From Tenggerimyces flavus (GTDB lineage: Bacteria; Actinomycetota; Actinomycetes; Propionibacteriales; Actinopolymorphaceae), in assembly GCF_016907715.1 (NCBI RefSeq), contig NZ_JAFBCM010000001.1, positions 7,006,001 to 7,070,000 of the forward strand: 64,000 bases of DNA. The letters are read 5' to 3'. Positions 1 through 64,000 of the stretch are shown piece after piece. The translations under genes were made by a program, and so were the position numbers. The notes beneath the pieces were generated by a model, which did no database searches, had not been told where the DNA came from, and saw only the letters and a list, made by a program, of their open reading frames with translations. Position 1 is the first letter of the stretch. Every line of letters begins with the position of its first letter.

Positions 1-180
1 GCGGCTGAGCCAGGCGCTGGTGCGGACTGATCGTTCGGGTCGCGGCTCGCCGCGTGTGAACGCCTCGACCCGTTCGACCTCGGCGTCGACGAGGTACTGC
101 GCGAGCGTCTCCAGACGGAAGACGTTCCGTTCGAACCGATCGAAGCAGGCGTTGAACTCCTCAGGGCTGACCGCCGTCAT
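1..180 (-). CDS. DUF6879-like protein, C-terminally cut by window edge
   Basis: The start lies inside the window and the 3' end runs off the left edge, leaving about 60 residues. The visible part begins MTAVSPEEFNACFDRFER and continues with LETLAQYLVDAEVERVEAF. This resembles the N-terminus of the actinobacterial DUF6879 family, usually encoded beside small DUF397-type or XRE partners and of unknown biochemical role. Its ATG overlaps the stop of the upstream small gene (ATGA, 177-180), so the two are translationally coupled. The family call rests on recall of the N-terminal pattern. Confidence 0.6.
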   Translation of the reverse strand, partial: MTAVSPEEFNACFDRFERNVFRLETLAQYLVDAEVERVEAFTRGEPRPERSVRTSAWLSR

Positions 181-401
181 GCGGTCGGCTTCCCGACGCG
201 GCCGGTGGCGATCAGGTACTGCTCCAGGACCGCTCGCGGGATGGAGACGACGCCTTCGTGGCTGGGCACCGGGCCGACTTCGTCGCGGTAGCTCGGGTCG
301 TTCACGAACGCTCCCTGCACGATGACATCGCCGGTGTCGAGGTCGTCGGACATCTTCGGACACGGACCGTCTTCGCATCCTGCACGCTGCGCGTACCGCA
401 T
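177..401 (-). CDS. small conserved hypothetical protein (74 aa)
   Basis: I chose the internal ATG at 401 because GGGAGG lies 5 nt upstream of it; a longer reading from 428 has no such site. The protein starts MRYAQRAGCEDGPCPKM and carries the pattern C-x4-PCP, then a hydrophilic stretch ending in IPRAVLEQYLIATGRV. No membrane segment or known domain is visible. It overlaps the DUF6879-like gene by 4 nt, so they form a two-gene operon. Function unknown; the pairing suggests a regulatory or small-partner role, which is inference only. Confidence 0.6.
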   Translation of the reverse strand: MRYAQRAGCEDGPCPKMSDDLDTGDVIVQGAFVNDPSYRDEVGPVPSHEGVVSIPRAVLEQYLIATGRVGKPTA

Positions 402-598
402 GGGTTCCTCCCGTGATGACTGATACATGTCGAGTCAGTGTGTTCCACTGTGATGCGACGTTGGCGCTTGGTCAAGAGTTGACATGCTATACGCATGAGC
501 CTCAAACTGATTCAAATTGATTAACGGAACCTGCCGTGGACCAGCCGAGCGGCGGTCGGACCGCGGACGAATCCTCGGGCTGTCCCGGGAAGGCGGCA

Positions 599-808
599 AT
601 GGACGAATACGAGGAGGCCGCCCTGGAGCGTAAGCGGCTCCTCGGCACCCCGTGCGGGTTCTGCGGTCAAGCGGCCGGCTATTGGTGCGTCGATGCGGGC
701 GGCCGCGAAGTCCGCAACACCAACCGACAGCACGTGATCCGGTACAGCCAATCCGGTGTCAGACGAGGTGTGTTGCGCGCCCTTCTGGTCAAGGCACGGC
801 TCCTGTAA
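599..808 (+). CDS. small zinc-finger-like protein (69 aa)
   Basis: ATG at 599 is preceded by GGAAGG with 5-nt spacing. The core reads CGFCGQAAGYWC followed by a basic stretch with RNTNRQH, matching the C-x2-C ... C ... H layout of short actinobacterial zinc-finger proteins of the type 'CPxCGAxPGxPC...RxxPHxxR'. Such proteins are common near mobile or phage-like DNA; no biochemical role is known to me. The C-terminal 20 residues are basic and unconserved. It stands alone in a roughly 470-nt gap between opposing genes. It could also be a decayed fragment. Confidence 0.45.
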   Translation: MDEYEEAALERKRLLGTPCGFCGQAAGYWCVDAGGREVRNTNRQHVIRYSQSGVRRGVLRALLVKARLL

Positions 809-872
809 CAAGCCACGGTCCCGGGCACAGTTCCCAGCGGACGGTCGCCTTGCACCGTGTTGTCGGCTGCCT

Positions 873-1601
873 TCACTCAGGTCGGTGGGCGACGAAGACG
901 AGCTCCCGGCCGGGGCGGTCGGGGGCGTCGCGGACCTCGTCGAGCACGTAGCCATGCTCGGCGAGGTCGGCCTCGACCTCGGTTCGTGAGCGGAACCGCA
1001 GCGTCGAGTCGGAGGTGAGCACGGCGCCGTCCGAAGCGAAGACGCAGGTGCCGCGGAACGACACCAGGGGTAGCGCGACGTTGGTGAGGTCGAGCCAGCT
1101 CTCCACAGCTCCGACCTCTGGGATGTCCGTCACGCCGTGGGTGTGCTCCCGGGTCCACTCCTCCCACGCGCGGCGGGCCGGGTCGCGCGTCTCGAACACC
1201 AGCCGCCCGCCGGGCCGCAGGGCTTCGAACGCTCCGCGCAACGTCCCCTGCCAGTCGCCCGGATCGACGATGGCCTGCGCTACGTTCGCGGTCATCGTGG
1301 CCAGGTCGACCTGCAACGGTGGGAGCGCGGTCGCGTCGCCGTGGATCCAGCGAACTCGTTCGCTCCCGAGCTTGCCGCGCGCCACGTCGAGCGACGCGCC
1401 GGCCGGATCGACGCCGACCACCTCGAGACCTCGGTCGGCGAGCAGCAGCGCGAAGACGCCCGTTCCGCACCCGATGTCCAGTACGCGTCGCGCGCCGAAC
1501 TCCGCCGCCATCCGGACATACACGTCGAGATCGCCGCGGTCCGGATCGAGCGCGTCGTAGATCGCGGCGAGCCGTGGATGTTCGAACCCCTCGTCGGCCA
1601 T
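873..1601 (-). CDS. class I SAM-dependent methyltransferase
   Basis: A 242-residue protein from ATG 1601. Residues about 40-48 give the glycine-rich SAM motif VLDIGCGTG, followed by the acidic strand-2 end VVGVDPAG and the motif-II region GDATALP. LRPGGRLVFETRD is the usual post-motif-III segment. The length and layout fit small-molecule Methyltransf_25-type enzymes. The substrate cannot be read from sequence. It diverges from oligoribonuclease with a 76-nt gap, so the two promoters probably face apart there. Longer in-frame extension to 1904 overlaps the orn gene and is not used. Confidence 0.85.
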   Translation of the reverse strand: MADEGFEHPRLAAIYDALDPDRGDLDVYVRMAAEFGARRVLDIGCGTGVFALLLADRGLEVVGVDPAGASLDVARGKLGSERVRWIHGDATALPPLQVDLATMTANVAQAIVDPGDWQGTLRGAFEALRPGGRLVFETRDPARRAWEEWTREHTHGVTDIPEVGAVESWLDLTNVALPLVSFRGTCVFASDGAVLTSDSTLRFRSRTEVEADLAEHGYVLDEVRDAPDRPGRELVFVAHRPE

Positions 1602-1677
1602 GCGGGGAACGTAGAGGGCACGAGGTCGCGACACCACTCGGTTTTCGCGCGTTCCGCGTGACGGGAAGGTCAGACGT

Positions 1678-2319
1678 GTGGTTATGGTGTCCGACATGTA
1701 TGACCGGCTGGTCTGGATCGACTGTGAGATGACGGGGCTGGACCTCGGTGCCGATGCGCTCGTCGAGGTGGCGGCGCTGGTCACCGACGGAGAGCTCACG
1801 GTGCTGGGTGACGGCATCGACCTGGTGATCAAACCGCCGCCCGCCGCGATCGACCAGATGCGTGACGTCGTACGCGAGATGCACACGTCCTCGGGGCTGC
1901 TCACCGAGCTCGCCGACGGGCTGACGCTGGCGGAGGCTGAGGAGCAGGTACTGGACTACATCCGGCAGTTTGCCGCCGAGCCCGGGCGGGCACCGTTGGC
2001 GGGGAACACGGTGGCGACGGACCGTTCGTTCCTGGCGCGGGACATGCCGACGCTGGAGTCGTTCCTGCACTACCGGATCGTTGACGTGTCATCCATCAAG
2101 GAGCTCGTGCGGCGCTGGTATCCGCGGGTGTACTACGCCTCGCCGCAGAAAGCCGGCAACCACCGGGCGCTGGCCGACATTCGCGAGTCGATCGACGAGC
2201 TGCGGTACTACCGTTCGGCCGTCTTCGTTCCGCAACCGGGACCGGACTCGGCGACAGCCCGGTCGATCGCGGGCTCGATTCTCGGTCATCCGACGGGCGG
2301 GGCGCCGGTTTCGGAGTAG
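1678..2319 (+). CDS. orn: oligoribonuclease
   Basis: DEDD-family 3'-5' exoribonuclease that degrades 2-5-nt RNA fragments and pGpG to mononucleotides. The Exo I motif is visible as [10 protein letters not shown] near the N-terminus. Further on, [13 protein letters not shown] carries Exo II and [11 protein letters not shown] carries Exo III with its general-base histidine. GTG at 1678 has GGGAAGG 8 nt upstream; ATG at 1684 or 1696 are alternative starts. The length of 213 (or 207) residues is normal. tRNA-His lies directly downstream, an arrangement common in actinomycetes. Probably its own transcription unit. Confidence 0.97.
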
Positions 2320-2377
2320 GGATATCCGGTGCACGACCGCGCGGACCACTGGCTACACTAGGTCCGCTGCATTTCAT

Positions 2378-2451
2378 GGTGGGCGTAGCTCAGTTGGTAG
2401 AGCACCGGGTTGTGGTCCCGGTGGCCGCGGGTTCGAATCCCGTCGCTCACC
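2378..2451 (+). tRNA. tRNA-His (anticodon GTG)
   Basis: The acceptor arm GTGGGCG (2379-2385) pairs with CGCTCAC (2444-2450), including one G-T pair. G at 2378 can act as the extra G-1 typical of tRNA-His, facing C73 at 2451. The anticodon stem is CCGGG/CCCGG around loop TTGTGGT, with anticodon GTG at 2412-2414. The T arm GCGGGTTCGAATCCCGT is normal. CCA is not encoded. Confidence 0.97.
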
Positions 2452-2538
2452 CGTGTACCGGCTCCAGTGTTTCACGCTGGAATCGGTTGCTCTTAGCGTT
2501 AGCCCTGGTCAGCGGGCGTTCTTGGCCTTTGTGCGCTT

Positions 2539-3435
2539 TCAAGCGTCGATATCTCTCGACTCTATCTCAGCGAGGGTTTTCTCAACCTCGTAAAGGTCGC
2601 GCTCGTTGAACTCGGCCAATCGGCGTTCACGGGCATCGAGGTCGTCAAGGAAGGCGTACCGGGTCCCAACTATCGCGATCCACTCGTCGATCCGCACTGG
2701 CTTGGTGAGGTAGCCGATGTCTTCGGGTCGGAAGTCCTTCGCCGTCCTGGGGGCGAGCACATCGTCTGGGTCGATGGGTTTGGTGCCGCGATCGTCGACG
2801 ACGATGTCGCGGAAGACCTTGAGCACCCACAGTCGTCGCACGAGTGGCTGGTCCATCGCGCCTGCCGTTGCGTACCACTGGAGGTCGTAGAGATCGCGGG
2901 CCAACGACACTCTGCGGTAGCGGGCAAGCTTCTCGGCTACCGCTTCTTCCGTTCGCACCACGGGAGTCGGCGGCAGGGCGAATCCATAACGATCGTGGAT
3001 CGGCAGGTGGATGGGTATCAACAAGTCAGCGGTGAGGCTCAGTTTGTGTCGTGCGAGTTCGACCTTCGCGCCGAGTTGCGGACTGCCGAATGGCGTCTCG
3101 ACTCGGAGGTCGCCACGCCGTCCGTCGTCTCCCAGGTTCTCGATCGTGAACGAGAATCCGTCGAGCTCGGTCCCATCGAGCGCTTGGAGCACAGCGAGAG
3201 GCAGATCATCGCCGGGCGCGGCGAAATCGAGGTCCGTTGAGAACCGACCCGCGTTGCCCGCGCGGAACTTCCTCAACGCCGTGCCGCCCTTGAACACCAG
3301 TCCTTGGCGGAAAAGGCCTGCTTCATGGAGCAGGCGCAGTGCGTGATCCTGGGCGATGTCGAGGAGCGCGGCATCACGCCCACCCCTCGCGCCCTGGTAG
3401 TGGCGTACCAGGTGACCCTCGGTGATACGGATCAT
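2539..3435 (-). CDS. AbiEii-type nucleotidyltransferase toxin
   Basis: 298-residue nucleotidyltransferase of the AbiEii/AbiGii family, the toxin half of a two-gene toxin-antitoxin and abortive-infection system. The motif FKGGTALRK near residue 48 is the substrate-binding GG(S/T) loop. FSTDLDF near residue 65 supplies the catalytic Asp pair. Later, AVAEKLARYRR and ARDLYDLQWY match the family's conserved Lys and R-D-x-x-D region. Family members transfer nucleotides to tRNA or other targets; this one's target is unknown. Its start overlaps the upstream antitoxin stop by 4 nt. It lies 87 nt from tRNA-His and points towards it. Confidence 0.9.
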   Translation of the reverse strand: MIRITEGHLVRHYQGARGGRDAALLDIAQDHALRLLHEAGLFRQGLVFKGGTALRKFRAGNAGRFSTDLDFAAPGDDLPLAVLQALDGTELDGFSFTIENLGDDGRRGDLRVETPFGSPQLGAKVELARHKLSLTADLLIPIHLPIHDRYGFALPPTPVVRTEEAVAEKLARYRRVSLARDLYDLQWYATAGAMDQPLVRRLWVLKVFRDIVVDDRGTKPIDPDDVLAPRTAKDFRPEDIGYLTKPVRIDEWIAIVGTRYAFLDDLDARERRLAEFNERDLYEVEKTLAEIESRDIDA

Positions 3436-4235
3436 GACCCGCCTCCCACTCCGAAGTACCTGTGGAAGACGGTGTCGCTCACCTTGGTCAGAGGGTCATA
3501 GCAGCCGCCCTGCCGATGTGGCCCAACCCACGCCGTTTCCGTTGGAGGGTAGGCGGCGACGATTTGTTGGGTTCCCGGGACGTTGCCCGAGGCCTGCAGC
3601 AGGTAAGCGGTGCGTTGCCGCGAGGCAGCTCCCATCGGCGCCAGCAGTCGAATGACCTTCTCGGCGTCAACCTCGTACGAGGATGCCGACAACCACTGTC
3701 CGAGGCCGGCGGCGTCCTTGTAGCCGGAGGGGCGTATCCCGATGCCAACAATGAGGCCCTCGCGATCCCAGACGGGCAGCCCATTGATCGTCGCGATGCC
3801 CTCATCCGGCATCTCGACCCGAACGTAGCGCCACTCGCCGCCTAGCGCTTTGGGAAAGGGCGCGCCGTTCGGTAGCGCAATGACGTTCCGCTCGGGAATC
3901 CGTTGAGCCAGGCCGAGTACGGATGCGGCCGACTCCATCGCGAGTGTCCCCGGCCAGTTCGTGTCGAGAGCCTGCTGGGCGCGGAACTCGATGAATCGGT
4001 CCCCGGAGCCGTAGGGGCCGCCTCGCGCGCCGGGAAGAAACTCCCAGGAATGCCGCGTGCGAAGCTTGCCGAGCCACCCGCCACGCTGAAGGTCATAGGC
4101 CATCCGTCGAGGGTCACCGCTCAGGTCGAGTTGACGCATGACCGACCCCAATCGATCGACCGTCACGACGACATCGCCGTCGAGTTCAAGCTGCTCGACA
4201 ACGTCCGAGACTGAGCGCGCAATCACACGAGCCAC
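3432..4235 (-). CDS. AbiEi-type antitoxin / autoregulator
   Basis: 267-residue partner of the AbiEii toxin. The N-terminal about 90 residues form a winged-helix region (VVTVDRLGSVMRQLDLSGDPRRMAYDLQRGGWL) typical of the AbiEi DNA-binding domain. The remainder is the AbiEi C-terminal region that neutralises the toxin. GTG at 4235 is the most upstream start in frame, because a TGA lies three codons before it. GTG at 4226 is an alternative. The start codon touches one arm of a large inverted repeat, as expected for an autorepressed operon. It is co-transcribed with the toxin gene by 4-nt overlap. Confidence 0.85.
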   Translation of the reverse strand: MARVIARSVSDVVEQLELDGDVVVTVDRLGSVMRQLDLSGDPRRMAYDLQRGGWLGKLRTRHSWEFLPGARGGPYGSGDRFIEFRAQQALDTNWPGTLAMESAASVLGLAQRIPERNVIALPNGAPFPKALGGEWRYVRVEMPDEGIATINGLPVWDREGLIVGIGIRPSGYKDAAGLGQWLSASSYEVDAEKVIRLLAPMGAASRQRTAYLLQASGNVPGTQQIVAAYPPTETAWVGPHRQGGCYDPLTKVSDTVFHRYFGVGGGS

Positions 4236-4291
4236 TGTCGTTCACCACCGTTCTTCGCCTCATAGTAACGAACTACGGTGGCGAACGACAG
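4235..4291 (-). promoter_or_regulatory. AbiEi operator/promoter: large inverted repeat
   Basis: Two near-perfect 22-nt arms (4235-4256 and 4270-4291) face each other across 13 nt. Each contains CTGTCGTTC, one variable base and CCACCG on the relevant strand. On the minus strand the spacer contains TACTAT (4262-4267), a good -10 hexamer, so bound protein would sit on the promoter. AbiEi antitoxins are known to bind inverted repeats and repress their own promoters. Promoter assignment is by eye. Confidence 0.75.
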
Positions 4292-4474
4292 GCCGGCACC
4301 CGAGCCAGTCCGACGACAGCGCATATTGGGGGACACGTGGTGGCCTCGGGCAAGGTTGACGAACGCGCGATGAAGGGACCCAATCCTGACCAGGAACGGT
4401 CGTTGGCCTGCCTGTGCGCAGGCCCGACGGGTTAGTTTCCTCCCACCTACCTACGTCGTTCGGGGGAATCTGAC

Positions 4475-4882
4475 ATGAGTCGACGCATCCTTGCTCTCAC
4501 CGCTGCCGCCGCGCTCGCGACCGCCGGCATGATCCTCACCGCTGGTCCCGCCTCGGCGGCCGAGACGTGTACGGACTTCGTGTCCGACGGCGCCGAGCTG
4601 CGGATCTGCACCAGCCTCTACTCGCCGTCGGCCGGGAACGTGGTCGCGAGCGGGCGGACGATCGAGCTGCACGAGTACCTCCGCCGCCACCAGATCACGG
4701 TGTCGCTGCAGCGGCAGAACCCCTCCGGCGGCTGGGACACCCTCGCCACGGCGTCGGACGACAAGGGCGTCGAGGAAGCCTCTGCGACCACGACCGCCTT
4801 CCACAACACGGGCCGGCTCCGCGCCTGCGCGACCGGCGGCCTGTACGGCGGCCACGAGACCGCGACCGTCTGCACGCCCTAA
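4475..4882 (+). CDS. small secreted protein (135 aa)
   Basis: A clear Sec signal peptide (RRILALTAAAALATAGMIL) ends at TAGPASAAE, with likely cleavage after ASA. The mature part is about 105 residues with four cysteines (ETCTDF, LRICTS, RACATG, TVCTP) that could form two disulfides. Its predicted strands include ITVSLQRQNPSGGWDTLATAS, suggesting a compact beta-rich extracellular protein. GGGGG lies about 8 nt before the ATG. I recognise no family. It sits between the AbiE pair and the CIS-associated genes, and nothing ties it to either. Confidence 0.75.
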   Translation: MSRRILALTAAAALATAGMILTAGPASAAETCTDFVSDGAELRICTSLYSPSAGNVVASGRTIELHEYLRRHQITVSLQRQNPSGGWDTLATASDDKGVEEASATTTAFHNTGRLRACATGGLYGGHETATVCTP

Positions 4883-5067
4883 GCCTCGGGGAACGCCGCG
4901 CGCCGCTGGCCCTCGATGTCAGCGGCGCCACCTGGCCGACAGGTCCAGGCCTGGTCCAGGACGTCCGGATCGGCGAGGTCGGCGAAGGTGCGCGAGAACC
5001 AGCGGAGGTCGTCCGACGTGACCGCGTCGGTCGACCTCCCCTCAGCGTCTCGCGTCGGCTTCCGCAT
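4879..5067 (-). CDS. possible small protein (62 aa)
   Basis: An ATG-started reading frame downstream of, and on the same strand as, the CIS-associated membrane gene, overlapping the end of the secreted-protein gene tail to tail. The central part SDDLRWFSRTFADLADPDVLDQAWTC reads like a real amphipathic protein, but there is no convincing ribosome site and no family. The alternative is that 4883-5100 is simply non-coding. Confidence 0.3.
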   Translation of the reverse strand: MRKPTRDAEGRSTDAVTSDDLRWFSRTFADLADPDVLDQAWTCRPGGAADIEGQRRAAFPEA

Positions 5068-5100
5068 CCCGCGATTGTCGCGCGACGGGCAGAGCCGGCG

Positions 5101-6504
5101 CTACTGCGGTGAGTCGGCCACGGGCTGGGTGGCGGCCCTCTTCGGCTTGTCCGCCACGCTGCCGCCCACGGAGACGGCGTTCTCGCAGCGGGTCTGGCCG
5201 AGGATCGGCTGAGCGCAGGACAGCTGGATCACCACGCGTTCGCCCTCTTCGAAGACCACGGGCGAGATGTAGTGCTGGTCGAAGATGTTCCGGAACGTCT
5301 GCGGCTCCACCTGGTGGATGATGTCGTCGCCCTTGCGGAACTGCAGGGTGCCCGTTCCGCCGGTGGACTCGAAGAAGACCTCGGTCACACGCAGCCGCTT
5401 GCCCTTCGGAACGCGGTACACGGCGGTGTTCGTCGTGTTGCCCGGCGTCGCCCGGATCGTGTAGCGCTCGAAGTACGGGACCCCTGCGAGGGCCTCCCGC
5501 TGAGCGTCGATGATGTCGTCCTTGCTGTCGTCCTCGCCCTTGTTGTCGATGACGACGTCCCGGGTCTTCTTGGCGTCTTCCTTCGCCTCACCGGCGGTCG
5601 ACTTGGCCTGCTTGGCCTCGCCCTTCGCCTCGACCGCTTGCTTCTCCGCCTTCGCCGCGGACTCCTTGATCACGACCAGCGGCTTCTCCACCGCCTGCTG
5701 AGCCGTCGACTGGATCGCCGGGCGCATCGCGAAGATCCACAACGCGGCGGCACCCAAGGCCAGGGCGGCGACGCCGAGGATGGCTTTGCCCAGCCAGGGC
5801 GGCAAAGTCGCGTCCTGAACGGTCATGCCGTCCACCGAAGCGACCGGCGTCGACTGCTCGAACAGACCCGGAGCAGCGCGCCCGCCAGCAGGAACAGCAG
5901 CAGAGGCCAACGTCGCCACGATGCTGAACGAGCGCGTACGGGAAGCCCCGCGCCACAACCGCTCCACGTTCCGTACGCGCACCTTCGCGAACGAAGCCGA
6001 GTTCGGCTCCACCGTCACCGTCTGCGGCGAGAAGCGGAAGTCCAAAGCGCCGTCCGGATCCTTGCCGGAAAGCTGCAGCACGACCGGCTGGTTGCCGCGG
6101 TTGTCCACCGCGAGCGAGTGGTGCCCGACCTTCCGCCCGTGCGACGTCCGCGGCGTGAGCTCCGCGGTCAGGTCGCCGAACGACTGGACGTGCGCCATGC
6201 CCTCCGGCACCACGACGTCGTTCGGGTGCTCCTGCGGCTCCACGACGACAGCGAAGGGCACGTCGCCCGCCGCGATCGGCGCGCCGCGCGGCACGTCGAT
6301 GGTGACGACCGCGGTCGCCTCGGTCTCCGGGTACAGCGACAGCGTCGCCGGTTCCACGGTCGCGTACGCGCCCAGCTCGCCGACGACACGCAGCGAGTAG
6401 GCCTCGACGATCGTCCCGCGGTTCGCGACGGTCACCTGACAGGAGGCGGTCGAACCAGGGACCACCGTGAGGTCTTGGACGTCCAAGTGCGCAGAGGTAG
6501 CCAC
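5101..6504 (-). CDS. CIS-associated Ig-like membrane protein with coiled coil
   Basis: 467 residues from GTG 6504. Residues 1-210 hold two Ig-like (COG1470/NEW3-type) beta domains (LTVVPGSTASCQVTVANRG; HSLAVDNRGNQPVVLQLSG). A single transmembrane helix follows at about 238-260 (LGKAILGVAALALGAAALW). Next comes a charged Ala/Lys/Glu coiled coil (275-330) and a C-terminal beta domain with a Cys pair (LSCAQPILGQTRC). There is no signal peptide, so the Ig domains are probably cytoplasmic and the tail external. Relatives annotated 'hydrolytic protein' occur in Streptomyces CIS clusters (recall), but no catalytic motif is visible. It diverges from the LuxR-type gene. Confidence 0.7.
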   Translation of the reverse strand: MATSAHLDVQDLTVVPGSTASCQVTVANRGTIVEAYSLRVVGELGAYATVEPATLSLYPETEATAVVTIDVPRGAPIAAGDVPFAVVVEPQEHPNDVVVPEGMAHVQSFGDLTAELTPRTSHGRKVGHHSLAVDNRGNQPVVLQLSGKDPDGALDFRFSPQTVTVEPNSASFAKVRVRNVERLWRGASRTRSFSIVATLASAAVPAGGRAAPGLFEQSTPVASVDGMTVQDATLPPWLGKAILGVAALALGAAALWIFAMRPAIQSTAQQAVEKPLVVIKESAAKAEKQAVEAKGEAKQAKSTAGEAKEDAKKTRDVVIDNKGEDDSKDDIIDAQREALAGVPYFERYTIRATPGNTTNTAVYRVPKGKRLRVTEVFFESTGGTGTLQFRKGDDIIHQVEPQTFRNIFDQHYISPVVFEEGERVVIQLSCAQPILGQTRCENAVSVGGSVADKPKRAATQPVADSPQ

Positions 6505-6682
6505 GACGCGACAGTACGACGCCACGCCGCCCCCGACACCAGGCGTCGGGACAGCCAAACGGGCAACCGATCTCGCCCCATCAGACCGTGTTGAGTCGGC
6601 GTTGAGTGCATGAAGAGCGGCCCTGTCGATACTGCCCGTACGGGCACAAGTCGGGACAGGGAACCAGGGGGAAGTAGGGGAC

Positions 6683-7327
6683 ATGAGAGATCGCATCCCG
6701 GTGTACGTGAAGGCACTCGACCCGCTCTCGCAGGCGGGTGTGATGCACGCTCTGCGGCACCGTACGGAAGTCCGGCTCATCGACGGTGGGGACCTCGCGA
6801 GCATGGACGCCAGCGAGACGACGGCGGTGGCGCTCGTCGTCGCCGAGTACGTCGACGAGGACACCGTCCAGGTGCTGCGCATGGTGCAGCAGCACGGTTG
6901 CCGCCGCATCGTTCTGGTGGCGACGCGGGTCGACGACGGCGCACTGATGACGGCGGTCGAGGCTGGGGTCTCGGGCGTCGTACGGCGGTGCGACGCGACG
7001 GCGGACCGGTTGGTGCACGTGATCCAGGTCGCGTCGGCCGGCGAGGGAAGCCTGCCGCCCGACCTGCTCGGGCGCCTGCTCGGTCAGGTCTCGCGACTGC
7101 AGCGGCACGTTCTCGCGCCGCACGGGCTGTCGCGTACGGGCCTGTCCGACCGTGAGACGCAGGTACTCAAGCTGATCGCGGACGGCAAGGACACCCAGGA
7201 GATCGCCCAGGAGCTGGCGTACTCCGAGCGCACGGTGAAGAACGTGCTCCACGACATCACCAGCCGCCTGCAACTGAAGAACCGCTCCCACGCAGTCGCC
7301 TACGCGCTCCGCGAAGGCCTTATCTAA
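6683..7327 (+). CDS. NarL/LuxR-type regulator with degenerate receiver
   Basis: 214 residues: an N-terminal receiver-like domain and a strong C-terminal LuxR helix-turn-helix (LSDRETQVLKLIADGKDTQEIA then YSERTVKNVLHDI). The receiver lacks what phosphorylation needs. The acidic pair is replaced (VKALDPLS), the phospho-acceptor Asp position reads ALVVAEY, and the late Lys is Arg (GVVRRCD). It therefore probably acts without phosphorylation. ATG 6683 follows a purine-rich GGGGGAAGTAGGGG. It lies beside the CIS locus and is a likely CIS regulator; a similar gene is found in Streptomyces CIS loci (recall). A strong terminator follows. Confidence 0.85.
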   Translation: MRDRIPVYVKALDPLSQAGVMHALRHRTEVRLIDGGDLASMDASETTAVALVVAEYVDEDTVQVLRMVQQHGCRRIVLVATRVDDGALMTAVEAGVSGVVRRCDATADRLVHVIQVASAGEGSLPPDLLGRLLGQVSRLQRHVLAPHGLSRTGLSDRETQVLKLIADGKDTQEIAQELAYSERTVKNVLHDITSRLQLKNRSHAVAYALREGLI

Positions 7328-7342
7328 AACCCGCAACCAGAA

Positions 7343-7372
7343 GAACGGCCCGAGCAGGTGCTCGGGCCGTTC
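7343..7372. terminator. bidirectional terminator hairpin
   Basis: A perfect 14-bp stem (GAACGGCCCGAGCA and its complement) with a 2-nt centre, effectively a 13-bp stem with a 4-nt loop. It lies in the 52-nt gap between the convergent LuxR-type and giant-protein genes. No clear T-run on either side, as is common in actinomycetes. Confidence 0.85.
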
Positions 7373-7379
7373 TCCATCT

Positions 7380-10300
7380 CTACCAGCGGAAGAAGAACCC
7401 CGGCGGCTGGCTCGACAACGGCTCCACCAGGTACGGATCGCTCAACGTCGGTGCCAGCAGGCTCGGGATCGCCGCCGCCAGAATCCGGTCGCCCAGCATG
7501 TCTCTCCGGTACACGAGCATCGGCACCGTGAACGTCCCCGCCGCGTCCGGCTTCGCCACCGCCGTACCCAGCCCGGGCTGCCACGACAGCGCGATCTGCT
7601 GTGTCGGTGGGAAGTTCTCCCCGCGCACCATCGTCACCTGGCCCGGCCGCCCGACCGTCGGATCGAGCACGAGCTTCGGCTGCTTCGTCGTCCCCGTCAA
7701 CCCCACCTGGACAGGGAACGGGCTCACCACCAGCGGGTCGATCGAGGCGGCGAGCACGGTCAGCGCACCCACCCGCGCGCCCAATGCCCGCGGCGCGAAC
7801 CGTACGTCGACCGTGCATTGCTTCCCTGGCAGGAGGATCAGGCAGCTTGCCGAACGGGAGTAGAACTCCGTCGCGCCGGACCGCACCTCCCCCGCCACCG
7901 CGAGCGGCACGTCACCCACGTTCCGCACGACCACGCGCTTCGGGGCGCCCGCCAGGTTCAGGATGCCGGCCGGGAACGCGAGCGACACCGGCGTGACCGT
8001 CATGGCGGCGACCTTCGTCGGACCGGTGGCAGGCTCGGCACCCGTACCGGTCAACGAGACGTCGACCGGCGCCGGATCCTTCGCGGTCGGATCCTGCGCG
8101 TCGGCGGTGAACGTCACCGCACCTGTCCGCGTGCCCTCCGCCCGCGGCGCGAACCGTACGGGAACGACACACGACTGCGCCGGCATGACCACCGCACAAG
8201 GCGTTCCGTCCGCCGCATAGTCACCAATGTCACCATCCGACTCCGTCGCGACCGTCATCGCCAGCGGCACCTGACCCGTGTTCTTCACCGTCAGCGAAGC
8301 AGGCGCCGCCTCCTTGCCAAGCGTCACGTCGCCGAAGTCCACCGACGCGGGCGAGACCGAGTAGGCAGCCGTCGGAACCGGCGGCACGGTCGGCACCTCC
8401 CCGACACCGGCGAGCGTCACTCCGATCGGCGGCAGCGACAGATATCCCTGGGAGACCGGGACGTTCAGCGCACCGCTGAACGTGCCTTCGGCAGTGGGCG
8501 CGAACGTCGCGTCGACCGAGCAGCTCTTCCCCCGCCGCAGCTTCGCGCAGGTCTCCGCACCCGGAGCGAACGGAGCCGCCGCAGTCACCGTACCGATGTC
8601 CGCGGGTCCCGAGCCGGTGTTGCGTACGGTCACCCGCTTCGGCCCGGACGACTCCCCGACCTTCACCTTGCCGAAGTCGAGCGCCGGCGGCTCCACCACC
8701 AACTGCGCGAACCGCCGGCGAACGTAGACGTCCCAAGCGCCCTCGTCGGTGTCCTCGGGCACCAGAGCACCGGTCGAGCCGAACGCGACGAACGCGCCGT
8801 CGTCGTTGACCGCCGGACGGTACGAGCTTCCGCCGACCACACGCCCTTCGTTCGTCAACGACACGATCTCGTTGTCTCGCGGGGAGTCCCCGGCGAAGTC
8901 CCGCTCGACCTCGCGGACGTAGATCGCCGTGCGCCCGTTGCCCGGCTGGTCGACCAGGTTCTCGGCGAGCGAGCTGAACGCGACCGTCGTCCCGTCGTCG
9001 GACAGCGCCGGGTCGTAGCTGTCGCTGTTGCCCCGCGTCCCGGGATCGTCGAACGCCGCAGATGCGAGCACGGTCCTGGCCGAGCCGAGGTCGCGGACGT
9101 AGATCTGGGAGTACGGCGGCGTCGGTCCCTCGCCGCGTGGTCCGGCCTGGAACGCGATGCGGCTGCCGTCCCGCGAGATCGACGGGGCGATCGCCCCGAA
9201 CTCGTCGAGCGTACCGTCGGGCAGCAGGGAGACGAGCTTGGTCGTCTTCGCGGTACGGTCGCGCAGGTACAGCTGCCAGTTCCCGTCGTCGGTGTCGCGC
9301 CCGACGGGATCCTCGGAGAGGAACCCGACGTACCTGCCGTCGCCCGAGACGACCGGGGTCTCGCCGTTCATCGGGGCACCGTTGCCGTCCAGGCTGACGA
9401 TCTCGGATGCCGGACTCCCCGCGCCCGCGAAGTCGCCGGTGCCGCTGGGATCTCGCCGCATGAGCACGAGGTCGCGATCCGCCGTGCCGATGAACCTGTG
9501 CACCTTGTACTGGGTTCCACCTAGCGTCAGGTTGGCGAGGACAGTCCCGACCGTCTCCGGCTTGAACCCGACGTACGCGGCGCACGACGCGCCGGCGGCG
9601 AGCTGTTGCCCGTCCGTGCAGGTCGGATACTCCGGGCTCGGCTGTCCCGGGGTGACGAACGCCATGCCACATTGCGGAGTCTCGAAGTTCAACCCTCCGG
9701 GATCGGGGCTGGTGTTGGTGACGACCAGACCGACGTAGTCGGTCTTCCCGATCTCGGTGTGCGCCGAGTCGGCCTCGACGTTGCCGATCGGCGTCGTGCC
9801 CCCGGTCGTCGGGGATGGCGCCGTCGCAGGCGCGGGAATCGCCGCGCAGTTGGGCGCGTCAACACCGGGCTTCACCTCGTCCAGCTTCTCGGGGTTGGCC
9901 CGGATGACGGCTCCGCAACGCCGACTCCCCACCAGCGCGACCGCGGTCTGACCGGCCGGAATCCGACCCTGCGTTCGCAGGGTTCCGACGAACGTCTCAC
10001 CGCATCGTGGACCGACGAACTCGAGGTCGATCGTGCAGCTCTGACCCGCGGCGAGTGACGCGCCACAGGTGGTCCCGTTGATCCTGAAGGCTCCCTCAGC
10101 CGCGTCGACCACGGGTCCACCGGCGAACTCCACCGCGTCGTGGGCCACCACGGTCACCTGCTGGGTGTACGGGGTGGCGCCCGACTCCGTGGGAGCGAAG
10201 TCGACCAGGTCCCATGGAGTCAGCCCGCCTTGATAGGGAACCTGGAGCGAGAGACTCTGCGAGTACCAGGACTGCCGTGCGGAGAAGACGACCGACGTCC

Positions 10301-13283
10301 CGTCGTCGGACAACCGTGGATCGCAGCCAGGGAACGCGCAGTAGGCGTTCGTGCGCTGGTACGGGAGATCCGTCGGTGTGCCACTGACAGCGCGAACGAC
10401 GGGCGCGGCCGGGTTCTGCCGGTTCACCGCGTAGACGTTGGCGGTCCGGTCCAGCGCGTTGCCGTTCTCGTCCCTGGTCATGCCGAGATAGCTGACGAGC
10501 TGGGCGTTGCCGGAGACGTCCGGCCTCCCGTACGGAACGTGTTCGGGCGGCGAGAGCCGTTCGGTCGTCCCCGTCGCCTGGTCCCTCAGGTGGATCGCGT
10601 CGCCGGTCAACGCCTCGACGACCGCCGACCTCGGTGGACCGCCCTTGGGCGCCTTCTTCGCCGGGACTCCCTTCGAGCCCTTGACGATCTTCGGCTGCTT
10701 CGGACCCCTGGCGTTCTTGTCCAGCGCTCCGCCGTCGGACCCGGAGGGCGCGAGCGACTGGAACGCCACGTACCTTCCGTCGTTGGAGATCGACGGCGCC
10801 GAGTTGGCGATGATGCTCGACGGATCGTCGTCCACCGAGACGAGCTTGGTCTCCCCCGGCGTGGTCGCGTCGCTCGTTCCCGTGCCCGTGAGGGCGACGC
10901 TGACCGCCTCCGTGCCGGGCGGTCCGGGAACGTACAGCTGACTGTCCCTGGCGCCTACCTGGGTCGGAGCGAACGTCACGCCGATCGCGCACGACTCTCC
11001 GCCACGCAGTGAGGTGTTCGAGCACTGGTCGCTCGCGATCTGGAACGGCGGGTCGATCCCCACCTCCCCGATCGTCGCGGGCCCTCCAGCGTTGGTGATC
11101 GTCACCACGCGTGGGGTGGACTTGGTCTTGACCGGCACCTGGCCGAAGTCGAACGACGCCGGCGACGCGGACAGTTCTCCCGCCCTGGTGGAGACGTAGA
11201 CGTCCGTCATCGGATCCGACTCGACGTCGTCGGCGGTGAGCTGAGCGTCGGAGTGGAACGCGACGACCGACCCGTTGGCGTTGACCGCCGGGCGGTAGGC
11301 GCCGGTCCCGGGAGCGGCCCCGCCGGTGTCGGTCACCGACATGAGCTGGTTGACACCTCGTCCGCCGGCGAAGTCTGGATCGACGTCCCGTACGTAGACC
11401 TGCCAGACGCCGGCGTCCCCTGGAAGCGGATCGGGCATCAGGTTGCGCGAGGTGGACTGGTAGACCACGCTCCGGCCGTCGTTGGACAGGACGGGGGAGT
11501 CGGAGTAGTCGTCTCCATCCGCTCCCGTCGGCGAGCTCGAGGCGACGATGGTCCGCTGTGCGGGGAGATCTCGCACGTACACCTGGCGGAACTCGATCGG
11601 CTCCGGCTCGAACTCGTGCGTGTCGGCGTACGCCACCCGACTCCCGTCCCCGGACAGGGACGGCCTGCTGGCGGACGGGAGCAATCGACCATCGGGCAGC
11701 ATCGAGGCGATCACGGTCTGGCCATGTCCGCCGGCGCCGTCGGCATTGGTGTCGTGGACGTACACCTGACGGTTGGTGGTGTCGCCGGCCGGCCTGCCGA
11801 GCTTGGAGCTCGAGGTGAAGGCGACCCAGCGCCCGTCGGAGGACACCGAAGGATCGGAGCCGTCCATGGGCGTCCCGTCAGGACCAGTGACGCTGACGAT
11901 GCGAGGAGGTCCGGCGGCCGCGAAGTTCCCTTGCCCGCTGGGATCCCGCCACGCGGCCACGTAGCTGCCACTGCCCGAGGCGACCAGTCGGTAGCGCGTG
12001 GCTCCCGCCACGAGCTCGCCCGCGTAGGGCGCGATCTCGGTGGCCTTGAACTCGACGTACGCGACACAGGACGCGCCGGGTTCCAGCGACCCTCCAGGCT
12101 GGCAGGCATCCGCGGGTTGGCTCTTCGGAACGACGAGCTTGAACGGACACGCGGCATCGGTCTCGAGGTTCACTGTGGTCGGCGTCGACAGGTCGGCGGT
12201 GACCTGTACGGAGAACTGCTGGAGCCCACCGACGCCGGACTGCCCGACCGAGACGACCTGTTCGCCGAGCCTCCCCTCGTGCGGGTCCCTCGGGGTCGTG
12301 GGTGCCGGCCCGTCGTAGACGGCGCCGCCACTGCATCGAGCTGTGGCGGCCGGTCCCGCAGCTGTGAGGAGATCACCACCGGCGGGCGGGCAGTCGACGA
12401 GCAGCGAGATCGCCGTCTGTCCAGCGGGGGTGGCGCCAGGGAGGCGGAGCTGCCCGAACCTGGCTGTCTCCTCGAAACAGAACACCGGCCGGGTGCTCAC
12501 CACCACCGTGCACTGCTGACCCGCCGCGAGCGGACCGCTGCACGGAGCGGTCGACGTTCCCAACTCGAAGATGGAGTCCCCGGACAGCTGGGGGCCGGTC
12601 TCCGGGAAGACCACCGGCTCGCGCGCTTCCACGTGGAGCTCGGCCGTGGTACCCGTGTCGCCGCTGAAGTCGATGATCGGCTCGAAGAAGCCGCCGTCCG
12701 GGTTGCCCACCACGGTGCCGTCGCCGAGCGTGAGCTCCAACGAGGGCGACTGGATGGACTGATAGACGCCCGCTACGAGGGTGGATCCGTCCTCGGAGAT
12801 CTCCGGACACGACCGGAGCCCGCTGACACAACCACCCATCCGCAGGTAGGGCAGGTCGTTCGTCGTACCGGTGACCTGGTGCACCTGGCTGTCGGACGGT
12901 GCCTCGCGGTCCACCGCGAACAGGGTTTGCGGCCCCGTGCCAGTCGTCGGCCCGACTGTGAAGGAGAGCAGCCTGCCGCTACCTGACATCGTCGCGGTCT
13001 CGACCTCGCCGGCCACCCCGGTCGGCACCGCGGTCGTCGTCCCTTGGAGGAGGTCGCGCACCTCGTAGTTCGACGGGGTGTCGCCGAACTTGCTGAGGAA
13101 CCCGACCTGGCGGCCGTCCGCGCTCAGCACCGCGTCCGACAGCTCGCGCTGCAGATCGGGCGAACCGAGGAGGATCGTCGGCGGCTCGGCCGCGATCGCC
13201 GTGGGTTGGGCGAGCGGAACGAGCACCGTCGCGACGACGGCGCAGGACAGGGCTGTTGCGGACATGACTCGACGCACCGACAC
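7380..13283 (-). CDS. giant secreted beta-propeller / choice-of-anchor protein
   Basis: About 1,967 residues. The GTG at 13283 gives a proper signal peptide: VRR, then a hydrophobic core (ALSCAVVATVLVPL) and AIA cleavage. ATG 13265 would lose the basic end. The body is two long copies of a similar architecture. The first (about 40-800) has TolB/PD40 propeller repeats such as LSGDGSRVAYADTHEF and VSSDGRWVAFTSSSK, closing with an ASPM/Hydin-type choice-of-anchor domain (ASPASFDFGQVPVKTK). The second (about 830-1620) repeats this with VSGDGRYVGFLSEDPVG and PPALDFGKVKVGE. Two more choice-of-anchor domains follow (SPASVDFGDVTLG; PVSLAFPAGIL), then a C-terminal Ig-like segment. There is no sortase motif or TM. 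Role unknown: extracellular binding or scaffold is inferred. It is divergent from the CIS core. Confidence 0.8.
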   Translation of the reverse strand: MSVRRVMSATALSCAVVATVLVPLAQPTAIAAEPPTILLGSPDLQRELSDAVLSADGRQVGFLSKFGDTPSNYEVRDLLQGTTTAVPTGVAGEVETATMSGSGRLLSFTVGPTTGTGPQTLFAVDREAPSDSQVHQVTGTTNDLPYLRMGGCVSGLRSCPEISEDGSTLVAGVYQSIQSPSLELTLGDGTVVGNPDGGFFEPIIDFSGDTGTTAELHVEAREPVVFPETGPQLSGDSIFELGTSTAPCSGPLAAGQQCTVVVSTRPVFCFEETARFGQLRLPGATPAGQTAISLLVDCPPAGGDLLTAAGPAATARCSGGAVYDGPAPTTPRDPHEGRLGEQVVSVGQSGVGGLQQFSVQVTADLSTPTTVNLETDAACPFKLVVPKSQPADACQPGGSLEPGASCVAYVEFKATEIAPYAGELVAGATRYRLVASGSGSYVAAWRDPSGQGNFAAAGPPRIVSVTGPDGTPMDGSDPSVSSDGRWVAFTSSSKLGRPAGDTTNRQVYVHDTNADGAGGHGQTVIASMLPDGRLLPSASRPSLSGDGSRVAYADTHEFEPEPIEFRQVYVRDLPAQRTIVASSSPTGADGDDYSDSPVLSNDGRSVVYQSTSRNLMPDPLPGDAGVWQVYVRDVDPDFAGGRGVNQLMSVTDTGGAAPGTGAYRPAVNANGSVVAFHSDAQLTADDVESDPMTDVYVSTRAGELSASPASFDFGQVPVKTKSTPRVVTITNAGGPATIGEVGIDPPFQIASDQCSNTSLRGGESCAIGVTFAPTQVGARDSQLYVPGPPGTEAVSVALTGTGTSDATTPGETKLVSVDDDPSSIIANSAPSISNDGRYVAFQSLAPSGSDGGALDKNARGPKQPKIVKGSKGVPAKKAPKGGPPRSAVVEALTGDAIHLRDQATGTTERLSPPEHVPYGRPDVSGNAQLVSYLGMTRDENGNALDRTANVYAVNRQNPAAPVVRAVSGTPTDLPYQRTNAYCAFPGCDPRLSDDGTSVVFSARQSWYSQSLSLQVPYQGGLTPWDLVDFAPTESGATPYTQQVTVVAHDAVEFAGGPVVDAAEGAFRINGTTCGASLAAGQSCTIDLEFVGPRCGETFVGTLRTQGRIPAGQTAVALVGSRRCGAVIRANPEKLDEVKPGVDAPNCAAIPAPATAPSPTTGGTTPIGNVEADSAHTEIGKTDYVGLVVTNTSPDPGGLNFETPQCGMAFVTPGQPSPEYPTCTDGQQLAAGASCAAYVGFKPETVGTVLANLTLGGTQYKVHRFIGTADRDLVLMRRDPSGTGDFAGAGSPASEIVSLDGNGAPMNGETPVVSGDGRYVGFLSEDPVGRDTDDGNWQLYLRDRTAKTTKLVSLLPDGTLDEFGAIAPSISRDGSRIAFQAGPRGEGPTPPYSQIYVRDLGSARTVLASAAFDDPGTRGNSDSYDPALSDDGTTVAFSSLAENLVDQPGNGRTAIYVREVERDFAGDSPRDNEIVSLTNEGRVVGGSSYRPAVNDDGAFVAFGSTGALVPEDTDEGAWDVYVRRRFAQLVVEPPALDFGKVKVGESSGPKRVTVRNTGSGPADIGTVTAAAPFAPGAETCAKLRRGKSCSVDATFAPTAEGTFSGALNVPVSQGYLSLPPIGVTLAGVGEVPTVPPVPTAAYSVSPASVDFGDVTLGKEAAPASLTVKNTGQVPLAMTVATESDGDIGDYAADGTPCAVVMPAQSCVVPVRFAPRAEGTRTGAVTFTADAQDPTAKDPAPVDVSLTGTGAEPATGPTKVAAMTVTPVSLAFPAGILNLAGAPKRVVVRNVGDVPLAVAGEVRSGATEFYSRSASCLILLPGKQCTVDVRFAPRALGARVGALTVLAASIDPLVVSPFPVQVGLTGTTKQPKLVLDPTVGRPGQVTMVRGENFPPTQQIALSWQPGLGTAVAKPDAAGTFTVPMLVYRRDMLGDRILAAAIPSLLAPTLSDPYLVEPLSSQPPGFFFRW

Positions 13284-13430
13284 AGCAAAGCGGTGCGGGC
13301 GCCCAGCGACCAGGGTGGGCAGTGCTGCGCGGTGGGCACCTGGAGGTGCCCGATCGGGCAACGAAAGCGGGCCGGACACGCGTCCCTTCGTCCACGACCG
13401 CAGGCAAGCACGGCGCACACACTCGGGAAC

Positions 13431-14111
13431 GTGATCTCCGACGTCGACAACGCGCTCGCCGGCCTGCTGCGCCGCGAGGTGCTCGACAGCGCGCGCGTGT
13501 CGGTCGTCTTCGACCCGCCGACGAAGGAGTGGGCCGCCAAGCGCAACGGGCCTGCGGTGAACCTGTTCCTGTACGACATCCGCGAGGACACCCGGCGGCG
13601 GGCGAGCGGCGCCGTTCAGCGCTTCGGCGAGAATGGCCGCCTCGAGTCCCGCCACACGCCGCCACGGATCTTCCGCCTGTTCTACCTGGTCAGCGCGTGG
13701 ACTCAGCGGCCCGAGGACGAGCACCGGCTGCTCGGAGCGCTGCTGGAGTCGCTGCTTGGTCACGACGTCGTTCCGGCCGACCTGCTGCCCCACTCCCCTT
13801 CGCCCGTGGGGCTTTCGGTAGGACTCCCACCGGACGAGGACCGCTCGTTCGCCGACGTCTGGTCCGCGCTCGGCGGCGAGCTGCGGCCGTCCATCGACGT
13901 CGTGCTGTCGCTGCCGCTCGAGGCCGGCCGCGCGATCGAGGTCGGCCCACCGGTCGAGGCGCCGCTGCGGTTGGACATGTCCGCCACCGACGGCGAGACC
14001 AACGCCGAACGGGTCGGCGGCGACGTCGAGGAACGTCGCGAGGCTGCCGCCGGCAACGGCCAACGCATGCAGGGCATCACCGTGATGAAGCGAACCAGGC
14101 GCAAGAAGTGA
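13431..14111 (+). CDS. CIS tail terminator/cap, Pvc16-like (DUF4255)
   Basis: 226 residues from GTG 13431, opening ISDVDNALAGLLRREVL, then VSVVFDPPTKEW and VNLFLYDIREDTRRR. This is the classic DUF4255/Pvc16 N-terminal domain of contractile injection systems, the protein that caps the distal end of tube and sheath. IFRLFYLVSAWTQRPEDEHRLLG completes the domain. The C-terminal 60 residues are polar and poorly conserved. First gene of the rightward CIS operon; its stop overlaps the AAA+ ATPase start (GTGA, 14108-14111). Confidence 0.9.
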   Translation: MISDVDNALAGLLRREVLDSARVSVVFDPPTKEWAAKRNGPAVNLFLYDIREDTRRRASGAVQRFGENGRLESRHTPPRIFRLFYLVSAWTQRPEDEHRLLGALLESLLGHDVVPADLLPHSPSPVGLSVGLPPDEDRSFADVWSALGGELRPSIDVVLSLPLEAGRAIEVGPPVEAPLRLDMSATDGETNAERVGGDVEERREAAAGNGQRMQGITVMKRTRRKK

Positions 14112-16102
14112 GCGACGAGAGCCTCCGGCAGCTCCTGGCTCGGCTGGCGGTCGTCGAGGAACGCGTCCGAACGCTCGTCGCCGCTCGCCGGGTGGTCGAC
14201 CCCGCACCCGACGACCCGCTCAAGGGTCTCTACCTGACCGAGGCCGCGATCGACGCCGTCCTCGACAACGACGCGCCCGGCCTGCCGCCGTGGGTACGCG
14301 ACGAGCAGCCATCCGACGTCAACCTGCGCTTGCCCCGGCTGGCCGACGCTTTCTCCCTTACCCCGTTGGACGTCGACCTGCTGCTGATCGCGATGGCGCC
14401 GGATCTCGACGCGCGGTTCGAGCAGCTGTACGGCTATCTCAACGACGACGTCTCCCAGCGCCGCGCGACGCTGCGGCTGGCGTTCGACCTGCTCGGCCAG
14501 CCCGCGACGGACGCGACCGTACGTTCCCGCCTCGACGCGCAGGCGCCGCTGGTCGACGGTGGGCTGATCGAGATCGGTGAGCCCGCCAGGCCGTTCCTCA
14601 CGCGAGTGCTCCGCGTTCCCGATGTCGTCACCGCTTACCTGCTTGGTGATTCGGCCACCGATCCCACGCTCGCGGACGTGCTGGGCGTGACGCCGCCGCC
14701 CGTACCCGGGGCCGCGAAGGCGATCGCCAAGGCCGTCCATCCCGGTCGCCCGGCGTACCTGCGCGGCGGCACGGGCAGCGCTGTCCGCGGCATCGGCGCC
14801 GCCGTGCTCACCGAGCTCGGCCTTGGCGTGCTGCCGCTCGACCTCGCGCGGATCCCCACCGAGCTCGACGTCCATCGCTTCGTGCGCGCTGCCGCGCGCG
14901 AGGCTCGCCTGCACAGCAAGGGGATTCTCGCCGGTCCGGTCGACGCGCTGCGCGCCGACAGCATGCCGCTGCTCCGCGCGCTCGCCACCGCGCCAGTGCC
15001 CGTCGTCCTCGTCGGCGCCGCCAGCTGGGACCCGCACTGGGCGCCCGTCGTCCCCGTCCTCGGCGATGCGCCCGAGCTCACCACCACCGAACGCGAGGCC
15101 CTCTGGCGCACCGCGCTGCCGCCCCGAGACGACGTCGACCCGGTGCGGGAGACGGCGGCGTTCCGGCTCGGACCCGAGCAGATCCTCCGCGCGGCCGAGG
15201 CGGCGTCGCTGTACGCCGCGATGGATGGCGGCATCGTCACTGCCGAGATCCTCCGGACGGGTGCGCGTTCGCAGAACGGCGCCGGTCTGGAACGCCTTGC
15301 CCGTCGGATCGTTCCGGCCGTCGGTTGGGACGGCCTCGTGCTGCCGGACGACGCGATCGAACGGCTGCGTGAGCTCGTCATCCGCGCGCGGCACCGCGAC
15401 CAGGTGCTGCGCGGCTGGAACATGCGCCCCGGCGGCGGTCGCGGCGTCGGCGTGACCGCGCTGTTCACCGGCGAGTCCGGTACGGGCAAGACGATCTCGG
15501 CCGAGGTCGTCGCCCGCGACCTCGGCGTCGATCTGTACGTCGTCGATCTCGCCACGGTCGTGGACAAGTACATCGGCGAGACTGAGAAGAACCTCGAACG
15601 CATCTTCACCGAGGCCGCCGGCGTCAACGGCGTCTTGCTCTTCGACGAGGCCGACGCCATCTTCGGCAAGCGGTCGGAGGTGCAGGACGCGCACGACCGG
15701 TACGCGAACGTCGAGGTGGCCTATCTGCTGCAGCGCATGGAGTCGTTCGACGGTCTGGCGATCCTCACCACGAACCTGCGCGCCAACATCGACGAGGCGT
15801 TCACCCGCCGGCTCGACATGGTGGTCGACTTCCCGCAGCCCGACGAGCCCCAGCGGCTCCTCCTCTGGGACCGGTGCCTCGGCACCGACGTCCCCCGCGC
15901 GGACGACCTCGACCTCCCCGCCCTCGCCCATTCGTTCGAGCTCTCCGGCGGCGACATCCGTTCGGCCACAGTCACCGCCGCCTACTTCGCCGCCGCCAAC
16001 ACCCGCACCGTCACCATGGCGGACCTCGTCAAGGCCGTCGACCTCGAGTACACCAAACTCGGCCGCCTCCGCCCCGCGGCCCCAATGACCCAGCCCAGCT
16101 GA
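14108..16102 (+). CDS. CIS AAA+ ATPase, Pvc15-like
   Basis: 664 residues. The N-terminal about 400 residues are helical and specific to the CIS ATPase family (LNLRLPRLADAFSLTPLDVDLLLIA-type region). The C-terminal AAA+ module has Walker A TGESGTGKT, Walker B VLLFDEADAIFGKR, sensor-1 ILTTNLRANID and the arginine-finger segment DEAFTRRLDMVVDFP. CIS ATPases of this kind are thought to remodel or load components and cargo during assembly. It is coupled to the Pvc16-like gene by GTGA overlap, and ends 9 nt before the cargo-like gene. Confidence 0.93.
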   Translation: MSDESLRQLLARLAVVEERVRTLVAARRVVDPAPDDPLKGLYLTEAAIDAVLDNDAPGLPPWVRDEQPSDVNLRLPRLADAFSLTPLDVDLLLIAMAPDLDARFEQLYGYLNDDVSQRRATLRLAFDLLGQPATDATVRSRLDAQAPLVDGGLIEIGEPARPFLTRVLRVPDVVTAYLLGDSATDPTLADVLGVTPPPVPGAAKAIAKAVHPGRPAYLRGGTGSAVRGIGAAVLTELGLGVLPLDLARIPTELDVHRFVRAAAREARLHSKGILAGPVDALRADSMPLLRALATAPVPVVLVGAASWDPHWAPVVPVLGDAPELTTTEREALWRTALPPRDDVDPVRETAAFRLGPEQILRAAEAASLYAAMDGGIVTAEILRTGARSQNGAGLERLARRIVPAVGWDGLVLPDDAIERLRELVIRARHRDQVLRGWNMRPGGGRGVGVTALFTGESGTGKTISAEVVARDLGVDLYVVDLATVVDKYIGETEKNLERIFTEAAGVNGVLLFDEADAIFGKRSEVQDAHDRYANVEVAYLLQRMESFDGLAILTTNLRANIDEAFTRRLDMVVDFPQPDEPQRLLLWDRCLGTDVPRADDLDLPALAHSFELSGGDIRSATVTAAYFAAANTRTVTMADLVKAVDLEYTKLGRLRPAAPMTQPS

Positions 16103-16111
16103 GGGGGAACT

Positions 16112-17863
16112 GTGCGATCCCACCAACACGACGAGGACGAGCTCGAACGCCAGCAGGCGTTGCGCCGCGCCACCCCGGACAGCTCGGCTTCCACTCCGGT
16201 CGCGGCGGACGCCGTCCTGCGGCTGCAACGAACAGCCGGCAACACGGCGGTGTCGGCACTGGTGAGTCGGCAACCCCAGGCGGTCGTGCAGCGAGACACC
16301 GGCGAGAACGAGACGTTCGACGCGTCCGACGATCCGTTCGCGCACCAGCCGGTGATCACGCCAGCCGACGACTCGATCGGCAAGCTGGTCTTCGAGCTGC
16401 GAGAGCAGGAGGACAAGGACGCTCCGCTCGGCATCACACGCCCGACGGCATCACTCGACGCCGGTGCGGCGAACCTCAGGAGCATGTCGGACTTCGCCCA
16501 GCGAACGGTGGTCCACTACGGCTCGAAGTACGGGACCGAGGACCCGTCTGACGCCGACAAGACAGGGATAGTCGACGCTGGCAAGCGGATGCTCAAGGAC
16601 TTCGTCTTCGGCAGCGACACGTCACGGGCGGTCGCCAAGGCCGCATCGGAGAACCAGAAGCAAGTGGACCACGCGACCGTCACCTCCTCCCTGCTCCGCG
16701 CCTCGCTCCTTGGCTGGCTGGACATGATCGACAGCAGCAACTCGGCGTGGGGCTATACCAGGATGCAGGCGAAGGAATGCAACATCGACCTGCTCGACAC
16801 GAAGCTGCCCGACAACGATCCGCGGCGTCTGGCGCCGCTCGGCGGAGGATCGACTCCCGACGGAGCCCAGCACCTCGACGTCGACCAGGTGGCGGCGGCC
16901 GGCAACCAGTCCGGCAAGGACGCCAAGAGCACGAACTTCAAGCAGGGGATCGACAACACGAGCCTTCTCCAGGCCAAGCGGAACCACATGGAGAAGTCCG
17001 ATTCGGCGCGAGCGAAGCAGCGCATGGCGAGCCAGCTTCTGTTCGAGGGCGCGACCAAGGCGAACGCCGAGGCGCTCAAGGCAGAAGACGACAAGAAGCA
17101 GGACTGGCAGGGGTACAAGCTCGCGTTGGATGCGGTGATCACCGCGGTCGAGGTCGGCGCTGGGGGCGCCGAGCTGCCAGAGGGCAAGGTTGCTGACCAA
17201 GTGAACGGCATGGCCAACTCCGTGAACCCTCTCGCCGAGACGGGTGGCGTGGACAAGGCGAAGCTCGCCGACTGGGGAGTGGCCGGTCTCAAGGGCGTGA
17301 TGGACGAGAAGATCGCCTCGATCGACCGCGTTATCGGAAAACTGAAGGAGGTCCAGGCGAACCGCCAGGCCGTCATCAGCGCGCAGCGCGAGATCGCCAT
17401 CGTCGAGGAGTACCAGATCGCACTTCGCGCCGAGCGCGACTCGTTGATCACCCTCGACGAGGAGAGCCAGAAGATGCTGGCCGCCATGCAGGAGTACGGC
17501 GGCGCGCTCGGTCAAGCCGTCGAGGACAAGGGCATGATGCCGAAGGGATTCTCGTCGAACGAAGCCGATCTCGTGCTCCTGGGTCGGATCCGCCAGACGA
17601 TGGTCCTGACGGAGCTTGCCACACGTTCGTCGGCTCGTACCTACGTCGATCAGCTCCGTGGGAACCTCGCCCCGCTCCAGGGGATGACGGACGGACCCTG
17701 GCCAGCGCTGGTGACCGCGGAAAGCCAGCGGAGCGCACAGATCGATGCGGTGGTGGCCGAGGCCGACCGCATCCTCGGCGTCCGGATGAAGCACCTGGAC
17801 GCCCTCCAGAGTGCCTTCCTGTCCGGCATGGCGGGTGCCGGGCAGGTCAACAAGCCCTACTGA
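16112..17863 (+). CDS. candidate CIS cargo with LQR/VQR leader
   Basis: 583 residues from GTG 16112, with GAGGGGG upstream. Residues 1-62 carry the signature seen at the front of many actinobacterial eCIS-linked proteins: LQRTAGNTAV at 38-47, then VVQRD at 58-62. The remaining about 500 residues are mostly helical and charged, rich in Ala/Lys/Glu/Asp, with likely coiled coils (QVNGMANSVNPLAETG ... AISAQ-type helices). There is no signal peptide, TM or recognised catalytic motif. Placement between the ATPase and sheath genes fits cargo or an inner-tube protein. It could instead be structural (tape or tether). The toxin idea is inference. Confidence 0.65.
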   Translation: MRSHQHDEDELERQQALRRATPDSSASTPVAADAVLRLQRTAGNTAVSALVSRQPQAVVQRDTGENETFDASDDPFAHQPVITPADDSIGKLVFELREQEDKDAPLGITRPTASLDAGAANLRSMSDFAQRTVVHYGSKYGTEDPSDADKTGIVDAGKRMLKDFVFGSDTSRAVAKAASENQKQVDHATVTSSLLRASLLGWLDMIDSSNSAWGYTRMQAKECNIDLLDTKLPDNDPRRLAPLGGGSTPDGAQHLDVDQVAAAGNQSGKDAKSTNFKQGIDNTSLLQAKRNHMEKSDSARAKQRMASQLLFEGATKANAEALKAEDDKKQDWQGYKLALDAVITAVEVGAGGAELPEGKVADQVNGMANSVNPLAETGGVDKAKLADWGVAGLKGVMDEKIASIDRVIGKLKEVQANRQAVISAQREIAIVEEYQIALRAERDSLITLDEESQKMLAAMQEYGGALGQAVEDKGMMPKGFSSNEADLVLLGRIRQTMVLTELATRSSARTYVDQLRGNLAPLQGMTDGPWPALVTAESQRSAQIDAVVAEADRILGVRMKHLDALQSAFLSGMAGAGQVNKPY

Positions 17864-17986
17864 GGACCGCACTGCCCGAAGGTGCAGATTGGTCTTCCCT
17901 TGGCCGCGTCCGGTAGGTCGTTTCGTCCGGCCTCGTGGGCGAGCACGCTGAATCACAGTCATCATTGACCCTTCGAAGGAGTTGTC

Positions 17987-19582
17987 ATGCCGACGTACCT
18001 GTCGCCAGGTGTTTACGTCGAGGAAGTCGAGGCCGGGGTCCGGCCGATCGAAGGCGTCGGCACCGCGGTTGCGGCGTTCGTCGGCTTCGCCGAGCGGGGG
18101 CCGGTCAACGTGCCGACCCTGATCACGAACTGGACCCAGTTCACGCAGACCTTCGGCGACTTCGTCGAGGGTTCCTACCTCGCGCACGCAGTCTTCGGCT
18201 ACATCCAGAACGGTGGCTCGGCCGCGTACGTCGTCCGCATCGGCGGCGACCGCACCGAGCAGAACGGCCAGAACGGCCAGGCCGCTCTCCGCGACGCGGG
18301 TGGCAAGAAGGAGCTCACCGCCCGGCCCGAGACGACGCTCGGCCAGTACCGCCTCGTCGCGATCGAGGGCAGCGGCGGCAAGACGCCAGACGTGACGATC
18401 GACGTCGCCGACAGTGCGGCCGAGAATCCACCGCTCGGCGCGGTGAAGCTCACCATCCGCGCGACCGGCCGCCCTGCCGAGGAGTACGACCCGGTCGTTC
18501 CCGACCGCCGTGCCGACAAGGCCAACAACGTCGCCACGGTCGTCAACGCGAAGTCCAAGCTGGTCACGGTCGAGGAGCTCACCACGCAGGGTGCGCTCGA
18601 GGAGATCGAGCGGGGCAAGAAGCAGCTGGTCGCGCCGACGCCGGTTCCGTCCGCGCCCGCGCAGGCCGAGCAGATCGGTGCCGACGACTATGTCGGCGAC
18701 GTCGCCGAGCGCACCGGGTTCTCCGGTCTGGAGGCGATCGACGACATCACGATGGTCGCCGTTCCCGACCTGATGAGCGCGTACCAGCAGGGCGCGATCG
18801 ACCTCGAGACCGTGCACGCCGTCCAGAACGCCGTCGTCACCCACTGCGAGCTGATGGGTGACCGGATGGCGATCCTCGACCCGCCGCCGGGGCTGAACGC
18901 CCAACAGATCAAGGAATGGCGGATGGACAAGGCGGGCTACGACTCCAAGTACGCCACGCTCTACTGGCCCTGGCCGAAGGCGTTCGACCCCGCGACGGGC
19001 CGCAACATCTTCGTCCCGCCGTCCGGCCACGTCGCCGGCATCTGGGCGCGGACGGACGAGGCGCGCGGTGTGCACAAGGCGCCGGCGAACGAGGTCCTCC
19101 GCGGCGCGATCTCGCTCGAGACCGCGATCACCAAGGCCGAGCACGACCTGCTCAACCCGGTCGGCATCAACTGCATCCGTTCGTTCCCGGGCCGCGGCAT
19201 CCGCGTGTGGGGCGCTCGTACGCTCTCCTCCGACCCGGCGTGGCGATACGTCAACGTGCGCAGGCTTTTCAACTACCTCGAAGAGTCGATCATCGACGGC
19301 ACCCAGTGGGTCGTGTTCGAGCCGAACGACGACGCGCTGTGGGCTCGCATCCGCCGCACGATCAGCGCATTCCTCATCAACGAGTGGCGCAAGGGCGCCC
19401 TGTTCGGCCTCACGCCGGACGAGGCGTTCTACGTCAAGTGCGACCGGGAGACCAACCCCGCCGAGGCGATCGACGCCGGACAGGTCACCTGCTCGGTCGG
19501 CATCGCGCCGGTGAAGCCGGCCGAGTTCGTCGTGTTCCAGCTCTCCCAGTTCTCCGGCGGCACCAGCCTCGTCAGCGAGTAG
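17987..19582 (+). CDS. contractile tail sheath protein, Pvc2-like
   Basis: 531 residues starting MPTYLSPGVYVEEVEAG, the hallmark start of phage and CIS sheath subunits. The N-terminal strand is used for handshake contacts between subunits. GFAERGPVNVPTLITNW follows, and the conserved C-terminal half contains FVPPSGHVAGIWARTDEARG and GIRVWGARTLSSDPAW. FNYLEESI and the final insertion-domain end are typical. The length is normal for a single-sheath CIS; no second sheath paralogue exists here. GAAGGAG sits 7 nt before the ATG. The protein polymerises around the tube and contracts to drive it. Confidence 0.96.
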   Translation: MPTYLSPGVYVEEVEAGVRPIEGVGTAVAAFVGFAERGPVNVPTLITNWTQFTQTFGDFVEGSYLAHAVFGYIQNGGSAAYVVRIGGDRTEQNGQNGQAALRDAGGKKELTARPETTLGQYRLVAIEGSGGKTPDVTIDVADSAAENPPLGAVKLTIRATGRPAEEYDPVVPDRRADKANNVATVVNAKSKLVTVEELTTQGALEEIERGKKQLVAPTPVPSAPAQAEQIGADDYVGDVAERTGFSGLEAIDDITMVAVPDLMSAYQQGAIDLETVHAVQNAVVTHCELMGDRMAILDPPPGLNAQQIKEWRMDKAGYDSKYATLYWPWPKAFDPATGRNIFVPPSGHVAGIWARTDEARGVHKAPANEVLRGAISLETAITKAEHDLLNPVGINCIRSFPGRGIRVWGARTLSSDPAWRYVNVRRLFNYLEESIIDGTQWVVFEPNDDALWARIRRTISAFLINEWRKGALFGLTPDEAFYVKCDRETNPAEAIDAGQVTCSVGIAPVKPAEFVVFQLSQFSGGTSLVSE

Positions 19583-19617
19583 CTCGCCAACTCCGTTCTC
19601 AGAAAGGATGAAGGAAC

Positions 19618-20067
19618 ATGCCTCTCGCTGATGCCATGGACATGGCGACCGCCTACTCGTTCAGCGTCTCCATCGACGGGATCGAGGTCCCGTACGTCAT
19701 CGAGGTCAGCGGCCTCAAGACCGAGGTCGACATGGTCACGTACCAGGAACAGGCCAAGGACGGGAAGTACATCGCCCGCCAGGTCATGGGTCGGGTGAAG
19801 CCCGGCCAGATCAGCATCACCCGCGGCCTCACCGACTCCAAGACCATCACCGACTGGCTGAAGCTCGTCATGCAGGGCGACATCAAGGGCGCCCGCAAGA
19901 CCGCGGAGGTCTGCCTCTACACGTCGAACGGGGAGCAGCTCAAGCGGCTGAACTTCCGCAACGTGTGGATCAAGGACGTCGAGCTCGGCGGCTCCCTCAA
20001 GGCCGGCTCGACCGACCCGCTGACGGAGAAGTTCACGCTCTGCTGGGATGAGATGGAGTACGCGTGA
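19618..20067 (+). CDS. inner tube protein, Pvc1-like
   Basis: 149-residue T4 gp19-like tail tube protein. ATAYSFSVSIDGIEVPYVIEVSGLKTEV opens the beta-barrel, and GRVKPGQISITRGLTDSKTI and KFTLCWDEMEYA complete it. Hexameric rings of this protein stack to form the spike-tipped tube inside the sheath. It follows the sheath gene after 35 nt with AAAGGATGAAGG upstream. Its stop overlaps the next gene's GTG. Confidence 0.95.
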   Translation: MPLADAMDMATAYSFSVSIDGIEVPYVIEVSGLKTEVDMVTYQEQAKDGKYIARQVMGRVKPGQISITRGLTDSKTITDWLKLVMQGDIKGARKTAEVCLYTSNGEQLKRLNFRNVWIKDVELGGSLKAGSTDPLTEKFTLCWDEMEYA

Positions 20068-20519
20068 TGCGACGTACGCATCCCGGTGCGGTGCTGGCGG
20101 AGGAGCGCCCGGCCAACGGGCACTCCCCCGCCGACCGCCCCGACCCCGTGCTGCGGACCGAGTTCGACTTCGAGCTGCCGCGCGGGTTCGTCGACGCGGA
20201 CGGGGTCGTGCACCGCTCGGGCACGATGCGGCTCGCGACCGCGCGCGACGAGCTGTTGCCGCTGTACGACGCGCGGGTACAGGAGAACGCGGCGTTCACG
20301 ACCGTCGTTCTGCTCGCCCGGGTGATCACGCGGCTCGGGACGCTCTCGCGGATCGACGCGCAGGTCGTGGAGAACATGTTCGCCTCCGACGTCGCGTTCC
20401 TGCAGGACCTCTATCGCCGGGTGAACTCCGAAGGCCACACGCGTGCTGGCGTGACGTGTCCGTCCTGCCAGCACCCGTTCACGGTCGACATCGCGGGTGG
20501 GCGCCTGGGGGAATCGTGA
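20064..20519 (+). CDS. CIS accessory protein with C-terminal CxxC
   Basis: 151 residues (GTG 20064, or ATG 20067), coupled to the tube gene. The middle reads TEFDFELPRGFVDADGVVHRSGTMRLATARDEL, then a helical part (RVITRLGTLSRIDAQVVENMFASDVAFLQDLYRRVN). The C-terminal CPSCQHPF could bind zinc. This combination is found in the same position of actinobacterial CIS operons and resembles phage tail-assembly chaperones placed after the tube gene. A chaperone or adaptor role is inference. Confidence 0.75.
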   Translation: MMRRTHPGAVLAEERPANGHSPADRPDPVLRTEFDFELPRGFVDADGVVHRSGTMRLATARDELLPLYDARVQENAAFTTVVLLARVITRLGTLSRIDAQVVENMFASDVAFLQDLYRRVNSEGHTRAGVTCPSCQHPFTVDIAGGRLGES

Positions 20520-20674
20520 CGTACGCGACCAGCCGGCTGCACGAGGAGGTTGCGTACGTCGCCTATCACTTCCACTGGGCGATGGACGAGATCCTCGACC
20601 TCGAGCACCCGCTGCGCCGGCAGTACGTCGAGGAGATCGCCCGCATCAACAAGCGCATGAGTGAAGGAGATTGA
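20516..20674 (+). CDS. DUF6760-type small CIS protein (52 aa)
   Basis: Very short gene from GTG 20516, overlapping the previous stop (GTGA). It reads TYATSRLHEEVAYVAYHFHW, then MDEILDLEHPLRRQYVEEIARINKRMSEGD. The pattern HEEVAYxAYHFHW...LDLxHPxRRxxVxxIxxIN matches the small DUF6760 family that accompanies actinobacterial CIS and phage-tail genes. In tailed phages, a second small protein after the tube gene often acts with the first as an assembly chaperone; that parallel is inference. Confidence 0.8.
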   Translation: MTYATSRLHEEVAYVAYHFHWAMDEILDLEHPLRRQYVEEIARINKRMSEGD

Positions 20675-20677
20675 CCG

Positions 20678-22867
20678 GTGGCACCGCGCGAGGTGACTGA
20701 GCCTGCATCCGAGGGGGATGCGGGCTTCCTCGCGCTGCCGCCGTTGTCACCTGGGTTGACCGCTCCGGGGTCGACGTTGCGGATGGATGGCTCGTCCTGG
20801 ATCAGTACCTGGCGGTCGCCGGGCTTCATGACGGGGATGAGCCACCTGGTCTCGCCGGACGCGCCGTCGGGCGTGGTGGCGGACCTTGTCAAGCCGGGCT
20901 TGCCGATCCAGCGGATGGTGGACGGGGACCTGACGTTGCGGCCCCTGCCTCGTCGCCCTTCTGCCGACGGGGTTGACGAATCTCCGCCCGATCCACCAGC
21001 GACGGGTCTGCGCGGGTTCGTCCAACGGTTGTTCCGCCGCCGGCCCACTCCCGCACCGGCTCCCGCCTTGGAGCCGACGCAGAGCGCACCTCTCGACTCG
21101 GGGGAACCCACCGCCCCCACGGTGGTTCCCACCCTGCCGCAAGCACCGCTTCCCCCTGTCCTGCGGTTGCCTGCGGTCGCCGCGCCCGTACCGTCCCCAG
21201 AACTGGTGCGGGCGCCACTGCCGGACCTCCCGCCCCGACGCGTCGCTGCCTCCCACTCCAGTGACGGGTCAGGGCGGGAGGTCCGGCTCCCCCAGCTTCC
21301 GGTGATCCAACGCCACGCGAACGCCACGCACTCGCACCCCGCGATGCCCACGGTCCTGCCCACCGCGCCAACCCCATCGGCCACACCCACGGCGCTGGAG
21401 ACGGTCGGCCCGCTGCCCGTCGTCGCGACGCCGGAGTCACCGGACGACGTGGCCCCGCAGCCCGAGACCTCGACGACGGCACCGCCTTTGCTGCAACGAC
21501 AGATCGACGCGTCTACCCCGCCGAGTGTTCCCACCGCGCCAACCGGCTCGGTCGACTCCGTGGACCTGCCCGTGGTCGCGGCACCAGAAGCCACCACCAC
21601 CACTCCCGACCTAGTGGCCGCACCGCCGCACCAGTCGTCCACGACGGCGACGCCCTTGCTGCAGCGGCAGGTCGACGCGTCCACGCCATCGAGCACTCCC
21701 ACCACGCCGACCACACAAGCAGCACCGGCCGGCTCGGCCGCCTCCGCGGACCTGCCCGTCGTCACGACGCCGGAGTCGCCGGAGGCTTCGACGACAACGC
21801 CACCTTTGCTGCAACGCCAAATCGACACGTCCACCCGACCGAGCACTCCCACCACCCCGACGAGCTCGGACGACTCTGTGGACCTGCCCGTCGTCTCGAC
21901 ACCGGACGCACCATCGGAAACGACCTCGTCGGACCCCGTCGAAGCGCCAGCGACAGCTCTTCCCCTGCTGCAGCGTTCGGTGTCACCAGAACCCGCTCCC
22001 GCCAAGCGGCGCCGTGGACTGGGAGCACCGCTGGCCGAACGTTCGCTCCCACCGACCGTGCAGCGCACCCCTACCCCCGCTGCCAGCCCGGTGGTTCCCC
22101 AGCTCCCCCTGCCGACACCGGCACCGGCACCGGTCCTCGAGGTCGAGCCGGCTCCAGCACCGCCACTCCCCCTTCCCGACCTGCTGGTCCAGCGCACGAT
22201 CGACGAGCCCGAACCTCCTGCCCAGGTCGAGATCGCCCAAGCACCGTTGCCGCTGCCCGTCCTCCAGCCGATCCTCGCGGACCGGCCGACCGCCGTACCC
22301 GATCGAGCCACTCCTTCCACTCCGGCCGACCCACCGTCCCTCCAGGTACGCGCGATCGACCGCCCTCCCGGACGGCTCCCCCACCTCACCCCCTCGGTCG
22401 TCCAACGCACCACCACCAGCACCAGCACCAGAACCACCACCGCCGGACCGCGAACCCAGCCAGCAGACCAAGCACGGCTGGCGATGCCGACCGCACCGGT
22501 ACCCGCGATCAACCCGTTGTCCAGCGCACCCGCACCCCAGCATCGCGCCACACCCACCCAGCTGATCGCTCCGGCAACCCCGGTCGTCGTGCAACGCACC
22601 GCGAACGTCCCGCCAGCGCCCACTAGCGACCACAGGGACAGCACGTTCGTCCAACTCGCCGAGGAAGAGCCCACGCCACCACCGACGCCCAACGCCCCAG
22701 CCAGCGCACCCAACAGCGCGACCAACGCTGCCAACCCCAGCGCCACCAGCACGACCGACATCGACGGGCTGGCTCGCCGGCTCTACGACCCGATCGCACG
22801 GCGGCTCCGCGCCGAGTTGCGAGTGGACCGGGAACGCGCCGGCACGCTCGTCGACCGGCCGTGGTGA
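20678..22867 (+). CDS. proline-rich QR-repeat CIS protein
   Basis: 729 residues, start GTG 20678. Three parts: a folded N-terminus (about 1-90, GSSWISTWRSPGFMTGMSHLV), a long Pro/Thr/Ala/Val disordered centre, and a conserved C-terminal helix (about 692-727, LARRLYDPIARRLRAELRVDRERAG). The centre contains about eleven hydrophobic-Q-R motifs (IQR, LQR, VQR). Four spaced units start LLQRQ or LLQRS followed by acidic/Thr-Pro linkers (about residues 268-440). The C-terminal helix is a recurrent feature of this position in actinobacterial CIS operons (recall). Role unknown: tape measure, scaffold or cargo docking are possible. No coiled coil is seen along the disordered part. Confidence 0.7.
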   Translation: MAPREVTEPASEGDAGFLALPPLSPGLTAPGSTLRMDGSSWISTWRSPGFMTGMSHLVSPDAPSGVVADLVKPGLPIQRMVDGDLTLRPLPRRPSADGVDESPPDPPATGLRGFVQRLFRRRPTPAPAPALEPTQSAPLDSGEPTAPTVVPTLPQAPLPPVLRLPAVAAPVPSPELVRAPLPDLPPRRVAASHSSDGSGREVRLPQLPVIQRHANATHSHPAMPTVLPTAPTPSATPTALETVGPLPVVATPESPDDVAPQPETSTTAPPLLQRQIDASTPPSVPTAPTGSVDSVDLPVVAAPEATTTTPDLVAAPPHQSSTTATPLLQRQVDASTPSSTPTTPTTQAAPAGSAASADLPVVTTPESPEASTTTPPLLQRQIDTSTRPSTPTTPTSSDDSVDLPVVSTPDAPSETTSSDPVEAPATALPLLQRSVSPEPAPAKRRRGLGAPLAERSLPPTVQRTPTPAASPVVPQLPLPTPAPAPVLEVEPAPAPPLPLPDLLVQRTIDEPEPPAQVEIAQAPLPLPVLQPILADRPTAVPDRATPSTPADPPSLQVRAIDRPPGRLPHLTPSVVQRTTTSTSTRTTTAGPRTQPADQARLAMPTAPVPAINPLSSAPAPQHRATPTQLIAPATPVVVQRTANVPPAPTSDHRDSTFVQLAEEEPTPPPTPNAPASAPNSATNAANPSATSTTDIDGLARRLYDPIARRLRAELRVDRERAGTLVDRPW

Positions 22868-22887
22868 AGCGAGAGGACACCTGACCC

Positions 22888-23325
22888 ATGACCGAGACCA
22901 CGGAACTCCCCGCGTTCGGCGTGCGCTTCAACGTCCAGGTCGACGACGTCGACCTGGGCTCGTTCATCAGCTGCGAGGGCCTCGGCGTCGAGGTCGTCAT
23001 GGAACAACGCCAAGAGGGCGGCAACAACAGCTACATCTGGAACCTCCCCTCGCGCGTCAAGTACCCCAACATCAAGCTCACCAGGCCGCTCACCAAGGAG
23101 ACCGAACGCGTCGCGCGCTGGATCTCCGGCCTCGCTGGCGGGGTACGGCGCCGGACCGGACAGATCACCGCGATGACCACCAACGGCGACGTCGTCGCGC
23201 GCTGGGGACTGGTCGACGTCGTCCCCGTGCGCTGGACCGGCCCGAGCCTCGCCAAGGGCAACGCCGACGTCCTCACCGAGACGATCGAGATCGCCCACCA
23301 CGGCTTCATCGACACCGGCGCGTAA
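22888..23325 (+). CDS. second tube-type protein, Pvc5-like
   Basis: 145-residue gp19-family tail tube protein (FGVRFNVQVDDVDLGSFISCEGLGVEV; QEGGNNSYIWNLPSRVKYPNIKLTRPL; ETIEIAHHGFID). It differs from the main tube protein at 19618. In CIS such minor tube proteins form the layers joining the tube to the spike hub. The gene lies just before the LysM tube-cap gene, which fits that place. GAGAGGAC-like purines precede the ATG. Confidence 0.93.
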   Translation: MTETTELPAFGVRFNVQVDDVDLGSFISCEGLGVEVVMEQRQEGGNNSYIWNLPSRVKYPNIKLTRPLTKETERVARWISGLAGGVRRRTGQITAMTTNGDVVARWGLVDVVPVRWTGPSLAKGNADVLTETIEIAHHGFIDTGA

Positions 23326-23335
23326 GGGGAATCTC

Positions 23336-24091
23336 GTGGCAGGCAACCAGGTCGCGATGAGCTCCGCCGGCGGCAGCGGAGGTGGACGAGCGAACCTCGC
23401 GAAGGCGTACCTCGAGCTGCACGAGCCGATGCCGGCCTCCGGCGCCGGTGCGAAGGTCGGCGGCTCGACGGGCCGGATCGAGTTCCAGTTCAACCCGAAC
23501 GAGCTCACGCTCAAGAAGACCGCCAAGTGGAAGGCCGAACCCGCGCGCGGCGCCAAGAAGGCAAGCCCGCCGGAGTTCCAGGGCGCGGAGCCGTCGAAGC
23601 TCACCTTGGAGATGTTCTTCGACGCGACCGACAAGATGGACGCGAGCGTGGTGAAGACGGTCGACCAGCTGTTCGGCTGCTGCATCCCGACCGACGCGAG
23701 CCTCGGCAAGAGCAAACCCGTTCCCCCGTTGGTCGTCTTCCACTGGGGTGCGCTCACCGGCTTCCCCGCGTACATCACGTCGGTCACGGCGAAGTACACG
23801 CTGTTCACGCCGGAAGGCACCCCCGTCCGCGCGACGTGCACGGTCGAGCTGCAGGAGATGCCGGTCGCCGCGGCCAAGCAGAATCCCACGTCCGGCAGCC
23901 TGCTCCCGCGCCGTGTGCACACGCTGGTGGCGGGCGAGTCCCTCGCCGCGGTGGCGTACCAGGAGTACGGCGACCCCACGCTGTGGCGGAGCCTCGCCGA
24001 GGCGAACGCGATCGACGACCCATTCCGGCTGACGCCGGGCAGCACGCTGATGCTGCCGTCCGCCGACGAGCTCGCCGGCGCGGGGAGGTAG
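23336..24091 (+). CDS. LysM tube/hub connector, Pvc7-like
   Basis: 251 residues, GTG 23336. The N-terminal CIS tube domain (AYLELHEPMPASG ... IEFQFNPNELTLKKTAKWKAEPA) is followed near residues 195-245 by a LysM-like module (RRVHTLVAGESLAAVAYQEYGDP then LWRSLAEANAIDDPFRLTPGSTL). In T4 gp53 and Pvc7-type proteins, such LysM folds clamp the tube onto the baseplate rather than bind peptidoglycan. Gene order (tube-like, LysM, spike) supports this. The Ser/Gly-rich first 20 residues are probably flexible. Confidence 0.93.
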   Translation: MAGNQVAMSSAGGSGGGRANLAKAYLELHEPMPASGAGAKVGGSTGRIEFQFNPNELTLKKTAKWKAEPARGAKKASPPEFQGAEPSKLTLEMFFDATDKMDASVVKTVDQLFGCCIPTDASLGKSKPVPPLVVFHWGALTGFPAYITSVTAKYTLFTPEGTPVRATCTVELQEMPVAAAKQNPTSGSLLPRRVHTLVAGESLAAVAYQEYGDPTLWRSLAEANAIDDPFRLTPGSTLMLPSADELAGAGR

Positions 24092-24097
24092 CCGACC

Positions 24098-25906
24098 ATG
24101 GCGAACGCGCACTTCACCAGCACCCTCGCGGTCAAGGTCGACGGCCAGCCGCTGCCCGAGGACCTCGCGGTGCTGCTCGTCGGTTCGTACGTCGACGACA
24201 ACCTGCACCTGCCGGACATGTTCTGCCTGCGCTTCCGCGACCCCGACCGGCTCGTGCTGTCGAAGGCGAGCATCAAGATCGGCGGCAAGCTCGAACTGCT
24301 GGTGAACTCCGCGCAGGACGGAACGCCCGCCACGTTGATGAGCGGCGAGGTCACCGCGCTCGAAGCCGAGCTGGACGGGACCGGGACGTACACCACGGTC
24401 CGCGGATACGACCCGTCGCATCGCCTTCACCGCGGCACTCGCAGCGAGACGTACCAGCAGGTGACGTACGCCGACGTGGTCCGCAAGGTCGCCCAACGCG
24501 CCGGACTCACGCCCGGCAAGATCGACGCGACGTCGACTGTCCATCCCCTGCTGTCCCAGGGAAACCAGTCCGACTGGGACTTCCTCCGCGAGATCGCCGA
24601 CATCGTCGGCTACCACCTAGCGGTCGAGAACGGCAAGCTCGAGTTCTCCCAACCCACCAAGGCGTCCACCGCTCCGGGCGGCCCCAGCGAGCAGGTGCCG
24701 ACGGCCATCGACCTCGGCAGCGACCTGCTGCAGCTGCGCGCCGCGATCACCGCCGGCGGTCAGGTGCCGAACGTCGAGGTCCGCGGTTGGGACCCGGGTG
24801 CGCAGCAGGCGGTCGTCGCCAAGGCGCCCAGCCAGACGCAGAGCGCGGTCGTCGGCGTCACGCCGCAGGAGCTCGCGAGCAAGTTCGGCGCGGTCCCGTA
24901 CGTCGTGAGCCATCAGCCGCACCGGACGCAGGCGACCGCGGACGCGGTGGCGAAGGCGATCGCCGACCGGGTCGCGGGGACGTTCGCCGAGTTCGAGGGC
25001 GTGGCACGCGGGAATCCCAAGCTCCGTGCGGGAATCGCGATCTCGATCGGCAACCTCGGCGCACCGTTCGACGGCAAGTACACGCTGAGCCGCGTCCGCC
25101 ACGTGTTCGAACCGGACACCGGGTACACGACGATGATCTCGGTGACCGGCCAGCAGGAACGGTCGCTGCTCGGGCTCACCGCCGGCACCCGGGGTGGCTC
25201 GGCGGTGGGCACGCCCGGCGTCGCGATCGGTGTCGTCACCGACGTGCGCGACCCGGAGAAGCTCGGCCGTGTCAAGGTGAAGTTGCCTTGGCTGCGCGAC
25301 GACTTCGAGACCTCCTGGGCCCGGGTGCTGCAGCTCGGCGCCGGCGCCGGCCGTGGGGCGCTGGTGCTGCCCGAGGTCGGTGACGAGGTGCTGCTCGCGT
25401 TCGAGCAGGGCGACCTCGACGCGCCGTACGTCCTCGGCGGCCTGTTCAGCGCGAAGAACTCTCCGTCCAAGGGCCAGCTCGCCGACGTGGGCAGCAGCGG
25501 GAAGGTCGAACGTCGCGCGCTGGTGAGCCGTACCGGCCACGCCCTGGAACTGCTCGAAGGCCAACAGAAGAAGGGCATCTGGCTGCACACCGGCGACGAC
25601 AAGCTCAAGCTCGTCATGGACGGCACCGAGACGGCCATCACCGTGCAGAGCGACGGCAAGGTGATCGTGGAAGCCAAGCAGGATGTCAGCATCGAGGGAC
25701 AGAAGATCGCGCTGTCCGCCAAGTCCGGCATCACCATGGACGCCGGCGGCGGCAACGTCGAGGTGAAGGGCGTCAACGTCGAGTTGACGGGGTCGGCGGC
25801 CGCGAAGTTGTCCGCGCCGAACGTCAGCATCGACGGTCAGGCGAAGGCCGAGCTCAAGGGCGGAGCGATGGCCGAGATCAAGGCCGCGCTCGTCAAGATC
25901 AACTAG
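24098..25906 (+). CDS. VgrG-type spike/hub protein, Pvc8-like
   Basis: 602-residue fusion of gp27-like hub and gp5-like spike. The hub part (about 1-350) includes VRGYDPSHRLHRGTRSETYQ and LSQGNQSDWDFLREIADIVGYHL, typical of VgrG/phage GPD. The OB-fold (about 370-450) has GVVTDVRDPEKLGRVKVKLPW and VLPEVGDEVLLAFEQGDLDAPYVLG. The C-terminus is a beta-helix-like repeat (ISIEGQKIALSAKSGITMDAGG and similar). No extra effector domain is fused. It forms the trimeric base on which the PAAR tip sits. Confidence 0.95.
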   Translation: MANAHFTSTLAVKVDGQPLPEDLAVLLVGSYVDDNLHLPDMFCLRFRDPDRLVLSKASIKIGGKLELLVNSAQDGTPATLMSGEVTALEAELDGTGTYTTVRGYDPSHRLHRGTRSETYQQVTYADVVRKVAQRAGLTPGKIDATSTVHPLLSQGNQSDWDFLREIADIVGYHLAVENGKLEFSQPTKASTAPGGPSEQVPTAIDLGSDLLQLRAAITAGGQVPNVEVRGWDPGAQQAVVAKAPSQTQSAVVGVTPQELASKFGAVPYVVSHQPHRTQATADAVAKAIADRVAGTFAEFEGVARGNPKLRAGIAISIGNLGAPFDGKYTLSRVRHVFEPDTGYTTMISVTGQQERSLLGLTAGTRGGSAVGTPGVAIGVVTDVRDPEKLGRVKVKLPWLRDDFETSWARVLQLGAGAGRGALVLPEVGDEVLLAFEQGDLDAPYVLGGLFSAKNSPSKGQLADVGSSGKVERRALVSRTGHALELLEGQQKKGIWLHTGDDKLKLVMDGTETAITVQSDGKVIVEAKQDVSIEGQKIALSAKSGITMDAGGGNVEVKGVNVELTGSAAAKLSAPNVSIDGQAKAELKGGAMAEIKAALVKIN

Positions 25907-25922
25907 GGAAGGGAAACGCATC

Positions 25923-26207
25923 ATGCCACCCGCCGCGCGGATGGGCGACCCGACCGGGCATCCCGGCGTCATCGCGGGTCCCGGCGTGCCCACGGTGCTC
26001 ATCGGCGGCAAGCCGGCCGCGACGGTGGGAACGCTGCACACCTGCATGTTCCCGCCTCCGGCCGGCCCGCATCCGCCGACGCCGATCATCCCGCCGGGCT
26101 GCCCGACCGTTCTCATCGGCGGGCAACCGGCGGCGCGGATGGGCGATCTGAGTGCGTGCGGCGCGCCGATCATCCTTGGCGAACCCACTGTGATGATTGG
26201 CGGTTGA
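25923..26207 (+). CDS. PAAR-domain spike tip, Pvc10-like
   Basis: 94 residues, entirely a PAAR domain: PAARMGDPTGHPGVIAGPG, two VLIGG turns (PTVLIGGKPAATVGTLHTC; PTVLIGGQPAARMGDLSAC) and a final PTVMIGG. His and Cys residues in HTC, SAC and PGC positions fit zinc binding at the tip. It sharpens the spike and is the first part to touch a target. No C-terminal toxin extension. GGGAAGG precedes the ATG. Confidence 0.95.
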   Translation: MPPAARMGDPTGHPGVIAGPGVPTVLIGGKPAATVGTLHTCMFPPPAGPHPPTPIIPPGCPTVLIGGQPAARMGDLSACGAPIILGEPTVMIGG

Positions 26208-26211
26208 GCCG

Positions 26212-26646
26212 ATGTCGTCTGAGTTCGTCGGAGCCGGGTGGGCGTTCCCGTTGCGTACGGACGCGACCGGCCGCTTCGCGTTGGTCCGGCACGAACGTGA
26301 GATCGAAGAGAGCATCCGGCTGATCCTCGGCACCGCTCCCGGGGAACGGCCGATGCGGCCCGAGTTCGGGTGTGGGATCCACGAGCACGTGTTCGCACCG
26401 GCCGACGCGACGACCGCGGGGCGGATCGCGGCGGACGTCCGGACCGCGCTGGAGCGCTGGGAGCCACGGATCGACCTGCTCGACGTCGTCGTGCTGTTCG
26501 ACGAGGTGGACAACGGGACGCTCTACATCGACCTGCACTACTCCGTACGAGGCACGAACGACCCACGCAACCTGGTGTTCCCGTTCTACGTGATCCCAGA
26601 AAGCGAATCCGGACAAGCCGCACTGACGACGGGAGGCGACCGATGA
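26212..26646 (+). CDS. gp25-like baseplate wedge protein, Pvc9-like
   Basis: 144 residues from ATG 26212, chosen because it starts just after the PAAR stop. The GPW/gp25 lysozyme-like fold is recognisable: VRHEREIEESIRLILGTAPGERPMRPEFGCGIHEHVF-type core, with the EPR-like motif PRIDLLDVVV. In CIS this small protein joins baseplate to the first sheath ring. Its stop overlaps the next ATG (ATGA). Confidence 0.94.
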   Translation: MSSEFVGAGWAFPLRTDATGRFALVRHEREIEESIRLILGTAPGERPMRPEFGCGIHEHVFAPADATTAGRIAADVRTALERWEPRIDLLDVVVLFDEVDNGTLYIDLHYSVRGTNDPRNLVFPFYVIPESESGQAALTTGGDR

Positions 26647-28592
26647 CCTTGCCGGCTCCCAACCTCGACGACCGACGGTTCCAGGACCTGGTCGACGACG
26701 CGAAGCGACTGATCCAGCAGCGTTGTCCGGAGTGGACCGACCACAACGTGTCCGACCCCGGTGTCACGCTGGTCGAGGCGTTCGCGACGATGGTCGACCA
26801 GCTGCTGTACCGGCTGAACCGCGTGCCTGAGCGGCACTATCTGCGCTTCCTCGATCTGGTCGGCGTGCAGTTGTTTCCGCCGGCCGCGGCGCGGACCGAC
26901 GTGACGTTCTGGCTGTCCGCCGCGCAGCCCGAAGAGGTCACCGTGCACGCGGGGACCGAGGTCGCGACCGTACGCACCGAGCACGACGAGGCCGTGGGGT
27001 TCACGACCACGGACGAGCTGCCGATCGTGCCGTGCGAGCTCGCCGCGGTGTCGACTCGGTTGGCTGAGGAGGCTCCGACCGATCGGTCGATCGAGCTGCG
27101 GGACGGGCTGGGCTTCGAGGTGTTCTCGCACACTCCGGTGCCGGGTGACACGTTCTATATCGGGCTGACGAACGCCGTTCCCTCCTGTGCGGTGCTGTTG
27201 GAGTTCACCTGCCGGGTCGAGGGTGTGGGCGTCAACCCGTTGGATCCGCCCCTGCGTTGGGAGGCGTGGGACGGCAACGACTGGGTGCCGTGTGTGGTCG
27301 ACCGGGACGAGACCGGTGGGTTGAACAAGCCGGGCGAGGTGGTGCTGCACGTTCCGCGCGGGCACGTGCCTTCGGTGATCGCGCAGCAGCGGGCTGGGTG
27401 GATCCGGTGCGTGTTGCTCGCGCCGGAGGAGGGTCAGCCGTTCTACAGCGCTTCGCCGACGGTGTCGGAGCTCGCGGCTTCGACCGTGGGTGGCACGACG
27501 AGTGTGGTGCACGCGGAGCCGATCTTGGCCGAGGAGGTCGGGCGGAGCGACGGCACGCCGGGGCAGCAGTTCCGGCTGCAGCGCGCGCCGGTGGTGCGTT
27601 CCGACGAGCCCGAGGTGCTGGAGGTGGGCAGCGACACCGGCTGGGAGTCGTGGGAGCTGGTGGAGGACTTCACCCAGTCGGGACCGGTGGATCGGCACTT
27701 CGTGCTGGACCGGCAGTCTGGCGTTCTGCGGTTGGGTCCTGCTGTTCGCGAGCCTGACGGGACGTACCGGCAGCATGGCCTTGCTCCCGCGAAGGGTGCG
27801 GTGCTGCGGATCCGCCGTTATCGCACCGGCGGTGGCTCGGCCGGCAACGTCGGGGCGCAGGCACTGCGGGTGCTGAAGACGTCGATCCCGTTCGTGTCCC
27901 GGGTCGAGAACCGCTCGCCTGCGCTGGGCGGGGTCGATGGCGAGGGCGTGTCGGACGCGATGGTGCGCGGGCCTCTGGAGTTGCGGACCCGGCAGCGGGC
28001 GGTGACACCGGAGGACTACGAGCTGCTGGCTCGGGACGCGGCGCCGGATCTCGCGCGGGTGCACTGCGTACCGGCCTCGTCCGAGGACCCCGATCCAAAT
28101 GTGGTGCGGCTGTTGGTCGTCCCCGGGGTGCCCGGGGATCCGTCGAGCCAGCTGGACTTCCTGGCTTTGCGTCCCGCCGACGAGGTGCTGTCCCGGGTCG
28201 CTACGCACCTCGAGCCTCGGCGGACGTTGGGCGCGCGGCTGCTCGTGGAGCCGCCTTTCTATCGCGGCGTCACCGTGGTGGCGAAGCTTCAGGCAAGGTA
28301 CGACGCGGCGCCGCGGCGGCTGCGGGTCGCGGCAGTGACGGCGTTGTACGAGTTCCTGCATCCGTTGGTGGGTGGGCCTGCGGGGACGGGCTGGCCGTTG
28401 GGTCGGGCGGTGCAGACGGGTGACATCCACGCGTGCCTGCAGCGGGTGGAGGGCGTGGACTCGGTGGACGACGTTCGGTTGTACGCGGCCGACCCGGTGC
28501 AGGGGACGCGGGCGGAGACGCCGTTGCAGCGGATCGAGCTGGGGCGGACCGAGCTGGCGTTCTCGTTCGAACATCAGGTGCTGGTCCAGTGA
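26643..28592 (+). CDS. baseplate assembly protein, Pvc11/gpJ-like
   Basis: 649 residues from ATG 26643 (overlap with gp25 stop). The N-terminus has NLDDRRFQDLVDDAKRLI, then WTDHNVSDPGVTLVEAFATMVDQLLYRLNRVPERHYLRFLDLVG-type sequence, the signature of CIS baseplate proteins. The C-terminal half has the gpJ-like ELRTRQRAVTPEDYELLARD and YEFLHPLVGG. It builds the wedge of the baseplate with the next gene's product. The length is normal. Confidence 0.94.
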   Translation: MTLPAPNLDDRRFQDLVDDAKRLIQQRCPEWTDHNVSDPGVTLVEAFATMVDQLLYRLNRVPERHYLRFLDLVGVQLFPPAAARTDVTFWLSAAQPEEVTVHAGTEVATVRTEHDEAVGFTTTDELPIVPCELAAVSTRLAEEAPTDRSIELRDGLGFEVFSHTPVPGDTFYIGLTNAVPSCAVLLEFTCRVEGVGVNPLDPPLRWEAWDGNDWVPCVVDRDETGGLNKPGEVVLHVPRGHVPSVIAQQRAGWIRCVLLAPEEGQPFYSASPTVSELAASTVGGTTSVVHAEPILAEEVGRSDGTPGQQFRLQRAPVVRSDEPEVLEVGSDTGWESWELVEDFTQSGPVDRHFVLDRQSGVLRLGPAVREPDGTYRQHGLAPAKGAVLRIRRYRTGGGSAGNVGAQALRVLKTSIPFVSRVENRSPALGGVDGEGVSDAMVRGPLELRTRQRAVTPEDYELLARDAAPDLARVHCVPASSEDPDPNVVRLLVVPGVPGDPSSQLDFLALRPADEVLSRVATHLEPRRTLGARLLVEPPFYRGVTVVAKLQARYDAAPRRLRVAAVTALYEFLHPLVGGPAGTGWPLGRAVQTGDIHACLQRVEGVDSVDDVRLYAADPVQGTRAETPLQRIELGRTELAFSFEHQVLVQ

Positions 28593-28603
28593 GGGGGACG
28601 ACG

Positions 28604-29143
28604 ATGCGTGGGCTGGTCTCGGACCTGGTGAATCCTCAGCCGCTGTTGGGCATTCTGCCGTCGCTGTATCACGAGGACGACGTGACGGTGCGGTTCATGT
28701 CGGCGTTCGACGACAGCTTGGCGCCGGTGTTCTCGACGTTGGACAACTTCTCGACGTACCTCGATCCCTCGTTGGCGCCGGACGACTTCGTGCGGCTGTT
28801 GGCGCACTGGGTGGCCTCGTTCGACGACGTGCGGCTGCCGGAGTCGCGGCGGCGGTTGCTGGTCTCGCGGGCGGTGGAGTTGCACGCGCTGCGCGGGACG
28901 CGGGCCGGGTTGGAGGAAACGATCCTGGTCGCCTGCGGGGTGTCCGCGACGGTGTCGGAGTCGGGCGGGACGTCCTGGTCGTCCGAGGCGGGTGGCTCGC
29001 CGCCCGGCTCAGCTCGCGCCGAGATCGTGGTGCGGGTGGCAGGAACGGCGGACGTGGGACTGGTGACGCGCGTGGTGGAGGCGCTCCGGCCGGCGCACGT
29101 GCCGGCGCGGGTCGAGGTGGTCGAGGAAGGCGGCGGATCGTGA
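28604..29143 (+). CDS. baseplate protein, gpI/Pvc12-like
   Basis: 179 residues. I chose ATG 28604 because GAGGGGG lies 6 nt upstream. GTG 28589 would overlap the previous stop and add five residues. The protein begins with LVNPQPLLGILPSLYHEDDVTVRFMSAFDDSLAPVFSTLDNF-type sequence, the P2 gpI-like tail fold used as the second wedge component. It is shorter than Pvc12 of gammaproteobacteria, as usual in actinobacterial systems. Its stop overlaps the next GTG (GTGA). Confidence 0.9.
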   Translation: MRGLVSDLVNPQPLLGILPSLYHEDDVTVRFMSAFDDSLAPVFSTLDNFSTYLDPSLAPDDFVRLLAHWVASFDDVRLPESRRRLLVSRAVELHALRGTRAGLEETILVACGVSATVSESGGTSWSSEAGGSPPGSARAEIVVRVAGTADVGLVTRVVEALRPAHVPARVEVVEEGGGS

Positions 29144-30138
29144 TCATCTGCAAGAGTTGCGGGGAGCACAACGAGGACGGCACGGCGTTCTGCGTGCGGT
29201 GTGGGGTCTTCCTGGAGTGGGAGGGCGAACGGGTCCCTGACCCTTCGGCCCCTGCTGAGGCTCCGGAGGAGGAGCAGCCGGTCCCGGTGGCGGCGGGGGC
29301 TGCGGTGGCTCCCGATGTGGCCGCCCGCCAGCCGGAGCAGACGAAGAAGAAGCGCCTGGCACCGCGCAAGCCGCCGTCGAACGTACCGACCGGCTCGTTG
29401 ATCTGCGGCTCCTGCGCGATGCCGAACGAGTCGTCCCGCCGCTTCTGCGCGCGCTGCGGCAACTCGCTGGCCGAGGCCCGCGTGGTCCGCAAGACCGCCT
29501 GGTGGCGGCGGCTGTTCGGGCGAGAGCGCATCTACGAACCGGGGACGCGCAAGCGCGTAGGAACAGCCCGCCGCCGCACCCGCACGTTCGTCCGCCTCGG
29601 CGTCGTCCTCGCGTTGCTAGGCGGCGCGGGCATCCTGGCCGGACCGCAACGGGGCCTGGTCGTGCGGGGCTACCACTCAGTGGTCGACCTCTTCGCCAAA
29701 CCCGAACCAGCCCGCCCGGTAGCGACCGGAACAACAGGCGCGGTGAAATCCCACCCCGCCGCGCTGGCCTTCGACGGAGCGCAGAACACGTACTGGGCCT
29801 TCCCGGCCAACAAGCCCAAGATCTCCCCGGTGCTTCGAGCCACCTTCCCCGGGCCCGTCCGCCTGGTGGGCTTCGCCCTCTTCCCAGGAGTATCGATCGA
29901 GACCTCGAAATTCCTCGCCGCCACCCGCCCCGAGCAGATCGAGCTCGCCGCGACGAAGTCCGACGGCCAAGTGGTGGTGAAGCGCTTCCCGGTCGAGGAC
30001 AAGCCAGGAGAGCAGAAGTTCGAGTTCAAAGAATCAGACATCACCAAAGTCCAGCTAGCCGTCATCTCCAGCCGCGGCGAACACAAAACCCTGGCCACCG
30101 CCATCACTGAGCTGGAGTTCTTCAAAGCCCGCAGCTAG
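29140..30138 (+). CDS. zinc-ribbon single-TM protein, CisA-like
   Basis: 332 residues from GTG 29140. Two zinc ribbons are visible, with Cys at 4/7/18/21 and 89/92/103/106. They are separated by an acidic Pro-rich linker. A basic stretch (RKRVGTARRRTRT) precedes one TM helix at about 150-170, and a C-terminal beta domain (about 200-332) has a discoidin/glycan-binding look (HPAALAFDGAQNTYWAFP). The ribbons should be cytoplasmic and the beta domain external. This layout, and its place as last gene of the CIS operon, match what I recall of Streptomyces CisA, which links the cytoplasmic CIS to the membrane. Homology not tested. Confidence 0.8.
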   Translation: MIICKSCGEHNEDGTAFCVRCGVFLEWEGERVPDPSAPAEAPEEEQPVPVAAGAAVAPDVAARQPEQTKKKRLAPRKPPSNVPTGSLICGSCAMPNESSRRFCARCGNSLAEARVVRKTAWWRRLFGRERIYEPGTRKRVGTARRRTRTFVRLGVVLALLGGAGILAGPQRGLVVRGYHSVVDLFAKPEPARPVATGTTGAVKSHPAALAFDGAQNTYWAFPANKPKISPVLRATFPGPVRLVGFALFPGVSIETSKFLAATRPEQIELAATKSDGQVVVKRFPVEDKPGEQKFEFKESDITKVQLAVISSRGEHKTLATAITELEFFKARS

Positions 30139-32942
30139 GCGGTGGCGGCGGGGTTGGGGGTGGGGATGATGCCGAGGTCGTCCAGCACTTCGGCGTAGCG
30201 GCGGCGGGCTTGGGTTGCTGCGGCGGCGTCTCCGGTCAGCTCGTAGGCGGACTGCAACGTACGCCAGGCTTGGTCGCGGAACGGGTCGATCTGCACCGCG
30301 CGTTCGCCAGCCTCCGCTGCTGCCACGCCGTCGCCGGCGCGCAGTTCGAGGTCGGCCAAGGCGGTGGCGACTCGGGCGGCGTCGGAGCGCAGTTGCTCCC
30401 GCTCCGCCACGACCCAGTCCGCGGGCCCGTCCTCGGGCAGCAGGTCGCCCGAGTACGCGGCCAGGGCCGCACGCAGCTCCGGGCGTACGCGGGCCGCCGA
30501 GCTGCCGCGCAGGGAATGCCAACGGGCTAAGGCGGAACGGAAGGTCACCACGTCCGCGTCGCTTCCCTCCGGCAACGTGAACACGTACGACATCCCGACC
30601 CGCCGCAACAACTGCGACCGACCGCGCGGCGCGTACGGCTCCAACGTCCGACGCAGCGCCGAGATCGCCACCTGCAAGTTCCGCTTGCCCGCCTCCGCCG
30701 ACATGCCCGGCCACAACGCCTCGACCAGACGCTCCTCGTGCACGGGCTGATCGGCCTGGCACGCCAGCATCCGCAACGTCGCCAAGGCCCGCGGCCGTAC
30801 GCCCTGCCAGTCCACGTCGTGACCATCCACGCGCAGCTCGAAACCACCGAAGCAGCGCAGCGAAACGGCCGGCACCCCGCCGCCGCGGACGACGTGCAGC
30901 GAGGGCGCCACCGGCTCCGGCGCAGGAGGCGACGAGTCCGTCATGGCCAACGCGTACAAGGCCAGGTTCCGCGCCGCCGGCACCCCCACCGAACGCGAAG
31001 CCCCATCCGCCCGCCGCGCCTCCAGCTCAGCCGAAGGCATCCCAGCCCGCGCCAGAGCCAGAGCGTGGAACCCCCGTGCCCAAGCCTCCAACGTCCCTGC
31101 GTCCAACCGATGCGCCCGCTCCGCCGTCTCCGCGAAGACAGCCACCGGAGCCCCCGACTCCAACATCCCGGCGAAGCCCACGACCAACCCGGCGATCAAC
31201 GCGCCCCAGTCGTCCCCGTCCCGCACGCACTCGCGGTAAGCCTGCTCAGCCTCCGCACGAGCCGCACCACCACGCATCCCACCCACCGCACGAGCGATCC
31301 GCGCCAGCCAGGGATGGTCGTACGCATCCGCCTCACCCGCCAAACCAGCAAGGGCATTCGGCGGCACAGTCCCCTGCCACGTCCCGATCGCGAACACGAT
31401 CAACCGAGCACCGAACGACTGGAAACTGTGCGCGGGCGCGTCGACCTGACCCGCCAGCTCCACCGCCGTCGTCGTCTCCCCCCGCAGCAAAGCCCCGACC
31501 GCCCGAGCGAACACAGGAGCATCCGCCAACGCGGACATGTCCCCCCGCACCGCATACCGAAGCTGCACCGGCCACGGCACGGAGTCGGGTTTCGTCAACG
31601 GTGGAAGGAAAGCGCCCGGCACCCAAGCCTCGGCACTCCGCCGTCCCCGCGTGCTCTCGGCGGCGACCACCGGCGAAGGCGCGTGCCGCTCCACCGAACG
31701 GAACGTCTCGACAGCCGCAGCCAGATCCCCCGCCGCCAGCTGCCGGTTCGCCCGCGCGAGCCCAAGCCATGGATCGTCCTCGATCGCCAACACCTCGTCC
31801 GGCAGCGTCCCCGCCGAAGCGAGCCGCGGCCCGAGCTCCTGCAGCAGAGCCCGAACAGCCCCGAGCTCCTCAGCCCGCAAGTACGCCCGGAGAGCTTCCA
31901 CGGTTCGCCCCGCCGACACGAGCAACGAGGCTGCCCGCAGATACCAGGAACGCGTCGCCTCCTTGCCCAACCGCTCGGCCAGCATCGACTCCAGCTGCAC
32001 CTGCAGGACGGCGTGATACCGGTACGTCCCCGCCACCTCGTCCACCCGAGTCGTGAAGAGCTGCTGCGACGCGAGCCCATCCAGGACAGCAGCCGAGTCC
32101 GTACGTTCCAGCAACGCGTCACACGTCGGCCCGTCCACCACGCCGAGCGCGCTCGACCACACCAGGAAGTCCGCGGTCGTCGCCGGCAGGTGATGCAGAA
32201 CGGTGGCCGCCAAGTACGACTGCAAGAGCCGCCCGCGCCCCCACAGCCCGGCAACAGCGCGACGCCGCTCGGCGAGCGGCTTGCCCGAGGTCGCGAGATG
32301 GAACATCTGCAACCCCGCGGCCCACCCCTCGGTGTGCCGGGTCAGGGCCGCGACGTCCTCCGGCGGCAACGGCTCTCCGTAGAAGCGGCCGAACAGCTCG
32401 CCGACCTCCCACGAACGGAATCGCAAAGCGTCCGCCGACAGCGAAGCGGTGCCCACCCCCAGCTGCAGCTGCGCCAACGCAGGACCAGGATCGCGCCGAC
32501 CCGCGAGGACGAACGTCGTCGAAGGCGGTGCCAGCGCGATGACCCGCGCGAGCGCGGCCTCGGCGGGAGTGCCAGCGATCGTGTGCACGTCGTCGACGAC
32601 GAGAGCGAGCCCCTCGGTCGCACCGTCCTCGAGCAGACCGACCAGCGAGGTGTCGTTCAAAGGAGAGTCGAGTGCCACCTGGATGGCCGCCCGGAGATGG
32701 AGCTCGAGAGCCTCGGCCGTACCGTCGCGTTCGTCGGCCTGATACCAGGCGACCCGGCGCTTGGCCGCGTAGTGCGCGAGCGTGGTGGTCTTGCCCGAGC
32801 CAGGCGGCGCGGTGACGAGCACGACCCGGCTGCCGGCCCGGTCGAGCACCTCGTGCAGCCGAGGCCGGTCCAGGCCGTCGGCAGCCGGAGCGGTCAGCTT
32901 GGCACGCGGGATCGGCGGTCCCCCGGCAGGCCGCGCACTCAT
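30135..32942 (-). CDS. MalT-like ATPase / BTAD transcriptional regulator
   Basis: 935 residues from ATG 32942 (GGGGAG 5 nt upstream; GTG 32948 is the alternative). The N-terminal P-loop ATPase has Walker A TAPPGSGKTTT and Walker B LALVVDDVH. A MalT-type winged helix and helical repeats fill the middle. The C-terminal about 240 residues are an OmpR-like DNA-binding domain (FELRVDGHDVDWQGVRPRALA; AISALRRTLEP) plus a BTAD domain (AYSGDLLPEDGPADWV). Its stop overlaps that of the CisA-like gene tail to tail. A large regulator of this type flanks Streptomyces CIS loci (recall), so control of the CIS is likely but inferred. Confidence 0.88.
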   Translation of the reverse strand: MSARPAGGPPIPRAKLTAPAADGLDRPRLHEVLDRAGSRVVLVTAPPGSGKTTTLAHYAAKRRVAWYQADERDGTAEALELHLRAAIQVALDSPLNDTSLVGLLEDGATEGLALVVDDVHTIAGTPAEAALARVIALAPPSTTFVLAGRRDPGPALAQLQLGVGTASLSADALRFRSWEVGELFGRFYGEPLPPEDVAALTRHTEGWAAGLQMFHLATSGKPLAERRRAVAGLWGRGRLLQSYLAATVLHHLPATTADFLVWSSALGVVDGPTCDALLERTDSAAVLDGLASQQLFTTRVDEVAGTYRYHAVLQVQLESMLAERLGKEATRSWYLRAASLLVSAGRTVEALRAYLRAEELGAVRALLQELGPRLASAGTLPDEVLAIEDDPWLGLARANRQLAAGDLAAAVETFRSVERHAPSPVVAAESTRGRRSAEAWVPGAFLPPLTKPDSVPWPVQLRYAVRGDMSALADAPVFARAVGALLRGETTTAVELAGQVDAPAHSFQSFGARLIVFAIGTWQGTVPPNALAGLAGEADAYDHPWLARIARAVGGMRGGAARAEAEQAYRECVRDGDDWGALIAGLVVGFAGMLESGAPVAVFAETAERAHRLDAGTLEAWARGFHALALARAGMPSAELEARRADGASRSVGVPAARNLALYALAMTDSSPPAPEPVAPSLHVVRGGGVPAVSLRCFGGFELRVDGHDVDWQGVRPRALATLRMLACQADQPVHEERLVEALWPGMSAEAGKRNLQVAISALRRTLEPYAPRGRSQLLRRVGMSYVFTLPEGSDADVVTFRSALARWHSLRGSSAARVRPELRAALAAYSGDLLPEDGPADWVVAEREQLRSDAARVATALADLELRAGDGVAAAEAGERAVQIDPFRDQAWRTLQSAYELTGDAAAATQARRRYAEVLDDLGIIPTPNPAATA

Positions 32943-33066
32943 CGTCACTCCCCAAAGCCGTGAAAATCGTGCATCTCAGGTTCGCAGACCGGGTACGGAG
33001 GGTGAATCCGGAAAACCCCTCGAATTTGGCGTGCTACCCACCCCACTGGTGACCTATCGTTCCCGC

Positions 33067-33849
33067 GTGACGGGAACGGAGTACGGCGACGGCGCCGTGG
33101 CGCGTGCAGGGGAGATCCTGCGATCGGTCGTGGGCTCGGGCGTGCACGGCATCGCGATCGCCGGTACCGACGACCACGACGAGATGGGCGTGTTCATCGA
33201 GCCGCCGGCGCACGTGCTGGGGATGCGGCCGCCGTTCGAGCACTATGTCCACCGCACCCAGCCGGAGGGCGCGCGGAGCGGGCCGGGCGACGTCGACCTG
33301 ATCATCTACGCGCTGCGGAAGTACCTGCGGCTCGCGCTCAAGGGCAACCCGACCGCGCTGCTGCCTCTGTACGCGCCGCCCGCGGACCTGGTCGTCATGA
33401 CTCCGCTCGGCGAGGAGCTGCGCGAGCTGGCGCCCGCGGTGCTGAGCCGGCGGGCCGTACGAAGGTTCCTCGGCTACATGGAGGCGCAGCGGGCACGGAT
33501 GGTCGGCGGCGGCAAGCGCAACCGCGTACCCAACCGGCCCGAGCTGGTGGAGAAGTACGGCTTCGACGTGAAGTACGCGTCGCACGCGCTGCGCCTGGCA
33601 TACCAGGGGTACGAGGTGCTGCGCGACGGCCGGCTGACGCTGCCCATGGCCGACAAGGCACGGGAGCACGTGCTGTCCGTCAAGCGCGGCGAGATCCCGC
33701 AGGCGGAGGTGCTGGAGTCGATCGCCAAGCTGCAACTGCGGATCGAGGAAGACCTCGAGGCCGGGCGTACGCCGCTCCCACCCGAGCCCGAGTGGGAGCG
33801 CCTCGGCGAGTGGTCGACGTCGGCCTACCGCCGCCACTGGGGTTGGTGA
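33067..33849 (+). CDS. RlaP-like predicted nucleotidyltransferase
   Basis: 260 residues from GTG 33067; upstream in-frame GTG 33049 is possible. GTDDHDEMGVFIEPP near residue 35 is a nucleotidyltransferase-like active-site motif (G-T-x-D-x-D) of the COG3541 type. IIYALRKYLRLALKGNPTALLPLYAP follows, as in that family. Members of the Pol-beta superfamily transfer nucleotides to RNA, protein or small molecules; this one's substrate is unknown. The gene stands alone, divergent from the MalT/BTAD regulator with 124 nt between them and convergent with the hydrolase. Confidence 0.82.
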   Translation: MTGTEYGDGAVARAGEILRSVVGSGVHGIAIAGTDDHDEMGVFIEPPAHVLGMRPPFEHYVHRTQPEGARSGPGDVDLIIYALRKYLRLALKGNPTALLPLYAPPADLVVMTPLGEELRELAPAVLSRRAVRRFLGYMEAQRARMVGGGKRNRVPNRPELVEKYGFDVKYASHALRLAYQGYEVLRDGRLTLPMADKAREHVLSVKRGEIPQAEVLESIAKLQLRIEEDLEAGRTPLPPEPEWERLGEWSTSAYRRHWGW

Positions 33850-33853
33850 AGGG

Positions 33854-34432
33854 CTACACGCGGGCGAGGAACTCCAACACCCGCTGCAGCTGCAGGGTCG
33901 CGGCGGCCTCGTCGTACTCCGGCAGTGAGGAGTCGGCGAACAGGTGTCCCTTGCCCGGGTAGAGGAACAGCTCGGCGTCGTCGACGGCCTCGACGACGGC
34001 ACGCGCGACCTCGAGATCGCCGGAGTCGGCGAACTCGGGGTCGCCGTCCATGCCGTGGACCTGCAGCGGCACCCCGTCCGGCCAGGTGCCGTCGCCGAAC
34101 TCCTCCAGCGGCATGCAAGAAGAGAAGAACAGTGCGCCGCGCGCGCCCGGCCGGGTCTGGGTGAGCAGCTGGGCGGGGACGACGCCGAGCGAGAAGCCCG
34201 CGTACACCAGGTCGTTGCCCAGCTTCTCCGCCGCGGCAGCGCCGCGCTCGCCGACGGTCCCGAACCCGATCTCGCGTACGTGCGCGACGCCCTCGGCGAT
34301 CGAGCCGAAGAGCTGGCCCTCGAGCAGCTCGGGCACGTGCACCGTGTGCCCGGCCGCGCGCAGCTGGTCGGCGAAGGCCTTGACGCCCTCGGTCAGTCCT
34401 TGCACGTGGTGGAACAGCAGTACCTCGGCCAT
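33854..34432 (-). CDS. dienelactone hydrolase family protein
   Basis: 192 residues from ATG 34432 (AAAGG upstream; the upstream 34462 start is less likely). An alpha/beta-hydrolase with VLLFHHVQGLTEGVKAFADQL and the nucleophile elbow YAGFSLGVVPA. Here Ser replaces the classical Cys of dienelactone hydrolase. Asp comes in LQVHGMDGDPEF and His in YPGKGHLF. The substrate is uncertain; chlorocatechol degradation should not be assumed. It is divergent from the wHTH regulator at 34500, whose site lies between them. Confidence 0.85.
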   Translation of the reverse strand: MAEVLLFHHVQGLTEGVKAFADQLRAAGHTVHVPELLEGQLFGSIAEGVAHVREIGFGTVGERGAAAAEKLGNDLVYAGFSLGVVPAQLLTQTRPGARGALFFSSCMPLEEFGDGTWPDGVPLQVHGMDGDPEFADSGDLEVARAVVEAVDDAELFLYPGKGHLFADSSLPEYDEAAATLQLQRVLEFLARV

Positions 34433-34470
34433 GACACGCCTTTCGTCGTACGAATGATCCATAGAAGTCG

Positions 34471-34485
34471 AACATTCGAGATGTT
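34471..34485. promoter_or_regulatory. candidate operator, AACAT-N5-ATGTT
   Basis: A short inverted repeat in the 67-nt divergent gap between the hydrolase and the wHTH regulator. It overlaps TAGTCT (34485-34490), a possible -10 for the regulator, whose transcript would then start close to its ATG (leaderless). Position suggests autoregulation and hydrolase control. By-eye call only. Confidence 0.4.
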
Positions 34486-34499
34486 AGTCTATTCGAACC

Positions 34500-35078
34500 A
34501 TGCCGATCAACCCGTCGATCCCGGACTATGAGCTCGCGGACGTGCTGGAGCTGACCACGCCCGCGGAAGTCCGGGCGATCTCCGACGCGCTCCGGCTGAC
34601 ACTGCTCGACCTGATGCGCGAGCGCGCGGCGACCGTGACTGAGCTCGCGGGCGCGGTCAAGCGACCGAAGAGCACGGTCGCGCACCACGTCAACGTCCTC
34701 GTCGACGCCGGCCTCGCCCGCGTGGTCCGCACCCGCCGCGTCCGCGCGATCGAGGAGCGCTTCTACGGTCGGACGGCGCGAACGGTCTACGTCGGGCTCG
34801 GCATCAGCCACGTCGCGGCGAATCCAGCGGGCGAGCTCAACGACTTCGTCACCGCGGCCCAGGAGTCGGCCGCGGCGCACGAGACCGGGCACGCACGAAC
34901 CTTCATCCGGCACGCACGGATCCCCGAGGAACGTGCCGCGGAGTTCTGGCAGCGGGTCTCCGAGGTCGTCGCCGAGCTCGACAACGTCCCTCGCTCAGGC
35001 GACGCCGTCTACGGCTTCGTCGTCGGCCTCTATCCCACGACCGACTTTCCGATGCTGCCCGACGCGGAGCAGGGATAG
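34500..35078 (+). CDS. winged-helix (ArsR-like) transcriptional regulator
   Basis: 192 residues. The N-terminal wHTH reads EVRAISDALRLTLLDLMRERAATVTELAGAVKRPKSTVAHHVNVLVDAGLARVVRTR in outline (shortened here), typical of ArsR/helix_turn_helix_5 proteins. The C-terminal about 100 residues contain a polar domain with HARTFIRHARIPEERAAEFW. There are no metal-binding Cys residues, so it is not a metal sensor. Divergent from the hydrolase, which it probably controls. Confidence 0.85.
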   Translation: MPINPSIPDYELADVLELTTPAEVRAISDALRLTLLDLMRERAATVTELAGAVKRPKSTVAHHVNVLVDAGLARVVRTRRVRAIEERFYGRTARTVYVGLGISHVAANPAGELNDFVTAAQESAAAHETGHARTFIRHARIPEERAAEFWQRVSEVVAELDNVPRSGDAVYGFVVGLYPTTDFPMLPDAEQG

Positions 35079-35206
35079 CCGTCAGAACGGCGGTCCGGCC
35101 CGGAGTGTGAAGCGACCGCTCGGGACCCCGCCGCGGACTAGAGTGATCGACGAACGGTCAAGCAGCGGCCGCCCCACGTAGCTCGCCAGGTGGGAGGTGA
35201 ACGCAG

Positions 35207-36460
35207 GTGAGCGTGGTACGTCTCGATGGCGGGGCAGCCGAGCTGCCGGAGCTGCCAAGCATCGAAGAAGAATCCGAGCCGTCCGACCGACTCCGCCGCA
35301 TTGAGGCGCTGACCGATGTCGCGCTCGCGCACCTCGACGTCAACGACCTCCTCGCCGAGCTCCTCGAGCGGGTGACGCAACTCCTCGAAGTCGACACCGC
35401 CGCCGCGCTCGTCATCACGCCCGACGGCCGCCACCTGGTCCCGATCGTCGCGATCGGCATCGAAGAAGAGGTCAGGCAGGGCATCCAGGTCCCGATCGGC
35501 CGCGGGTTCGCGGGCCGCATCGTGGCCGAAGGCCGAGCCCGGACCATCACGCGGGTCGACCGGACGACGGTCTACAACCCAGTGCTGTGGGAGTCCGGCA
35601 TCCACTCGATGCTCGGCGTCCCGATGGTGAACGGCGGCGAGGTGCTGGGCGTCCTCCACGTCGGCACCCGGAGCCCTCGCACGTTCACCGACGACGACCA
35701 ACGGCTGCTGCAGATCGTCGCAGACCGGGTCGCCCTCGCCACCCAGGCACGGCTCGCGAACGCCGACCGCGCGGCCGCGGCCGCACTCCAGCGCAGCCTG
35801 CTGCCGGCCGAGCTGCCGACGATCGACGGGATCGAGCTCGCGGCGAGGTACGTCCCGGGCGTGGCCGGGGTCGGCGGCGACTGGTACGACGTGTTCCCGC
35901 TCCCCTCCGGCGAGCTCGGCCTCGTGATGGGCGACGTCGTCGGCCGCGGCCTCCGCGCCGCGGTGATCATGGGCCGGTTCCGGAGCGCGCTGCGTGCGTA
36001 CGCGTTGGAGTCCGACGACCCCGCGGTCGTACTGAGCAAGCTGGATCGCAAGGCCCAGCACTTCGAGCAGGACATCATGGCGACGGTCGTGTACGGGATC
36101 CTGTCGACCTCGCGGACGAACTTCCGGCTGTCCTCCGCCGGCCATCCCCCGCCGATCCTCGCGGTGCCGGGCGAGCTGCCCGTGTTCCTCGACGTCGTCG
36201 GTGACCTGCCGATCGGCGTACGTACCGACGCACCGCGCACGACCGTGCGGATCGACCTGACGCCCGGCGCGGTGCTCGGCCTCTACACCGACGGACTCGT
36301 GGAACGGCGCGAGCAGCCCGTGTCGAGCGGCCTGGAGATCCTCCGCGAGGCTGTCACCGCCGGCCCGGCCGAGGACGTCTGCGCCGCCGTGTTCGCGAAG
36401 CTCGTCACCGCCGGCCCGACCAAGGACGACATCGCCCTGATCGTCCTGCGGCGCCAGTGA
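35207..36460 (+). CDS. GAF-SpoIIE (PP2C-type) serine phosphatase
   Basis: 417 residues, GTG 35207. A GAF domain (about 35-185, IGRGFAGRIVAEGRARTI; GVPMVNGGEVLGVLHVGTR) is joined to a SpoIIE/RsbU phosphatase domain (about 195-415). That domain has the metal-binding VGGDWYDVFPL, VMGDVVGRGLRAAVIMG, the SSAGHPPPIL loop and LYTDGLVERR, and ends with TKDDIALIVLRR. Such enzymes dephosphorylate anti-sigma-factor antagonists in actinomycetes in response to a ligand sensed by GAF. No kinase or antagonist gene is adjacent, so the pathway is unknown. Confidence 0.93.
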   Translation: MSVVRLDGGAAELPELPSIEEESEPSDRLRRIEALTDVALAHLDVNDLLAELLERVTQLLEVDTAAALVITPDGRHLVPIVAIGIEEEVRQGIQVPIGRGFAGRIVAEGRARTITRVDRTTVYNPVLWESGIHSMLGVPMVNGGEVLGVLHVGTRSPRTFTDDDQRLLQIVADRVALATQARLANADRAAAAALQRSLLPAELPTIDGIELAARYVPGVAGVGGDWYDVFPLPSGELGLVMGDVVGRGLRAAVIMGRFRSALRAYALESDDPAVVLSKLDRKAQHFEQDIMATVVYGILSTSRTNFRLSSAGHPPPILAVPGELPVFLDVVGDLPIGVRTDAPRTTVRIDLTPGAVLGLYTDGLVERREQPVSSGLEILREAVTAGPAEDVCAAVFAKLVTAGPTKDDIALIVLRRQ

Positions 36461-36515
36461 GCACCACCCTTTCGGCGAGAGACGTGCCCTAGGGTCGGGA
36501 TTTCAGGTGTTGGTG

Positions 36516-36630
36516 GGCGACATCGGCCTGGGAAAGACGGAAGTGCCTGTCCTGCTGGGGAAACTGGGACGGCGACATCTCGAGTGATCCGAGCGGGAAG
36601 GCACTCCGTAGGTGAAGCGTCGTGGTCGCC
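36516..36630 (+). ncRNA. possible structured leader RNA of unknown class
   Basis: The 308-nt gap 36461-36768 has no gene but shows nested complementarity. An outer GGCGAC (36516-36521) pairs with GTCGCC (36625-36630). CGGA/TCCG and GTGCCT/AGGCAC (36538-36548 with 36599-36608) make a bulged stem of about 10 bp. Inside it are two hairpins (GTCC/GGAC, 36549-36570; CTCG/CGAG, 36579-36593). This is a three-way-junction layout. I could not match it to a known riboswitch class. It precedes the EamA transporter gene by 139 nt. Confidence 0.3.
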
Positions 36631-36677
36631 TTACCCGGCCAGTGGCCCCATTACCTGGCGTCCACCCCACGTAAAGC

Positions 36678-36709
36678 GGCAAATGATCATGTAAACATGA
36701 TCATTTGCC
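36678..36709. repeat. perfect 14-bp palindrome with TAAA centre
   Basis: The arms GGCAAATGATCATG and CATGATCATTTGCC face each other across TAAA. The segment is AT-rich within GC-rich DNA. It could be a terminator for the upstream phosphatase/structured region or an operator for the EamA gene 60 nt downstream. The core TGATCATG recurs in the palindrome at 53276-53351. Confidence 0.75.
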
Positions 36710-36768
36710 CCGGGCCCGGGCCGGGCGTACCAACCGCTGGACGAAAGATCGAGGCTAGGGTCGAGTAC

Positions 36769-37632
36769 GTGCTGACCGAGGTGGGTTTACCGCTCTATGC
36801 CACATTCCTGGTACTCGGGGCGGCGGTCGCGCACGCGGCGTGGAACGCGATCGCCCACGGCAACGAGGACAAGACCGTCGTACTGACCCAGATGGCGTTC
36901 GGCTGCGCGGCCGTCGCCATCCCGCTGATCCTCATCAGCCCGATGCCGAAAGCGGCCAGCTGGCCGTGGCTGATCGCGTCGGTCATCGTGCACATCGCGT
37001 ACAACCTGCTGCTGATGACCTCGTACCGGCTCGGCGACTTCGGCCAGATGTACCCGGTCGCGCGCGGTTCGTCGCCGCTCATCGTCACCGGGCTCGCGGC
37101 GTTCTTCCTGCACGAGCGACCGCTCCCGCTCGAGCTCGCCGGCGTCATCGTGATCTCGATCGGCCTCGCCAGCCTGGTCTTCGCCACCGGCGTGCGGCTG
37201 CGGCGCGCCAACGTCAAGGCCATCGGCGCCGCGCTCGCCACCGGACTCACCATCGCCGTCTACACGACGATCGACGGCACCGGCGTCCGCGCGTCCGGCA
37301 GCCCCGCCGGCTATACGGGATGGCTGCTTCTGCTCAGCATGCTGACGATGGTGGCATACGCGCTCCTCCGCCGCGGTCCGGTCATCTTCACCCAGGTACG
37401 ACACAAGCCGTGGCCCGGGCTGCTCGGCGGCGTCCTCAGCCTCACCGCGTACGGGCTCGTCCTCTGGGCACAGACGATGGGACCGCTCGCCGCGATCTCG
37501 GCGCTGCGCGAGACCAGCATCGTGGTCGGGGCGATCATCGCCGCCGTGGTGTTCAAGGAGGGCTTCGGGCCGCGCCGCATCGCCGCCACGTTCATCGTCT
37601 TCGTCGGCATCGCCTTGATCAATCTCAGTTGA
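36769..37632 (+). CDS. EamA/DMT-family membrane transporter
   Basis: 287 residues from GTG 36769, with about ten hydrophobic helices in two five-helix halves. Family marks are MYPVARGSSPLIVTGLAAFFLHERPL, GVIVISIGLASLVF and the second-half MGPLAAISALRETSIVVGAIIAAVVFKE. The drug/metabolite superfamily exports or imports metabolites; the substrate cannot be told. TAGGGT at 36756-36761 could serve as a -10, giving a leaderless transcript. The MFS gene follows after 12 nt, likely co-transcribed. Confidence 0.9.
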   Translation: MLTEVGLPLYATFLVLGAAVAHAAWNAIAHGNEDKTVVLTQMAFGCAAVAIPLILISPMPKAASWPWLIASVIVHIAYNLLLMTSYRLGDFGQMYPVARGSSPLIVTGLAAFFLHERPLPLELAGVIVISIGLASLVFATGVRLRRANVKAIGAALATGLTIAVYTTIDGTGVRASGSPAGYTGWLLLLSMLTMVAYALLRRGPVIFTQVRHKPWPGLLGGVLSLTAYGLVLWAQTMGPLAAISALRETSIVVGAIIAAVVFKEGFGPRRIAATFIVFVGIALINLS

Positions 37633-37644
37633 GAGGATGACTTG

Positions 37645-38823
37645 ATGGGTGGCTTCGCGAGGTGGATCACGTCGAACCTCGGTTCGGCGATTCCGCAGTC
37701 GATGGCGCCGATCACGTACGGGCTGGCGACGCTGGCGCACGGGGACGCCAAGGGCGGTGCCCTGATGATGACCGCGATGACCGCGGCACAGGTTCTCGGC
37801 GCGGTTCCGATCGCCGCCGCGGGCCGGCGGTTCTCCGTGTCCGCGTACGCCCGCGTCCTCGTCGCGTTCCGCTCGCTCGCCTTCGCCGGCCTGGCGATCG
37901 CGATCGTCGGCGGTGCGCCCGTTCCGGCCCTGGTCGCGATCGCGAGCCTCGCCGGGCTCGTCAACGGGGCGATCTTCGGCGTCCTCCGGTCGATCCTGAA
38001 CGACCTGGTGACGGCGAACAAGCTCCCGCGCGCCCTCGGCATCACGGCGACGGCGAACGAGCTCGTCTTCGTGACCGGGCCGATCCTCGCCTCGACGATC
38101 GGCGGGATGTCGGTCATCGCCGCGGTCGCGATCATGGCCGTCACCAGCGCGCTGCCGTTGGTCGTCCTCCCCCGCATCGCGAAGCGCACGCCGACGCCCG
38201 CGGTGGCCCAGGTACGGCCGAAGTCGATCCGCCTCGGCGTGCTCGTCTGGTTGCTCGCGGCGGGTAGCGCCGGCGCCTGCGTCGCCTCCGTCGAGATCGG
38301 CGCCCTGGCCCTCGCCCTGCGCCACGACCTCGCGCCCAGTGCCGCGTTCTACTTCACTGTTCCGCTGTGCATCGGCTCCGTACTCGGCGGCGTCTGGGTG
38401 AGCATCCGCAACCGCCGCCCACGGGGGCGGTTCGTCGTGGGGATGATGCTGGTGACCGGTGCCGGCGCCGTCACGGTCGCCTGGGGCGGGTGGCTCGCCG
38501 CCGCGATCGCCGGCGCCGTCCTGATCGGCCTGTGCCTCGCCCCGCTGGGAACGTCGTTCTCGCTGTCTCTCGACGACGTCCTCCACGCCGAACGGCGCGC
38601 CGAAGGGTTCGCACTCCTCCAGACGTCCAAGGCCATCGGCGTCATCGTCGCCTCCTCGGTCATCGCGTTCGCCTCACTCGAAGCCGCGCTCCTCACGACC
38701 GCGTCTCTCACCCTCGTGGCGGCGATCGTCGTCGCCCTGCACGGCCGGCAACGGCCGCCCGGCTCGGATGGAGCCGCTCGGCTGCAGGCTGCACAATCGT
38801 CGGATGGGGCATTCGGTCGGTAG
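37645..38823 (+). CDS. MFS transporter
   Basis: 392 residues from ATG 37645 (GAGAGGAT about 8 nt upstream; TTG 37642 is less likely). About twelve hydrophobic helices, with a central cytoplasmic loop near residue 190 (RIAKRTPTPAVAQVRPKSIRLG) and the basic loop SIRNRRPRGRF between helices 8 and 9. The layout fits drug- or sugar-efflux MFS proteins; the substrate is unknown. It forms an operon with the EamA gene. Its last 20 nt overlap the short lipoprotein-like frame. Confidence 0.88.
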   Translation: MGGFARWITSNLGSAIPQSMAPITYGLATLAHGDAKGGALMMTAMTAAQVLGAVPIAAAGRRFSVSAYARVLVAFRSLAFAGLAIAIVGGAPVPALVAIASLAGLVNGAIFGVLRSILNDLVTANKLPRALGITATANELVFVTGPILASTIGGMSVIAAVAIMAVTSALPLVVLPRIAKRTPTPAVAQVRPKSIRLGVLVWLLAAGSAGACVASVEIGALALALRHDLAPSAAFYFTVPLCIGSVLGGVWVSIRNRRPRGRFVVGMMLVTGAGAVTVAWGGWLAAAIAGAVLIGLCLAPLGTSFSLSLDDVLHAERRAEGFALLQTSKAIGVIVASSVIAFASLEAALLTTASLTLVAAIVVALHGRQRPPGSDGAARLQAAQSSDGAFGR

Positions 38824-38920
38824 GAGAACTCTGCTCGGGTCGGCGCTGCTCACCCCCGCTCTCGTGGGATGCACGGACCGGGCCGCGGCACCCGCCATCG
38901 GGTCGGCCTGGAGCCGCTGA
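38804..38920 (+). pseudogene. truncated lipoprotein start (38 aa)
   Basis: An ATG frame overlapping the MFS gene end: GHSVGRRTLLGSALLTPALVGC, then 16 residues and a stop. The basic n-region, hydrophobic core and LVGC lipobox are a textbook lipoprotein signal, but almost no mature protein follows. It is probably the remnant of a substrate-binding or other lipoprotein gene cut off by rearrangement before the AfsR-like gene. A very short lipopeptide is the other reading. Confidence 0.4.
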
Positions 38921-38946
38921 CTCGGAAATGCGTGTATAAGAAGCAG

Positions 38947-41922
38947 ATGGACTTCGGGGTGTTGGGGCCGGTCCAAGTACGGGTGGGAGATCAACTCCTG
39001 GGGGCCGGAAGCGGGCGGGAACGCTTCGTTCTCGCGATGTTGCTGCTCAGTGCGAACCGAGTGACGGATCCGGACGTACTCGTCGACGCGCTCTGGGTGC
39101 GGCCACCGCGGTCGGCGAGAGCCCAGCTGTACAACCTGATCTCGAACTGGCGGCAACGGCTCGGCCCTCATCACGTCGGACCCGAGGAGCTCATCGAGAC
39201 CCGTCCCGGCGGCTACGTGTTCCGACTTGGTCCACACCAGTTGGATCTCGACGCCTTCCGCAAGGCGGTCGCCGAGGGACGAGCCGAGGCGGAGAAGGGA
39301 CGGCACGACGTCGCCCTCGTCACGTTGAAGAACGCGCTCGACCTGTGGCGCGGACGCGCGCTCGCCGACGTACCGGACGAGTTGCTCGCCGATCGGCGCC
39401 GGCTGCTCGAGGACGAACGACTGGCAGCGACCGAGCTGCGCATCGAGTCCGAGCTCGCGGTGGGCCGCTTTCACGATGCCCTGCGAGAGCTTCCCGCGCT
39501 GATCGACGAACATCCCTACCGCGAGCAGCTGTACGCGGCGCACATGCGCGCGCTGGCAGGGATCGGGAGCCGTGGTGACGCACTGGCCACGTACCAACGA
39601 CTGCACCGTACGCTCACCGACGACCTCGGCGTGGTGCCTGGCCCGCAGCTGCAGGCACTTCAGCAGCTCATCCTTCGGGGTGAGGATCCCCTTGTCCCAC
39701 AGGCGATTCCCACACCTGTCGTGCCTCGTCAACTGCCGCCGGTCACCGCCCGCCTCACCGGCCGGGACAAGACGTTCGGCGAGATCTGCGCCACCCTGCA
39801 GCGCACCGACGGTACGCCGCCAGCCGTCCTGCTCACCGGCCCGGGTGGCATCGGCAAGTCGGCGCTCGCGGTCGCGGCTGGCCACGAGCTGACCTCGACG
39901 TTCCCGGACGGTCAGCTCCATGCGGATCTGCGCGGTGCCCAGCCGACGCCGACCGATCCGCACGCCGTTCTGGGACGTTTCCTCCGTGCGCTCGGCGTCG
40001 ACGGCAGGGCCGTTCCCGACGACCGCGACGAACGGATCGCGCGCTACCGCACGGAGCTCGCGGACCGCCGCATGCTCGTCGTGCTGGACGATGCGGCCAG
40101 CGAGGAGCAGATCCGTCCGCTCGTGCCGGGAACGCCGCGCGCCGGTGTCGTGATCACCTCTCGTCACCAGCTCCGCGCGCTCGTCGGGATCGAGCGTTGG
40201 ACCGTTCAAGTCCTCGCGTCGGCGGATGCCGTGGAGCTGTTGGCCAACGTCGTCGGCGGTGAACGCATCGCGAGCGATCCGTCCGCGGCGGCGGAGATCG
40301 TCCGTCTCTGCGGCCAGCTGCCGTTGGCGGTGTCGATCGCCGCCGCCCGACTGGCGGGCCGGCCGGACTGGACGCTGGCCGAGCTCGCTCGCCGGCTGGA
40401 CGAGCATCGCGAACGGTTGGACGAGCTCACGGCCGGCGATCTCGATGTGCGCGGCAGTATCGCGTTGAGCTATCAGCAGCTCGACGGACCGCAGCGCGAG
40501 CTCTTCCGGCGGCTCGGTCTGGTTACGGCACCGAGCTGGCCGGGGTGGGTCGCTTCCGAACTCTGCGGCGGACAAGCAGATCAGCTCGTCGATCAGCTCC
40601 TGCAGGCTCATCTCGTCGAGCCGCTCGGCTGCGATGCCGTCGGTCAGCACCGGTTCCGGATGCACGATCTCGTGGCCGACTTCGCGCGCGAACGTGCCCA
40701 CGTGGAAGAGGAATCAGCAGTCCGAGCCGAGGCTCAGACCCGCGTCCTGTCGGGCTGGCTCGCCCGCTCGACGGAGGCCGACGCCAGCGTCAACCAGAAG
40801 TTGACGTCGAGCCGGTCAGGCACGGCTTGGTTCGAGGCCGAACGAGCGAGCCTGGTCGCTGCCGTCCACCTTGCCAGCGAGGTCGGCGCGGGGACGCTCG
40901 CCGCGGACCTCGCGCTCCGCTGCGCGAGCTTCCTCGCGCTTCGTTCCTACAACGCCGATTGGGAAGACACGTTGCGTACGGCGACAGAGGCCGTGCGAGA
41001 CCAGGGCCTCGATCACCTGTTGCTCGAGCTGCTCGACGCCTCCTGCGTCGTCAACCGGCAGCTCGCACGCAACGAGAACGTCATCGCCCTCGCGACCGAA
41101 CAACTTGGTCTGGCCCACGAGCTGAACGACAGCGACGCGGAGCTCGCGGCACTGGGCAACGCCGGCTGGGCCGCGCGCCACCTCGGTCAGATCGACCAGG
41201 CGACCGCCTGGCTGGAGCAAGCGGTCGACGCCTGCACGCCGCAGATGCCGAACCGGATGGCGAGCAGGGCGTTCACCGGGCTGGCGATGTTGTACCGCGA
41301 CGTCGAACGGATCGCCGAGGCGTTGCCGTTGACCGAACGGGCGTTGGAGCTCGAACGCCTCGAGGGCAATCCGCGGATCGTGACGATCTGCCTGCAGAAC
41401 TACGGATGGACGCTCTACGAGCTCGGTCGGCTCGAGGAGGCGGAGCAGGCGGCAGCCGAGGCGATGTCGCTCGCCACCGAGATCAACGACGAGCAGTCGA
41501 GCGCGAGGAACGAGTCCCTGCTCGCGGACCTGCAGGTCATGCGCGGCAACTACGCGGTCGCGCGGGAGCTGCTCGAACGTTCCGCGAGCACGGCTCAACG
41601 GTTGGGCGACAAACTCCTCGAGGCCGAACAGCTGATCTCGCTCGCGCACCTGGCGGCGGCGCAGGACAGGCCTCGCGATGCCGTAGGCCCGCTGCTGGCT
41701 TCGTTGGACATCTGGCGTGAGCTCGACCTCCCCATGCAGGAGGCGCGCATCCACGCACGACTCGACCTCACCTACGCCGCCGCCGGTCGGACCGCGCTCG
41801 GCGAACGGCACGGCCGGGCTTGGCGGTCCATCCTTGCCGAGCATGGGCTCGACGTCCGCTGCCTCAGGTTGGCGGTGGGCCGCGCGTGGCCCGGCTCGGA
41901 ACGGATCACGGCCGGCGGGTGA
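38947..41922 (+). CDS. AfsR/SARP-family regulator with NB-ARC and TPR
   Basis: 991 residues from ATG 38947. The N-terminus is an OmpR-like DNA-binding domain (MDFGVLGPVQVRVGDQLLG) and BTAD (ALADVPDELLADRRRLLEDERLAA-type). An NB-ARC ATPase follows, with P-loop LLTGPGGIGKSALAV and VVLDDAASEEQIRPLVPG. The last 300 residues are TPR helices (NAGWAARHLGQIDQATAWLEQA). These proteins activate secondary-metabolite or stress genes. TATAAG at 38935-38940 is a likely -10 that would give a leaderless mRNA. No clear target adjoins; the sugar-use module downstream has its own GntR regulator. Confidence 0.93.
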   Translation: MDFGVLGPVQVRVGDQLLGAGSGRERFVLAMLLLSANRVTDPDVLVDALWVRPPRSARAQLYNLISNWRQRLGPHHVGPEELIETRPGGYVFRLGPHQLDLDAFRKAVAEGRAEAEKGRHDVALVTLKNALDLWRGRALADVPDELLADRRRLLEDERLAATELRIESELAVGRFHDALRELPALIDEHPYREQLYAAHMRALAGIGSRGDALATYQRLHRTLTDDLGVVPGPQLQALQQLILRGEDPLVPQAIPTPVVPRQLPPVTARLTGRDKTFGEICATLQRTDGTPPAVLLTGPGGIGKSALAVAAGHELTSTFPDGQLHADLRGAQPTPTDPHAVLGRFLRALGVDGRAVPDDRDERIARYRTELADRRMLVVLDDAASEEQIRPLVPGTPRAGVVITSRHQLRALVGIERWTVQVLASADAVELLANVVGGERIASDPSAAAEIVRLCGQLPLAVSIAAARLAGRPDWTLAELARRLDEHRERLDELTAGDLDVRGSIALSYQQLDGPQRELFRRLGLVTAPSWPGWVASELCGGQADQLVDQLLQAHLVEPLGCDAVGQHRFRMHDLVADFARERAHVEEESAVRAEAQTRVLSGWLARSTEADASVNQKLTSSRSGTAWFEAERASLVAAVHLASEVGAGTLAADLALRCASFLALRSYNADWEDTLRTATEAVRDQGLDHLLLELLDASCVVNRQLARNENVIALATEQLGLAHELNDSDAELAALGNAGWAARHLGQIDQATAWLEQAVDACTPQMPNRMASRAFTGLAMLYRDVERIAEALPLTERALELERLEGNPRIVTICLQNYGWTLYELGRLEEAEQAAAEAMSLATEINDEQSSARNESLLADLQVMRGNYAVARELLERSASTAQRLGDKLLEAEQLISLAHLAAAQDRPRDAVGPLLASLDIWRELDLPMQEARIHARLDLTYAAAGRTALGERHGRAWRSILAEHGLDVRCLRLAVGRAWPGSERITAGG

Positions 41923-41925
41923 CCC

Positions 41926-42039
41926 TCACAGCGCAGCGGCCTCGACCGGTTGGTAGTTGTGCGCCTGCGTCGAGAACAGCCGCGCGTACGTTCCCCGCAG
42001 GGCCAGCAGCGACGCGTCTGCCGCTCGCGTCAGAGCCAT
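41926..42039 (-). pseudogene. ABC-exporter C-terminal remnant or small peptide (37 aa)
   Basis: A short frame, too small for normal gene calling, with GGAGGG 7 nt before ATG 42039 (an in-frame ATG also lies at 42072). Residues SLLALRGTYARLFSTQA closely resemble the last residues of ABC exporter subunits (LLALGGxYAxLFxxQA). It lies downstream of, and on the same strand as, the fucosidase gene. It may be the tail of a lost exporter gene; a translated small peptide is possible given the good ribosome site. Confidence 0.35.
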
Positions 42040-42137
42040 CGATTCACCCTCCAGTCTTCGTGGACGAGACATCGAGGCGATGGTGGGCAGGGGGATCTCA
42101 CAAACATCTCACCAGAGCGGCCCAGGTCGGCGTTCTC

Positions 42138-43586
42138 TCAGGTCAGCTCGATGGCGAGGCAGTTGAGCTCCTCGGCCGGGCTGGTCTGGGGCAGCCGCAC
42201 GCTGAGCCCTTCGTCGGTGTGCCTCCAGTCGACCTGGCCACGCCCCAGCAGCCGAACCGAGCGCACGGTGTCGGAGCGGGTCAGGCTGCGGATCAGCGCG
42301 GAGCCTTCGGCGGGCCAGCGCATCAGGAACGCATAGACGACGTTGCCGCGCTGGGTGAAGCGGAAGTCCTGCGACGTCCATTCGACCCTGTCCTCGCGGA
42401 AGTGGTCGATGACGACGCGGCCGGGTCCTTCACCGTAGACGCGGAACGGCCTGGTGCCGAAGATGCCTTCGCCGCAGATCGCGGTCCACCGTGCCATGGC
42501 GTCGAGCAGGTACGAGCATTCGTCGTCGATCGTGCCGTCCGGGAGCTGCGGGATGTTGAGCAGCAGGTTCCCGTTCTTCGCGACGACGTCGACGAGTATC
42601 TCCAGGACGTGTTCCGGGCTCTTGTAGCGCGCACGCACGTCGTAGAACCAGCCACCGACGCAAGTGTCGGTCTGCCAGGGATCCGGCCGGATCTCGGGCT
42701 CCTGGCTGCGTTCGACGTCGAGGACTCCGATGCGCACCAGGTCGGCGTCGCGCGTCTTCTGCGTGTACACGGCAGCGTTCCGGCCGCCGTGGGTTCGAGC
42801 GCTGGTGTTGTAGAGGTTGGCCACGACCTGTGCACCGGCCGCGTGGTCGTCGGAGTCGAACGGCAGCGGCCCGTCGCTGTAGAGCAGGTCGGGCTGGAAC
42901 TTGTCGATCATCTCGTTGGTGAGCTCGAGCCACCGACGGTGCCACCAGGGGTTCGTCGTGTACCAGGGCTTCGGCAGAACGTCGCGGGTGTGGTGATCCT
43001 CGTTGGGCAGGTACAGCTCGACGTGAGCGGGATCGGCGCCGTCGTACGGCACGCCCTTGTACGGTCCGCGCTCGTCCGCGCCCTTGCTCGTCGCGAGCCA
43101 GCTGAAGGATGCGCCGAGGTGTTCGCTGAGCCCGAACCGCAGACCGCGCGCCACGGCGGCCGCACGCCAGGCCGCCACGATGTCGCGTTCCGGTCCGATC
43201 CTCGCGGAGTTCCAGGAGTGGAGGGCCGAGTCGTAGTTGAGGAAGTTGTCGTGGTGCACTGCTTGGGAGACGAAGTACTTCGCCCCAGCGGCGACGTAGC
43301 GATCCATCAACGCCTCGGGGTCGAACCTCTCCGCCTTCCACAGCGCGACGAGATCCTTGTACCCGAACCGGGACGGGTGACCATAGGTCCGCCGGTGGTA
43401 GAGGTACTGGTCGGAGCCCTCGCGGTACAGGTGCCGCGCGTACCAGTCGCCGAACCGCGGAACGGACTGGGGACCCCAGTGCGACCAGATGCCGAGCTTT
43501 GCGTCGCGAAACCAGTCCGGAACCTCGAAACCGGCCAGGGAGTCGAGTGTCGGCTGGAACGGCTCGACGGAGTCTCGATCGTGCAT
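42138..43586 (-). CDS. GH29 alpha-L-fucosidase-like glycosidase
   Basis: 482 residues without signal peptide, so cytoplasmic. The GH29 pattern is clear: WFRDAKLGIWSHWGPQSVP, AAGAKYFVSQAVHHDNF and GLRFGLSEHLG. KFQPDLLYSDGPLPF contains the expected nucleophile Asp. AKNGNLLLNIPQLPDGTI and the C-terminal beta domain complete it. GH29 enzymes retain configuration and release alpha-L-fucose, but family variants use other sugars. It is encoded 20 nt after the GntR gene and divergent from a sugar ABC importer, so the module likely imports and cleaves a fucosylated oligosaccharide. Confidence 0.88.
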   Translation of the reverse strand: MHDRDSVEPFQPTLDSLAGFEVPDWFRDAKLGIWSHWGPQSVPRFGDWYARHLYREGSDQYLYHRRTYGHPSRFGYKDLVALWKAERFDPEALMDRYVAAGAKYFVSQAVHHDNFLNYDSALHSWNSARIGPERDIVAAWRAAAVARGLRFGLSEHLGASFSWLATSKGADERGPYKGVPYDGADPAHVELYLPNEDHHTRDVLPKPWYTTNPWWHRRWLELTNEMIDKFQPDLLYSDGPLPFDSDDHAAGAQVVANLYNTSARTHGGRNAAVYTQKTRDADLVRIGVLDVERSQEPEIRPDPWQTDTCVGGWFYDVRARYKSPEHVLEILVDVVAKNGNLLLNIPQLPDGTIDDECSYLLDAMARWTAICGEGIFGTRPFRVYGEGPGRVVIDHFREDRVEWTSQDFRFTQRGNVVYAFLMRWPAEGSALIRSLTRSDTVRSVRLLGRGQVDWRHTDEGLSVRLPQTSPAEELNCLAIELT

Positions 43587-43606
43587 GGTCGGGAACCTTC
43601 CCGTCG

Positions 43607-44353
43607 TCAGGACTCAGGATGGAGGAGGGTGCGGAGCCAGCGTTCAGAGGTGGCGACATGGACCACGCTCGCCGCGCGTGCTCCCTCGACGTCCCGCGCC
43701 TCGATCGCCGCGTAGATCGCCTCGTGCTGTTGGAGGGTGAGGTCGGCTGACCCGGCTTCGTTCACGCCCCGCCAGATCCGTGCCCGGAGGGTCTTGCCGG
43801 ACAGTCCGTTGAGGAGGGTCGAGAGGGTCGGGTTTCGGCTGGCGGCGGCCACTCGGTCGTGGAACGCGGCGTCCTGGGCGGTCAGCTTCTCCTGCTCGGT
43901 GAGCGAGGCGCGCATCGCGTCGAGGATCAGGCTCAGCTCACTGAGCAGATCCGCGTCGGCGTTGGCCGCGGCCAACGCGGTCGCCTCGGCTTCGAGCACG
44001 CGGCGTACGTGCATGACGTCGGCGAGGTCGTCGTCCTGGAGGAGTTGGACGGCGAACCCGATGCCCTGCAGCAGGAGCTGCGGCTCGAGGCTGGTGACGT
44101 AGGTCCCGTCACCACGGCGTACGTCCAGAACGCGGGCGACCTCGAGGGCCTTGACGGCCTCACGCACCATCCCTCGGGACATGCCGAGGAGGTTGCACAG
44201 GTCGCGCTCGGCAGGGAGCCGGGATCCCGGACGGAGTTCGCCGGACACGATCAGGCCGCGGAGCCTGGCGATGGCTTCGTCCGTGCGGCCGGGCACTGGC
44301 CGATCACGGTCACTGGACGTGTCAGCACGGCTACTTTGCTCGTAGACGTCCAA
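43607..44353 (-). CDS. FadR-type GntR transcriptional regulator
   Basis: 248 residues from a probable TTG start at 44353 (GAGG 8 nt upstream; ATG 44419 would add a poor N-terminal tail). The GntR wHTH reads DEAIARLRGLIVSGELRPGSRLPAERDLCNLLGMSRGMVREAVKALE in outline. The FCD ligand domain follows, with VMHVRRVLEAEATALAAA, FHDRVAAASRN and a final H in QQHEAIYAAIEARD. Those Asp/His positions bind metal in FCD proteins. It likely represses the divergent ABC importer and its own fucosidase operon. Confidence 0.88.
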   Translation of the reverse strand: MDVYEQSSRADTSSDRDRPVPGRTDEAIARLRGLIVSGELRPGSRLPAERDLCNLLGMSRGMVREAVKALEVARVLDVRRGDGTYVTSLEPQLLLQGIGFAVQLLQDDDLADVMHVRRVLEAEATALAAANADADLLSELSLILDAMRASLTEQEKLTAQDAAFHDRVAAASRNPTLSTLLNGLSGKTLRARIWRGVNEAGSADLTLQQHEAIYAAIEARDVEGARAASVVHVATSERWLRTLLHPES

Positions 44354-44414
44354 CGTTTCGGCCTCGTTTCGCAGCGAGCATTGACAGAAGAGGGGCGTCG
44401 CTCGACTATGGCAC

Positions 44415-44431
44415 AACATTGGTTAGATGTT
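44415..44431. promoter_or_regulatory. candidate GntR operator, AACAT-N7-ATGTT
   Basis: An imperfect palindrome in an AT-rich patch (44411-44440) between the divergent GntR and ABC permease genes. The only AT-rich part of that gap is here, so promoters probably overlap it. By-eye call, supported by position. Confidence 0.45.
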
Positions 44432-44546
44432 TAGCATTGAACGCCGTCCAGAACGAGTCGATCGCGACGGCTGACGCCATGCCAGACATGTCGCTGGGAT
44501 GGCGAGCTGCCGTCAAGGCGTTCGCTGGGACCTTGGAGAGGCCCGC

Positions 44547-45530
44547 ATGGCCATGACGTTGCAACGGCCGCCGCAGGTCGGCGCGCCATCGCGTGGTCGC
44601 CGCCGGCAACCGCGGCCAGGTCTGCGGGGGCTGAAGAAGAGCCTGCGGCACCACTGGCAGCTGTACCTGCTGATCGTCGTTCCGCTCGTCTACTTCGTGG
44701 TGTTCAAGTACATCCCGATGTCGAACGCCGTTCTCGCGTTCAAGAACTACAACGTGGTGGCCGGCATCTGGGGCAGTGAATGGGTCGGCTGGAAGAACTT
44801 CGAGATGTTCTTCCAGAACCCGGTGTTCTGGACGCTCGTGAACAACACGTTCCTGCTTTCCTTCTACACCGTGCTCGCGAGTTTCCCGATCGCGATCATC
44901 CTGGCGCTGGCCCTGAACGAGGTGCGGCAGGGACTGTTCAAGCGCACCGTGCAAATGGTCACCTACGCGCCATACTTCATCTCCACCGTCGTCGTCGTGT
45001 CGATGACCATCCTGGTGCTGGCCCCGCGGCTCGGCATCGTCAATCGAGGGCTGGGCTTCTTCGGCATCGACGCGATCGACTTCCTCGGCGACCCGTCGTA
45101 CTTCCGCCACATCTACGTGTGGTCCGAGATCTGGCAGACGGCCGGTTACTCCGCGGTCATCTATCTGGCCGCGTTGTCGGCGATCGATCCGGCCCTGCAC
45201 GAGGCGGCCAAGATGGACGGCGCTGGCCGGCTCCGCCGAATTCTGCACGTCGACCTGCCGGGAATCATGCCGACCGCGATGGTCATCCTCGTCCTCGGCG
45301 TCGGCAACATCATGGCGATCGGCTTCGAGAAGGCGTTCCTTCTTCAGAATCCGCTGAACCTCAGCCAGTCCGAGATCATCGCCACCTATGTCTACAAGAC
45401 CGGTCTGCTCAACGCCGACTTCAGTCTGGCCACTGCTGTCGGCCTGTTCAACTCGGTGATCAACCTGCTCTTACTGCTGTTCGTCAACGCCGTCGCCAAA
45501 CGCCTCACCGGGAACGGACTGTGGTCATGA
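44547..45530 (+). CDS. sugar ABC permease, LplB-like
   Basis: 327 residues from ATG 44547 (GGAGAGG 5 nt upstream). Six TM helices after a basic N-terminus; the EAA loop is HEAAKMDGAGRLRRILHVDLPG. KYIPMSNAVLAFKNYN and NTFLLSFYTVLASFPIAIILALALNE are typical of LplB/YtcP-type polysaccharide uptake permeases. It works with the next permease and the lipoprotein at 46470; the ATPase must come from elsewhere. Coupled to the next gene by ATGA overlap. Confidence 0.93.
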   Translation: MAMTLQRPPQVGAPSRGRRRQPRPGLRGLKKSLRHHWQLYLLIVVPLVYFVVFKYIPMSNAVLAFKNYNVVAGIWGSEWVGWKNFEMFFQNPVFWTLVNNTFLLSFYTVLASFPIAIILALALNEVRQGLFKRTVQMVTYAPYFISTVVVVSMTILVLAPRLGIVNRGLGFFGIDAIDFLGDPSYFRHIYVWSEIWQTAGYSAVIYLAALSAIDPALHEAAKMDGAGRLRRILHVDLPGIMPTAMVILVLGVGNIMAIGFEKAFLLQNPLNLSQSEIIATYVYKTGLLNADFSLATAVGLFNSVINLLLLLFVNAVAKRLTGNGLWS

Positions 45531-46435
45531 CGACGTACGCCGAACAGGTGCGGAAGATCCGGGAACCGCGCGGCGACAAGATCTTCATGGTCTTCGTCTA
45601 TCTCCTGCTGATCGTGTTCCTCTCGGTCATTCTCTTCCCGCTGATCTACATCGTCGCCAGTTCCTTCAGCGATCCGGAGGCCGTCTCGTCGGGACGGGTG
45701 ATCCTGTGGCCGGTGGACTTCACGCTCCGCGGATACGAGGCCGCACTGAGCAATCCGCAGGTGATCCAGGGCTACCTCAACACGGTGTTCTACACGGTCG
45801 TCGGCACTCTGATCAGCGTCACGCTGACGATCGCGATCGCGTATCCGATGTCACGCAAGACCTTCGTCGGCCGCAACGTCGCGATGAGCGTGATCCTCTT
45901 CACGATGCTCTTCACCGGTGGCCTTGTGCCGACCTATCTGGTGGTCCAGCAACTCGGGATGTTGGACACCCGGTGGGCCCTGATCATCCCGCAGGCGATC
46001 GGTGTCTGGCAGGTCATCATCGCGCGAACGTACTTCCGTTCGGCGATCCCGGACGAGCTGGGAGACGCGGCTCAGCTGGACGGCTGCAGTGACCTGCGGT
46101 TCCTCTGGTCAGTGGTGATCCCGCTCGCGAAGCCGATGATCGCCGTGGTGGCTTTGACGTACGCGATCTTGCAGTGGAACTCCTATTTCGACGCACTCAT
46201 CTACCTGAAGAACCCCGATCTGTTCCCGTTGCAGCTCGTGTTGCGCAACGTACTGATCCTCAACACCTTCAGCGGTGGAGCTGTGGACGCATCGCTCGTC
46301 CTGGAACGACAGCAGTTGGCCGAGTTGCTCAAGTATTCGCTGATCGTCGTCTCGAGCGTCCCCGTCCTGGCCATCTATCCGTTCGTCGCTCGCTACTTCA
46401 CCAAGGGAATCCTGATCGGTGCTGTCAAGGGGTGA
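45527..46435 (+). CDS. sugar ABC permease, LplC/YtcP-like
   Basis: 302 residues starting TTYAEQVRKIREPRGDKIFM, with six TM helices and the EAA loop LGDAAQLDGCSDLRFLWSVVIPL. SSFSDPEAVSSGRVILWPVDFTLRGYEAAL marks the carbohydrate-uptake CUT1-like permeases of the LplC type. ATG 45527 overlaps the preceding stop. The two permeases form the heterodimeric channel of the importer. Confidence 0.93.
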   Translation: MTTYAEQVRKIREPRGDKIFMVFVYLLLIVFLSVILFPLIYIVASSFSDPEAVSSGRVILWPVDFTLRGYEAALSNPQVIQGYLNTVFYTVVGTLISVTLTIAIAYPMSRKTFVGRNVAMSVILFTMLFTGGLVPTYLVVQQLGMLDTRWALIIPQAIGVWQVIIARTYFRSAIPDELGDAAQLDGCSDLRFLWSVVIPLAKPMIAVVALTYAILQWNSYFDALIYLKNPDLFPLQLVLRNVLILNTFSGGAVDASLVLERQQLAELLKYSLIVVSSVPVLAIYPFVARYFTKGILIGAVKG

Positions 46436-46469
46436 TCCCTTGCTCCACCTGACCCATCGAGGAGAGAGA

Positions 46470-48152
46470 ATGCAAGTCCACCAGAGAGCAACCAAGTACG
46501 TGGTGGCCGCGGGGGTCAGCCTGCTTCTTGTAGGAGTCGCCGCCTGCAGCGGAGGATCCGGACAGGGTGATCAGGGTAAACCCCTTCCAGACATCACCGG
46601 GAACCCGGCAGTCACCATCAACGTGTTCGCGCCGCAGAGCGCGGAGACGAACCTGGCGACGAACGAGTTCACCAAACGGATGGCGAAGAAGTACAACATC
46701 ACGTTCAAGTGGCAGACCAGTACGTTCGACGCGGGTCCCGCGAAAGAGAAGCGACAGATCTCGCTGGCAAGCGGCGACTACCCGGACCTCTACATGCTGA
46801 TTCCGTGGGTCGACCAGTTCACCCCGGCCGAGCTGTTGAAGCTGGGCAATCAGGGCGTCATCCTTCCGCTGAACGAGCTCATCGACAAGTACGCGCCGAA
46901 CATCAAGAAGGCGCTCGACTCCAATCCCGACTACAAGGAGATGGCTACCGCACCGGACGGCAAGATCTACGGGATGCCGCAGTGGGTCGACTGCTACCAC
47001 TGCTCCTATCAGGGCAAGCTGTGGATGAACCAGGCCTGGTTGAAGAAGCTCGGCCTTCAGCAGCCCAAGACAACCGAGGACATGCGTGAGGTTCTCCGCG
47101 CGTTCAAGACCCGGGATCCGAACGGCAACGGAAAGGCCGATGAGATCCCATTGAGCGCGAGTGTTCGGGATGCCCTCATCCCGTACTTCATGAATTCGTT
47201 CATCTACGACCCGCAGGGGACGAGCGGAAACAACAACTCGACGCTCGTACTGGACAACGGCAAGGTCGACATCCAGGCGGACAAGGACGGCTGGAAGGAG
47301 GGCCTCGCGTACCTGAACTCGCTCTACAAGGAAGGCCTGATCGACCAGGGCGCGTTCACACAGAACCCGGATGCCCTGCAACGGCAAGGAAACAACGCGA
47401 AGGACGTCATCCTCGGTGCGTCGACCGTGCTGCATCTGGGCATCGCCGTGAGCATCGGCGCGGCCGACGGGCGGGACAAGCAGTACGAACCGGTGCCGCC
47501 GGTAGCCGGCCCAGGTGGTGCGGCCTTCACTGGGTACAACTTCCCGAGCGCGCCCGGCGCCACGTTCGTCCTGACGAACAAGGCGAGCCCCGAGGTGCAG
47601 ATCCAGGCGATCAAGCTGCTCGACTACATCTTCACCGACGAGGGCCAGATCAACGGGTTCTTCGGAACCGAAGGCAAGAACTGGGCGAAGCCCAAGCCCG
47701 GCGAGATCGCCCTGGACAAGTCCATGGAGCCGGTCTTCCGAGTGATTCCCGCGAAGCCGGGAGCACCACCGGCGAACGCGGGATGGGGCGCCCTGGCGCA
47801 GTACAACAACCGGGCGGAGTTCCGGAACTCCGAGTCGATCGCGGCGGACATCTACAGCCAGGAAGGCTACGAACGGCGGCTCTTCGAGGCGACCAAGCTG
47901 TACGAGGGCAAGGAGGACGACGCCAAGATCTACCCGTACTGGAAGGTCTGGATCGACCCGGCGCTGGGCAGCGAGGTGTCGACGTTGCAGACGAACCTGG
48001 AGAGCTACATCCAGCAGAACGCCCTGCAGTTCATCACCGGCTCCAGAGACATCACCAAGGACTGGGACGCCTACGTCAAGGGACTCGAGGGACTCGGCCT
48101 GAAGCGCTACCTCGAGATCCAGCAGACCGCGTACGACAAGGTCGCCAAGTAG
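46470..48152 (+). CDS. extracellular solute-binding lipoprotein
   Basis: 560 residues from ATG 46470 (GGAGAGAG upstream). Lipoprotein signal VVAAGVSLLLVGVAACSGG with lipobox VAAC. The mature part is a large type 1 solute-binding protein (ASGDYPDLYMLIPWVDQFTP; APDGKIYGMPQWVDCYH; TRDPNGNGKADEIPLS). The NGNGKADEIP loop is a calcium-binding-like segment common in LplA-type binding proteins. It delivers oligosaccharides to the two permeases. A strong terminator follows. Confidence 0.93.
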   Translation: MQVHQRATKYVVAAGVSLLLVGVAACSGGSGQGDQGKPLPDITGNPAVTINVFAPQSAETNLATNEFTKRMAKKYNITFKWQTSTFDAGPAKEKRQISLASGDYPDLYMLIPWVDQFTPAELLKLGNQGVILPLNELIDKYAPNIKKALDSNPDYKEMATAPDGKIYGMPQWVDCYHCSYQGKLWMNQAWLKKLGLQQPKTTEDMREVLRAFKTRDPNGNGKADEIPLSASVRDALIPYFMNSFIYDPQGTSGNNNSTLVLDNGKVDIQADKDGWKEGLAYLNSLYKEGLIDQGAFTQNPDALQRQGNNAKDVILGASTVLHLGIAVSIGAADGRDKQYEPVPPVAGPGGAAFTGYNFPSAPGATFVLTNKASPEVQIQAIKLLDYIFTDEGQINGFFGTEGKNWAKPKPGEIALDKSMEPVFRVIPAKPGAPPANAGWGALAQYNNRAEFRNSESIAADIYSQEGYERRLFEATKLYEGKEDDAKIYPYWKVWIDPALGSEVSTLQTNLESYIQQNALQFITGSRDITKDWDAYVKGLEGLGLKRYLEIQQTAYDKVAK

Positions 48153-48180
48153 GGCTCGCGTCCACCCGTAGCGAGAAATG

Positions 48181-48211
48181 GTGAGAGGTGCGGCTTAGCC
48201 GCACCTCTCAC
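48181..48211 (+). terminator. terminator after ABC importer operon
   Basis: Perfect 14-bp stem GTGAGAGGTGCGGC/GCCGCACCTCTCAC around TTA, 28 nt after the binding-protein stop. It also forms the natural left boundary of the mobile remnant region. Confidence 0.85.
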
Positions 48212-48245
48212 GCGCGCTTCAACAAGTCTGTGACCTGCTGAGTTG

Positions 48246-48298
48246 TGGTGCACCGCCAGGGACTCGAACCCCGAACCCGCTGATTAAGAGTCAGCTGC
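48246..48298 (-). other. 3' fragment of tRNA-Lys(CTT): attachment-site remnant
   Basis: On the minus strand, 53 nt match the 3' part of an actinobacterial tRNA-Lys: anticodon stem-loop CTGACTCTTAATCAG, variable region, T arm GGGGTTCGAGTCCC, acceptor GCGGTGC and A-CCA. The 5' half (acceptor strand and D arm) is absent and replaced by unrelated sequence. Actinomycete integrative elements use the 3' half of tRNA genes as att core, so this is probably an att copy. No full tRNA-Lys is in the window. Confidence 0.8.
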
Positions 48299-48410
48299 GG
48301 GTGGTCCAGGTAGTACTTCTGCGTATGTTTCAGAGGCCCACAGTCCATCAGGAGTCCAGCTCAGGCTCCTGAATCCAGTGCCGTCTCGACAGTTCGTGAG
48401 AGGGCTGTGA

Positions 48411-48440
48411 GAGGTGGCCGGCTTCGCAGCCGGCCACCTC
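48411..48440. terminator. strong hairpin before DUF2637 gene
   Basis: 13-bp stem GAGGTGGCCGGCT/AGCCGGCCACCTC with TCGC tetraloop, ending 22 nt before the GTG start of the DUF2637 gene. It could be the terminator of a lost gene or a leader attenuator. The rest of the 310-nt gap 48153-48462 holds the terminator and tRNA fragment listed above. Confidence 0.6.
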
Positions 48441-48462
48441 GGACCGTGAGGAGTACTCGTAC

Positions 48463-49185
48463 GTGACCGCCTCGGCCCATGACATCGACCTCAAATGTTC
48501 GCCTACGAGGCCGCGCCTCGTCGACACCGAGAGGCTCATCCGTTGGTCCACCGCGTTGGCAGTCATCTGCGTGGCAACTGTCGCTGCGATCGTCTCGTAC
48601 CGCCACGCTTACCACGTCGTTCGCAGCTACGGCGAGGATGGCGTAGCGGCGCGCCTGGTCCCGTTAACTGTGGACGGGCTGATCTATGCCAGCTCAATGG
48701 TGATGCTCCATTCCGCGCGACGCGGAACGCCGGTACCTCGGCTCGCGCGCTGGCTGCTGGGGCTCGGCATCGCAGCGACCGTCGCCGCGAACGCGGCGCA
48801 CGGTCTCGCGCACGGACTCGTCGGCGCGCTCGTCGCGGCGTGGCCCGCACTCGCCCTCGTGGGCTCCTACGAACTGCTGATGCTGATGGTCCGGAACATG
48901 GGCCGCGTATCCGCGGTCATACCCGACGCGGTACCTGAGCCCATACTCGACACCGATCCCGACATCGTTCCCGGACCGACCCGGATCGCACTCGTGGTAC
49001 CCCAGCCGTCGGATCCTCGCGATGAGCTCGAGGTACAGGCTGAGAGCGAGTTCGCCGATGAGCTCGCGATCGGGCGGACACCGACGATCCGAGAGATCCG
49101 GTCGAGACTCCGCGTCGGCCAACCCCGTGCCCAGCAGGCCCGGGCGTACCTGTCGTCACTCCTTGCGGACGGCGAGCCAGCGTGA
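48463..49185 (+). CDS. DUF2637 (Spd-like) membrane protein
   Basis: 240 residues, GTG 48463 with GAGGAG 9 nt upstream. Four hydrophobic helices (LIRWSTALAVICVATVAAI; LVPLTVDGLIYASSMVML; GLGIAATVAANAAHGL; VAAWPALALVGSYELLM) form the DUF2637 domain. The cytoplasmic tail ends in a small wHTH-like segment (TPTIREIRSRLRVGQPRAQQARAYL). DUF2637 proteins are near-constant parts of actinomycete integrative elements and plasmids, related to spread proteins. The tail is duplicated in broken form at 51463-51660. Confidence 0.88.
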   Translation: MTASAHDIDLKCSPTRPRLVDTERLIRWSTALAVICVATVAAIVSYRHAYHVVRSYGEDGVAARLVPLTVDGLIYASSMVMLHSARRGTPVPRLARWLLGLGIAATVAANAAHGLAHGLVGALVAAWPALALVGSYELLMLMVRNMGRVSAVIPDAVPEPILDTDPDIVPGPTRIALVVPQPSDPRDELEVQAESEFADELAIGRTPTIREIRSRLRVGQPRAQQARAYLSSLLADGEPA

Positions 49186-49877
49186 CGGACGTGCCGCCCG
49201 TCGTTCGGCTGTTCTACGTCGACGACTCGGGGGCCGAGCACACCGGTTGGGTCGTATACGCCTGGATCGAATGCACCGCCGCCGGCTGGCGTGACGGCCT
49301 CCTAGACTGGCTCGAGCTCCGCCGCGCCCTGTACGCCGACCACCAGATCCCGGCCGACTACGAGCTCCACGCGACGAAGTTCGTCGGTGGTCGCGGCAAC
49401 CCGTCGCTCGACCCGGACTGGAACCGGCAGAAGCATCTGCGGAGCCTGGTAGCCGAACAGGCTTTGCAGACGATCGGAGAGTCACGGCACGTCCGCGTCG
49501 GCTCAGTGTTCCGTCGTACGAACGCGCGTGGCTTCCAGTATGCCCAGGAAGCTGCCGACCTGTACGCGATGCTCATTCGCCACCTCGACGAACGGCTCTC
49601 GAGGGTAGGTGAGCTCGGGTTCGTCATCGTCGACGGTGACGGTCGCGACGCCAGCTACTTCGCACCGCACCGCGCCCTGAGTCTCACCCGCCGGCAAATC
49701 CTCGAGGATCCGTTCTTCCAGGACTCGCATCGGTCCCAGTGGGTCCAGATGGCCGACCTCGTCGCCTACGCGGTCTACCAACATCTGCTTCGCCATCCAG
49801 GCAAGACCTTCACCTGGCGCTGGTACGAGACCTACCTGCGGACGAACGACGTCAACAAAGGTCCGCTCGCGCTCTAG
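49182..49877 (+). CDS. DUF3800 domain protein
   Basis: 231 residues, GTG 49182 overlapping the preceding stop (GTGA). Opens VVRLFYVDDSGAEHTGWVVYAWI. The YVDDSG motif and later VIVDGDGRDASYF and QMADLVAYAVYQ are the acidic positions of the DUF3800 fold, which is RNase H-like. Members are common in phages, integrative elements and defence islands; their activity is not settled. A hairpin follows its stop. Confidence 0.87.
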   Translation: MTDVPPVVRLFYVDDSGAEHTGWVVYAWIECTAAGWRDGLLDWLELRRALYADHQIPADYELHATKFVGGRGNPSLDPDWNRQKHLRSLVAEQALQTIGESRHVRVGSVFRRTNARGFQYAQEAADLYAMLIRHLDERLSRVGELGFVIVDGDGRDASYFAPHRALSLTRRQILEDPFFQDSHRSQWVQMADLVAYAVYQHLLRHPGKTFTWRWYETYLRTNDVNKGPLAL

Positions 49878-49892
49878 CCCAGAAAGAAGCTA

Positions 49893-49923
49893 GACCCGGT
49901 TCCCCACGTACGTGGGCCGGGTC
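49893..49923. terminator. hairpin after DUF3800 gene
   Basis: GACCCGG (49893-49899) pairs with CCGGGTC (49917-49923), and the interior CCCACGTACGTGGG is itself palindromic, so the stem extends almost to the centre. It lies 16 nt after the stop codon. The stretch from here to 50009 shows nothing else. Confidence 0.75.
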
Positions 49924-50009
49924 CGCAATCACAGATTACCACGCATGCTCACCGACCGGACCTCGAAAAACTTCCTCCGGGTCACTTGCGCGAATCATCG
50001 ATGTCGTCT

Positions 50010-50038
50010 AACTTTCTCTGCATCAGACGGAGAAAGTT
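50010..50038. promoter_or_regulatory. inverted repeat before DUF932 gene
   Basis: Arms AACTTTCTC (50010-50018) and GAGAAAGTT (50030-50038) separated by 11 nt, 19 nt before the DUF932 start. It is AT-rich within GC-rich DNA. It may be an operator or a leader hairpin just before the ribosome site AAAGGA. Confidence 0.5.
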
Positions 50039-50057
50039 TCGACGAAAGGAATCCACC

Positions 50058-51083
50058 ATGACGCACTACTTCGAGAGCGGCTTCTCGGTCCGGCAGCCGA
50101 TGTGGCACGGACTGGGCAACGTGCCCGCCGACTACCCGGGATCGTGGGACGAGGCCCGGCAGCTCGCCGGCCTGGACTTCGAGCCGATCAAGGTCCCCAC
50201 CTACGAGTACCGCGGCATCGACAGCGCCGGAGACATCGCACACGCACCTGCCGAGGGCGTCATCGGCGACTACTTCGAAGACGAAGCCCGACAGCGGATC
50301 GTGCGATCGGACACCGGTGCGACACTCGCCATCGCCAACGGGACGTACGAGCTCATCTCGCACGCGGAAATGGGCGCGGTGGTCGAGGCGATCCTCGACC
50401 AGCCGAACGTCAGGTACGAGACCGCAGGCGTCCTCGAGGGCGGCCGCGCGGTGTGGGCGCTCGCACTCCTCGACGAACCGGTCCAGCTGTCGGGACGGCA
50501 CGCCGAGGACGTCAGCCTGACGCTGCCGTACGTGGCACTGCTGAACCGGCACGACGGAGGGGCAGCATTCCGCGTCGCCTCCACCAGCGTCCGCATCGTC
50601 TGCGCGAACACCTGGCGGGCCTCCGAGATCGAGGCCGAGCACACCGGCACCAGCTACAGCTTCCGCCACACCCGCAACTGGCGCGACAAGATCGACGACG
50701 CCCGCGAGGTCATCACCGGCGTCCGCCGCGACTTCCGCGCCTACTGCCAGACCGCGACCGAGCTCCTCGGCATCCACATCTCGCCATCGCAGTCCGACCT
50801 CTTCATCTCCGAGTTCATCCCGATGCCGCCCGACGGCCTGATCTCTCAGCGAGTGCGGACGAACGTCGAGACCGCCCGCACCTCGATGCGGCGGATCCTC
50901 CGCTCAGCCACCACTCAGCACGTCGCGCACACCGCGTTCGGTCTCGTCCAGGCGGCCGGCGAGTACCTCGACCACATCCGTCGGTACCGCACCGCGGAGA
51001 CCCGGATGAACCGCTCCTTGCTCACTGCCGAGCCGCTCAAGGCCAAGGCCGTCCGCCTCGCCCGCGAGGTCGCCAACGACTAG
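50058..51083 (+). CDS. DUF932 / phage-plasmid-like protein
   Basis: 341 residues from ATG 50058 (AAAGGA about 7 nt upstream). Starts HYFESGFSVRQPMWHGLGNVPADYPGSWDEA, followed by YRVISHAE-like YELISHAEMGAVVEAI and VANTWRASE-like CANTWRASEIEAE; this is the DUF932 (phage/plasmid-like TIGR03299) family. Members occur on mobile elements and are of unknown biochemistry. It has its own leader and terminator hairpins, so it is a single-gene unit. Confidence 0.88.
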   Translation: MTHYFESGFSVRQPMWHGLGNVPADYPGSWDEARQLAGLDFEPIKVPTYEYRGIDSAGDIAHAPAEGVIGDYFEDEARQRIVRSDTGATLAIANGTYELISHAEMGAVVEAILDQPNVRYETAGVLEGGRAVWALALLDEPVQLSGRHAEDVSLTLPYVALLNRHDGGAAFRVASTSVRIVCANTWRASEIEAEHTGTSYSFRHTRNWRDKIDDAREVITGVRRDFRAYCQTATELLGIHISPSQSDLFISEFIPMPPDGLISQRVRTNVETARTSMRRILRSATTQHVAHTAFGLVQAAGEYLDHIRRYRTAETRMNRSLLTAEPLKAKAVRLAREVAND

Positions 51084-51100
51084 CCAGGCGCCGACGTCAG

Positions 51101-51139
51101 CGGAGGTCGCCCCCGACCGGAATTCGGGGGCGACCTCCG
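51101..51139. terminator. terminator after DUF932 gene
   Basis: Perfect 16-bp stem CGGAGGTCGCCCCCGA with its complement, loop of 7 nt, starting 17 nt after the stop. The strongest hairpin of the window. Confidence 0.9.
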
Positions 51140-51186
51140 TTGCGTAAGAATGGCACCTCCGGCCGACCCGGAGGAGGAAAACCCAC

Positions 51187-51429
51187 ATGCCGAGCCCGAA
51201 GCAACCCGACCCGACCCCCGAGTACCTAGACATCGCCGCCGTCGCCCAGCTCGCCGGCGTCCAACCCACCACCATCACCCGCTACCGCGGCGGCATGGAC
51301 CCAACCTTCCCCAAACCCGACATCACCCTCTCCGGCCGCCCCGGCTGGCGCCCTGAAACGATCCAAACCTGGCTCGACAACCGCCCCGGCCAGGGCATGG
51401 GCGGTGGCCGCCCGCGCAACCTCGAATGA
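51187..51429 (+). CDS. excisionase/AlpA-like HTH protein (80 aa)
   Basis: ATG 51187 with GGAGGAAAA 7-8 nt upstream. EYLDIAAVAQLAGVQPTTITRYRGGMDPTFPKPD is a MerR-like helix-turn-helix of the excisionase/AlpA type, followed by RPGWRPETIQTWLDNRPGQG, the usual wing and tail. Such genes lie next to the integrase in actinomycete elements, but no integrase is found here. It may regulate the element or be left over from it. Confidence 0.82.
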   Translation: MPSPKQPDPTPEYLDIAAVAQLAGVQPTTITRYRGGMDPTFPKPDITLSGRPGWRPETIQTWLDNRPGQGMGGGRPRNLE

Positions 51430-51462
51430 TCACGGCACCATCCGGACATGCCATATCCGAAG

Positions 51463-51660
51463 ACCGAGTCGAGCCTGTACCCGAGGCGAGGCCTATGGCC
51501 CTTGTCGTCTCAGCCACGACGCCTACACGGAACGAGTTGCAGGTACAGGCCGAGAACGAGTTTGCCAACGAACTCGCGGTTGGGGTACGCGCCGACTATC
51601 CGCGAGATCCGCGCTCGACTCCGCGTGGGTCAGCCATGTGCCCAGCGGGTATGGACGCAC
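51463..51660 (+). pseudogene. frameshifted copy of DUF2637 C-terminal tail
   Basis: In one frame it reads NELQVQAENEFANELAVG, matching DELEVQAESEFADELAIG of the DUF2637 protein at 48463. About 51580-51598 the match moves to the next frame (APTIREIRARLRVGQPCAQ against TPTIREIRSRLRVGQPRAQ). Base alignment shows one extra nucleotide between the two blocks. No start or membrane part remains. The rest of the 374-nt gap 51430-51803 shows no other gene. Confidence 0.8.
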
Positions 51661-51803
51661 CCGCTGTCCGGGTCGAGCCGGCGGAGAACGTCGGCCCCGG
51701 TTCATGAGTGGGCCGCCGGGCGCGTGCACGGCGAGGTCGACCACAGCGGCGAGCACCTCGGCGTAGTACGCGGCCGGGCCTTCCTTGGCTAGCGACACCA
51801 GGA

Positions 51804-52721
51804 TTATCGCGCGCCGCCGAAAGTATCGAGGTTGGCTTGGAAGAACTCCTCGATGGTCTGGCGTCGTTGGCCGGTGAGGCGTTCGATGGCGTCGGTGTGC
51901 TCGTACGCTTCGTCCTGCCAGTTGGCGGCTCCGGCTTCGCGGAAGAGTTGCCAGAGGCTGGTGAGGTGGGCCGCGGCGTGGGGGTTGAGTCCGTGGTCAA
52001 GCATGATTTGACGCCAGGTCTCGCTCGGGACGTCGACGTAGTGCAGCGGATGGCCGACGGCTCGTTCGAACACTTCGGTGATCTGCTTGACGCTGACGAA
52101 CTCGCCGATCAGCCGGTGGAAGCCCGCGGGCTGGATCTCCTTTTGGGCAAGGACTTCGTTCGCGACTCGCGCGACGTCGCCACCGCTCACGAGCGGCAGG
52201 ACGGTGCTATCGTCGCCGAGTGGAAGGATGAGCTGGTAGCCGTTCTCGCCCGGATGGATGAGCGCGCGGATGTTCTCGTAGAATGCCGTGGCGCGCAGGT
52301 GGATAGCGCCGACTCCCGCGTGGTCGAGGACCTGCTCGGACACCCAGTGCTGGCGGAGCCGTGGCGTGCCGGCTTGCGGGTCGGGCGCGAGCTGGGAGAC
52401 CTCGACGACCTGCTCGACTCCCTCGTACGCGGCGGCGCTGGCGAAGACCGCGGTGGCGTCGAGCAGACCGTCCTGGACGGGGTAGGTGAAGAACGCGCGC
52501 CGCACGCCGTGCAGCGCTGGCTGGACGTGCTTGATCTCGCGGAGGTCGCCGACGTACGCCTCGGCGCCTTCCTTGCGTAGCCGAGCGGCCCGGTCGTCGT
52601 CCTGGCGGACGAACGCGCGGACCTCCTTGCCCTGGGCGAGCAGCGCGCGGGTGACGAGGTTGCCGGTGGCGCCCTGGACTCCGCCGGCCGCACCGGCGAC
52701 GAGGATCGTTTCGTTCGACAT
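51804..52721 (-). CDS. NmrA-like NAD(P)-binding protein
   Basis: 305 residues from ATG 52721. The Rossmann start is ILVAGAAGGVQGATGNLVTRALLAQG, then VRAFVRQDDDRAARLRKEGAEAYVGDL, as in NmrA/HSCARG atypical SDRs that sense or use NADP(H). The classical catalytic Tyr-x3-Lys is not evident (HWVSEQVLDHAGV), so it may be a redox sensor or quinone-type reductase. Divergent from an HxlR regulator, a frequent pairing in which HxlR controls the SDR gene. Confidence 0.87.
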   Translation of the reverse strand: MSNETILVAGAAGGVQGATGNLVTRALLAQGKEVRAFVRQDDDRAARLRKEGAEAYVGDLREIKHVQPALHGVRRAFFTYPVQDGLLDATAVFASAAAYEGVEQVVEVSQLAPDPQAGTPRLRQHWVSEQVLDHAGVGAIHLRATAFYENIRALIHPGENGYQLILPLGDDSTVLPLVSGGDVARVANEVLAQKEIQPAGFHRLIGEFVSVKQITEVFERAVGHPLHYVDVPSETWRQIMLDHGLNPHAAAHLTSLWQLFREAGAANWQDEAYEHTDAIERLTGQRRQTIEEFFQANLDTFGGAR

Positions 52722-52814
52722 GGTTTCTTCTTTCGAGATTGTGAGTTGTTTGACGCAACTCAGGCTAGAGGAGTCAGTTTCGTAATGCAACTCTCTTCTG
52801 GTACGGTAGTTCGC

Positions 52815-53279
52815 ATGCTTGGTCGGACGTACGAGGATCAGATCTGCTCGATCTCACGCACCCTGGAGGTGGTGGGCGAGCGCTGGACATTGCTGATCGT
52901 GCGCGACGTCTTCTTCGGCATCCGCCGCTTCGGCGACCTGCAGACCTCACTCGGGGTGGCGCGCAACGTACTGACCGACCGGCTGAACCGCCTGGTCGAG
53001 GACGGCATCGTGGTGCGGGAGCCGTACCAGGAGAACCCGACGCGCTACGAGTACGCCCTGACACCGAAGGGGATGGACCTGCTCCCGGTCCTGCTGTCGA
53101 TGATGCGCTGGGGCGACAAGCACGCCAGCCCCGCCGCCGGCCCACCCCGTCTGGTCCGCCACGTCGACTGCGGCGGCGAGGTCGAGCAGCAGTTGGCGTG
53201 CACGAAATGCGAGCAGCGACTCGACGAGAACGACATCGAGATCCTCCCCGGCCCAGCCCTTACCGCGGCGGCCCGGTGA
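52815..53279 (+). CDS. HxlR-family transcriptional regulator
   Basis: 154 residues from ATG 52815. The wHTH carries the conserved Cys (YEDQICSISRTLEVVGERWTLLIVRDV) and IRRFGDLQTSLGVARNVLTDRL. The C-terminus has a CxxC segment (LACTKCEQR) that could bind metal or sense redox. TACGGT at 52802-52807 may be a -10, giving a leaderless transcript. The 93-nt divergent gap holds two copies of GCAACTC, possible operator parts. Confidence 0.9.
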   Translation: MLGRTYEDQICSISRTLEVVGERWTLLIVRDVFFGIRRFGDLQTSLGVARNVLTDRLNRLVEDGIVVREPYQENPTRYEYALTPKGMDLLPVLLSMMRWGDKHASPAAGPPRLVRHVDCGGEVEQQLACTKCEQRLDENDIEILPGPALTAAAR

Positions 53280-53351
53280 TCATGTGCGTGATCATGAAGG
53301 CAAACTGGTGAAATACGACCGCTTCGGCTTCATGATCACGTTCATGATCAC
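53276..53351. repeat. large imperfect palindrome built from TGATCATG
   Basis: Two 24-nt arms (53276-53299 and 53328-53351), nearly complementary, each with two GTGATCATG-type units, around a 28-nt centre. The left arm overlaps the HxlR stop codon. It could be the transcription terminator between HxlR and the NRPS operon or a member of a dispersed palindromic repeat. The core motif is shared with 36678-36709. Confidence 0.7.
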
Positions 53352-53419
53352 GGACTCTCGCGGTCAGGTGGCGCAGCGCGCGAGGATCTCCGACATCGTC
53401 CTTTCGCACGTCGCGCCGG

Positions 53420-53620
53420 TTGCGCCGCACCGTGCTGGTGGTCGTGTTGGCTCTCACCTTTGTGCTGGGGCTGTATCCGTTGCTCGGGACTACCCTGCGA
53501 GCGCACCCCGCCGATCGACGCGGATTCGTAAAGGAACCAGAAGAAGTCCCTGACCGATCGCTAGGTGCGTCTGCGGCCCTACGCATGGAGCCGGCGCTCG
53601 ATCTGTCCGGTGATAGCTGA
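53420..53620 (+). CDS. possible single-TM small protein (66 aa)
   Basis: TTG-started frame with one hydrophobic helix (TVLVVVLALTFVLGLYPLL) and a polar tail. Its last third overlaps the thioesterase gene on the other strand. No ribosome site stands out and there is no family, so it may be chance. Nothing else coding is seen in 53352-53578. Confidence 0.22.
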   Translation: MRRTVLVVVLALTFVLGLYPLLGTTLRAHPADRRGFVKEPEEVPDRSLGASAALRMEPALDLSGDS

Positions 53621-54271
53621 ACCGGCGTCGACGAGGTACATGTGGCCGCCGGTTAGCTCGACGAGTTCGAACGAGGCCGAGGTTGCTTCTTTCCACTCCT
53701 CGGTCTCGGCGCGTGAGACGAGGAGGTCGTCCGTTCCCCGAAGTGCCACGATCGGGGCGGGCAGCGGGTCGCGGTGCGTCGGTGCGTAGGCCTCGTGCAG
53801 CTCGACGTCGGCGCGCAGGGCGGGGAGCAGCAGCTCGCGCAGCTCGGGTTCGTGCAATCCCTCGTGGCGGTAGCCGGCCAGCTCTTCGACGTGCTCGACG
53901 AACTCGTCGTCGCTCAGGTCCTTCGCCCGTTCTACCCGTCGCCGCCAGGGAGCGGGCGAGCCACTGGCGAACAGCCGGACGTCGGTACGACCGTCCTCCA
54001 CGAGCCGCCACGCGAGCTCGTACCCGAGGACGGCGCCGAGGCTGTGGCCGAAGACGCCGATCGGGCCGTCGTGCTCGATCGCCTTGCTGGCTTGAACGAA
54101 CAGATCCGCCACGGCGTCAGCCAGCGACGTGTGCGGCTCCTCCTCGATCCGACTCTCGCGCCCAGGGAGCAGCAGTGGCCGGATGTCGAGCGAGCCGACG
54201 GACGCACGCCGCCACTGGTGGAACAGGCCGGCGCCGGCGCCCGCGAACGGCAAGCAGAGCAGGACACTCAT
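53579..54271 (-). CDS. type II thioesterase of NRPS operon
   Basis: 230-residue alpha/beta-hydrolase: LLCLPFAGAGAGLFHQW start, nucleophile GVFGHSLGAVLGYE, Asp in ALRGTDDLLVS and His in LTGGHMYLVD. Type II thioesterases remove wrong acyl groups from carrier domains of NRPS. It is the last gene of the leftward operon; its ATG overlaps the stop of the stand-alone synthetase (ATGA). Confidence 0.94.
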   Translation of the reverse strand: MSVLLCLPFAGAGAGLFHQWRRASVGSLDIRPLLLPGRESRIEEEPHTSLADAVADLFVQASKAIEHDGPIGVFGHSLGAVLGYELAWRLVEDGRTDVRLFASGSPAPWRRRVERAKDLSDDEFVEHVEELAGYRHEGLHEPELRELLLPALRADVELHEAYAPTHRDPLPAPIVALRGTDDLLVSRAETEEWKEATSASFELVELTGGHMYLVDAGSAITGQIERRLHA

Positions 54272-56736
54272 CGCTTCTCCTTCGAACGTAGCCGCGCCGC
54301 GAGCCGGCGGATCGTCGAGCAGGCGAAGACGTCGCGCACGGACAGTTCGAACCCGTCCGCCCGCAGCCGCGCGCAGATCCTCGCCGCGACCACGGAGGTC
54401 GCGCCGATCTCGAACAGGTCGTCGTCCAATCCAGCGGGGCCACCGAGCAGCTCATCCCACAAGTCGCCGACCCGGCGCTCGAGAGCGTCCTCGGCAACCG
54501 CCAGGACTGGAGTCGCCAACACCAGCGGGCGGGCAACCTTGCGCAGCCGAACGACATCCAGCTTCCCGTTGACCGTCGACGGAAGCGCGTCGACAGCTTG
54601 GAACCGGCTCGGCACCAGATGCTCGGGTACAGCCGACCGCACTCCCCGCGCGATCGTCGACTGGTCGGTGCCAGCGCCCAGCACGACGAACGCTTCGAGC
54701 CCGCGCGCCACGCCGTCCGCCGCACGGTCGACGAGCACCACGCAGTCCTCGACGCCAGGTTGGTCGAGGACCGCGCGACGAACCTCGGCCAGCTCGATCC
54801 GGTGGCCGTGCACCTTGACCTGGTCGTCGCGGCGCCCGAGGTACTCCACCTGCCCGTCGGGGAGGATCCGGCCGAGGTCGCCGCTGGCGTACGCGCGTTC
54901 TCCGCGGACACGATCGACGACGAACGCTTCCACGGTCAACGCCGGGTCCGTGTAGCCGTCCGCCAGCCCGGCGCCGCCGATATAGAGCTGGCCAATCGCC
55001 CCGTAGGGAAGGGGATTCCCGCTCGGGTCGCGCACCGCGACCCACCAACCGGCCAACGGCCGTCCCACCAGGCCGACCGGGCTGTCAGCGTCGGCAGGGC
55101 CGAGATCCTTCATCGTCACATGCACAGTCGTCTCGGTGATGCCGTACAGGTTGACGACGCGGCTGTGCGATGCGGGATGCGATGCATACCAACGGCGCAG
55201 GAGGCTCGTGTCGAACGCCTCGCCGCCGAGTAAGACGAGCCTCGGACGCGCGAAGCCGGAGCCCGCTTCGGCGTCCAGCAGCTGACCGAACGCGGTGGGG
55301 GTCTGGCTGAGAACGGTCACGTTCTCCCTTGCCAGCAAGGCGAGATGCTCGTCAGGCGAGCGCGACACCCAGTACGGGACCACGACCAGCCGACCACCAG
55401 TGAGCAGGCAGCCCCAGATCTCCCAGACGGAGAAGTCGAAAGCCAGTGAGTGGAAGAACGTCCACACGTCGTCCGTTCCGAGACCGAGCCGATCGCGCGT
55501 TGCCGCGAGGAGCGCGACAACGTTCCGCTGAGGAACGCGAACGCCCTTCGGTCGCCCCGTCGAGCCCGAGGTGTAGATGACGTACGCCAGCCCCGGCGCG
55601 AGCTGTCGCGGCGCCGCCGTCGGAACGCCGTCCAGGTCGGCCCCATCCGTCACCAGCGTGGCGACCCCGGCGTCCGCGCATACCCACTCGACCCGCGCAC
55701 GTGGTGCCCGCACGTCGATGGGGACGTACGCACAACCCGCACGCAGGATCGCCAACAGCACGACGACCAGCTCGACCGACGGCTCGAGCGAGACCGCGAC
55801 GAGCGAGCCCGGCGACACGGACGATCGCAGCTCCTCCGCCATCGTCTCGCTTCGCTTGGCCAGCTCTGCGTAACTGATCGCGGTGTCGGCGTCCGTCACC
55901 GCGATCGCGTCGGGCCATTCCGCGGCGACCCGCAGCACCTCAGCCGCGAGCCCGGTGTCCGCCACGTCCAACCCCGGCGTCTCGACGAACGCGTCCCCAC
56001 CCAAGTCGATGCGTGCGACCCGAACGTCGGCCGACGACGCTACGAGCTGATCGCGGGCGCGATCGACGGCGTCTGCGAAGCGCTCGGCCACCTCCAGGTC
56101 GAGCTCGTCTCGGTCGAACCAGTACGACACCGCGGACCCGTGCCACAGCACGGTGAACGGACGTGGCGGTGACTGGAACGGCAGCTCCCGTTCGCTCCCG
56201 CCGAACCACACGCAGGTGTCGGCGTCGAGCCACGGCTCGCCGCGATCGCGAAGGGTGGACGTCCACGCGAGATGTTCACCGACGGTCGTGGCCGCGGGTA
56301 CGTCACCACGAAACCTCCACAGCACAAGGATGAACGCTGCCCACCAGACCTCGTCGGACCCGCGTGCGCGGGGCCCGAGCACCGCGTGGCCACGGCCACG
56401 CCGCACCGCGCCTCGGGCCCAAGACGGTAGGCGGCAACCCTCGGAGGACACCTGTTCGCCACGCGTCACGACGACCTGCTCGACCACGCCGTCCGCGTAG
56501 CGCAACAGCACGGAACGTTCGCAGGCGGCGCTGGCGCCGAGCGGCCGCTCCAGCTCACGGATCCGCCACGCCTCGGCCGCCGGAGCGAACGACTCACACG
56601 GCACGTCGACCGACCAGGGTCCCCCGGCGTCGACCGGTGCCACGCGAAGGCTCGCCGAGCACGCCACACCCAACGCGACCGATGCGGCATCGCGCACCGG
56701 CACGTCTCGCCAACCAGACCAATCAGACGGCCGCAT
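54268..56736 (-). CDS. stand-alone NRPS module: degenerate N-domain, A(Thr?), PCP
   Basis: 822 residues from ATG 56736. About 1-245: condensation-like or unassigned region without HHxxxDG. About 255-730: adenylation domain with A3 [16 protein letters not shown]4 FDFSVWE, A5 NLYGITETT, A8 GHRIELAEV and A10 Lys in NGKLD. By-eye code DFWSLGLVHK is close to the threonine code DFWNIGMVHK. About 745-815: carrier domain with FEIGATSVVAAR. Without C or TE, it probably loads an amino acid for modification or transfer in trans. Its start overlaps the SDR stop. Confidence 0.85.
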   Translation of the reverse strand: MRPSDWSGWRDVPVRDAASVALGVACSASLRVAPVDAGGPWSVDVPCESFAPAAEAWRIRELERPLGASAACERSVLLRYADGVVEQVVVTRGEQVSSEGCRLPSWARGAVRRGRGHAVLGPRARGSDEVWWAAFILVLWRFRGDVPAATTVGEHLAWTSTLRDRGEPWLDADTCVWFGGSERELPFQSPPRPFTVLWHGSAVSYWFDRDELDLEVAERFADAVDRARDQLVASSADVRVARIDLGGDAFVETPGLDVADTGLAAEVLRVAAEWPDAIAVTDADTAISYAELAKRSETMAEELRSSVSPGSLVAVSLEPSVELVVVLLAILRAGCAYVPIDVRAPRARVEWVCADAGVATLVTDGADLDGVPTAAPRQLAPGLAYVIYTSGSTGRPKGVRVPQRNVVALLAATRDRLGLGTDDVWTFFHSLAFDFSVWEIWGCLLTGGRLVVVPYWVSRSPDEHLALLARENVTVLSQTPTAFGQLLDAEAGSGFARPRLVLLGGEAFDTSLLRRWYASHPASHSRVVNLYGITETTVHVTMKDLGPADADSPVGLVGRPLAGWWVAVRDPSGNPLPYGAIGQLYIGGAGLADGYTDPALTVEAFVVDRVRGERAYASGDLGRILPDGQVEYLGRRDDQVKVHGHRIELAEVRRAVLDQPGVEDCVVLVDRAADGVARGLEAFVVLGAGTDQSTIARGVRSAVPEHLVPSRFQAVDALPSTVNGKLDVVRLRKVARPLVLATPVLAVAEDALERRVGDLWDELLGGPAGLDDDLFEIGATSVVAARICARLRADGFELSVRDVFACSTIRRLAARLRSKEKR

Positions 56737-57550
56737 AGCCACCGTCCACCATCACCACGCTGCCGGTGACGTGGTGAGAGTCGTCACCCGCGAGCCACGC
56801 GACCGCGCTGGCGACGTCCGATGGTTCGGCGAGTGCCCGCGACGGTTGGCCGCCCGCGAACGTTCCCTCGTAGTCGCCCCCGGCGACCTCGAGCGAGCGC
56901 GCGATCTCACGCAGCATCACGCCCTCGCCATCGACGGTGTCGCGCACCGAGCCCGGGCAGACCGCGTTGACCCGAACCCCTGCCTCCGCGTAGTCGAGCG
57001 CCGCGGCCTTGGTGAGCCCGATCAGCGCGTGCTTTGCGGCGACGTACGGCGCGAACCGCGGATAGCCCACCACACCGGCCGTCGACGCCACGTTGACCAC
57101 CGATCCCCGCGACTCGAGCAGCAACGGCATCGCCGCCCGCAGCATCCGCCAGCTGCCGTGCAGGTCGACGTCCACGACCGCGGACCACTCCGCCTCACTG
57201 AACGCGTGCACGGCCTTGCCCGACGGCGAGACCACGCCCGCGTTGTTCACAAGGACGTCGAGTCTGCCGAACCGTTCGCGGGTCGCCTCCACCGCGTACT
57301 CGACGTCGCCAGGATCCCGGACGTCGCCGACGACCGACAGCGTCGCGACGCCGGCCTCCCGGCACAGCGACGCGCTCCGTTCGAGCTGTGCGAGAGTCCC
57401 CAGCGGATAGGGGATCTCGGGCAGGTCCTTGCAGACGTCGAGCAGGACGACGTCCATCCCGTCGGCGGCGAGCCGGATCGCGCACGCTCGCCCGATCCCG
57501 CGTGCGGCACCCGTGACCAGCGCGACCCTGCCCGACGGGATCGCCGTCAC
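56723..57550 (-). CDS. SDR oxidoreductase of mycofactocin-coupled type
   Basis: 275 residues from GTG 57550, which overlaps the MbtH stop (GTGA). Cofactor motif LVTGAARGIGRA, NNAG, active-site YVAAK and final VVMVDGGY are classical SDR. Residues about 33-60 carry an insert, LLDVCKDLPEIPYPLGTLAQL, like the D-x-C-x-P-x-YPL insert of mycofactocin-linked SDRs, which hold their nicotinamide tightly. In the NRPS operon it may oxidise an amino acid bound to a carrier or the free product. No mycofactocin biosynthesis gene is in the window. Confidence 0.85.
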   Translation of the reverse strand: MTAIPSGRVALVTGAARGIGRACAIRLAADGMDVVLLDVCKDLPEIPYPLGTLAQLERSASLCREAGVATLSVVGDVRDPGDVEYAVEATRERFGRLDVLVNNAGVVSPSGKAVHAFSEAEWSAVVDVDLHGSWRMLRAAMPLLLESRGSVVNVASTAGVVGYPRFAPYVAAKHALIGLTKAAALDYAEAGVRVNAVCPGSVRDTVDGEGVMLREIARSLEVAGGDYEGTFAGGQPSRALAEPSDVASAVAWLAGDDSHHVTGSVVMVDGGYAAV

Positions 57551-57765
57551 GAGACGTGGCCCTCGGACTCGGCGATCAGGCTGGACGGCCGCAGGTCGGT
57601 CCAGTGCTCGTCGATGTAGTCCAGGCAGTCCTGGCGGCTCGCGGCGCCATGGACGATCTGCCAGCCTTCGGGTACGTCGATCGCCGCAGGCCACAGCGAG
57701 TGCTGGCCCTCCGTGTTGCGCAGAACGTGGTAGCTCGCGTTCTCGTCCTCGAACGGGTTCGTCAT
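57547..57765 (-). CDS. MbtH-family NRPS chaperone
   Basis: 72 residues from ATG 57765. [33 protein letters not shown] and the later [13 protein letters not shown], with the conserved Trp and SLWP positions, define MbtH. MbtH proteins bind adenylation domains and are needed for their solubility or activity. Both neighbouring NRPS genes overlap or lie close by, so it probably serves these A domains. Confidence 0.97.
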
Positions 57766-60700
57766 CGCTCCTCCTCGCCAGCAAGTGCCCTGTCGATGTG
57801 CGCCGCGACGATCGGCCCGATCTCGGCGAGCGCGTCCGGTCGCATCAGATCGTCGTGTCCGCTGGATACCTGGTAGGTCGCGACACCGTCCACGTACGGC
57901 TCCCAAGCGAGCGCGTCGTAGCCATGTCCCGTCGCGCGAACATGGAGCAGCTCGCCCGCGTACCGCTCCCTCACCTCGTGCGTGGCCGCCGCCCGCGCGT
58001 TCGCCGCGTGGACGGTCGCGAGGACATCGGCCGGTGCGGCGCCCGCGAGCTCGGGCGGGGCGGCCTCGACGTCCACGCGGACGTTGGGATAGCTGTCGAG
58101 CATCGCGAGCAGGGCGACCCGCTCACCCGCGGCTTGCAGCCGCAACGCCATCCCGTGCGCGACGAGCCCGCCGAGCGACCAGCCGAGCAGCAGATAGGGC
58201 CCGGTCGGCGCCACGCGCCGGATGGCGTCGACGTACGCGTCGGCCAGATCGTCAACGCTGCTGGGAGAACTCGGTCCGGAGAGTCCAGGCGACTGGAGCG
58301 CGTAGATGCGCCGGTCGACGTATCGCGCCAGACCGGCGTACGACCAGCCGAGACCGGAGACCGGGTGCACGCAGAACAGCGGCGGGCCGTCGCCGGTGCG
58401 CCGGATCGGGAGCAGGACGTCGAGGTCGCCGCCGGTGCCAGCGCTGTCGAGCGCGGCCAGTCCGGCGACCGTCGGCCGCTCGAACAGGTGCCGGACGCCG
58501 AGGTCGGTGCCCAGCGCGTCGTTGAGCCGGCTCACGAGCCGGACCGCCGCGAGCGACGAGCCGCCGAACTCGAAGTAGTCCGCGTCGGGATCGACCGCGC
58601 GGACGCCCAGCGACGCCGCGAACAGCTCCGCGACGACCACCTCACGCGCGGACCGCGCGGGCCCGACCTCGCCTACCCCTTCGGGTTCGGGCGCCGGCAA
58701 AGCGGTCCGGTCGACCTTTCCGTTCGGCGATAGTGGCAGCGCGTCGAGAGCGACGAACGTCGCCGGCACGAGGTGGCTTGGGAGTCGGACCGCGAGCGAG
58801 CGGCGCAGCGCGGTCGGGTCGAACGGCGCCGAGTCCGCAGGAACGACATACGCCACCAGCCGGGGCTCAGACTGGTCGGTGCGGAGCACCACCGCCGTCT
58901 GGGCGACGGCCGGCTCCGCCCCGAGCGCGGCCTCGATCTCGCCGAGCTCGATGCGGAAGCCGCGCAGCTTGACCTGCTCGTCGCTTCGTCCGACGAAATG
59001 CAGGGCTCCGTGCCGGTCCCAGCGCACGAGGTCGCCGGCGCGGTACATCCTCCGCCCTGGTGGGCCGAACGGACACGCGACGAACCGTTCGGACGTCGTC
59101 CCGGGCCGGTCGAGATAGCCGCGAGCGAGCCCGGGACCGGCGAGGTAGAGCTCGCCCACGACACCGGGTGGGATTGGACGCAGGCCGGCGTCGAGCACAT
59201 ACACCCGCTTGTCCGCCACCGGGCGGCCGATCGTCGGAGCGTCGCCCGGCGCGAGTCGGTCGCTGATCGTCGCGCAGATCGTCGCCTCGGTCGGCCCGTA
59301 GGCGTTGGCCATCGCGACCCGTCCGCTCCACACGTCGGCCAGGTCGGGCCGGAGTGCATCGCCCGCAGCGACGATCCACCGTAGGGACGGCAGCTCCTCG
59401 CGCGAAGACAGCTCGGCCAGGGCGGCGGGAGGCAGTGTCACATGCGTGACTCCGTACCTCCGCACGGTCTCCGCCAGCGGGCGGCTCGGCAACAGGTCGG
59501 GCTCTTCGGCGACGACGAGCCGCGCGCCGGCGCCGAAGGTCAGGCAGAGGTCCCAGAACGCCGCGTCGAAGCTCGGCGACGCGAACTGCAGCACCCGGCT
59601 GTCCGCGCCGATCTCCAACTGCTCGCCCATGTACGCGGCGAGCTCCTCAACCCCGGCGTGCGTCACGACGACGCCCTTGGGTCGGCCAGTGGACCCAGAA
59701 GTGTAGATCACGTACGCGGGATGCTCGGGCCGCAGGCCCACCTCCGGAGGCGTCTCGGGATACGCCTCCGCCAGGACCGCGTCCTCAAGGCGCAGAACCA
59801 AGCTCGGCTGCGAATCCTCCAGCAGGTAAGCAATCCGGGACGCTGGGTAGGCGGGATCGACGGGAATGTACGCGCCGCCGGCCTTGAGGATCGCGAGCGT
59901 GGCGACGACGAGCTCGATCGACCTCGGCAGCACGACCGCGACGCGTTGCTCCGGGCCGACACCGCGCGAGACGAGGTGGTGCGCGAGCCGGTTCGCGCGT
60001 CGGTCGAGCTCGGCGTAGTCGAGCGTGACGTCGCCGGCGGTGAGCGCGGGCGCGTCCGGCGTCCGTGCGACGCGCTCCGCGAACAGCTCGACGAACGTGG
60101 ACTTCGCGCCGTCCGACAGTTGGCCGCTCCAGTCGTCCAGGAGGCGGTCGCGTTCGCCGGGCAGGAGTACGTCGACCGATCCGATCGGCGCGTGCGGATC
60201 GGCCGCGACCGCGTCCAGCACGCGGAGGAACCGTTCGACGAGCTCGGCGCCGGTCGCCGGATCGAACAGGTCCGCGTTGTACCCGAACCGTCCGTGGATT
60301 CCGGCCGCCGCACCGACGTCGGTGAGCTGCTCGGTGAGTTCGAACTCCAGGTCGAACATCGCGGCGTCGGAGTGCAGCGCAACCGGCGTGGATCGCAGGC
60401 CGGGCAGCACGACCCTGCCCTCGGCGTTGTTCTGCAGCACGAACATCACCTGGAACAGGGGGTGTCTGGCCAACGTGCGTTGCGGTTTGAGAGCCTCGAC
60501 GAGACTCTCGAACGGCACGTCCTGATGTGCGTACGCGTCCAGCGTGGCCGGCGTGGCGCGGCGCAGGAGTTCGCTGAACGTCGGGTCGCCGGAGGTGTCG
60601 GTCCGTAGCACGAGGGTGTTGACGAAGAAGCCGACCAGGTCGTCGAGCGCCTCGTCGGTGCGTCCCGCGATCGGCGTGCCGACGAGGATGTCCGTCCCGG

Positions 60701-63700
60701 CGCCGAGCCGGGTGAGCAGCGTGGCCAGTGCGGTGTTCAGCACGATGAACGGCGTCGTGTCGTGCTCGCGGGCGAGCCGCCGCAGCGTCGCGTGGGTACC
60801 GGCAGGCACCACGAACTCCAGGTTGCCGCCGCGGTAGCCGAACTCCGCGGGGCGAGGCCGGTCGGCGGGCAGGGCCAGCCCCTCGGGCAGGCCGGCGAGC
60901 GCCTTGCGCCAGTACGCGAGCTGGCGCGCGAGCTCGCTGCCCGGGTCGTGCTCGTCGCCGAGCTCGGAGCGTTGCCAGAGCGTGTAGTCGAGGTAGGACA
61001 CCGGCAGCGGGCGGAACGAGGGCGCCCGGTCGTCCATGCGCGCCGCGTACGCCGCCGCGAGGTCCGCGGTGAACGGAGCAAGCGACCATCCGTCGACCGC
61101 GATGTGGTGGAACACGACCAGCAGCACGTGTTGCCCGTCCGGCAGCGCGAACAGCCGAGCGCGGAACGGAACGTCGGTCGTGAGGTCGAAGCCGCACGCC
61201 TTCTCGGCATTCAAGGCGTCGGACAACGCAGGCTCTGTGATCTCCTCCATCGCGAGGATTTCGCCGTCGAGCGGCCGGACCACCTGGACGGGCTCGCCGG
61301 CGACCTCCGGAAAGACCGTGCGCAGAGCATCGTGGCGGTCGACCACGTCACGGATCGCGGCCGCGAGCGCGGAACGGTCGAGCTGGCCCTCGAGCCGCGT
61401 CGCGTAGGACACGTTGTACGCCGCCTGAGCGGCCGGCAGTCGGTTGAGGAACCACTGGCGGCGTTGGGCGAACGACAACGGGACCTCCGCCGGCCGCGGC
61501 ATCGGACGCAGCGGAGCCCGCGTCGTTGTGGTGCTCGCGACCAGCGTGGCCTGTGCGGCGACGGTCGGCGAGTCGAAGACACTGCGCACGCCGAGCTCGA
61601 CCCCCAGCACCGAGCGGATGCGCGACACGAGCCGGGTGGCGGTCAGGGAATGGCCACCCAGCTCGAAGAAGTCGTCCTCGACGCCGATGCGTTCGATCCC
61701 GAGGAGCTGCGACCACAGCGAGGCGATCGCCTCCTCGGTCGGCGTGCGCGGCGCGACGAGGTCGCCCGTCCGCCTGTCGGGAGGAGCGGGGAGCGCCTTG
61801 CGGTCGACCTTGCCGTTCGGCATGAGCGGCAGCGCGTCGACCACGACGATCGCCGACGGGACCATGTAGTCGGGCAGCTCTGTCGAAGCGTGCCGGTGAA
61901 GGTCCGCGGTGCTCGCGGCGGTGGCGACGTACGCGACGAGCCGCTTGTCGCCGGGGGCGTCCTCCCGCGCGACCACGACGACCTCACGGACTTCGGGATG
62001 CCGCTGCAGAACGGCCTCGATCTCACCGAGCTCGATGCGGAAGCCGCGCACCTTCACCTGCTGGTCGCTGCGCCCGAGGAAGTGGATCTCGCCGTGCCAG
62101 TCCCAGCGGACGAGGTCACCTGTGCGGTACATGCGGCCGCCCGGCGCACCGTACGGGCAAGCGACGAACCGCTCTGCCGAGAGCCGGCGACGCCCGACGT
62201 ACCCGCGGGCGACGCCAGTGCCGGCGACGTACAGCTCGCCCGGCACGCCGACGGGCACCGGCCGGAGCAACCGGTCGAGCACGTAGACGCGTGTGTTCCC
62301 GGTCGGCTTGCCGATCGGCACCGGAGCGCCGGGCTGCCGGTCGAGCGGAACGAGGCTCGCGGTCGCGAACGTCGTCGTCTCGGTCGGCCCGTACACGTGG
62401 AAGGTTCGGGTGTTCCGCATGGTCTCCACCACGCGGTCGACGATCGTCACCGACACGGCTTCGCCGCCGAACCACACCTCCTCCAGCCGGTCGAGCACGT
62501 CGGGCGCCTCCTCGACGAGGAGGTTGAACAGCGGCGTGATGATGAACATGCCGGTCGGCTCGTACTCGTCCATCAGCGCACGGAGGCCGTCGGCGTCGAG
62601 GGTCTCGCCGGGGGCGAGGATCAGGTGCCCGCCCTGGAGCAGCGGGACCCACATCTCGTACGTGGACGGGTCGAACGCATGGGCGGAGTGCATGACCACG
62701 CGACGGTGCCGACCGGAGGTGAACGCCGGGTCGGCCGCCAGCTCGACCACGTTGGCGTCGGTGACGGCGACGCCCTTCGGCGTGCCTGTCGTTCCCGACG
62801 TGTAGATGACGTACGCGAGCTGGTCGCGCGCACGTTCGACCTCGACAGGTTCGTCGGGATAGCCGTCGAGCCAGTCGCCGCCGGCGACGATCGTGTGCGG
62901 GCAGCCCGTCATGCCGTCGGGCAACACGGTTCGGTCGGTGACGAGGACGGGCGCCGCGACGTCGTCGACGATCCAGTTCAACCGATCTGGTGGATAGCGG
63001 TGGTGCAGCGGGACGTACGTGCCGCCGGCCTTCAACGTCCCGAGCACCGCGACGAGCAGCTCGATCGAACGGTCGAGGTAGATGGCGACCGGAGTCTCGC
63101 GGCCCACGCCGAGGCCACGCAGCCGGTGCGCGAGCCGGTTCGCCGCCCGGTCGAGCTCGGCGTAGGTCAGCGTCGTGCCCAGGTGGGAGATCGCGGGTGC
63201 GGACGGGATCGCCCGGGCGTGCGACTCGACCAACGCGGTGACGGAGGCGTGCGGGACTCGTGCGGCGGTGTCGTTCCACGCGTCGAGGATCCGTTCGGCC
63301 TCGCCGGGCAGGAGGACGTCGAGGTCCTCGAGGCGGACGTCGGGACGGTCGGCGACCGTACGGAGGACGACGAGGAAGCGCGCGACGAGCTCGCGGGCGG
63401 TCGCTTCGTCGAACAGGTCCGCGCTGTAGCCGAGCCGGCCCGACAGGCCTGCGGGCTCGCCGTCGGCGGCGACGTTCTCGGCGAGGTCGAACTCCAGGTC
63501 GAACCGCGCGACGTCGAGGTCGACCTGGACGACGTCGCTCCGCAGATCCGGGAGGGTGAGGGCGGCGTCAACGTTGTTCTGCAACGCGAGCAGCACCTGG
63601 AACAGCGGGTGCCGGGACGGGGAACGATGCGGGTTGATCCGCTCGACCACACGCTCGAACGGCACGTCCTGATGGGCGTACGCGTCCAGCGTGGTGGCGA

Positions 63701-64000
63701 CGACCCGGCGCAGCAGCTCGTCGAACGTCGGCTCGCCCGATGTGTCGACCCGAACCACGAGTGTGTTGACGAAGAATCCCACGAGCTCGTCCAGCGCCTC
63801 GTCGTCACGACCAGCGACGGGAACGCCGAGGGGAAGGTCGGTACCGGCACCGAGCCTCGCGAGCAGGGCGGCGAGGGCGGCGTGCAGCACCATGAACAGC
63901 GTCGCGTCGCGTTCGCGGGCGACGCGTCCGAGCGCGGCATGGGTGGCGGCGTCGAGCTCGAACGCGACGTTGCCGCCGCGATGGCTCGGCTCGACGGGTC
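57762..64000 (-). CDS. NRPS, partial 5': (C)-A-PCP-C-A(Phe?)-PCP-TE
   Basis: Open to the right window edge; about 2,080 residues seen. In order: the end of a C domain ([25 protein letters not shown]); A1 (A3 [14 protein letters not shown] near 62.8 kb; code by eye DPYIWGVTFK, not assignable); PCP1 ([11 protein letters not shown]); C2 with HHIAVDGWS near 61.1 kb; A2 ([14 protein letters not shown] near 59.7 kb; code DAWTVAAICK, close to the Phe code DAWTIAAICK); PCP2 ([12 protein letters not shown]); TE with GWSLGG near 58.2 kb. No epimerase domain is seen. The TE marks this as the terminating synthetase. Its stop overlaps the MbtH start (ATGA). Confidence 0.95.

What the first reader, a model, noticed from the sequence alone, without database searches (positions are those of the whole stretch)
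20678..22867. Proline-rich protein with about eleven hydrophobic-Q-R motifs
IQR/LQR/VQR motifs recur through a disordered 600-residue linker, four of them in longer repeat units (LLQRQ...). The same motif occurs twice in the leader of the cargo-like 16112 protein. A shared short motif suggests a common docking partner, or processing at Q-R.
Basis: partly seen in the sequence, partly recalled or inferred. Interest (0 to 1): 0.6.

Follow-up and report, generated by a model that had tools for sequence, protein, structure and literature searches.

The report
Multi-site docking scaffold of injection nanomachine
A floppy, unnamed protein in a bacterial injection-machine gene cluster carries eleven copies of a short tag (hydrophobic residue, glutamine, arginine) that its relatives keep and that also flanks the mysterious cargo-associated domain DUF4157 in bacteria and archaea, so it is probably a tether that gathers cargo for loading.

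Summary
Window 20678-22867 encodes a 729-residue protein with 11 QR dipeptides, all preceded by I, L or V (about 0.4 expected). It lies in a contractile injection system (CIS) cluster between a tail-assembly-chaperone/DUF6760 pair and the second tube gene, matches no Pfam, NCBIfam or PHROG family, and is modelled as disordered except for helix 694-720. A homologue sits at the same place in 79 of 80 named actinobacterial loci; 67 of 69 full-length ones keep at least 4 motifs (median 9), as P-x-[VIL]-Q-R-[STA]-[VA]-[DE]. Motif Q and R are 87% conserved where overall identity is 53%.

The motif tracks DUF4157, the eCIS core domain of unknown role: it flanks DUF4157 in actinobacteria, cyanobacteria, proteobacteria, Deinococcus and haloarchaea (76 seen, 11 expected outside actinobacteria). 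QR-less Kribbella clusters lack cluster-linked DUF4157 yet keep sheath, tubes and ATPase. In two clusters DUF4157 is fused into the protein and the motifs nearly vanish. Best reading: a disordered multivalent tether that docks DUF4157 and cargo near the tube initiator. Binding is inferred, not shown; about two independent losses support the link. Rivals: tape measure, proteolytic sites.

The parts
20678..22867 (+). QR-repeat scaffold protein, 729 aa, disordered, proline-rich (145 P)
   Evidence: homologues at the same place in 79 of 80 named loci
20714..20992 (+). conserved N-terminal block (residues 13-105; WxSTWRSPxFM...H..V..DAPSG)
   Evidence: 56% identical to A. pittospori over 13-105; consensus; a loose N-block pattern in 69 of 112 members
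20906..22597 (+). array of eleven [ILV]QR motifs, first to last
   Evidence: conservation
21413..21907 (+). four LPVVxxP[ED] repeats interleaved with the LLQR units
22007..22033 (+). RRRGLGAPL mid-protein motif (residues 444-452)
   Evidence: GLGAP or GLGEP in 85 of 112 members over 450 aa
22757..22837 (+). conserved C-terminal helix (residues 694-720), proposed anchor
   Evidence: AF2 block pLDDT 93 and 91 for 701-720; HMM finds it in 123 of 132 loci
20064..20519 (+). tail assembly chaperone-like protein (phrog_508)
   Evidence: E 2.8e-5
20501..20674 (+). DUF6760 protein (start codon not determined)
   Evidence: PF20546, E 1.1e-14
22888..23325 (+). second tube protein (tube initiator-like), next gene downstream
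   Evidence: PF06841; used as synteny anchor
16112..17863 (+). cargo-like protein with LQR (16223-16231) and VQR (16286-16294) in its leader
   Evidence: 53% identical over 582 columns to the DUF4157-cargo fusion of A. pittospori

Best explanation
The protein is an intrinsically disordered, multivalent docking tether of actinobacterial contractile injection systems. Its C-terminal helix, perhaps with the N-terminal block, holds it to the particle or an assembly intermediate near the tube initiator encoded next to it. Its repeated P-x-[VIL]-Q-R-[STA]-[VA]-[DE] motifs capture DUF4157 (eCIS core) proteins and the leader-bearing cargo that travels with them, raising their local concentration for loading. 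The same motif flanks DUF4157 in its own proteins and opens cargo leaders, so DUF4157, or a complex containing it, is the most likely reader of the motif. Shown: the motif, its conservation, its presence in scaffold, DUF4157 proteins and cargo leaders, and its joint loss with DUF4157. Inferred: physical binding, the anchoring site, and a role in loading.
For: Motif beyond chance in the window and in 61 of 65 homologues, which exceed all 1000 shuffles; extended consensus over 1355 QR sites; motif Q/R kept in 843 of 966 cases against 190 of 490 other Q and 899 of 1540 other R. Motif in DUF4157 proteins: all 16 found in the 80 named loci have at least two [ILVMA]QR; 17 of 19 from other phyla have it, 76 copies against 11.2 expected, while nine related patterns gave 0.18-1.95 times expectation. 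Joint loss: Kribbella G025 and G050 have 0 QR and no DUF4157 above cut-off; G033, another cluster subtype, likewise; five QR-rich Kribbella genomes have a DUF4157 gene 6-7 kb upstream. Fusion: in L200 and L202 DUF4157 lies inside the scaffold, which then has 2 and 1 motifs. Conserved parts as partners are disfavoured. Published: Sle2 (DUF4157) binds tube initiator SlpT2 and cargo Sle1 (PMC13277306 section 5).
Against: No binding was shown. AF2 of a Sle2-type DUF4157 protein leaves its VQR tail disordered (pLDDT under 50 for 195-234), with no docking into the domain. G057 has 0 QR but one DUF4157 protein on another contig (its leader reads LGR, not LQR). G171 has a QR-rich scaffold and no DUF4157; it also lacks a sheath gene, so I read it as a remnant. 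Joint loss rests on about two independent events (one Kribbella clade, G033). G025 and G057 have other genes between tube2 and spike, so partial decay is possible there. Haloferax has QR-bearing DUF4157 proteins but no scaffold, so the motif has a role without it. The scaffold was not found in 6 fetched loci of more distant cluster types nor in G401.
Confidence: 0.5

Rival explanations
1. The protein is the tape measure of these particles: it sets tube length, and the QR motifs bind the tail-assembly chaperone encoded next door, as phage chaperones coat the phage tape measure (phage analogy recalled).
For: It follows a tail-assembly-chaperone-like gene and DUF6760, and S. coelicolor particles have one length although no tape measure gene was recognised (PMC12237407 section 6). 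The backbone persists without QR, so it has some cargo-independent role.
Against: One short helix and no long coiled coil in the model. QR is lost while the chaperone stays 81-90% identical to the window's. It does not explain the motif in DUF4157 proteins and leaders. Members range widely in length, for example 542 to 1338 aa.
Confidence: 0.17
2. Q-R is a processing site: a protease, possibly DUF4157 itself (HExxH), cuts scaffold, leaders and tails after R.
For: The consensus with a small residue after R could suit a protease site; DUF4157 has a conserved HExxH and goes missing together with the motif. DUF4157 is described as a putative metallopeptidase (PMC8213781 passages).
Against: Up to 25 sites in one tether would shred it. 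The DUF4157 model has only a non-significant PDB match to a metallopeptidase (abylysin, E 1.0, probability 0.60). No cleavage data were available.
Confidence: 0.13
3. All QR motifs (scaffold, leaders, tails) dock onto one conserved machine part such as the tube lumen, ATPase or baseplate hub.
For: The motif is shared by three classes of protein, and DUF4157 proteins in Haloferax carry it although there is no scaffold.
Against: QR-less Kribbella clusters keep sheath (80%), tube1 (81-83%), tube2 (77-78%) and ATPase (61-74%) close to the window, and the spike (64-67%). This weakens but does not exclude it, since those clusters also lack the cargo that would need docking.
Confidence: 0.15
4. The motifs are a by-product of low complexity and local repeat expansion, without function.
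For: Proline-rich low-complexity protein; four of the eleven motifs lie in a local repeat.
Against: Shuffles, extended consensus, codon diversity, preferential conservation, and presence in DUF4157 proteins of other phyla.
Confidence: 0.02

Closest known systems
Sle2/Sle1 pair of Streptomyces lividans CIS (PMC13277306, sections 5 and 10 read)
   Same: DUF4157 protein linking cargo to the tube initiator, upstream of the sheath in actinobacterial CIS clusters; the Sle2-type proteins seen here carry the QR motif
   Different: The scaffold is another gene, between the DUF6760 gene and tube2; the sections I read do not mention it or the motif
Tme (BN159_7576) of Streptomyces davawensis CIS (PMC11126660, passages)
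   Same: Largely disordered DUF4157 protein encoded just upstream of baseplate genes and co-purifying with tube initiator and spike; like the DUF4157-scaffold fusions L200 and L202
   Different: Tme also has tape-measure-like, transmembrane and endonuclease parts; the window protein has none of these and no DUF4157. Tme's sequence was not compared here
CisA (SCO4242) of S. coelicolor CIS (PMC12237407, sections 6 and 7 read)
   Same: Disordered accessory protein of an actinobacterial CIS
   Different: [quoted passage not shown] the window protein ends in a short helix and lies upstream of tube2
Cgo1 and Cgo2 of AlgoCIS (PMC8894135, passages)
   Same: DUF4157 proteins with a disordered N-terminal part, found in the tube lumen
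   Different: They are cargo; no scaffold is described in the passages seen. Their QR content was not checked
N-terminal signal peptides of PVC and Afp cargo (PMC11495950 and PMC11297309, passages)
   Same: Disordered leaders that mark cargo for loading
   Different: No conserved sequence was detected there; here leaders share LQRxxGN. ATPase recognition is proposed there; here the ATPase is not favoured

Membership tests
Phage/eCIS tape measure protein | gene follows tail-assembly chaperones | tested here: met
   phrog_508-like gene and DUF6760 directly upstream
Phage/eCIS tape measure protein | long helical or coiled-coil chain, often with transmembrane helices | tested here: not met
   one helix of 27 residues in 729
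Phage/eCIS tape measure protein | length sets tube length | not testable with these tools
   no particle lengths paired with scaffold lengths
DUF4157 (eCIS core, PF13699) protein | DUF4157 domain with HExxH | tested here: not met
   no Pfam match to the window protein; present inside relatives L200 and L202 only
CisA | transmembrane segment plus periplasmic C-terminal domain | tested here: not met
   model has a single C-terminal helix 694-720 and no folded domain
CIS cargo with LQR leader | N-terminal LQRxxGN leader | tested here: not met
   no RxxGN in the sequence; its first motif is LPIQRMV at residue 77
QR-repeat CIS scaffold (family defined here) | conserved C-terminal helix directly upstream of tube2 | tested here: met
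QR-repeat CIS scaffold (family defined here) | at least four hydrophobic-QR motifs | tested here: met
   11; 67 of 69 named full-length members
Docking scaffold (works like) | binds partners through the repeated motif | not testable with these tools
   no complex prediction or binding data available

The most novel reading that the evidence does not exclude
Hydrophobic-Q-R is an address tag of contractile injection machines in bacteria and archaea, read by DUF4157, which works as a peptide-binding adaptor rather than, or besides, a protease; actinobacteria added a dedicated poly-tag protein that strings many adaptor-cargo complexes along one disordered chain for loading into the tube. This would give DUF4157, widespread in eCIS and of unknown role, a function.
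Probability: 0.3. Interest if true: 0.85.

Novelty: new variant of a known kind. Interest (0 to 1): 0.66.

Why it matters
DUF4157, an eCIS core domain reported in 13 phyla, has a role that 'remains to be studied' (PMC8213781, passages), and no conserved sequence was detected in the PVC and Afp loading signals (PMC11297309, passages). A short motif shared by a scaffold, DUF4157 proteins and cargo leaders makes both questions testable with peptides and point mutants in non-pathogenic Streptomyces. In the two paper searches that bear on it (listings only) no CIS paper was listed as holding LQR or VQR as a whole word except a base-editing review (PMC10953296) that mentions CIS once and VQR once, and no CIS paper was listed with 'proline-rich' (one search showed 25 of 4,583 papers, so this is weak evidence of absence).

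Tried and rejected
A homologue scan with the whole protein found nothing in genome contigs; the neighbouring tube gene was used as anchor instead. A first C-terminal regular expression missed 16 of 80 loci and was replaced by an HMM. A DUF4157 pattern written too tightly gave zero and was corrected; one script stopped on an error part-way. A DNA pattern for leaders gave mostly unrelated matches and was not used.

G171 looked like a counterexample (QR-rich, no DUF4157) but has no sheath gene and lacks the upstream half of the cluster; I read it as a remnant but keep it as an exception in the table. G387 looked QR-poor, but the C-terminal helix and a 13-motif open frame lie in different frames; it was left out and not mended. 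G227 (truncated at a contig end) and the fused G036 were left out too; G045 is counted once, by its main cluster. Of 35 class-survey genomes with the anchor, G218, G352 and G420 were not fetched (anchor near a contig start), and no scaffold was found for G345 (contig end) or G401. Residue classes differ: [ILVM], [ILVMF] in 15 and 25, [ILVMFA] in 63, 66 (first count), 72 and 75.

AF2 of a DUF4157 protein was made to see whether VQR tails dock into the domain: they do not in the model. Its PDB fold search gave nothing at E 0.001 or better; best abylysin, E 1.0. PDB sequence searches found nothing for either protein. A viral contig scan gave 6 DUF4157 loci, of which one was used only as a query. 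The long ORF on the other strand (20566-22761) overlaps the gene; codon-position GC does not separate the two strands here (0.72/0.64/0.79 plus, 0.63/0.72/0.79 minus), so the gene call rests on synteny and homologues.

Full report
Setting. The window lies in an 8.5 Mb genome (G000). The window holds a contractile injection system (CIS): AAA ATPase, a cargo-like gene, sheath, tube, a 151-aa protein matching tail assembly chaperone family phrog_508, DUF6760, the protein in question, a second tube protein, LysM, spike, PAAR and baseplate genes (the LysM and PAAR names are my reading of the sequences).

Observation. The 729-aa protein has 11 QR dipeptides, each preceded by I, L or V. Shuffling its residues 20,000 times gave 0.42 on average and never more than 5. 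Codons differ between copies. AlphaFold2 with 22 sequences gives mean pLDDT 48 and one helix, 694-720. No Pfam, NCBIfam or PHROG family matches.

Family. With the next gene as anchor, 80 named actinobacterial loci were fetched, the best 80 of 548 confirmed, so they are the closer relatives. An HMM of the C-terminal helix finds the protein in 79; the remaining contig starts 219 bases upstream of the anchor. Of 69 full-length ones 67 have at least four [ILVM]QR, median 9, range 0-25; the exceptions are Kribbella albertanoniae (0) and Streptomyces hoynatensis (2). Over all 132 loci examined the helix was found in 123; missing were two contig ends (L103, L222), six loci of more distant cluster types (L198, L199, L203-L206) and G401. 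So the scaffold is not universal in actinobacterial CIS. Across 1355 QR sites in 102 de-duplicated QR-rich members the preceding residue is V in 828, L in 194, A in 158 and I in 63; flanks favour P two residues before that one, then S/T/A, V/A/I and D/E after the R. In 49 pairs at 40-80% identity the motif Q and R are kept in 843 of 966 cases (87%), against 39% for other Q, 58% for other R and 53% overall; these are local alignments, so well-aligning parts are over-represented. Also conserved are an N-terminal block, GLGAP or GLGEP in 85 of 112 members, and the helix.

The motif elsewhere in the machine. Among 1067 other predicted genes of these loci, 19 were enriched: 11 scaffolds missed by the first pattern, 7 DUF4157 proteins and one long ORF in L044. 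Sle2-type DUF4157 proteins read leader LQRxxGN, HExxH domain, then usually acidic tails with one to four VQR (L045 has no such tail). A leader pattern that did not ask for Q gave 33 matches in its strict form, 32 with Q before R. Other genes, after taking out these classes and any gene with six or more motifs, show 307 against 230 expected (986 genes). Outside actinobacteria, 20 hand-picked plasmid loci gave 19 proteins with HExxH (none identified in Caballeronia L268); 17 of 19 have the motif, 76 copies against 11.2 expected, while nine related patterns gave 0.18 to 1.95 times expectation. Niveispirillum and Parabacteroides have none. The copies flank the domain; a peak near -100 to -91 from HExxH is seen in both sets, where the actinobacterial leader lies. 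In the Haloferax cluster the two DUF4157 proteins carry 4 and 3 copies, each of the other 22 genes examined at most one, and there is no QR-rich scaffold. In Oscillatoria the two DUF4157 proteins have 3 and 2 copies, which is not significant (p 0.06 and 0.14).

Natural experiments. Kribbella genomes G025, G050 and G057 (K. albertanoniae) have the scaffold with N-block, GLGAPL and helix but no QR at all. G025 and G050 have no DUF4157 above cut-off and no gene between ATPase and sheath where cargo usually lies. G057 has a large gene there without any QR motif and one DUF4157 protein on another contig, whose leader reads DLGRLAGN instead of LQR. Five other genomes of the genus with QR-rich scaffolds (G009, G019, G045, G061, G065) carry a Sle2-type DUF4157 gene 6-7 kb upstream. 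In another cluster subtype, G033 has a scaffold without QR and no DUF4157, while G036 and a second cluster of G045 have DUF4157 inside the scaffold and one or two motifs. In all, QR-rich genomes are 33 with and 1 without DUF4157; QR-less, unfused ones are 1 with and 3 without (Fisher p 0.0019). The four cells were counted by hand from the listing plus G000, one entry per genome. The test treats related genomes as independent, which they are not: about two losses are seen. The QR-rich genome without DUF4157, G171, has no sheath gene.

What the QR-less clusters weigh against. Their sheath (80%), tube1 (81-83%), tube2 (77-78%) and chaperone (81-90%) are about as close to the window as, or closer than, those of QR-rich A. 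pittospori (75, 81, 74 and 83%); the ATPase is 61-74% (over part of its length in two of three; the A. pittospori locus does not hold a comparable ATPase). DUF6760 is lower (66-72% against 86%), but QR-rich Kribbella are no higher (64-66%). The spike is present in all three (64-67%). G025 and G057 have other genes between tube2 and spike, so some decay cannot be excluded there; G050 runs on through LysM, spike, PAAR and baseplate genes. A reader of the motif among these parts should have kept the motif under selection, unless the need vanished with the cargo; DUF4157 and leader-bearing cargo are what is lost.

Mechanism. I take the protein to be a disordered tether with a helix anchor and many docking sites for DUF4157-cargo complexes. 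[quoted passage not shown] the DUF4157 effector Tme co-purifies with tube initiator and spike and lies just upstream of the baseplate genes (PMC11126660, passages); two DUF4157 proteins account for the filled tube lumen of AlgoCIS (PMC8894135, passages). The anchor point, the reader of the motif and loading itself are inference. In S. coelicolor, models were built for SCO4243-4248, SCO4252-4253 and SCO4260 (PMC12237407, passage); by gene order the homologue should be among SCO4249-4251, but I did not identify it. SCO4251 was seen by mass spectrometry in at least one purification (PMC10020575, section 6).

Rivals. Tape measure: good gene position and an open need, but no long helix, and no reason for the motif in DUF4157 proteins. 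Processing: untested. Common conserved partner: weakened. They are not exclusive: the scaffold backbone persists without QR, so it probably has a second, cargo-independent role.

Noticed in passing
L200 10702-13689 (minus-oriented locus, G045 second cluster) and L202 12620-15841 (G036): Scaffold-like proteins with a DUF4157 domain inside the chain and the conserved C-terminal helix at the end; few QR motifs.
   Followed up: partly
G050, L189 and L285: A CIS cluster that looks complete from ATPase to baseplate but has no cargo gene between ATPase and sheath, and no DUF4157 in the genome above cut-off. What it would deliver is unclear.
   Followed up: no
L227 (G171): A CIS remnant: QR-rich scaffold, spike and baseplate genes without any sheath gene in the genome.
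   Followed up: partly
window 16112-17863 and L038 1482-3638: The window's cargo-like protein is a DUF4157-less version of a DUF4157-cargo fusion in A. pittospori (53% identity); the only DUF4157 gene found in the window's genome lies at G000:C1:653734, far from the cluster.
   Followed up: partly
window 22007-22033: RRRGLGAPL, a single conserved mid-protein motif of the scaffold family that is kept in QR-less members too; its role is unknown.
   Followed up: no
window 28372-30138: ORF with a double zinc ribbon (PF12773) downstream of the baseplate genes, a position like that of CisA; not compared with CisA.
   Followed up: no
L258 12774-16922 (S. clavuligerus plasmid pF1D25A): The 1383-codon scaffold frame (20 [ILVM]QR, 2 AQR) has almost no plus-strand gene listed over it in the PLSDB table, which is known to be incomplete.
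   Followed up: no
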